IMG/VR virus record: IMGVR_UViG_3300050015_000102
Location: 1-23,809 of that record
From: a virus
Strand: one strand, 5' to 3'
Length of the DNA stretch: 23,809 nt
Part shown: positions 1 to 23,809 of the stretch, piece after piece
Layout: every line of letters begins with the position of its first letter
Position numbering within the stretch: position 1 is the first letter of the stretch
The notes under the pieces: model-generated
What the model was told of the DNA's origin: nothing
The model's input: the letters and a program-made list of their open reading frames with translations, nothing else
The model's database searches: none
Position numbers and translations under genes: made by a program

Positions 1-58
1 CCTCGTTCGCGCCTTTCACCGTGTCAATGCTTGAAAGGTCAATTCCTTTTTTCTTCAT
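1..58 (-). CDS. Tail assembly protein, N-terminal fragment (runs off the left edge)
   Basis: Nineteen codons are visible, starting MKKKGIDLSSIDTVKGANE, after a strong Shine-Dalgarno sequence (AGGAGG about 10 bases before ATG). The gene continues beyond the window. It follows the tail tube gene and one small gene on the same strand, where siphophages usually encode tail assembly chaperones or small tail proteins. The N-terminal pattern (short basic start, then 'DL..(I/L)DT') is similar to what I recall of such phage tail proteins. That is recollection plus position, and the function remains an inference. Confidence 0.5.
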   Translation of the reverse strand, partial: MKKKGIDLSSIDTVKGANE

Positions 59-78
59 AATACCTTGCCTCCTCCTTG

Positions 79-357
79 TTAAGTTTTTGGATATTTTAAT
101 TGAATCTTTTTAATCGGGAATGGTTCCCCCGCCTTTTTACACGCCTTGATAAAATCCCGCTCAAGATAGTTCGGGCGTCCAACAGTGAAGAGGATTTCAA
201 CAGGATGACACTTCCCCTTCATTATTTTGCCCTTATACCTTCGCCGTGTAGCCTTTAAAGTTTCATTTTCGCTTATGTATTTAGTGGCCTTATAAGCACC
301 GTCATAAATACACTTAGCCAACACTGAAAAATACTTTACGCTTTCATCTCCCAACAT
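79..357 (-). CDS. Conserved-looking hypothetical phage protein, 92 aa
   Basis: No family is recognised with certainty. The protein is small, basic and soluble (no membrane segment), with a C-terminal half rich in Lys and Pro and a stretch 'VGRPNYLERDFIK' that looks like a folded core. The start is well supported by AAAGGAG just before ATG. It lies between the tail tube gene and the next tail gene, both on the same strand, so it is probably a small tail-assembly or tail-completion component, but nothing in the sequence proves that. Confidence 0.65.
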   Translation of the reverse strand: MLGDESVKYFSVLAKCIYDGAYKATKYISENETLKATRRRYKGKIMKGKCHPVEILFTVGRPNYLERDFIKACKKAGEPFPIKKIQLKYPKT

Positions 358-432
358 TTTAAATCTCCTTTCAGGTCTCCGAAAAGACCGCTCCCGACAC
401 TTTGGCCAGTCGGCTTGCCTTATTTCAGCCCC

Positions 433-1680
433 TTAGAGGGTGCTGTCTTGTATCGATAATGTCGTTGCCAAGTGATCCGTTGCTGTCGCACCCGTCGCAG
501 GCCCAGCACCCGTATCAAACAGGGCTGTGAAGGGTAACGACTGAATCAAACCCTTCTCGCCGTCATCTTTAGAAGCTCCGCCCACTTTTACCCTGGACAT
601 TGAGAAGGCCAAGAACTCCGCATTCGGCAGGTTGCTATCTGTGAATGCCGCGCAAATACTGACTTCCGTTTCATTCTCAAAGTAATTCCTGAAAGTCGCA
701 TCTTCAAAAAACACGCTCATGTTACCCTTAACGTTAATCTTGCCATCGAAGATGTCCGGCTTTACATTCGAGCCGACAACGCCTTCACTTGAGAGGTTCC
801 CGGCAACATCGAAGTCGAGTCCGGTAAGAAGAGCAATCTTCACACCCTGAACATATAAAGCGCCATTGACAGCCGCCAAAACGCCGTGGGTATCAGCCGC
901 TACAACTGCGGAGAAATAAGCAGCAGTTCCGAAGGTGTGATTTAATCCCATCAAACCGAAATCAATAGTGGCAAGCCCGGACGCCGGGAGTTTCACGGCC
1001 ATCGTGTTTACCTTTACATCCCAGAACACTTCAGATTGAGTAATATCGCTGAAGCAATTCTCCATACTGAACCAATCCTCAGTGTGTGCCGATTCGGGAA
1101 TCCACATCTTATGGCCGACAACGGTACAGGTAACGGAATCCGTGGCCGCATCTGCAACAGGCGGAATACCATCAAGGCCAACAACCGTCATGATCAACTC
1201 TGTTAGAGCTGTGATCATAAAATTGTGAGCGTTGTTGTTGGTTGCTGATCCACCTGCCCACCCAGTCCACCGCACCACATCACCAACTTTAAATCCGCTC
1301 GTCAGGAAAGTTGCAGTTGCAGCGGAAGTGAATGTACCTGCCGCCCCAGTAGTTGGCGCTGCGGTAACATCTGTATGTGCGCCTGAATTAACACCCTGCA
1401 CAGATGCTTGGCGAAGGATCGCTGCCATCAACAGGTTATAAGCGCCGGGGGAAAGTTCCCCTGCAAAACTACCCTCAATGTTCTGGACTCCATGCCGGAA
1501 GTCGCTGACTTGCCGGTTCGCATTGATCTCGTTTGACTGATATGTTTCTTTTGTTAAATTCATTGTACTGGTTACACGCCGAAGATACTGAGCCGTTGCT
1601 GTTGCTGCTGGCGCTATCGTCCCCTTTGCCGCTTGGGGTGCCAAAATTACCTTTTTCTCAATGCCTGATGCTGTCCTCAT
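433..1680 (-). CDS. Phage tail tube protein
   Basis: The 415-residue product resembles the tail tube family typified by Pfam Phage_tube_2. It has an N-terminal 'TMNLTKETYQSNEI' segment, then 'GSFAGELSPGAYNLLMAAIL', a long Ala/Thr/Gly-rich middle (about residues 100-190) and a C-terminal beta-rich core with 'FFEDATFRNYFENE'. Such proteins stack as hexameric rings to form the inner tube through which DNA passes. AAAGGAG lies a few bases before ATG. The neighbours fit: the tail terminator is immediately upstream and tail-assembly genes follow. The protein is long for a minimal tube protein, so the Ala/Gly/Thr-rich part may be a surface domain. Confidence 0.85.
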   Translation of the reverse strand: MRTASGIEKKVILAPQAAKGTIAPAATATAQYLRRVTSTMNLTKETYQSNEINANRQVSDFRHGVQNIEGSFAGELSPGAYNLLMAAILRQASVQGVNSGAHTDVTAAPTTGAAGTFTSAATATFLTSGFKVGDVVRWTGWAGGSATNNNAHNFMITALTELIMTVVGLDGIPPVADAATDSVTCTVVGHKMWIPESAHTEDWFSMENCFSDITQSEVFWDVKVNTMAVKLPASGLATIDFGLMGLNHTFGTAAYFSAVVAADTHGVLAAVNGALYVQGVKIALLTGLDFDVAGNLSSEGVVGSNVKPDIFDGKINVKGNMSVFFEDATFRNYFENETEVSICAAFTDSNLPNAEFLAFSMSRVKVGGASKDDGEKGLIQSLPFTALFDTGAGPATGATATDHLATTLSIQDSTL

Positions 1681-1698
1681 AATGTTTCTCCTTTTACG

Positions 1699-2103
1699 TT
1701 AATTTATATCTGCAAAAAATCTAATCTTCACCGGAATGGAAAACCGGTCTCCATCGACACGCCCCGGAGATATTTCCGGTGTTGTTGCTATACGAACCGT
1801 GACAGTACCTGATACCATGCTGGTTCCCCTCTTAAAGGTTGTTCTTATTAATTGCGCCCTTGCCGCTGCCGTTGCTGTGCCTGCCTGAAGCGGGTACATG
1901 AGAGAGATTTGAAAAATCCCCTGTTCCCTATAATGTTCTGTCCCTAAAGTTGGATTGTCGGGGGTCGCTGGCAAAAGCCACGCTTGTTGATAAGCAGTTC
2001 CGGCAACTGGTGTATAAGGCACATTTTCCCAACTTGTCGGCAATGAAGGTGTCATACTATTAAGTTTTGCTTCAAGTGCTGCGCGAACGCTAACTATTGA
2101 CAC
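1699..2103 (-). CDS. Tail terminator-like protein (DUF4128 family)
   Basis: The 134-residue protein opens with 'VSVRAALEAKLNSMTPSLPTSWEN' (quoted in part), a helix followed by the Pro-rich turn typical of the Phage_tail_terminator_5 / DUF4128 family, and then alternating beta strands ending 'IPVKIRFFADIN'. Family members cap the tail tube and set where it joins the head. It overlaps the preceding small gene by ten bases and sits directly before the tail tube gene, the usual place for this function. The assignment rests on overall pattern and gene order. Confidence 0.75.
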   Translation of the reverse strand: MSIVSVRAALEAKLNSMTPSLPTSWENVPYTPVAGTAYQQAWLLPATPDNPTLGTEHYREQGIFQISLMYPLQAGTATAAARAQLIRTTFKRGTSMVSGTVTVRIATTPEISPGRVDGDRFSIPVKIRFFADIN

Positions 2104-2282
2104 ATATCCACCTTAACAATGCCTTTTAATATTTTATTTATTCCATCAACTTGACAAAGACATTCGCCCTGCTCTTCATCCGCCGTAATACATTTTTTAA
2201 TTTCTCTACCATCGAGAAATACTTTAGCCAGATAGGCTTTATCATCATAAGCATAATCATCTTTATTCGCAGATATTCTCAT
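2094..2282 (-). CDS. Small phage protein of the head-tail region, 62 aa
   Basis: The gene is translationally packed: its ATG overlaps the stop of the gp10-like gene by four bases (ATGA) and its own end overlaps the tail terminator gene. The product is acidic and has three cysteines, two of them as 'ECLCQ', in the pattern 'KKCITADEEQGECLC'. Small proteins of this kind, often with a similar 'DEEQG' stretch, occur between neck and tail genes in many phages. No function is known to me. It could bind a metal through the Cys residues, but that is speculation. Confidence 0.6.
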   Translation of the reverse strand: MRISANKDDYAYDDKAYLAKVFLDGREIKKCITADEEQGECLCQVDGINKILKGIVKVDMCQ

Positions 2283-2773
2283 TTCAACTCCGCCACTGCT
2301 TTGTTAATCATGCTTTGAAATTCTACTTCAGTTAATGCGACCATTCCTTCTGGAGCTTGGCCGCTATGACCATCTTCTAACGCTTGAGCATAAGGCAAAT
2401 TATTTGCCACAAAATAAATCTTGCCCGCCGCTTTTTCGGGTATTTCACCGTGTAACTTTGCCTTTGTTGCTGCGCCTGTTTTGTCACGCGCGTCAATTTC
2501 GCCACTTGGCAGTGAACCTATGCCTAATTGCCAGTTTGCCCTAAAGTGACCGCCTGCATAACCTTCTTGAACAAAACCTGACTTGACTAACCAATGCTCT
2601 TTATTTGCCGCGACTCCGCCTTCATTCCAGCCCTTCCATTTTGAAGGATCACCAACAGGTGATCTCTCGACTAATGAGGTAGTAATATCAGTCATGGTTT
2701 TCCTAACAACTTGGTCAGCATTATCGCCGCACTTCTTAATGAATTTGTTTATGTCCAGCTCAAAGGTTCCCAT
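2279..2773 (-). CDS. HK97 gp10-like neck / tail-completion protein
   Basis: The 164-residue product has an N-terminal helix region ('FIKKCGDNADQVVRKTMTDI'), then 'LVERSPVGDPSKW', 'GHFRANWQLGIG' and near the C terminus 'YFVANNLPYAQALEDGHS'. This arrangement, in particular 'SPV..G.FR.NW' followed by 'NNLPYA..LE.G.S', is characteristic of the HK97 gp10 family that joins head and tail. It is followed by the tail terminator region, as expected, but is separated from the other connector genes by the lysis genes. There is no strong ribosome site just before ATG, so its translation may depend on upstream reading. Confidence 0.8.
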   Translation of the reverse strand: MGTFELDINKFIKKCGDNADQVVRKTMTDITTSLVERSPVGDPSKWKGWNEGGVAANKEHWLVKSGFVQEGYAGGHFRANWQLGIGSLPSGEIDARDKTGAATKAKLHGEIPEKAAGKIYFVANNLPYAQALEDGHSGQAPEGMVALTEVEFQSMINKAVAELK

Positions 2774-2774
2774 A

Positions 2775-3341
2775 TTAAAATTTATACCCTATATTTAATT
2801 GAACTTTCGCATCGCCGGAAGAACTTACGTTACTGCCAAAACTCGCATCACCGTAAACTCCAACATAAACAGAACCTACCCTGGCAAAATCCCAGCGGCC
2901 ATAAACAGAAGATACCGTGGCACCTTTTACGTCTATGCCCGCCCGGACGCCTATTTCCTTTTCATTCGCAAAACCAAAAAGTGACATTGGCTCTTGTTTA
3001 GCCACTATCTGCGAAGAACCTGTTTTTGTATTAAGAACGGCAACCGCATTGGTAGTTCCTTTATAAGCAGGAATGGCGGCTGTAGCGATTGCCTGTTCAT
3101 CCGCATTGTTTTTAATCCAATCAGGCAGTTTTAACTTTTCAACAATGACTTCCTTTTCAATCGTAATGACTTCTTTGACCGGAACTTTTACCGTCTTGAT
3201 TTTTGTTACAACCTTTATTTGCGGAGCTGGTGTATAGGTTGTCGTGTTCAGTACGCTATGCCCAGTTTTGTACCAGACATACACCCCTGAAACGACGGCC
3301 AGCAACAATAAAAAGCTAAGTATTCCGATTATATATTTCAT
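2775..3341 (-). CDS. Membrane-anchored spanin-like lysis protein
   Basis: The 188-residue protein begins with one hydrophobic segment (about residues 4-24, 'IIGILSFLLLLAVVSGVYVW') oriented like an N-in signal anchor. A charged linker with Val/Lys/Glu repeats ('KIKTVKVPVKEVITIEKEV') follows. The C-terminal third consists of short alternating strands ('SSVYGRWDFARVGSVYVGVYG') and ends in Phe ('LNIGYKF'), the pattern of outer-membrane beta strands. That layout would span from inner to outer membrane. It follows holin-like and lysozyme genes, with its ATG overlapping the holin stop by one base, so a spanin-like role in the last lysis step is inferred. It is not a classical Rz/Rz1 pair. Confidence 0.6.
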   Translation of the reverse strand: MKYIIGILSFLLLLAVVSGVYVWYKTGHSVLNTTTYTPAPQIKVVTKIKTVKVPVKEVITIEKEVIVEKLKLPDWIKNNADEQAIATAAIPAYKGTTNAVAVLNTKTGSSQIVAKQEPMSLFGFANEKEIGVRAGIDVKGATVSSVYGRWDFARVGSVYVGVYGDASFGSNVSSSGDAKVQLNIGYKF

Positions 3342-3622
3342 TATTTATCTGCCCCCGTAACAGAACTGGTTTTTGTTTCTGTAGCAGTTGTCGTTGTTGT
3401 ATTTGCTGCTGGCCTATCGGCAAAAATGCTGCCTACCTTACCAAGAACCACTACACCAGCAAAAGTCCAGACACCTGTTGGAATCTCTTGAATCGCTCTC
3501 ATCCAAATACTTACAACACCCCATACATAAAGAATAGTAAGAACGGTAATTACCGATAGAAAAACACCTGAAGATACTGATGGGTCTTTTGAGTCCATCA
3601 TCTTTAAAAAAAATTCTTTCAT
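3341..3622 (-). CDS. Holin-like two-span membrane protein
   Basis: I place the start at the ATG ending MKEFFLKMMDSKDPSVSS, not at the upstream in-frame ATG at 3685. The later ATG overlaps the lysozyme stop by four bases and has GGGAGG before it, whereas the longer version would run 67 bases into the lysozyme gene. The 93-residue product has two hydrophobic segments (about residues 20-42 and 47-67) and a Thr/Lys-rich soluble tail. The 'DSKDPSVSS' just before the first span is common in small phage holins. It sits between lysozyme and spanin-like genes, so a holin that permeabilises the inner membrane is the best guess. Confidence 0.65.
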   Translation of the reverse strand: MKEFFLKMMDSKDPSVSSGVFLSVITVLTILYVWGVVSIWMRAIQEIPTGVWTFAGVVVLGKVGSIFADRPAANTTTTTATETKTSSVTGADK

Positions 3623-3957
3623 ACTTTTACCCTCCCATCCTTGATGCAGCTCCAATGCCTGCCATAACCATTCTCGATCGCCCATTCAAAGAGTATTTCC
3701 TGATCTTTCTCCCGCGCTATATTCAGGTTGGTCATTCCGGCCAATCCCTTCATCCAATCAAAAGTTTTATCATGAAATTGATATAAACCTTTGGCTAGTC
3801 CATTATCTCCATTCTTAACATTGTGATTATTCCTACTCTCATGATACCCAACTTGATATTTTATCCGGTCAAATCTGGTCATGCGTGTGTCCGCTCCCTG
3901 TGATACCGTGCAAACTAAAACCGCTACTAATATGAGTATTGAAATAATCATCTTCAT
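3619..3957 (-). CDS. Exported lysozyme-like transglycosylase (endolysin)
   Basis: The 112-residue protein has an N-terminal signal peptide (residues 1-22, hydrophobic core 'IISILILVAVLVC', likely cut near Gln-Gly-Ala). The remainder resembles the lysozyme-fold SLT family: catalytic Glu40 in 'YHESRNNHN', followed by 'GLYQF' at about residues 57-61. Such enzymes cleave the glycan strand of peptidoglycan. The domain is short, so a compact lysozyme is likely. GGAGG precedes ATG. With its own signal, it could be exported by Sec (as a SAR-type or secreted endolysin) and would not strictly need a holin to cross the membrane. Confidence 0.75.
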   Translation of the reverse strand: MKMIISILILVAVLVCTVSQGADTRMTRFDRIKYQVGYHESRNNHNVKNGDNGLAKGLYQFHDKTFDWMKGLAGMTNLNIAREKDQEILFEWAIENGYGRHWSCIKDGRVKV

Positions 3958-3958
3958 T

Positions 3959-4399
3959 TTAGACCTCCGCGCTTATGGTCAGCCAGACTTTCCCCTCCTT
4001 GAGTCCCGATTTAAGCAATGGGAAAAAATCATCAAACGCCTTCTTGCTCTGACCGACAAAGTTAGGATTCTTAATATATCCAAGCAGTAAACAGCCTTCA
4101 GTATTTTCGGCTGTATTTCCTGTATGGATTCTAACACCGGCAAATCCCGGCACATCCTTGATTAAGGGCATTACCCTTTTAAATCTGTTTGAAAAGTCTG
4201 TAATCACTTCATACGTCCCATAAGGGATCGCCGTTTCGCCAGGAATTTTTAACTCTCCTGACCAGGGAATAATTGATCCGTCCTCTAGGCGCTGCATATC
4301 TTTGTCCTCGAGAGCATAAGAAAAGCGCTTACCATCTATCAGCAAATCACCGATAGTTGATATGTCAGTAAACACCTTTCTAATCAGTTCGAGCTTCAA
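3959..4399 (-). CDS. DUF5675 family protein
   Basis: The 146-residue product matches the DUF5675 pattern: 'STIGDLLIDGKRFSYALED' near the N terminus, then 'KIPGETAIPYGTYEV', 'DFSNRFKRVMPLIKDVPGF', 'IHTGNTAENTEGCLLLG'. The His and Cys in the last motif are the best-conserved positions of that family, whose biochemical role I do not know to be settled; it recurs beside phage lysis genes. The start codon is TTG, directly abutting the TGA of the DUF3309 gene, with only a weak ribosome site, so translation is probably coupled. It lies just before the lysozyme gene, consistent with a cell-wall-related role. Confidence 0.8.
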   Translation of the reverse strand: MKLELIRKVFTDISTIGDLLIDGKRFSYALEDKDMQRLEDGSIIPWSGELKIPGETAIPYGTYEVITDFSNRFKRVMPLIKDVPGFAGVRIHTGNTAENTEGCLLLGYIKNPNFVGQSKKAFDDFFPLLKSGLKEGKVWLTISAEV

Positions 4400-4561
4400 T
4401 CAAATCACCCTGAACAACAACAAAATAATAAGTATGATTACTACCAACCCGATTCCGCCTGAGGGATAATAACCCCATGAATGGCTGTACGGATAAGTCG
4501 GCAGTCCGCCGATGCACAAAATGACTAAAATGATTAAAATGATAATTGCTAATGGATTCAT
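4400..4561 (-). CDS. DUF3309 family small membrane protein, 53 aa
   Basis: This short gene fills the gap between two larger ones. It encodes an N-terminal hydrophobic span (about residues 3-19), the signature 'GLPTYPYSHSWGYYPSGG' and a second span (residues 37-50). The pattern LPT-(Y/W)-PYS-x-x-WGY-x-PSGG is the hallmark of DUF3309, a family of tiny bacterial proteins of unknown function found mostly in Proteobacteria. AAAGGA precedes ATG. The next gene (DUF5675) starts with TTG directly after its TGA. In this lysis block a two-span protein of this size could act as a holin or antiholin, but that is inference. Confidence 0.85.
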   Translation of the reverse strand: MNPLAIIILIILVILCIGGLPTYPYSHSWGYYPSGGIGLVVIILIILLLFRVI

Positions 4562-4562
4562 A

Positions 4563-5072
4563 TTATTTTCCTTTCACCTTTTTACTTTTCTTCTCTGGTT
4601 TAAGTGCTTGTACCGTTTCGCAAATTGCAACTTGCCGTTCTAGTTTACTTTCAAGAGACCCCGTTCTGCCATTGGCGACCCTTTGATGTTCAGCAAGAGT
4701 ATCTATACTCGTTTTTATCTCTCCACTTACTCGTATGTATTCATCTCTGTTTGCTTTTATGCCGTCTTTTATTTCAGCAGTCTGACGTGTAGATTCATCT
4801 CTATTTTCTTTGTTTATTGTGGCGACGGCTGCTGCTGTATCTCTCGCTATTGTGGCGACGGCTGCTGCTGTATCTCTCGCTACTGTGGCGACGGCTGCTG
4901 CTGTATCTCTCGCTACTGTGGCGACGGCAATAACGCTTTCCTTGTGTTTATTTTCAACCTCCGTCATCCACTTTTTGATTAAATAACCTGCAATGGCAAC
5001 AAGTCCGCCAGTCCAACCCAAAAACAATGTTATTAAACTTCCCATCTCCAAAGTCATTTCAACACCGTCCAA
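4563..5072 (-). CDS. Membrane-anchored coiled-coil protein with 11-residue repeats
   Basis: The product has one N-terminal hydrophobic span (about residues 12-32) and then a long helical, charged region. In it the 11-residue unit ARDTAAAVAT(I/V) is repeated three times (about residues 54-86), followed by heptad-like sequence and a Lys-rich tail. The first codon of the open frame is TTG (GAGGG about 12 bases upstream); an ATG at 5057 without a clear ribosome site is the alternative start. It is the first gene of the lysis block. An inner-membrane protein with a periplasmic or cytoplasmic rod is likely, perhaps a spanin-like or holin-associated component; no family is recognised. Confidence 0.65.
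   Translation of the reverse strand: MDGVEMTLEMGSLITLFLGWTGGLVAIAGYLIKKWMTEVENKHKESVIAVATVARDTAAAVATVARDTAAAVATIARDTAAAVATINKENRDESTRQTAEIKDGIKANRDEYIRVSGEIKTSIDTLAEHQRVANGRTGSLESKLERQVAICETVQALKPEKKSKKVKGK
4816..4928. repeat. 33-base tandem repeat, three copies plus a partial
   Basis: Units begin at 4816, 4849 and 4882, each opening A(T/C)TGTGGCGACGGC, with a 14-base fourth copy at 4915. The copies differ by a single base, so duplication is recent. The unit is eleven codons long and keeps frame inside the coiled-coil membrane protein, where it lengthens the helical rod. Copy number may vary between relatives. Confidence 0.95.
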
Positions 5073-5080
5073 TAGTAATT

Positions 5081-5458
5081 TTATGCCCTCAAATTCACAT
5101 CATATAAAACCGCCACACCTGCCGGGGCCAATATCTTCAGCGGGGCTGTAAGCGTATAAATTACACCTGCCGCGTCTGTAATCGTGTCGCCCAAAACCGG
5201 GGCCGTTAAAGCCGCGCCAGCCGTGTTCAGTGGGGAAAGCAAAAGATGTCTATCCCCAATCTTGATCAAAGAACCGTCTATTTGCCTGCTATCCCATTCA
5301 GTCATTGCGCCGGTTCCGTATTGAACTGACGTTGTATTTGTCACGCCGCCAGTGGCAGGGTCATAAGTTCCGGCGACCGTATGCGTTAGCGTGACAGCCT
5401 GCCCGAACTCGGCAAGACTTTCATTCGCACTTTCGGCCATTTCAGCGTAATCAAACAT
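5081..5458 (-). CDS. Head-closure / head-tail joining protein
   Basis: The 125-residue product starts 'MFDYAEMAESANESLAEFGQ', then has 'VTLTHTVAGTYDPATGGV', a middle with 'IDGSLIKIGDRHLLLSP', and 'DTITDAAGVIYTL'. This set of features (a short helix, an 'FG..VT' strand, 'YDPATG', then a 'GD...LL.P' strand) is typical of stopper proteins that close the portal after packaging. It overlaps the connector gene upstream by one base and is followed by the lysis genes. Identification is by pattern and position. Confidence 0.75.
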   Translation of the reverse strand: MFDYAEMAESANESLAEFGQAVTLTHTVAGTYDPATGGVTNTTSVQYGTGAMTEWDSRQIDGSLIKIGDRHLLLSPLNTAGAALTAPVLGDTITDAAGVIYTLTAPLKILAPAGVAVLYDVNLRA

Positions 5459-5967
5459 TAGGTCCTCACCAATCCCATTGATACATTGTTACTGCCTACC
5501 CTCATATAGGGCGCAAGCATCGCGTCAATCGCCCGGTATCGCTTCGCCTGTGGAGAAGACTTATCGTAGTCGGTTCTGATCGGGCCAACCGTGATAGATG
5601 TTTTGTTTTGTTTTAGGTCAGGGGCTAAATCAGCCGCACTTGCCCGGAGTGCCAGCTCACAACAAGCACGTTTGATTATTTCCGGGATAACATCATCGTC
5701 AAGACTTACGCCTTCAATAACAACATCATAACGGGGCCAGCAAAGAGCCTGAACAAGAGGATACATCCTATATCCCTGCCAACGGTCACGATATTGAGCG
5801 ATCATGTATTCTGTAGCTTTCCGCAATGCCGCTTCCCTGATTGCATCAGTAGCAAGAGCAGCCCAAGCCGTGACCGCCCTTGCCGTAAAATAAGTTGATG
5901 CATCCGAAACGGATATGTAGCTTTCGCTTGTGCTTTTCCCGGTTCCATCTTCGACAATTAAAGCCAT
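5458..5967 (-). CDS. Head-tail adaptor with DnaT-like domain
   Basis: The 169-residue protein has the features of the phage family annotated as 'putative DnaT-like ssDNA-binding protein': 'MALIVEDGTGKSTSESYISVSDASTYF' at the N terminus (quoted in segments), 'KATEYMIAQYRDRWQGYR', 'LCWPRY' and 'IPEIIKRACCELALRA'. Despite the name, gene order in phages places these proteins as adaptors bound under the portal, which the helical core fits. It lies between the beta-helix protein and the head-closure gene. GAGGT precedes ATG. The C-terminal part ('DYDKSSPQAKRYRAIDAMLAPY') is also family-typical. Confidence 0.8.
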   Translation of the reverse strand: MALIVEDGTGKSTSESYISVSDASTYFTARAVTAWAALATDAIREAALRKATEYMIAQYRDRWQGYRMYPLVQALCWPRYDVVIEGVSLDDDVIPEIIKRACCELALRASAADLAPDLKQNKTSITVGPIRTDYDKSSPQAKRYRAIDAMLAPYMRVGSNNVSMGLVRT

Positions 5968-5977
5968 GATTTACCTC

Positions 5978-6976
5978 TTAAGTGTATGTTGCGTATGCGT
6001 TTGCTAATGCTGTATAAACATTCGGATTAGCATCCGTTTCATACCAGCAACCGATATTCGTAAGTTTCATTGCGCCGTCCAAAGACTTGCCACCTGTCAG
6101 AATGCCGGTATTAATCAGAGTAACTTCACAAGCGATCGCGCCTGTAAGTGTTAATCCGCCAACGAGTCGATAGCCTTTGAATCTAAAACGATCATCCGTG
6201 CTTTCACTGATACCGGTAACGAGTCCTTCGATAGTGTTTCCGTTGCCGTCCGCGTAAACTCGAATTGCCGCCGTGCCAGTCCGGTTAATGTCAATAGAAG
6301 CACCTGGAGCAACCCCGCCCGCGTTTGTATCAAAGTTTTTCAGGAAAAGATTAATCCGTTTCCCGACACTGGCATTATCGACTTGAAGTCCGATCTGTTC
6401 ATGGCCGTGGTCAATGAGTATATTCCCAAGAGTTGCTGACCATGTACCCGCCGATGCTGCCGGGTCAATACCGATGATATGCGTTACGCTGGCTACTGAA
6501 GAGACAACCGCCTGACCATTCGGGCAAATCAGTTCAACACCGTTTACGTCAGGCCAGACAACCGCTGCCGCTTCATTGTATTCACCCGCGTCAATAATGA
6601 CTTTCTTTCTGGTAGTTGTAACCAGCGAAAAGGCTTTTGTTAAAGTGGCAAAGGGGGAGTCTTCTGTTCCGAGGCCGTCAGTATCATCACCGTTTGATTT
6701 AACAAAAATCTTATCTTCAGCCGATGAATCTAAAATGGACGCACTACCTATTGTCGGCGTTACCGTCCCCACTATACAAATAATATTAAACCGTTCTACC
6801 CTGGCATAAGGACCAAAGGTTAAATTAGCCCCGGCTATTAAAGTTGTGCTTTGAGAGTCCCCGCCACCGGGCACTCTTGATAACCGAACGACTGAGCCGG
6901 TTGCACCGGGAGGCGCGGTGACTGTCAAAACCTGCCCGGCAGCGAGGCTTATTGTTTGAGATTCGTTTGCGTTCAT
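5978..6976 (-). CDS. Virion beta-helix protein (DUF1565/pectate-lyase-like fold)
   Basis: The 332-residue product has two parts. Residues 1-85 are a beta-rich N-terminal module ('ISLAAGQVLTVTAPPGATGS'). Residues 88 onward begin 'KIFVKSNGDDTDGLGTEDSPF', the entry motif of right-handed beta-helix proteins such as DUF1565, followed by coil-by-coil strands. No catalytic residues of a lyase can be pointed to. It sits between the coat protein operon segment and the adaptor gene, so it is probably a virion component: a capsid decoration or a surface fibre that may bind host or mucus glycans. GAGGAA precedes ATG. Confidence 0.65.
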   Translation of the reverse strand: MNANESQTISLAAGQVLTVTAPPGATGSVVRLSRVPGGGDSQSTTLIAGANLTFGPYARVERFNIICIVGTVTPTIGSASILDSSAEDKIFVKSNGDDTDGLGTEDSPFATLTKAFSLVTTTRKKVIIDAGEYNEAAAVVWPDVNGVELICPNGQAVVSSVASVTHIIGIDPAASAGTWSATLGNILIDHGHEQIGLQVDNASVGKRINLFLKNFDTNAGGVAPGASIDINRTGTAAIRVYADGNGNTIEGLVTGISESTDDRFRFKGYRLVGGLTLTGAIACEVTLINTGILTGGKSLDGAMKLTNIGCWYETDANPNVYTALANAYATYT

Positions 6977-6979
6977 GTT

Positions 6980-7159
6980 TTATTTCCTCTTCTTTTTTGG
7001 TTTGATCGGTTCTATTTTAACCGGATCAACCTTTACAGGTTCGACTTTCTTCGCACCATATTCAACATCTCCCGGCTTCATCTTATCCTTGAATTGGATA
7101 TAATACCCTTTTGGATGTGCCGGATTGTCACTGGCTATTTTTACAAGTTCCCTTTCCAT
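6980..7159 (-). CDS. Small Lys/Pro-rich phage protein, 59 aa
   Basis: The gene was found in the gap between the coat and beta-helix genes. TGGAGG lies seven bases before ATG, and the frame ends just before the beta-helix start. The first half is folded-looking ('NPAHPKGYYIQFKDKMKPGD'); the second is a repeating Val/Pro/Lys/Asp string ending in 'PKKKRK', highly basic. Small proteins with this 'NP.HP.GYY..F..KM..GD' type of start are seen after phage coat genes. It could be a minor capsid or DNA-binding component; no function is established. Confidence 0.7.
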   Translation of the reverse strand: MERELVKIASDNPAHPKGYYIQFKDKMKPGDVEYGAKKVEPVKVDPVKIEPIKPKKKRK

Positions 7160-7179
7160 GTTGCCTCCATTTAAAAGAA

Positions 7180-7202
7180 GGCGGGGAATATTTCACCCCG
7201 CC
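7180..7202 (-). terminator. Rho-independent-type hairpin after the coat protein gene
   Basis: A perfect seven-base-pair GC-rich stem (GGCGGGG at 7180-7186 pairing with CCCCGCC at 7196-7202) has a nine-base loop. On the minus strand it is followed by TTCTTTT. It begins eight bases after the coat protein stop codon. It would stop or attenuate transcription so that coat mRNA exceeds downstream tail mRNA, or stabilise the 3' end of the coat message. Confidence 0.7.
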
Positions 7203-7209
7203 ATTTATA

Positions 7210-8379
7210 TTACGCAGCTAATATTGCTACATGTTCGCTCTTAATTACTCCGCAACCCCAAGCAATGGAGATTTCAACTGCCGTCTGGTGGTACTCTTTA
7301 TAGACAGCAACATCAAAGCTCAAACCGCTGCGAGGATCGGTAATCGTAGTTCTTTCGGAAGCATAATCTCCGCCTTCAGGAAGAGCAGGAATGCGTGTTG
7401 CCAGAACAATCGCATTACGATCAAAGGCCATGCAACGAGCAGAAGATTTATAGCAAGCGATTGCCAGTGTGTCATCAGTGATTGCCAGACGAAGGCCGGG
7501 AGCATTGATAACGAGAGCTGCACCAGACACGGCAGGAATAAGAGTCTTATTAACATACTGAGTCAAGGTGTCGCCGGTATTTGCGATGGTTACCAGATCG
7601 CCAGCTACAACAGTTCCCGTTCCGGCAGCCGCTAATGCGATAGAGACATCGCCAATAGCCTTGTTAGCAGTTGATGTGGTCGCATCTGCCTCAGTTCCGA
7701 TTGCCGGAGTAATAACCTGCGCGGATTCTCTAATTGCCATGCCATGAATGTTCAAAAGAACGCCCTGGCGAAGCATTGAATCGTTGCCACTGTCGGCTAC
7801 ACTGTTTAGATTGGTCAAGGTGCGAAGTGCTGCGCCAGTCGAGGTGTCAATGACCAACTGAAGATCACTCATAGGTGCGCCGTTGTCTGCGAGGATTTTC
7901 CGCACGCGAGCAGCATCTGCCAAGTTCGTCTTAAAGAGGGTCGTGTCGTTCGGAATAACACCTCTGGAAGCATTGACATAAAGACCTGCGAGGTCTGCTT
8001 CAATTTCATTGACAAGAGTTCGCATTGCCTGTGCATACTGATTTATTTTAATCGCAGCTACACCAACACCACCAGCGGAGTTCATCTGTTTAGACTCTTC
8101 ACCCTGCCAACGGATAGGACAAGCTTTTGCTTTGGTAATGGCAAGAGTCTGAGTTCCAATCGTCTGATTACCATCATCGGTTCTGATTTGTTTCGGAATA
8201 ATAGTTGTTGCTGCGGCGACTGGAGCTACAGGGATATAAATTGTCTGTCCGATTGCCGCCTGTGCTGCGCTGGAATCTCTGGCAACTGCCGGAATGAATC
8301 CAACCAGCTCCCTTGATACTGTATCAAGTGCCATATAAAGAGATGGGATAAGATTTGTTAATACGTTTGCCGTACTCAT
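7210..8379 (-). CDS. Major capsid protein, P22 coat (gp5)-like
   Basis: The 389-residue protein opens 'MSTANVLTNLIPSLYMALD', then 'VSRELVGFIPAVARDSSAA' and 'IGQTIYIPVAP', the hallmark N-terminal sequence of the P22 coat protein family. It continues with the expected 'NEIEADLAGLYVNASR' helix and a Gly/Ala/Thr-rich domain (about residues 225-285, with 'GDVSIALAAAGTGTVVAGD'). It forms the icosahedral shell with an HK97 fold. AAAGGAG precedes ATG. It is preceded by the scaffold gene, as in P22, and followed by a strong hairpin. Confidence 0.88.
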   Translation of the reverse strand: MSTANVLTNLIPSLYMALDTVSRELVGFIPAVARDSSAAQAAIGQTIYIPVAPVAAATTIIPKQIRTDDGNQTIGTQTLAITKAKACPIRWQGEESKQMNSAGGVGVAAIKINQYAQAMRTLVNEIEADLAGLYVNASRGVIPNDTTLFKTNLADAARVRKILADNGAPMSDLQLVIDTSTGAALRTLTNLNSVADSGNDSMLRQGVLLNIHGMAIRESAQVITPAIGTEADATTSTANKAIGDVSIALAAAGTGTVVAGDLVTIANTGDTLTQYVNKTLIPAVSGAALVINAPGLRLAITDDTLAIACYKSSARCMAFDRNAIVLATRIPALPEGGDYASERTTITDPRSGLSFDVAVYKEYHQTAVEISIAWGCGVIKSEHVAILAA

Positions 8380-8407
8380 GGTTAATTCTCCTTTACTTTC
8401 AGTTAGC

Positions 8408-8459
8408 CTCCCATTAGGAGAATTAAGGGCATTGCCCGAACGATACCGGCATTACCGGT
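8408..8459. other. Three small hairpins between scaffold and coat genes
   Basis: Within 52 bases lie CTCC-CATTA-GGAG (8408-8420), GGGC-ATT-GCCC (8427-8437) and ACCGG-CATTA-CCGGT (8445-8459). No gene covers them; they lie in the untranslated gap between the scaffold stop and the coat ribosome site. They might set relative coat/scaffold expression by mRNA processing or protection. None is followed by a T-run, so they are not obvious terminators. Confidence 0.5.
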
Positions 8460-8473
8460 TTACTATTTCCAAT

Positions 8474-9115
8474 TTATTCTGTTACTGTTCCGCCTGCTTT
8501 TATGAACTCCATCTTTTTTGTAGCATCCGTTCCGTCAAAAGCAGTTCTTGTCATTGTTTTCTGTCCGCCTTGTGCATTCCCGCCGCCTTGAGCGCCGCCG
8601 CCTGCATTATTTGGAGCGGAAACAAAGTGCTTGCCCTCATCGGATTTCGCCCATTCGCCAACAAAATCACTTAATGATTTGTCGCCGATGACAGCATCCC
8701 GTTTATCTCCCTCTGTTTTAATCGTTACCTGCCCGGCCAAAAGAGCCTTAACAGCCTTTGCCATTTCCGGTTTGACCCCTGCCTTGAGCAAAGCGTCATT
8801 CAGGCCGTTATCGATCAAGAGCTTGCTGACATATCCGTTTTCACTTTCCAGCGCCTTTCTAGCCGTTTCCGCTTCTTTCGTGGCCGTTTTAGCGACCTTC
8901 AGAGCATCATTCAGCTTTTGTTCTGTTGCGGTCAAGGACTCTTGAAGTGCCTGATGTTCTGCCGGGTCAATTTGTGCATCCTTTGTGGCCTTCTTCAACT
9001 TGCCTAGCAATTCCTGATTTTTAGCTACTAAACCAGAGGTTGCTTCGGTAACTGCCGCGTCAATCGCGTCCTTCATTGCCTTCTTTACTTCTGGATCGTT
9101 AATATCTATTGCCAT
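8474..9115 (-). CDS. Capsid scaffolding protein
   Basis: The 213-residue product is strongly helical and charged: a long coiled-coil-like stretch (about residues 30-95, with 'LQESLTATEQKLNDALKVAK'), a central 'LLIDNGLNDALLKAGVKPEM' helix pair, and a Gly/Asn/Gln-rich linker (about residues 168-186) before a short basic C-terminal segment that could contact coat subunits. This composition and its place immediately before the coat gene mark it as the scaffold that directs procapsid assembly. There is no protease active site. AAAGGAG precedes ATG. Confidence 0.8.
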   Translation of the reverse strand: MAIDINDPEVKKAMKDAIDAAVTEATSGLVAKNQELLGKLKKATKDAQIDPAEHQALQESLTATEQKLNDALKVAKTATKEAETARKALESENGYVSKLLIDNGLNDALLKAGVKPEMAKAVKALLAGQVTIKTEGDKRDAVIGDKSLSDFVGEWAKSDEGKHFVSAPNNAGGGAQGGGNAQGGQKTMTRTAFDGTDATKKMEFIKAGGTVTE

Positions 9116-9139
9116 GATGTTTTCTCCTTTAGAGTTTTA

Positions 9140-9172
9140 AGGCCTTTGGCCTGATTTCCGGTCATAGACCGG
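9140..9172. other. Two tandem hairpins at the head-protein/scaffold junction
   Basis: AGGCC-TTT-GGCCT (9140-9152) and CCGGTC-ATA-GACCGG (9158-9172) stand side by side. The second contains the stop codon of the Mu gpF-like gene. They lie just 5' of the plus-strand side of that stop, in the gap before the scaffold's partner gene, and recall the three hairpins before the coat gene. Confidence 0.5.
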
Positions 9173-10196
9173 CTTGTAATTGTGTTAATGTGAGGGGGCG
9201 CCCGCTCTGGCTGACCAAATCTTTTAAGGTGATCGTTCCGTCGCGCCAAAGTTGCGCTTTCCCTTTGCCCAAAAGTTCATCTTGATACGCAACATCGTGC
9301 CGATTTAAAAAAGCGTCAAAGGTTGTGTCCGCCGGAATCTGGCCTAGGTCACTTGCGCGGGTCCCTTTGACTTCATCCACGTTTATTCCGAGTTCCCTGA
9401 ATGTGCGGGTAACAGGGGTAAGGACGCATCTGCAATTAAAATGTAATGGCGGTGATTGAAACGGGAAGTTCCCCTTAATCGGATTGCCGTCAAGATCCCA
9501 CTCAGCGCCGGAGCGGGAAACGCACTGTTGCGCACATGTATGTGAATCGAAAGTGGCAAGGTGCTGAACCCCTTTAATTACATCGGCGTTAGCCTGATAG
9601 GTTGCAAGACGGGCATCATTTGCCACCTGCATTATCGATGTGTGGACAAGCGCACTCGCATTTCTGCGGCTTATATCCATAATTCCCGGTATTCCCAGTC
9701 GTGGCGATCCTGCTACTCTTCTGATTATGTCTTGCAATGTTTCATTGGCGGCGATGCCTTGCCTTACCTGTGCAGCAAACTTAAACTGTAAATCTTCGCT
9801 CTGCTTAGCCCACCACGCACCGGAAGCCGACCCATCTATTAATGATCCATTGACGAGCGCTTTCATAACTGCCACTGTCGGCAAAGAGACTTCAACACCG
9901 ATTGCAGCAAAAGATTTTACAGTGAAATCCGCCTCATGATTCGCAAGGCCGGAGAAATTAAGGCTGCCCTGAATGTTATTATAGCCTTGATCAATGGCCT
10001 GGTTCACTTCCTTCAGAAGAGCCCGGACGCGCGATTTTCCATAATCTGAAAGACCGTTTGTTAATTTATACGTTAATTCTCTTTGCATCTTCATAAGCAA
10101 ATCCGCGACCTTTTTCTGCTCACCAGACGTAAATCTTAAAAGATAAACTTGATGTGAAAGTGTGGCATCTGTTAACGTCAAGTCTGCGCTCTTCAT
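9162..10196 (-). CDS. Head morphogenesis protein (Mu gpF-like)
   Basis: The 344-residue protein contains, at about residues 185-265, the Phage_Mu_F domain: 'HTSIMQVANDARLATYQAN', 'FDSHTCAQQCVSRSG' and 'PPLHFNCRCVLTP', with the typical Cys and His residues. Members are minor head proteins that sit near the portal or are injected with DNA. I start it at the ATG at 10196. That ATG overlaps the stop of the endonuclease gene by four bases and has GAGG eight bases upstream. An upstream in-frame ATG at 10295 would add 33 residues that merely read the endonuclease gene in another frame. Confidence 0.85.
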   Translation of the reverse strand: MKSADLTLTDATLSHQVYLLRFTSGEQKKVADLLMKMQRELTYKLTNGLSDYGKSRVRALLKEVNQAIDQGYNNIQGSLNFSGLANHEADFTVKSFAAIGVEVSLPTVAVMKALVNGSLIDGSASGAWWAKQSEDLQFKFAAQVRQGIAANETLQDIIRRVAGSPRLGIPGIMDISRRNASALVHTSIMQVANDARLATYQANADVIKGVQHLATFDSHTCAQQCVSRSGAEWDLDGNPIKGNFPFQSPPLHFNCRCVLTPVTRTFRELGINVDEVKGTRASDLGQIPADTTFDAFLNRHDVAYQDELLGKGKAQLWRDGTITLKDLVSQSGRPLTLTQLQAGL

Positions 10197-10666
10197 GCTG
10201 CCAACCTCGCTACTTCGTAACGGCGCAACTGGCCTTCCGTCATTCTTGCCTTTACTTCCGGCGATCTCTTTTGTCCGATTCTTTTCCTTAGACATTCAGG
10301 AGAAATTTTTCTCCCTTTTAAAGTTGCTGATGTTTTTGCCCGCGTCTCTGCACTTATAATCATTCCAAAACAGCCACGGCAAGCGTACGGCTGAATATTA
10401 TAGCCATTCTCATAAGCTTTTAATGCGTCAATCCATTTTTGTTCTGCCTTCATTAGTAAGTCTTTATCCTTTACCAATTCAAGCACTTCAAAAACGAAAG
10501 TACCTGCCCCATACTTCACCCATGATCTTTGAAGCTTTGCAGAGTTATGCCTACCCGCTCGCAATGTAGCGAAATGCTCACGTTTCCGCTTATGGAGATT
10601 GACGGCCTGCCCGACATAGCATTTGCCAGTTACGGTATTTAAGAATTGATATATTCCACTTTTCAT
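10193..10666 (-). CDS. GIY-YIG homing endonuclease with NUMOD3-type tail
   Basis: The 157-residue protein has 'SGIYQF' (GIY) and 'CYVGQ' (YIG equivalent) within its first 20 residues, the conserved basic pair and His ('KRKREHF', residues 26-32), Glu75 in 'KAEQKWID' for metal binding and Asn90 in 'NGYNIQPYA'. The C-terminal half carries NUMOD3-like repeats ('SAETRAKTSATLKGRK', 'SPEVKARMTEGQ') used for DNA recognition. It is complete. It overlaps the portal stop by four bases at its start and the gpF-like start by four bases at its end. A freestanding mobile nuclease is inferred; the target is probably in the neighbouring head genes of a related phage. Confidence 0.88.
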   Translation of the reverse strand: MKSGIYQFLNTVTGKCYVGQAVNLHKRKREHFATLRAGRHNSAKLQRSWVKYGAGTFVFEVLELVKDKDLLMKAEQKWIDALKAYENGYNIQPYACRGCFGMIISAETRAKTSATLKGRKISPECLRKRIGQKRSPEVKARMTEGQLRRYEVARLAA

Positions 10667-12111
10667 GGGTTAACTATACCATTATCCTGTTGATTTGGCA
10701 AGGTATTTGTTGTAATAATATCAGGTTTTGGCAGTGGCGAACTCTCTATTTGCCCTTGCATTTCTTCCAGCGTTAATTCCGATTCAATAATTTCATTCTG
10801 TTGCAACTGTTTAAACAATACATCAAAAGAGATAGCACCGGACTGCCATGCTCCGACTAAAGCGGTTAATCCTTGTGGGTCTAAACCAACAGGCATGAAG
10901 TCTCTGTTAAGTTCAATGCTCCATTCGCCTGGACTTCCCGCCCACGCGCTGAACGTATTTAATGCCTTAGTTAATCCGATAGAAAGGGTTTGAGCGATTG
11001 CCGATAATATGCTTGATTCCCCTGCCCTGTGAATCTGTGCTGTCTGCGCTGTTTCAACGGCCTTCTTTTCACTGGAAAGCAATCTTGCACCCAGTATTGA
11101 CATCTGTGATTCCATGCGTTCTATGGCCTTCTCAATGGCCTGCAAACCTTGACCAGTAAACTCAAGAAAAGAAGCTTTAGCCTGCGGATCAGGAAATACC
11201 CAGGCCGATGCACTGCCGACATAGAGTTTTTCGCTTGCATTTTCCGGTGTGTAACCTGAAATAACTGCCGTGGGTAATCCGGTGAAGTGCAAACCATGTG
11301 CGTAGTCTGCGTTCATTCTGTAATGAGCAAGATTTACATCCACAAGGTCAATCAGTGGCGGTTCGTCAACTTCAGGTGTCGTATTGTCAATGCCGATGAA
11401 CACAAACGGAATATAATCAAGCGGCTTGCCGTTCATAAGAGGGAATAAATCTTCGCCGACTTGTTCATCTTCTTTTTTCTCATTGATTCGGAAAACTCTG
11501 ACACGGTATTTGCCTTCTAAAAGGTCAAGTACGCGGTAATGAACTTCTGTCTTATGCTCAAATTCAGTGCCTTCAATAGCAGCGTCTTCAGTCAACACAA
11601 CCATCGTCAAAACATTATGGTTATTAATCCGGCCAGTTTTCCAGTTGATTATTGTCTCTGCATTATACTTTTGCATGGATGGCCTAAGGCCCAGCTTTTC
11701 CACATCGGCTAGGGTCATGCCCGCAACAGACTGCGAGGGGTAATCAACAAGAATACCCATACGTCCGGAGGTTAATACTTCAATGGCTGTTTGCTGTGCG
11801 AATATCTGAAAATCAATACCTGACATTGTGACATCATCAAGAAGGTCATCAACTGAAGGCGCAACATCAACAGCCGGTTCCTTTCTGAACATCATGCCGG
11901 CGAGGGCTGAAATAGTGCGCCACGTTGCATTGAAGAACGAGGCTCTTAGTTTGTAAGCGGAATAATCAGAATCGGTTTGATCGGCCAATCTTGGCAAGAA
12001 AAGAGCCCCTGCATCATGTACGGCCTTTTGGCCTCGAACTGTATCCCGGCACTTGCGCCAGGTATCGATCATTGCAGTGTAATCTTTATGCTGGGTATCA
12101 ACTGTGCTCAT
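10663..12111 (-). CDS. Portal protein (DUF4055 family)
   Basis: The 482-residue product has features of the DUF4055 portal family: 'WRKCRDTVRGQKAVHDAG', 'YKLRASFFNATWRTISAL', 'GMMFRKEP' and 'DFQIFAQQTAIEVLTSGRMG', with a later 'DVNLAHYRMNADYAHGLHFT' and 'GARLLSSEKKAVETAQTAQI' typical of the wing and clip. It forms the dodecameric channel through which DNA enters the head. It starts with ATG after AAAGGG and is preceded by a 51-residue gene whose stop overlaps that ATG. Its position after the terminase agrees. Confidence 0.85.
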   Translation of the reverse strand: MSTVDTQHKDYTAMIDTWRKCRDTVRGQKAVHDAGALFLPRLADQTDSDYSAYKLRASFFNATWRTISALAGMMFRKEPAVDVAPSVDDLLDDVTMSGIDFQIFAQQTAIEVLTSGRMGILVDYPSQSVAGMTLADVEKLGLRPSMQKYNAETIINWKTGRINNHNVLTMVVLTEDAAIEGTEFEHKTEVHYRVLDLLEGKYRVRVFRINEKKEDEQVGEDLFPLMNGKPLDYIPFVFIGIDNTTPEVDEPPLIDLVDVNLAHYRMNADYAHGLHFTGLPTAVISGYTPENASEKLYVGSASAWVFPDPQAKASFLEFTGQGLQAIEKAIERMESQMSILGARLLSSEKKAVETAQTAQIHRAGESSILSAIAQTLSIGLTKALNTFSAWAGSPGEWSIELNRDFMPVGLDPQGLTALVGAWQSGAISFDVLFKQLQQNEIIESELTLEEMQGQIESSPLPKPDIITTNTLPNQQDNGIVNP

Positions 12112-12263
12112 AGTTTCCCTTTAAAAATAATCTTAATCGATAACTTGATTCTTTCCTTCAGCGGCAAAGTTAATAATTCTTTGGCAATGCTATTCATCAA
12201 CTGCGTCTTTGACTTCCTGACTTCCCGGCGTACTTTCTTTAAAGTTACGGTTTTTGCACTCAT
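12108..12263 (-). CDS. Small basic phage protein between terminase and portal, 51 aa
   Basis: The gene lies in the gap between the large terminase and the portal, and its TGA overlaps the portal ATG. The product is strongly basic and helical: 'VTLKKVRREVRKSK' then 'IAKELLTLPLKERIKLSIKI' ending 'IFKGKL'. The second half is amphipathic. Small genes with the same shape (basic N terminus, then 'LPL..R......I.F') occur at this spot in other phages, as far as I recall. A weak GGGGA precedes the start. It could bind DNA or the portal, but no function is known. Confidence 0.7.
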   Translation of the reverse strand: MSAKTVTLKKVRREVRKSKTQLMNSIAKELLTLPLKERIKLSIKIIFKGKL

Positions 12264-12264
12264 G

Positions 12265-13533
12265 TTAAATCCCCACGACCTTCATTCTGGACATTGGTTT
12301 TAAAATAGGAAATTCATATGCAATAGGATAAGTAGTTGCATCGTTTTGATGATCAAATCCCGCCCCTTTATCAGGCTCGCCATTATCATCGTATGCCTGT
12401 TGCTCTAAACACCGCGCTATTGTCGGACACGCTTTTGCATTAACTTTTACCTTGCCCGCTTCGAAGGCTTTATTTGCCGCAAGGATGCGGTCTTTGACAG
12501 CCGGGTTCGAAGCATGGGCACGAACAGCAAAACCCGCCTGAGTCAAAAGGGCAATGTCAGACTTCGAAGCATCAACCGACTTCCGGCTTGATCCGCTTGC
12601 GTCCGGGTACATGATTATTCTATGGCCTTTATATTTCTCTTGAATGATCTTGATTACATCGGGCGTGTCGAATACATCTTTCAATTCAGTAACAAAGTGA
12701 AAACCATCTGGACGTTGCACCGCAATCGATGAGGCCATATATTGCACATTAAAATCTTGACCGATAAAAAGAGGTTCACCGTCTTTGATAAACTCATTTG
12801 AATTGCAGCGCACACGATCATAATTATGGAAGACTGTGCCGCTGGTTAAGTTGACGAATTGGCCATTTATGTAGGCCTCAACCAATTCAGCCGGGTATAT
12901 TTCTTTTAGTGAAGGAATATAGTCTTCTGGTAGATTCTTTTCATTGTCGTAGGTGCTGGCTTGAATCATGCCATAGTTTTTTGATAGTTCCGGATTCTCC
13001 TGAACCATTTGCACAAAGAGTTTATGACAAAAACGGAAGCCTTCAGGTGTGGACATAATGTCAATGCCGTTCTTGAGGTCAGCGACATTATATCTCATCC
13101 GGGCAATGATCTTGCGCCAGCAATCTTCAGCCTTCATAATCGGCAGCGTATCTATTTCGTCAATAGAAGCATGGCCTATCTTAAAGCCTACGATGGATTG
13201 AGGATGGTCCAGGCTACGACAAATAGTCGTTCCTCTGAATTTCCGTCCGGAGTAAAAGTGAACTTCATGGTTCCCTTGTTTTACTTCAACATTTAATCCC
13301 ATTGAAAAAGCAACCTCTTCAATCGTTGGATAAAAAATATCTCTGATCGTTGGATATGTCGGCGCAAAATATCCCTGATTGACTTTTGGAAACTGCCAGT
13401 AGTTTATGCATTGCGCTTGACTCCCTACCCATGTTTTACCGGATCCATAACCACCAATAAAAGCGCGGTATTTATTAAGCAGTCCTAAAAACCGCCCTTG
13501 TGGTGCATTAGCCTCAGCCTGTACGTCTGGCAT
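12265..13533 (-). CDS. terL: Large terminase subunit (TerL)
   Basis: The 422-residue protein carries both activities of the packaging motor. The ATPase has the Walker A motif GGYGSGKT (residues 27-34), Walker B ending in Asp125-Glu126 ('HASIDEID') and the coupling motif STPEG (161-165). The nuclease half has the RNase H-like acidic residues Asp260 ('FIGQDFNV'), Asp311 ('YPDASGSS') and Asp398 ('FDHQNDAT'). It cuts concatemers and drives DNA into the procapsid. The gene overlaps the small terminase by 20 bases. All motifs appear intact, and the length is normal for the group that cuts with these motifs. Confidence 0.93.
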   Translation of the reverse strand: MPDVQAEANAPQGRFLGLLNKYRAFIGGYGSGKTWVGSQAQCINYWQFPKVNQGYFAPTYPTIRDIFYPTIEEVAFSMGLNVEVKQGNHEVHFYSGRKFRGTTICRSLDHPQSIVGFKIGHASIDEIDTLPIMKAEDCWRKIIARMRYNVADLKNGIDIMSTPEGFRFCHKLFVQMVQENPELSKNYGMIQASTYDNEKNLPEDYIPSLKEIYPAELVEAYINGQFVNLTSGTVFHNYDRVRCNSNEFIKDGEPLFIGQDFNVQYMASSIAVQRPDGFHFVTELKDVFDTPDVIKIIQEKYKGHRIIMYPDASGSSRKSVDASKSDIALLTQAGFAVRAHASNPAVKDRILAANKAFEAGKVKVNAKACPTIARCLEQQAYDDNGEPDKGAGFDHQNDATTYPIAYEFPILKPMSRMKVVGI

Positions 13534-14077
13534 CCTTCACCTGAATAGTTACATTCACCGGCAGGACATAAGCGTCGTCTTCTTTAAATTTATCGTTAAA
13601 TATTCCGTAATGCTTTCCTAATAGTTCAAGACATTTTGTCTTTTCAGGTAATTCATATTCAAGCGTTCCGTACATAGTTTGCTTTGTACCGTCTGCACTT
13701 TCAGCGATAGTTCTTTTCTCTTTAATTTTGCTTAATAGTTTTGTTGCGCCTTCAGGTAATGAATCAAAAGCTATCGCCTGTATTTCACCACCTTCAGCAA
13801 CAGTGAGGTAATCAGCAAGATCAAGTTCTGCCATTTTCCACAATAAGCGAACAACATCATCACCAGACTTTTCCAGTTTTTCTACTCTTGATTTTAGAAG
13901 CCTCTGTATTTCTTGCTGGATGTTAGTTCTTGTTAGCAACAAAGAGGCTTGTTCTTTTGAGGCTTTCTTACTATACCCTGAAGCAGCCGCAGCCCTAGAG
14001 CCATTAAAATCAACTACATATTCCTTGCAGAACATTAATTGCTTAGGAGTTAATTTGTCTTTACGGTTTTTACTCAC
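13514..14077 (-). CDS. terS: Small terminase subunit (terminase_2 type)
   Basis: The 187-residue product has the N-terminal DNA-binding helices of the Terminase_2 family: 'LTPKQLMFCKEYVVDFNGSR' and 'AAAASGYSKKASKEQASLLL', followed by the coiled segment 'NIQQEIQRLLKSRVEKLEK' and a beta-rich C terminus. It recognises the packaging site and feeds the large subunit, whose gene overlaps by 20 bases. The start is GTG; no Shine-Dalgarno sequence precedes it, and no other start upstream in frame is usable because the frame begins at a TAG shortly before. Confidence 0.85.
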   Translation of the reverse strand: MSKNRKDKLTPKQLMFCKEYVVDFNGSRAAAASGYSKKASKEQASLLLTRTNIQQEIQRLLKSRVEKLEKSGDDVVRLLWKMAELDLADYLTVAEGGEIQAIAFDSLPEGATKLLSKIKEKRTIAESADGTKQTMYGTLEYELPEKTKCLELLGKHYGIFNDKFKEDDAYVLPVNVTIQVKDARRTG

Positions 14078-14155
14078 GGCTATAGGATAACACGGGTTTT
14101 TTGCTAAAATAACAGATAGGCACTAAAAGGTGAGCATAAGGCAATGAAACGGCAC
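14078..14155. other. Gap upstream of small terminase with repeated GGCA(C/A)T
   Basis: The gap of 78 bases has no gene. It contains GGCACT at 14119, GGCAAT at 14140 and GGCACT at 14151, and an A/T-rich stretch. Packaging sites often lie near the small terminase gene, so a TerS binding site is possible. I see no convincing promoter or terminator. Confidence 0.25.
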
Positions 14156-14362
14156 TCAAAGGGTATTGACATGGGTTTTTTTATTATGTTTTTGTTTGCT
14201 CATTTCATTTTGGATATAGATTTTTATAAAATCATCAATCAGGTCTGTATGACTCTGCCAACGTCCCGCTATTTTAGCAAGTGGATATCCCGCCGTTTTA
14301 CATGACTCAAGGGAAATCCCGGTATAACTCTCAATCTCTTTTTGTGATGACAGTTTAGGCAT
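14156..14362 (-). CDS. HTH DNA-binding protein, 68 aa
   Basis: The product reads like a small helix-turn-helix domain of the excisionase/MerR-like kind: 'KEIESYTGISLESCKTAGYP' forms the two helices and 'LAKIAGRWQSHTDLIDDFIK' the wing and C-terminal helix. 'I.GRW.S....ID' is common in phage DNA-binding proteins with a winged HTH. The tail is Lys/His-rich. The gene follows a small gene by one base. It may act as a late-gene regulator or, given its place before the terminase, help recognise packaging DNA; the evidence does not decide. Confidence 0.7.
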   Translation of the reverse strand: MPKLSSQKEIESYTGISLESCKTAGYPLAKIAGRWQSHTDLIDDFIKIYIQNEMSKQKHNKKTHVNTL

Positions 14363-14363
14363 T

Positions 14364-14624
14364 TTACAATACCCCCGCCTTCTTCCTGATTGCCCGGCCG
14401 TCCAAGCTAAGTTGCTGGCAGATCCAGGGGAAACTACTGTTCTTTGATCTGAAGAAATTATACGATGATGATTTTTTTAGGTTGCATTTGGTTCTTTGGG
14501 TTCTCTGGTGTGAGGTGATTGCCGGCTGAAGCTGTTTATAATTCAGGTCATCGAGGGCATTCATAATTACCGCGGCCCAGAGGTTCCTAACGGGATTGCC
14601 ATTGAGGTTATAATTGATCTGCAT
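14364..14624 (-). CDS. Conserved small phage protein, 86 aa
   Basis: The product has two visible parts: 'NPVRNLWAAVIMNALDDLN' near the N terminus, a helix, and a C-terminal part 'SSSYNFFRSKNSSFPWICQQ' and 'LSLDGRAIRKKAG'. A module of that shape ('..WI.(S/N)....(F/W)PWIC..L.LD...IR') recurs in small phage proteins of unknown function in my recollection. AAGGAG precedes ATG. The gene overlaps the previous one by 17 bases. A helical regulator is possible but unproved. Confidence 0.65.
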   Translation of the reverse strand: MQINYNLNGNPVRNLWAAVIMNALDDLNYKQLQPAITSHQRTQRTKCNLKKSSSYNFFRSKNSSFPWICQQLSLDGRAIRKKAGVL

Positions 14625-14781
14625 TGCCGAATATCTCCTTATCGTATTCCTTTCTCTGATTATCCAAAAGCTTAGCGATAGCGATATCCAGTTCTAAACA
14701 TTCGCTCCGGAGCAAACGCCCCATTTGCCTTTTTAATCTTACAATCCTGCTTAGGTTTTCAAGTTCTTCACGGAATGACAT
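14608..14781 (-). CDS. Small helical phage protein, 57 aa
   Basis: The gene was found in the gap after the DUF1376 gene: its ATG shares a base with that gene's TGA and is preceded by GGGGGCGG. The product, starting MSFREELENLSRIVRLKR, is almost entirely helical and charged, suited to a coiled coil or a small accessory subunit. Its last codons contain the ribosome site (AAGGAG) of the following gene, so the two are coupled. No family is recognised. Confidence 0.6.
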   Translation of the reverse strand: MSFREELENLSRIVRLKRQMGRLLRSECLELDIAIAKLLDNQRKEYDKEIFGNADQL

Positions 14782-15668
14782 CACGCCGCCCCCGGCATTG
14801 ATTTAAGCATTCCAGACATCATTCCCGATAGTTTACCATAGGCCTTTTTTGCTTCTATTTTTGGCCTTTCACACTTCACACAATACTGATTTCCATCGAT
14901 TTCAATAAAGGCGCCTTCCATAACTTCAGCGTGACAGCGTGGGCATTCGACGTAGGGGGATTTCTGGGGTGGTGTTATTTTATTGCCGTTGCCGCCGTCT
15001 GTTTTTAATGGGTAAACATCAATCCAGCCGCTTTTAATGGATTTGTTTAGAACATCTATGGGATTATGATTGTGTAATTGTTTAATTTTCTGAAGTTCCA
15101 AAATTATTAGATTCAGTGCATATGGTGTTTTAGCCGCCTTTTTTTGCTCACGGATTTTTAAATATGCATTCCATGTATCAATAGGAATCCAATCAGGAAG
15201 GACGAAGTCCGCCTTATTATTCTTTTTAGGTTTAGGTTTAGGTTTAGGTTTAGAGGAGTTGCCATCCGGTTGCCTTCCGGTTGGTGCTTCGGTTGAACCG
15301 TTGTTTAACTGCGGTTGAGCCGTGGTTGAGCGTTTTTCTGCTGATTTTTTACCCTTAATTGATTGCGCTTTCCTATATTTATCTTGTTTCGCCCTTTCCC
15401 TCCTTAGTCGATTTGATATTAAACGATTATCTTTTTGTTGAAAACAATCTAATATTTTTTCAGAAATTGATAAAAATTTTTCTTCGGAAATTTTAAGCAG
15501 CGTTGCGATAATTTTTGTGTCATTTGGGATTGAATATTGAGTATCGTATTCCCAAATATTAGCGAGAAGCAGCATATAAAAAGCCTGCTCCTCGCCGGTC
15601 ATAATCCGCACTTTTATATCACCAAAAAAATCAGAAGGATAAAAGGGGAAACAAGGTGATTTATTCAT
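14781..15668 (-). CDS. DUF1376 replication-type protein with C-terminal zinc ribbon
   Basis: The 295-residue product begins with the DUF1376 motif: 'FPFYPSDFFGDIKVRIMTGE' (residues 7-26) and 'EQAFYMLLLANIWEYD'. This domain is found in phage replication proteins that resemble O-type origin binders. A flexible Lys/Pro linker (residues 140-149, KPKPKPKPK) separates it from a helical domain ('LPDWIPIDTWNAYLKIREQK') that is likely DNA-binding. A zinc ribbon follows with Cys242, Cys245, Cys263, Cys266. A role in initiating phage replication is inferred; the helicase partner is not in this window. Its ATG overlaps the stop of the HNH gene by four bases. Confidence 0.75.
   Translation of the reverse strand: MNKSPCFPFYPSDFFGDIKVRIMTGEEQAFYMLLLANIWEYDTQYSIPNDTKIIATLLKISEEKFLSISEKILDCFQQKDNRLISNRLRRERAKQDKYRKAQSIKGKKSAEKRSTTAQPQLNNGSTEAPTGRQPDGNSSKPKPKPKPKKNNKADFVLPDWIPIDTWNAYLKIREQKKAAKTPYALNLIILELQKIKQLHNHNPIDVLNKSIKSGWIDVYPLKTDGGNGNKITPPQKSPYVECPRCHAEVMEGAFIEIDGNQYCVKCERPKIEAKKAYGKLSGMMSGMLKSMPGAA
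15225..15253. repeat. TTTAGG hexamer repeat in the KP linker
   Basis: Four perfect TTTAGG units (15225-15248) and a partial fifth stand in frame; on the minus strand they encode alternating Lys and Pro. The linker length can vary by slippage in steps of two residues. Confidence 0.9.
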
Positions 15669-16075
15669 TTATTATCACCTATATGCATGGCTATGTACCC
15701 AATTGACGCTGAAAAATCACCAATGGTATCGCTTTTCCAAATTTCATTAAGAAGAGATGCAATACAATCTATAAGGTCATTCGGTGTATTTGCGGGGCCT
15801 TCACAATCAACCCCCAAATCCGGGCATTCTAAACAAACTTCATACTCATCCCTACAAGGTTTAACATAATGGCACTTTTCACACATAGTAAGTAATAAAC
15901 CGTTGGGTATTTCCCAAGGTTCTTTATGTGGTAAATAAAAAACATGATGGATATGGAGAGTTCTTTCCTTATCTCCACACGCCATACATTTCCAACCATC
16001 CCGCTCCAAAATTTCCAATCGCTTCTTTTGCCAACGTGGATCTTTTAATTTTTCTAAATACGTTTTCTTTTCCAT
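15665..16075 (-). CDS. HNH endonuclease
   Basis: The 136-residue protein opens with 'LKDPRWQKKRLEILERDGW', the usual helix before an HNH fold, followed by Cys30 and Cys33 ('CMAC'), His41-x-His43-His44 ('HIHHVFY'), Asn58 ('PNGLL') and Cys65/Cys68-His69 ('CEKCH'). The first and last Cys pairs form the zinc site and the His/Asn are catalytic. CGGAGG precedes ATG. The C-terminal third is Cys-poor, acidic and of unknown role. It may be a mobile nuclease or a packaging/replication helper; in this position next to the replication gene it could be either. Confidence 0.8.
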   Translation of the reverse strand: MEKKTYLEKLKDPRWQKKRLEILERDGWKCMACGDKERTLHIHHVFYLPHKEPWEIPNGLLLTMCEKCHYVKPCRDEYEVCLECPDLGVDCEGPANTPNDLIDCIASLLNEIWKSDTIGDFSASIGYIAMHIGDNK

Positions 16076-16106
16076 TTTAAAACCTCCGTAGTTTTACCCG
16101 ATGGTT

Positions 16107-16172
16107 TTAAGCGGCAGGCTGGTCGGAATCCAGCTTTTCCGGGGCTACCGTAGCCGCCTTTTTTCTTGCCAT
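16107..16172 (-). CDS. Very small open frame with a good ribosome site, 21 aa
   Basis: AAAGGA stands nine bases before ATG, opening a 21-codon frame (MARKKAATVAPEKLDSDQPA, plus Ala). It fits the gap between the zinc-ribbon/HTH gene and the HNH gene, which otherwise has no gene. It could be a truncated gene start or a leader peptide; no family can be named, and the ribosome site is the only support. Confidence 0.3.
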   Translation of the reverse strand: MARKKAATVAPEKLDSDQPAA

Positions 16173-16183
16173 TTACAATTCCT

Positions 16184-16666
16184 TTACGATAAAAGTTCGA
16201 TTGCTTGATTAATTTTAAAAACCCGCGCCTGCAGGTCGTTTCTTTCGGCAATCAACATATCTATAACAGTGATATCGGATAGAGTTTTTTGATTTTTGAT
16301 TTCCGGTTTTTCAACATTATTTGAGGCGCCGGTAGGCTTAATTTTATTTACACTACCTAATTTTCTGCCACGACCGTCCTTTGACGATTTTAAACCCAAT
16401 GTTTTCAACACTGTTCTGACTGAATTTATTTTATATCCAGTTATGGCGACAATTTCCGGAACAGATTTGTTTTCAGCGATTAATTTTTTTATCTTGTCGC
16501 GATCCAAATCACACTTGTATCTATTCCCCATTTCCTCATCCTCCATTATTTTTTTATAGATAATTGGTTTCACTCTTTCCGGATAAAATCTGTGGCCGGC
16601 GATGCATAAATATTGGCCGTCTTCGTAACCCATAATCGTACCGTTGCATTTGGGGCATTTACTCAT
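16184..16666 (-). CDS. Zinc-ribbon and HTH protein
   Basis: The 160-residue product has an N-terminal zinc ribbon ('CPKC' at residues 4-7, then Cys21 and His25) and, at about residues 56-93, an HTH segment, 'IKKLIAENKSVPEIVAITGY' followed by 'KINSVRTVLKTLGLK'. A basic linker ('KDGRGRKLGSVNKIK') and a helical C terminus follow. It is probably a DNA-binding regulator or a small subunit assisting replication or recombination. Its ATG overlaps the NinG-like stop by four bases. Confidence 0.65.
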   Translation of the reverse strand: MSKCPKCNGTIMGYEDGQYLCIAGHRFYPERVKPIIYKKIMEDEEMGNRYKCDLDRDKIKKLIAENKSVPEIVAITGYKINSVRTVLKTLGLKSSKDGRGRKLGSVNKIKPTGASNNVEKPEIKNQKTLSDITVIDMLIAERNDLQARVFKINQAIELLS

Positions 16667-17187
16667 TCTGAAAATTCCCCCACCTTCTTTAAATAAAGTT
16701 GCTTGTATTGATTCAGCTCAAAGATCGTAAAACTATGCCGGCGCTTTGACAGGTATTCCAGTTGATCGATCACTTTCTGGCCGTATTCCTTGAGCATAAA
16801 TTTGTTATATTCAATATAGTTTCCCTTTAATAAAACATTACAGCGGACGCATTGAACGTGATTATTTCGGATATCGAAAAAGGTTCCTGAATTACTCCGG
16901 CTGAAGTAGTGACCGTCCTGCATATTCTGCCATTTATCGCGCTTGCCGCAGGTCACGCATTGGCAATAACCATCATAATCTGAACTTACCCGCCGGATAT
17001 ATTCAGAGAAAACCTCTGCGGCGTCTTTTTTTGCGGTTTTAAGTGTGACTTCTCCCCGCGGCTTCATGGGTTTCTTATAGGGAGTTAATTCAATTTCTTC
17101 TTTGCCGTGGAGATGAGCAAGGTGCCGGACGCTGGGACTTGTCTTTTCCAGGCGCTTACAGTTCGGGCAATTCCACACAATGTTCAA
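16663..17187 (-). CDS. NinG/Rap-like recombination protein
   Basis: The 174-residue product has an N-terminal zinc-type Cys pair (C7, C10), then the family core: 'AAEVFSEYIRR', 'YCQCVTCGKRDKWQNMQDGH' with Cys75, Cys77, Cys80, 'DGHYFSR', 'FDIRNNHVQCVRCN' with Cys113 and Cys116. This is the pattern of lambda NinG (Rap), a nuclease that acts on branched DNA during phage recombination. The start codon is TTG with GGAGG seven bases upstream, a strong site that decides the start. It overlaps the HNH gene stop by four bases. Confidence 0.85.
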   Translation of the reverse strand: MNIVWNCPNCKRLEKTSPSVRHLAHLHGKEEIELTPYKKPMKPRGEVTLKTAKKDAAEVFSEYIRRVSSDYDGYCQCVTCGKRDKWQNMQDGHYFSRSNSGTFFDIRNNHVQCVRCNVLLKGNYIEYNKFMLKEYGQKVIDQLEYLSKRRHSFTIFELNQYKQLYLKKVGEFSE

Positions 17188-17756
17188 GCGGCAACCTCCA
17201 TAATTAAAAGTGATGGCTGGAATGGAATCTTTAGCTTATCTTTTTTGATAATATTTTCACGCGCCCAAAGCGGCCGTAGGTTAGACAGTGCCCAACACTT
17301 TTTAAAGTCTATGTCTTTTTCTGTTTTGAAATTATGTGCGGAGATGGGGATTATATGGTCGATATGCCATTCACCGTAGTTTTCCCATGACATTCCTTCA
17401 GTGAATTGTTTTTCTAAATGAGATTTTAATTCTGCTAAGGTGTATCCAACTAAAGACTGCCAGCCACGATAATTTTTAATTTCCCGTATTGTTTGGTAAA
17501 TAGCATTTGATATATTACAATTAATCTTTCCCGTTGGAGAACTTCTCCGCTTCTTGCCGTATCTTCTCCAATATAACCTCGTCTTTTCCGGGTGTTCTTT
17601 GGCCCATTTTTTAGACGCCTCTTTGTTGTTCTCAGACAAAACACGCTTTCGGTTAGATGTGGTGTATGTTTCTTTCCACTTTTCTGGATTCTTGGCCCTG
17701 TATTTAAGAACCGCAACACTATTTCTTTTTCTTTTTTCCTCTATGGTTACGTTCAA
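17184..17756 (-). CDS. HNH endonuclease (second)
   Basis: The 190-residue product has a highly basic N-terminal half, with 'KYRAKNPEKWKETYTTSNRK' and 'WAKEHPEKTRLYWRRYGKKR', which looks like a DNA-binding arm built from repeats. The C-terminal HNH core has 'GEWHIDHIIPISAHNF' (His131, Asp133, His134), then 'CWALSNLRPLWARENIIK' with Asn159 and Asn168. This is a well-known type of freestanding phage HNH homing nuclease. The first codon is TTG, since no ATG is nearby; it has only GGGGG upstream. It overlaps the preceding small membrane protein gene by four bases. Confidence 0.8.
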   Translation of the reverse strand: MNVTIEEKRKRNSVAVLKYRAKNPEKWKETYTTSNRKRVLSENNKEASKKWAKEHPEKTRLYWRRYGKKRRSSPTGKINCNISNAIYQTIREIKNYRGWQSLVGYTLAELKSHLEKQFTEGMSWENYGEWHIDHIIPISAHNFKTEKDIDFKKCWALSNLRPLWARENIIKKDKLKIPFQPSLLIMEVAA

Positions 17757-17884
17757 ATTCCCGGCCCCCAGGTCTTAATCGCAGCCTGTAGAGCACCGTA
17801 AATCGCAAAGCCAACGATTATCCAGCTACCTATAACTACGCCGATGATGATTAAAAGTTTTGTCAATGGTTTGTATTGTTTCAT
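17753..17884 (-). CDS. Small membrane protein, 43 aa
   Basis: This short gene has AAGGAGG before ATG, and its ATG overlaps the TGA of the gene before. The product is a basic N terminus (MKQYKPLTK) followed by one long hydrophobic stretch (residues 10-32, 'LLIIIGVVIGSWIIVGFAIY') and a short tail 'AAIKTWGPGI'. It would be a single-span inner-membrane protein. Its 3' end overlaps the HNH start. No function can be inferred beyond that; superinfection exclusion and membrane toxins are among the possibilities for phage proteins of this form. Confidence 0.65.
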   Translation of the reverse strand: MKQYKPLTKLLIIIGVVIGSWIIVGFAIYGALQAAIKTWGPGI

Positions 17885-18078
17885 AAAACCTCCTTGAAAT
17901 ATTTTTCATATGCTAAATTGGTTGTAGGGATTGCTGAATATTCATCCTGTGTCATTTCCAGTTCAGTTACTTCTTTTGCGCCCTTTGTCCGTTTCATTAA
18001 TTCTCGGAAACGATCTATGTTAATAATATTTGTATAAATAAAAGTGCCATCGTTTAATTCTATTTTTAATACTTTCAT
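17881..18078 (-). CDS. Hypothetical small phage protein, 65 aa
   Basis: The 65-residue product (MKVLKIELNDGTFIYTNI...) has beta strands near the N terminus and an acidic helical C terminus ('AKEVTELEMTQDEYSAIP'). The start overlaps the preceding gene's stop and its own stop overlaps the next start, as ATGA. A purine-rich GGAAGAGATAAGG lies before ATG. It is part of the stack of small genes. No family is recognised. Confidence 0.55.
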   Translation of the reverse strand: MKVLKIELNDGTFIYTNIINIDRFRELMKRTKGAKEVTELEMTQDEYSAIPTTNLAYEKYFKEVL

Positions 18079-18230
18079 GGCCTTATCTCTTCCAAAATTT
18101 CTTTAATGAGCGCCGTCGCGTCCTGAATCTTCCTGGCTGCAACGGTTGAATAAAGCGGATGTATCGGTTGCTTGGTTTCCTTTACAAGGTTTTCTAGTGC
18201 AAATAAAATAAGTTGGAGTCTGGTCTTCAT
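18075..18230 (-). CDS. Hypothetical small helical protein, 51 aa
   Basis: Found in the gap between small genes. It starts MKTRLQLILFALENLVKETK and ends 'TALIKEILEEIRP', almost wholly helical with a leucine-rich first half. Both ends overlap neighbours: its ATG overlaps the stop upstream, and its TGA overlaps the start of the next gene. It is real in the sense of tight packing; function unknown. Confidence 0.6.
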   Translation of the reverse strand: MKTRLQLILFALENLVKETKQPIHPLYSTVAARKIQDATALIKEILEEIRP

Positions 18231-18346
18231 GACTTCACTACCTTCAGTAACCCGGCTCTTTTTGCCATTGCCCGCACTTGTTTAATTGTGCTGCCTTTCC
18301 TGATCTGGCGGAGGCCGGTATTATTATGGTGTCGCCGCGTCTTCAT
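18227..18346 (-). CDS. Hypothetical very small basic protein, 39 aa
   Basis: The 39-residue frame (MKTRRHHNNTGLRQIRKG, then a helix 'STIKQVRAMAKRAGLLKVV') is highly basic and could bind nucleic acid. Its ATG overlaps the TGA of the gene before (18343) and its TGA overlaps the next ATG. AGGCAGG stands before the ATG. Size and overlaps suggest a genuine gene in a coupled string; no family recognised. Confidence 0.55.
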   Translation of the reverse strand: MKTRRHHNNTGLRQIRKGSTIKQVRAMAKRAGLLKVVKS

Positions 18347-18591
18347 ACCTGCCTCTGCGCAATCGCCGTAGCGTGGTCTTTTGTTTGCACTTGAATGTAG
18401 GCTTCCTGTTCGGCCAACCGGATCAACCCGCGATCTTTCGGTGCCACCTTATAAAGTTTATTCAATTCGCCACTGTAGTCGGTCAACGGGTCTTTCTGTA
18501 CCCTACTTATTAATTCCCGGATGATCAGGGTGTAGGCGTTGACCTTCTTTTCTTGGAGTTCATGCGCTGCCGCTCGTTTCCCTGTTGTCAT
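18343..18591 (-). CDS. Hypothetical protein, 82 aa, start of the small-gene string
   Basis: I choose the ATG at 18591, since AAGGA precedes it at good spacing; an in-frame ATG at 18645 has no ribosome site and would begin inside the palindromic region. The product is helical and charged: 'MTTGKRAAAHELQEKKVNAY', 'LIIRELISRVQKDPLTDYSG', 'DRGLIRLAEQEAYIQVQTKD'. It ends with an ATGA overlap with the next gene. It is the first gene after the recombinase and probably the first gene of a separately expressed string. No family recognised. Confidence 0.6.
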   Translation of the reverse strand: MTTGKRAAAHELQEKKVNAYTLIIRELISRVQKDPLTDYSGELNKLYKVAPKDRGLIRLAEQEAYIQVQTKDHATAIAQRQV

Positions 18592-18613
18592 GGTGCAAGT
18601 CCTTAATTTTCCT

Positions 18614-18687
18614 TGTATACGAATAGCAGCACTTGTGCAGCTCAATGTATACGTGCTATATAATAAAGTTTTGATATAATTGTATCA
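18614..18687. repeat. Palindrome-rich region beside the recombinase gene
   Basis: TGTATACG occurs twice in direct orientation, at 18614-18621 and 18646-18653, each with the palindrome GTATAC. Between them is GCAC-TT-GTGC. Further on is a near-perfect 16-base palindrome TGATATAATTGTATCA at 18672-18687, ending on the recombinase stop codon. The AT-rich part TATATAATAAAG lies between. It is a candidate binding or crossover site for the serine recombinase, or an operator for the string of small genes. Confidence 0.4.
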
Positions 18688-19299
18688 TCTCAAAAGCTCC
18701 GCTGGTTCATTTTCAACCTTAATTTTCTTCTTTCTGCCACCTCTTGCACCGTAATATCTCGCTGAATAACAAGTGAGAATTTTCATAATATCCTCTGCCA
18801 ATTCTTCTTCATATTTTTTGTCTTTCACTTCCATTATTTCAACTGTGATTTCCAGATTGCTAAATATGGCATCAAGATATTCATAACCAAATCGAGCAAG
18901 CCTATCTTTGTATTCAATCAGCACCCGTTCAACTTTACCCTCAAAGCACATCTTGATTAGTTTGTGTATGCCGTTTCGCTTCTCATTTATCCCACTGGCA
19001 ATCTCGTCAATCAAAACATACTTGTAACCCTTGGCTTCTGCGTGTTTTCTCAACCTGTCTTTTTGCCGTTCAAGGTTTTCTTTCTGCTTTGCCGTTGAAC
19101 ATCTCGCATAAATCACAGTCAACTTTTCTTGTTTCTCTTTCTCGACTCCCATATAAGCGTCTAAGTCTTCCTGACGGAAACGCCTATGCTCACCAGTAGT
19201 CTTGAAAGATTTTATTTTTCCGTTGTTGGCAAGCGTCTTTAGTGTGTTGATTGACACTCCAAGATATTCACTTGCTTCTGTGATTTTATAAATTTTCAT
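18685..19299 (-). CDS. tnpA: IS607-type serine recombinase (TnpA-like)
   Basis: The 204-residue protein has the two-part layout of IS607 TnpA. It has an N-terminal MerR-like HTH (residues 3-50: 'KITEASEYLGVSINTLKTLA', 'GEHRRFRQEDLDAYM'), and then a serine recombinase domain with 'VIYARCSTAKQKENLERQK' including Arg66 and catalytic Ser68, later Arg residues in 'EYKDRLARFGYEYL', and a C-terminal 'YSARYYGARGGRKKK'. IS607 recombinases insert a circular element into DNA by Ser-linked strand exchange. No TnpB gene stands downstream as usual. Its start overlaps the methyltransferase stop by four bases, so it is made with that gene. Confidence 0.85.
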   Translation of the reverse strand: MKIYKITEASEYLGVSINTLKTLANNGKIKSFKTTGEHRRFRQEDLDAYMGVEKEKQEKLTVIYARCSTAKQKENLERQKDRLRKHAEAKGYKYVLIDEIASGINEKRNGIHKLIKMCFEGKVERVLIEYKDRLARFGYEYLDAIFSNLEITVEIMEVKDKKYEEELAEDIMKILTCYSARYYGARGGRKKKIKVENEPAELLR

Positions 19300-20270
19300 A
19301 AAATACTCTTAATGCTGTGCTTTATGACCGCACAATTAAAACCGTTTCCTAATGTCTTATATCTTTGTGTGTTTGATATTCCCTCTGTATAATTATCGGG
19401 CAAACTTTGTAGTCGTTCACATTCTATCGGAGTGAGTTTACGAGTCTTTGTCCCATCGGTATGATATAATCCTGTTTTAGCACCACGACCACCAGTAAGG
19501 GCATCAAGGGCAGTCGATTTACCATCAACTGAATATATCCTATCTCCCTGTCCGCCTTTACCAATCTGACCGATACGGACAATATTGTGTGTTCCTTTAT
19601 AATCTGTTGCCCTGAGTGCTTGTCCTTTCTTTTCAAAAGGCATTTCGTGAATTGTATAATCAAATCGTTTTGTAAAATCCATCGTTGTAAAGTATTTTTC
19701 TTCTACATTTTTTTCTAAAATATCTTTGAGCAAAATACCCCTGTCCTCTGGTTGCGTGACGTTTAGTATGTTGGTCCAAAATAAACGCTTTCTTGACTGA
19801 CCACTTACTAATGCGGCATTTATCATTATTGGTTCAACTCCTAGCGTTTCGGTGATTAACTGCTTAGCTTCTTTCGGCATTGAGTTTACATTTTCAAGGA
19901 CAAAATACTTTGGCTTAACTTCTTTCAAGATACGGACATACTCCCAGAACAAGCCGGAACGAACACCGTCTAACCCTTTCCTATTCTTTTTTGCGATTGA
20001 TAAATCTTGGCAGGGACTTCCGCCTATTAGTAAATCAATACGAATCAATGCACCCGGTTCATTATATATTCCACTGTCATCCACCAAACAACTTTCTCTG
20101 CCATAAACTTTCTTAACATCCCCCAATTGAATTGTCTTTGGAAAATTCTTTTTCGTTACTTGCAGGGCATATTTATCTATCTCGCTGGCGTAATACTCAA
20201 CCTCAAAGCCCAACTCCTTAAAAGCCTGTTGTGCTATGGATATTCCGTCAAATAATGAAAGTATTTTCAT
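19296..20270 (-). CDS. C5-cytosine DNA methyltransferase
   Basis: The 324-residue enzyme has motif I 'LSLFDGIS', motif IV 'GGSPCQDLS' with catalytic Cys87, motif VI 'ENVNSM' (residues 126-131), motif VIII 'QSRKRLFW' and motif X 'RYKTLGNGF' near the end. It resembles the short, Dnmt3-like group of phage methyltransferases. No restriction nuclease accompanies it, so it is probably solitary: protecting phage DNA from host restriction or marking regulation/packaging. The target cannot be read from sequence. It overlaps the upstream small gene and the recombinase by four bases each. Confidence 0.92.
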   Translation of the reverse strand: MKILSLFDGISIAQQAFKELGFEVEYYASEIDKYALQVTKKNFPKTIQLGDVKKVYGRESCLVDDSGIYNEPGALIRIDLLIGGSPCQDLSIAKKNRKGLDGVRSGLFWEYVRILKEVKPKYFVLENVNSMPKEAKQLITETLGVEPIMINAALVSGQSRKRLFWTNILNVTQPEDRGILLKDILEKNVEEKYFTTMDFTKRFDYTIHEMPFEKKGQALRATDYKGTHNIVRIGQIGKGGQGDRIYSVDGKSTALDALTGGRGAKTGLYHTDGTKTRKLTPIECERLQSLPDNYTEGISNTQRYKTLGNGFNCAVIKHSIKSIL

Positions 20271-20452
20271 AGGTTTGCTTCCTTGATTATTTCGTCCACT
20301 TTTCCCTCTTTTAATTTATTAACTACTTCCTCTGCCGTATCCATAATCTTCTGCAATTCTTTTATGGATATGACCTTTTCCAATGGCTCAAAGAAATAAA
20401 CCTTCTCGTCCTCTGTCTGGAAATACTCTTTTGTTACCTTTATGACTTTCAT
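20267..20452 (-). CDS. Small acidic/helical protein, 61 aa, first of the methylase operon
   Basis: The product is an N-terminal beta part ('MKVIKVTKEYFQTEDEKVYF') and a helical part ('IKELQKIMDTAEEVVNKLKE'), with many Glu and Lys. AAGGAG stands before ATG and a sigma70-type promoter just upstream. Its stop overlaps the methyltransferase start. It may be a small regulator of its operon partners; no family recognised. Confidence 0.65.
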   Translation of the reverse strand: MKVIKVTKEYFQTEDEKVYFFEPLEKVISIKELQKIMDTAEEVVNKLKEGKVDEIIKEANL

Positions 20453-20465
20453 ATTTCACTCCTTA

Positions 20466-20494
20466 AATATACTACATTTTGGGTTAAAAAGCAA
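20466..20494 (-). promoter_or_regulatory. Sigma70-type promoter for the methylase-recombinase operon
   Basis: On the minus strand TTGCTT (20489-20494) and TATATT (20466-20471) are separated by exactly 17 bases. The -10 box begins 14 bases ahead of the small-protein ATG, so the leader contains AAGGAG. Confidence 0.6.
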
Positions 20495-20506
20495 GTGATT
20501 TTAACC
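20482..20506. promoter_or_regulatory. Inverted repeat (operator candidate) over the -35 box
   Basis: GGTTAAAA (20482-20489) and TTTTAACC (20499-20506) are perfect inverted arms separated by nine bases, and the interval includes the -35 box of the promoter. A dimeric repressor or the methyltransferase itself could bind here. There is no T-run, so a terminator is unlikely. Confidence 0.5.
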
Positions 20507-20552
20507 GATTTCTTTTGATTTTGTTGGATTTTCATAAGCAGTTAGAACCTCC

Positions 20553-20786
20553 CTATAGTTGCTCTTTCACCGCCGCAATCAACTTATCCAGTGCCTCACT
20601 GTTGGCCTCAGGCGATAGGCATCTAGTCCCAATAAAAGACCGTAATACACAGGCGTCACATCGCATTCCTTTAGCCTCGACAAAATATTTGCATTCCCTT
20701 TGCTGGTCTTGATTCTCGGCGGTGCATCTCAGTTTTGCATTGCATTTATTTTGTTTTTCAAATTGTATTTCTGAATTTTCCGGCAT
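20553..20786 (-). CDS. Cys-rich small protein, 77 aa
   Basis: I choose the ATG at 20786: GAGGA is eight bases upstream, while the open frame otherwise begins with a TTG at 20801. The product has Cys15, Cys21, Cys32, Cys43, Cys46 and Cys56, suggesting a zinc or iron-sulfur site in a small phage protein. A helical C terminus ends 'LDKLIAAVKEQL'. It follows the repressor gene with an overlap of the longer version, so the two are probably one transcript. No family can be named. Confidence 0.6.
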   Translation of the reverse strand: MPENSEIQFEKQNKCNAKLRCTAENQDQQRECKYFVEAKGMRCDACVLRSFIGTRCLSPEANSEALDKLIAAVKEQL

Positions 20787-20797
20787 GAGATAAGTCC

Positions 20798-20992
20798 TCA
20801 ATTTAACAGGTCTTTAGCGTCAAGGCCTAAAACCTTAGCTATTTTGTTTAGTGTTTTGAAGGTTGTTGTCCGGCGCATTAAGATAAAGTCGATTGCCTGC
20901 CTGGTAATAGGGAGCGCACTTGAAAAAGCAGCCGAATCTTTATATCCTGCCCGCTTCATTTCCATCTTTAGTTTTGTGATATTGATTTGCAT
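20798..20992 (-). CDS. Cro/CI-type repressor (XRE HTH), 64 aa
   Basis: The 64-residue product has an XRE-type HTH at about residues 18-62: 'DSAAFSSALPITRQAIDFIL' gives helices 2-3 and 'FKTLNKIAKVLGLDAKDLL' helices 4-5. It is short, like Cro, without an oligomerisation domain. No ribosome site precedes ATG; the promoter upstream would put the transcript start at or beside it, so the message could be leaderless. It faces the plus-strand early genes across the control region and probably represses one or both promoters. Confidence 0.8.
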   Translation of the reverse strand: MQINITKLKMEMKRAGYKDSAAFSSALPITRQAIDFILMRRTTTFKTLNKIAKVLGLDAKDLLN

Positions 20993-20998
20993 GGCTAA

Positions 20999-21027
20999 AG
21001 CATAAACCTTTTAAACTAATTTTGCAA
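20999..21027 (-). promoter_or_regulatory. Repressor promoter, probably giving a leaderless message
   Basis: On the minus strand TTGCAA (21022-21027) and TATGCT (20999-21004) are 17 bases apart. Transcription would start about seven bases after the -10 box, near 20992, which is the repressor's ATG. The -35 box lies within GCTTGCAA, also present at the opposing promoter. Confidence 0.55.
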
Positions 21028-21078
21028 GCATTTTCTTTTGTCGATGTATTCCATGCAAAAATAATTTGAAAATAAAGC

Positions 21079-21107
21079 TTGCAATCGGCTTTTACCTATG
21101 GTACGCT
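21079..21107 (+). promoter_or_regulatory. Early rightward promoter with operator over the -35 box
   Basis: TTGCAA (21079-21084), spacer of 17 bases, TACGCT (21102-21107); TG one base ahead of the -10 box gives an extended -10. The -10 match is modest (3 of 6), so the extension matters. It faces the HNH and DUF2303-like genes. The -35 is part of the GCTTGCAA site. Confidence 0.5.
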
Positions 21108-21376
21108 ATTCCCCAAAGCAAAATAAACGAGAAAGGAAAACCGTCAAGCCTTAATGTCATAAAGTTTTTATCTGCGAGTCTGATTTTGGCAGTTCAAGGG
21201 CTGCAATCAAAAACGGACAACCTTTTAGAAACGACAAAGAGCGTTGCAACTAGGCCGTGGTTGCAAACAGTAGCGGGAGAACAGCCGGACGCAAGCAAAG
21301 AACAAAGTAAGATGTAAAGGTTACACGGTAAAATGTAAGGGGTTATTAATAAAGATGTCAAGGAAAGGGGGAATGA

Positions 21377-21688
21377 ATGGCAAGAAGTTATTTCACTAGG
21401 ATGAAATGGAACGCAGCGAACGTCGAAAAATGCAGAAAGCACCGTAAAACTTGGCGGGAAAAAAACCCGAAAAAAATAAAAGCTGAGAATGTCGTAAACA
21501 AGGCAATTATCAAGAGAGACATAGAAAGGAAACCTTGTGAAATTTGCGGAACGTTTCCAGCTGAGGCACACCACGATAATTATGATGAGCCATTTTTGGT
21601 CAAGTGGTTATGCAGCGATTGTCACCGCAGACATCATCTGATTTCAATGGGATATAAAATAAATGTGCCGATGAATGCGCAACAATAA
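21377..21688 (+). CDS. HNH-type zinc protein, first early gene
   Basis: The 103-residue product has a basic N terminus ('KCRKHRKTWREKNPKKIK') and a compact zinc/HNH fold: Cys54 and Cys57 ('CEIC'), His65-His66 ('EAHHDNYDEP'), 'KWLCSDCHRRHH' with Cys79, Cys82 and His86-His87. This type is widespread in phages, often annotated as HNH endonuclease, but lacks an obvious catalytic Asn, so it may only bind DNA. AAAGGGGGAATGAATG gives a purine-rich ribosome site. It is the first plus-strand gene after the control region. Confidence 0.7.
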   Translation: MARSYFTRMKWNAANVEKCRKHRKTWREKNPKKIKAENVVNKAIIKRDIERKPCEICGTFPAEAHHDNYDEPFLVKWLCSDCHRRHHLISMGYKINVPMNAQQ

Positions 21689-21709
21689 ATCTATAAGAAG
21701 GAGGACATT

Positions 21710-22093
21710 TTGAAAACCACGGAAACAGTATCATTGGAATCAATAGGGGCCGGTGCCGCAGTCGAGCGCTTTCAACTCGCGCTGCAGGAGGTTTTGGACA
21801 ACATCATCGACCCGAACACGGACGCGAAAAAGGCAAGGGTAATCACCTTGAAAATCACAATGAAGCCGGACGAAAACCGGGAATTCAGCTCAGCGGAAAT
21901 CTCAGTAGGCACTACCCTGGCGCAGATGGAGCCGGTCAAGACCAAAATCTTTATCGGTAGAGATCAGCAGGGCCACGGCGTTGCCTGTGAGTATGATCCC
22001 GATCAGATGCAGATGTTTCAACCGCCTGCACTTCCGGCGGGAATGGACAATATTTACAAGCTCAATAAAAAGGAGGCCGCGAAAACATCATGA
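21710..22093 (+). CDS. Replication-terminator-like phage protein
   Basis: The 127-residue product is beta-rich in the middle ('RVITLKITMKPDENREFSSA', 'EISVGTTLAQMEPVKTKIFI') after a helical start with 'AAVERFQLALQEVLDNIIDP'. The pattern '(A/V)....ALQEV..NI.DPNT.A...R.I...(I/V).(M/L)KP' is what I recall for phage proteins annotated as 'replication terminator protein', which commonly precede a DUF2303-like gene, as here. The start is TTG, with AAGGAGG seven bases before it. The end overlaps the next ATG by four bases. Confidence 0.7.
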   Translation: MKTTETVSLESIGAGAAVERFQLALQEVLDNIIDPNTDAKKARVITLKITMKPDENREFSSAEISVGTTLAQMEPVKTKIFIGRDQQGHGVACEYDPDQMQMFQPPALPAGMDNIYKLNKKEAAKTS

Positions 22094-22806
22094 TCATTGT
22101 AAACGCTATTAACAAATTGCTCGACTTGGCCAATCCAGTAACATTTGATTTTGGCGGCCGGATGTATACCAGCAAGGGGCTTGTGCCGGTAAAAGAGCCC
22201 CTTCCATATCCGTTGACCGTTCATACCCTATCAGGATTGGCGGATTACCTGACAAAAAAGATCGATGCCCTGAATACAGAAACGCTGGTTTTGCACGTCG
22301 GAAGTCCGACCGAAGTTAATCTTCTCGGTTATTTACAAGGTGCCTCTTTTTGTGAACGGGCGGAATTTATCAGCGCAGTTTTCGAGCCGCCACAATTTCG
22401 TATGGGCGATTATGCCAGCCTTGAAAGTTTCCTTATTGGCATCCAGGCTTATTTCGTTCAGGACGCAAACACAGCGGCGCTTCTTAAGGTTATCGGCAAC
22501 ATCAAAGACGAAAGCGTAGTTAATTTCAGCGACAATGGAGTCACTCAGGCCGTAACCGCAAAAACAGGCATCAGCATGGTAGAAATCACGCCTGTTCCTA
22601 ATCCGGTAACCCTGCGGCCATTCCGCACCTTCCCCGAAATCGAACAACCGGAAGGTCTTTTCGTTTTCCGAATGAGACAGCAGGAAAAGCAAGCCCCGGC
22701 CTGCGGCCTTTGGGAAGCGGATAACAAGCAGTGGAAGATTGAAGCGGTCAAGGGAATCGCGGCATGGTTGCAGGAGAGACTGCCGGAGATCCCGATTATA
22801 GCGTAA
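22090..22806 (+). CDS. DUF2303-like phage protein
   Basis: The 238-residue product matches the layout of phage DUF2303-like proteins: 'FDFGGRMYTSKGLVPVKEPL' near the N terminus, 'PLTVHTLSGLADYLTKKIDA', 'HVGSPTEVNLLGYLQG', 'FEPPQFRMGDYASLESFLIG', and later 'VTLRPFRTFPEIEQPEGLFV' and 'FRMRQQEKQAPACGLWEADN'. Function is not known; these genes are expressed early with recombination or replication genes. The start overlaps the previous gene. Confidence 0.75.
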   Translation: MIIVNAINKLLDLANPVTFDFGGRMYTSKGLVPVKEPLPYPLTVHTLSGLADYLTKKIDALNTETLVLHVGSPTEVNLLGYLQGASFCERAEFISAVFEPPQFRMGDYASLESFLIGIQAYFVQDANTAALLKVIGNIKDESVVNFSDNGVTQAVTAKTGISMVEITPVPNPVTLRPFRTFPEIEQPEGLFVFRMRQQEKQAPACGLWEADNKQWKIEAVKGIAAWLQERLPEIPIIA

Positions 22807-22953
22807 AAATAAACCTGGAGAAAGGCCGTTGAAGTGCTGGTGCGCCATAGGTCCACTACTGGCAGGCGTGAGGTAAACACTAAAGCAGGAATACGAGCTG
22901 GTACAAATGATACCCTAACAAACCTGCCACCAGCGCGATCAACAGGAGGAATT
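22807..22953 (+). other. 147-base gap with complementary segments
   Basis: No gene is convincing here. GCTGGTG (22836-22842) complements CACCAGC (22928-22934), and GGCAGG (22861-22866) complements CCTGCC (22923-22928); GGTA and TACC frame a small loop in between. These could form a structured leader for the next gene. A 15-codon frame from TTG 22830 after GGAG is too short to accept. Confidence 0.3.
22936..22949 (+). repeat. CGATCAACAGGAGG leader, first copy
   Basis: These 14 bases contain the ribosome site (AGGAGG) of the gene at 22954 and recur exactly at 23125-23138 before the gene at 23143. Confidence 0.85.
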
Positions 22954-23121
22954 ATGAAAAAAAATCATGTTTGGATAATTGAAGTGGAGTTGGCTTGGGG
23001 TGAATGGATTCCGTGGTATGGCGAATCATGTGCTACTAAAAAGCTGGCACATAAAGCACTCCTTTCCTTAAAACAAATACACTTTATGAAATTCCGTATT
23101 AAAAAATATGTAGGCGTGTAA
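22954..23121 (+). CDS. Small Trp-rich early protein, 55 aa
   Basis: The ATG at 22954 has AGGAGG at good spacing; longer in-frame readings from 22834 lack one and cross the structured gap. The product opens MKKNHVWIIEVELAWGEWIP and has four Trp in the first 21 residues, then a helix 'KKLAHKALLSLKQIHFMKF' and basic end. The pattern of Trp, 'VE......W.P', is common in small phage proteins that take a domain of unknown function. Function unknown. Confidence 0.65.
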   Translation: MKKNHVWIIEVELAWGEWIPWYGESCATKKLAHKALLSLKQIHFMKFRIKKYVGV

Positions 23122-23124
23122 GCA

Positions 23125-23138
23125 CGATCAACAGGAGG
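23125..23138 (+). repeat. CGATCAACAGGAGG leader, second copy
   Basis: An exact second copy of the 14-base leader, supplying the ribosome site for the gene starting at 23143. Confidence 0.85.
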
Positions 23139-23142
23139 GAAT

Positions 23143-23370
23143 ATGGGGGCAACAATGATACAAAAATATAAATACGAAGAATTGCATAATCTAGGTCATT
23201 TTGAAGAAATAGATTTTGTTCTTTTTGGAGATCACGTTGACGAGATCGAGCGGTTGCGGGAGCAGAACAAGGCGCTGTTGGAAGCGTTAAAAGAGGTGAT
23301 TAAAATATCTGACCGTAAACATGAAGCGTGGGACAAAGCAAAAGCCGCAATCGCAAGGTGTGAAAAATGA
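23143..23370 (+). CDS. Small coiled-coil early protein, 75 aa
   Basis: The product has a short N-terminal part ('YKYEELHNLGHFEEIDFVLF') and a coiled-coil C-terminal part with the phage-typical sequence 'IERLREQNKALLEALKEVIK' and 'DKAKAAIARCEK'. Similar 'LR.QN..LLEAL......A...A..AIA' tails are found in many small phage proteins. AGGAGG precedes ATG; a second ATG (MIQKYK) lies four codons later. Its end overlaps the next possible start. Confidence 0.7.
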   Translation: MGATMIQKYKYEELHNLGHFEEIDFVLFGDHVDEIERLREQNKALLEALKEVIKISDRKHEAWDKAKAAIARCEK

Positions 23371-23402
23371 ACTACCGAATCATTAAATTGGAGGAAAACG
23401 GC

Positions 23403-23645
23403 ATGGGAAAAGACATCACTAAAAGCGCTAAAGGGTTTTTGATGTTCCTCGGTTGCGGAGCAATCATTGTTATCCTTCTCATGGCCTGGGTTCTCTTTGT
23501 ACCATCGCCACGGCTTGAGAGGGTGAAGATTGCCATGCACGATGAGCAGACCTTTCAACAGTTACGGCAGAAGCACGGTTTAAAGGCGACGGGGATTGTG
23601 GTCTACGAAGAAGACGGCAAGGCTTATTATTACAAGGACGGGTAA
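23403..23645 (+). CDS. Single-span membrane protein, 80 aa
   Basis: I choose ATG 23403, since GGAGG stands eight bases before it. An upstream in-frame ATG at 23367 (overlapping the previous stop by four bases, with weaker AAGGTG) would add 12 residues. The product has a hydrophobic span (about residues 11-35, 'FLMFLGCGAIIVILLMAWVL'), then a soluble part 'HDEQTFQQLRQKHGLKATGI' and 'VVYEEDGKAYYYKDG'. It is an early membrane protein of unknown role. Confidence 0.6.
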   Translation: MGKDITKSAKGFLMFLGCGAIIVILLMAWVLFVPSPRLERVKIAMHDEQTFQQLRQKHGLKATGIVVYEEDGKAYYYKDG

Positions 23646-23683
23646 AAGGTAAAGTTTCAATAATGCAGGCGGGGAGCGGAAAG

Positions 23684-23809
23684 ATGGAAAACCTATCATA
23701 TCTTAGAACAGAATATGCCCGGGAAAAGATGATCGAGGAATACAACAAACCTTATCCAGTAAAGGAGGTTATTATGGGTTTTAATAATGAAGAAAAAGAA
23801 TGGCTTGAT
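23684..23809 (+). CDS. Early phage protein, start only (runs off the right edge)
   Basis: An open frame from ATG 23684 (GGGGAG and GGAAAG upstream) encodes MENLSYLRTEYAREKMIEEY and stays open to the end. A second in-frame ATG at 23774 has a stronger ribosome site (AAAGGAGG five bases upstream). Whether the product starts at the first, the second, or both cannot be decided here; the upstream 30 codons are plausible coding sequence. Confidence 0.5.
   Translation, partial: MENLSYLRTEYAREKMIEEYNKPYPVKEVIMGFNNEEKEWLD

Follow-up and report, generated by a model that had tools for sequence, protein, structure and literature searches.

In the OR region of phage lambda, repeated near-palindromic operators lie over two divergent promoters, PRM for cI and PR for cro, and it is the cI message, not that of cro, that is leaderless. 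In PY54, one of the N15-type telomere phages, the cro and cI messages were both found by RACE to be leaderless (PMC4488713). The same was found, by RACE and N-terminal sequencing, for the cI-like gene paaR2 of CP-933P, a cryptic prophage of E. coli O157 (PMC8630535). Proven leaderless phage messages are few, and those found belong to repressor genes: lambda cI, PY54 cI and cro, and paaR2. Here we compare with these systems a control region in a stretch of 23,809 nucleotides (the window), which is a whole virus record and probably a fragment of the genome of an uncultured phage; its terminase belongs to a family common to many siphophages (about 55-57% identity). The features of the region are collected in Table 1.

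Table 1. Coordinates of promoter elements, candidate sites and genes in and around the control region
Feature	Position	Strand	Comment
Gene for a Cys-rich protein, second in the minus unit	20553..20786	-	Shine-Dalgarno -5.9 kcal/mol at ATG 20786; ordinary, unlike the regulator
64-aa Cro/C1-type HTH (HTH_26) regulator gene	20798..20992	-	First gene of the minus-strand operon; ATG 20992-20990
Site A, TTTGCATGG	20986..20994	+	WTTGCAWGS; covers regulator start codon and predicted +1
-10 TATGCT of regulator promoter (P-)	21004-20999	-	6 bases before ATG 20992-20990
Site B, TTTGCAAGC	21021..21029	+	WTTGCAWGS; covers P- -35
-35 TTGCAA of P-	21027-21022	-	Within operator-like site B; 17-base spacer to -10
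Site C, TTTGCATGG	21051..21059	-	WTTGCAWGS; between P- and P+
Site D, ATTGCAAGC	21077..21085	-	WTTGCAWGS; covers P+ -35
-35 TTGCAA of divergent promoter (P+)	21079-21084	+	Within operator-like site D; 17-base spacer
-10 TACGCT of P+	21102-21107	+	Extended -10 TG at 21099-21100
Two further TTGCAA (21244, 21261)	21244..21266	+	Plus-operon leader; without match to the longer WTTGCAWGS
HNH-type endonuclease, first plus-strand gene	21377..21688	+	phrog_2340 E=1.4e-16; strong Shine-Dalgarno (-10.4); leader about 260 nt
phrog_997 (replication terminator) and phrog_1029	21710..22806	+	Conserved in relatives

Divergent promoters and mirrored sites

The control region, a stretch of about 120 bases, holds two predicted promoters back to back. 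Scored with a sigma-70 weight matrix, which was built with frequencies from general knowledge and may not fit the sigma factor of the host, P- ranks 11th and P+ 15th of the 47,538 start positions scanned over the two strands. Their hexamers are imperfect, with 8 and 7 of 12 consensus matches, respectively, and a stricter consensus scan (9 of 12 matches) listed neither. The ranks support the divergent pair proposed in the initial annotation, and its TTGCAA -35 boxes with 17-base spacers on the two strands proved exact to the base on direct reading. That both strands have TTGCAA as the -35, which had been pointed out as well, is true but trivial: the hexamer is identical to its reverse complement, and finding it on both strands is uninformative by itself. 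The signal lies in the GC that flanks it and in the sites being inverted relative to each other.

Direct reading also places the mirrored GCTTGCAA and the mirrored TTTGCATGG where they had been annotated. TTTGCATGG at 20986-20994 has its mirror CCATGCAAA at 21051-21059, and the 8-mers TTGCAAGC (21022-21029) and GCTTGCAA (21077-21084) each occur in a single copy within the window. Of Markov sequences, 0.8% contain within 122 bp both an inverted pair of 9 bp or longer and another of 8 bp or longer. A blind motif search, for any 9-base pattern with at most three twofold-degenerate positions and four sites, yields WTTGCAWGS at exactly 20986(+), 21021(+), 21051(-) and 21077(-); for these four copies in 100 bp, 11 of 3,000 shuffles score as well. 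Both statistics favour the proposal that the mirrored sites are operator-like. The pair at 20986 and 21051 had been taken for a second class of mirrored site, a distinction that falls away, for it follows the same degenerate motif as the other pair. One further copy of WTTGCAWGS lies within the window, at 11670. A cruder repeat test based on mismatch counts was not significant and is uninformative, because poly-A/T words dominate it, and we therefore grade the array as probably, not certainly, real. Candidate sites A to D are thus present, as judged from the motif, over both divergent promoters. TTGCAA itself occurs eight times in the window, and four of these copies fall within 240 bp (21022-21266; p of about 3e-4 under uniform placement). 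Additional TTTGCA or TTGCAT words at 20688-20745, inside the second gene, and at 21262, in the plus-operon leader, may be extra half-sites. A sigma-54 reading of TTGCA was rejected by eye, since neither site A nor site C has a GG upstream at the spacing that sigma-54 demands.

The regulator and its predicted leaderless message

The product of the first minus-strand gene is a small single-domain HTH protein, whose match to Pfam HTH_26 over residues 7-63 is barely over the cut-off (E=1.2e-4, 22.7 bits against a cut-off of 22). The protein is HTH only, and a C-terminal oligomerisation or cleavage domain of the lambda and P22 CI type is absent. An in-frame stop lies directly 5' of its ATG. We found no relatives of the protein among viral contigs, phages, plasmids and 12 records, or in 395 genomes from the phylum of a MAG that holds a distant phrog_1029 relative, so that a phylogenetic footprint of the operators is not possible by this route. 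A PDB sequence search gave no relative, the AlphaFold model from the single sequence is of low confidence (pLDDT 57.5), and no loci were obtained with the HNH and p100 proteins as search anchors.

Six bases separate the -10 of P- from the ATG, which would put +1 on the A of the AUG, and for leaderless promoter geometry this ATG ranks second among the 805 ATGs of the window. Its best Shine-Dalgarno candidate is AAAGG, 12-14 bases ahead of the ATG (12-base gap, -3.4 kcal/mol); it falls in the promoter spacer, upstream of the predicted +1 and hence outside the predicted message, and a functional Shine-Dalgarno sequence is absent. Such a sequence, at -4 kcal/mol or better, is found at a possible start of 40 of the 45 genes. 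The initial annotation had described the ATG as lacking a ribosome site, which our calculation bears out, and had the message begin at the AUG. The latter is supported as a prediction by the missing Shine-Dalgarno sequence and by the recurrence of the same geometry, with a different head protein, in the relative L002 (see below). On the strength of this sequence geometry, the regulator message probably starts at the AUG without a leader, a conclusion that we regard as well supported rather than shown. Ordinary Shine-Dalgarno sites precede the majority of the HTH genes fetched from other phages, and the leaderless geometry is therefore not general. Neither the 5' end of the regulator message (z 1.14) nor the plus-operon leader (z -0.93) folds better than shuffles, so an RNA switch is not supported, and an Rfam search of 18000-23809 found nothing.

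Elsewhere in the window, a gene for a GIY-YIG endonuclease (10193-10701, minus strand), probably a homing endonuclease, starts just past a portal-type gene and has the best promoter score of the window. Its promoter, TTGCCA-17-TATAGT with an extended -10 TG, stands exactly 6 bases before the ATG, and a good Shine-Dalgarno sequence is lacking; we predict that its message is the second leaderless one in the window.

Gene order and relatives

After the HTH gene, the minus strand continues with the gene for the Cys-rich protein, a promoter-like site and genes for a small protein, a C5 methyltransferase, an IS607-type recombinase, an O-like/primosomal replication protein, terminase subunits and structural proteins. 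The HTH gene is the first of an operon leading to replication, packaging and structural genes, as a cro gene would be, and the divergent gene that faces it encodes an HNH endonuclease, not CI. No CI-type gene is seen in the 23.8-kb fragment; one may lie outside. At 20453-20530 on the minus strand, TTGCTT-17-TATATT and a good Shine-Dalgarno sequence precede the genes for a 61-aa protein (p61) and the C5 methyltransferase, and the -35 of this promoter-like site lies within an inverted repeat, GGTTAAAA...TTTTAACC, which may be a separate operator. The IS607-type transposase gene (a serine recombinase; 18685-19299, minus strand; NCBIfam E=2e-54) overlaps the methyltransferase gene, and no TnpB-sized partner is among the neighbouring ORFs listed.

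In the relative L002, whose phrog_1029 protein is 60% identical to that of the window, the layout is likewise divergent, with a head gene on the replication/structural strand facing an HNH gene. The 122-aa product of the head gene does not match the 64-aa regulator in sequence and belongs to no recognised HTH family. Upstream of its ATG stands TATAAT at a distance of 6 bases; there is no Shine-Dalgarno sequence, and the ATG ranks first of 302 for leaderless geometry. P+ of L002 has an extended -10 too. The WTTGCAWGS array is absent from L002, and its control region has no four-site motif of the same class; the operators therefore have no phylogenetic footprint there. Near its other end, on the strand of the HNH operon, L002 carries genes for a tyrosine integrase and a Cas4-like nuclease. 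Beside this integrase, at L074 959-1126, the reading frame 'WWRRRELNPLPF' resembles a mistranslated tRNA end and may mark an attP. A whole tRNA was not detected with ARAGORN. The closest relative of the plus operon is L003 (81% over part of phrog_1029), in which the operon extends to a YqaJ exonuclease, a DNA methylase and a weak NinB match.

Proposed role and comparison with known systems

From what the sequence shows, namely its elements with their statistics, the order of the genes and the absence of a Shine-Dalgarno sequence, we infer a start site, protein binding, a repression logic and a Cro role, and propose what is on balance the probable reading: a divergent early control region of a siphophage, with a leaderless Cro-type autorepressor over both early promoters. 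P- would serve the 64-aa HTH protein and then the minus-strand series through to the replication, packaging and structural genes, and P+ the opposite operon of HNH, phrog_997 and phrog_1029, to which recombination genes are added in the closest relative. RNA from P- would begin on the A of the regulator AUG, and its translation would rely on the 5'-terminal AUG. The HTH protein may then bind the WTTGCAWGS sites as a Cro-type repressor: sites A and B would block P- at +1 and at the -35, site D would block P+ at the -35, and site C could aid cooperativity. In this way the protein would damp its own operon together with the opposite one. It is the small size, the gene position and the placement of the sites that lead us to a Cro-type autorepressor. 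Because the divergent gene encodes an HNH protein and a CI may lie outside the fragment, we suggest that the protein acts in the manner of a Cro and do not class it as an established one. A further-reaching version, a one-protein switch, is conceivable but doubtful: in such a phage lineage, operons of the lambda PL and PR types would stand joined back to back without a CI, and the entire early programme would be set by one leaderless autorepressor of 64 aa that reads four WTTGCAWGS sites built into the two -35 boxes.

The initial annotation had seen here a genetic switch with a repressor and had likened its message to the leaderless cI message of lambda from PRM. The divergent promoters of that description are supported, as is a small HTH regulator; the implied cI/PRM role is not, since the gene heads the replication, packaging and structural operon and thus occupies the position of a Cro. 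A CI-type prophage repressor, made from a PRM-like leaderless promoter and holding off P+ as the lytic promoter, would be in keeping with the leaderless cI of lambda and PY54 and the cI-like paaR2, with the tyrosine integrase of L002 and with the fact that no second HTH_3 or HTH_26 repressor is seen in the fragment. Moreover, a promoter-like TTGCTT-17-TATATT stands before the p61-methyltransferase unit, and the regulator message would not have to extend into the lytic genes. We nevertheless consider a CI unlikely: the protein has only 64 aa and no oligomerisation or cleavage domain, the gene lies on the replication/structural strand, as does the L002 head gene, sites A and B would block the regulator's own promoter, and no terminator-like site was found after the regulator gene.

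Two other explanations leave the HTH gene in place and question what surrounds it. The TTGCAA repeats may be no operators but the -35 favoured by the host sigma factor, the promoters and the HTH gene being real. TTGC does recur at other promoter-like -35s, as TTGCCA (10701), TTGCTT (before p61) and TTGCAT (L002 6226), and the array is missing from L002; yet sites A and C carry the longer motif outside any good promoter, and the sites have the GC flank in common, at the shuffle frequency given above, which makes this explanation quite improbable. There is likewise only a slim chance that the regulator message is leadered and starts further upstream, the -10 beside the ATG being fortuitous. AAAGG would have to act as a poor Shine-Dalgarno sequence, and a weaker upstream candidate on the minus strand, TTGCAT-17-GAAAAT, ranks 353rd on the weight matrix, but the promoter at the regulator ATG is by far the best on this strand here, and its geometry recurs in L002.

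A predicted leaderless message at the head of a lytic operon, seen again in a relative whose head protein is unrelated, would point to selection on the geometry irrespective of the encoded protein. The region itself, a compact promoter pair with one motif, is open to footprint and RACE testing. Like lambda OR, it has near-palindromic repeated sites over divergent promoters and one HTH protein whose message is, here by prediction, leaderless. Its minus and plus operons resemble the PR-side and PL-side operons of lambda, with the HTH gene where cro sits; the leaderless gene is thus in the cro position, and a cI is not seen. In the 97-bp divergent HTH region of paaR2/ydaS (PMC8630535), the regulator is leaderless from its AUG, as proven there by 5' RACE and predicted here, but two divergent HTH regulators face each other, whereas here a single HTH gene stands opposite an HNH gene. 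The best published match is phage PY54, whose cro fits better than lambda cI/PRM: in that divergent phage control region, too, a small Cro is made from a leaderless message, and a strong promoter directly abuts the start codon (PMC4488713). The differences are that cI and cro both flank the PY54 region, where we see one regulator, and that PY54 Cro binds a single 16-bp operator that leaves its own promoter uncovered (PMC4488713), whereas our candidate sites lie over both promoters. The control region is a good fresh example of a known phage type, not a new kind of system.
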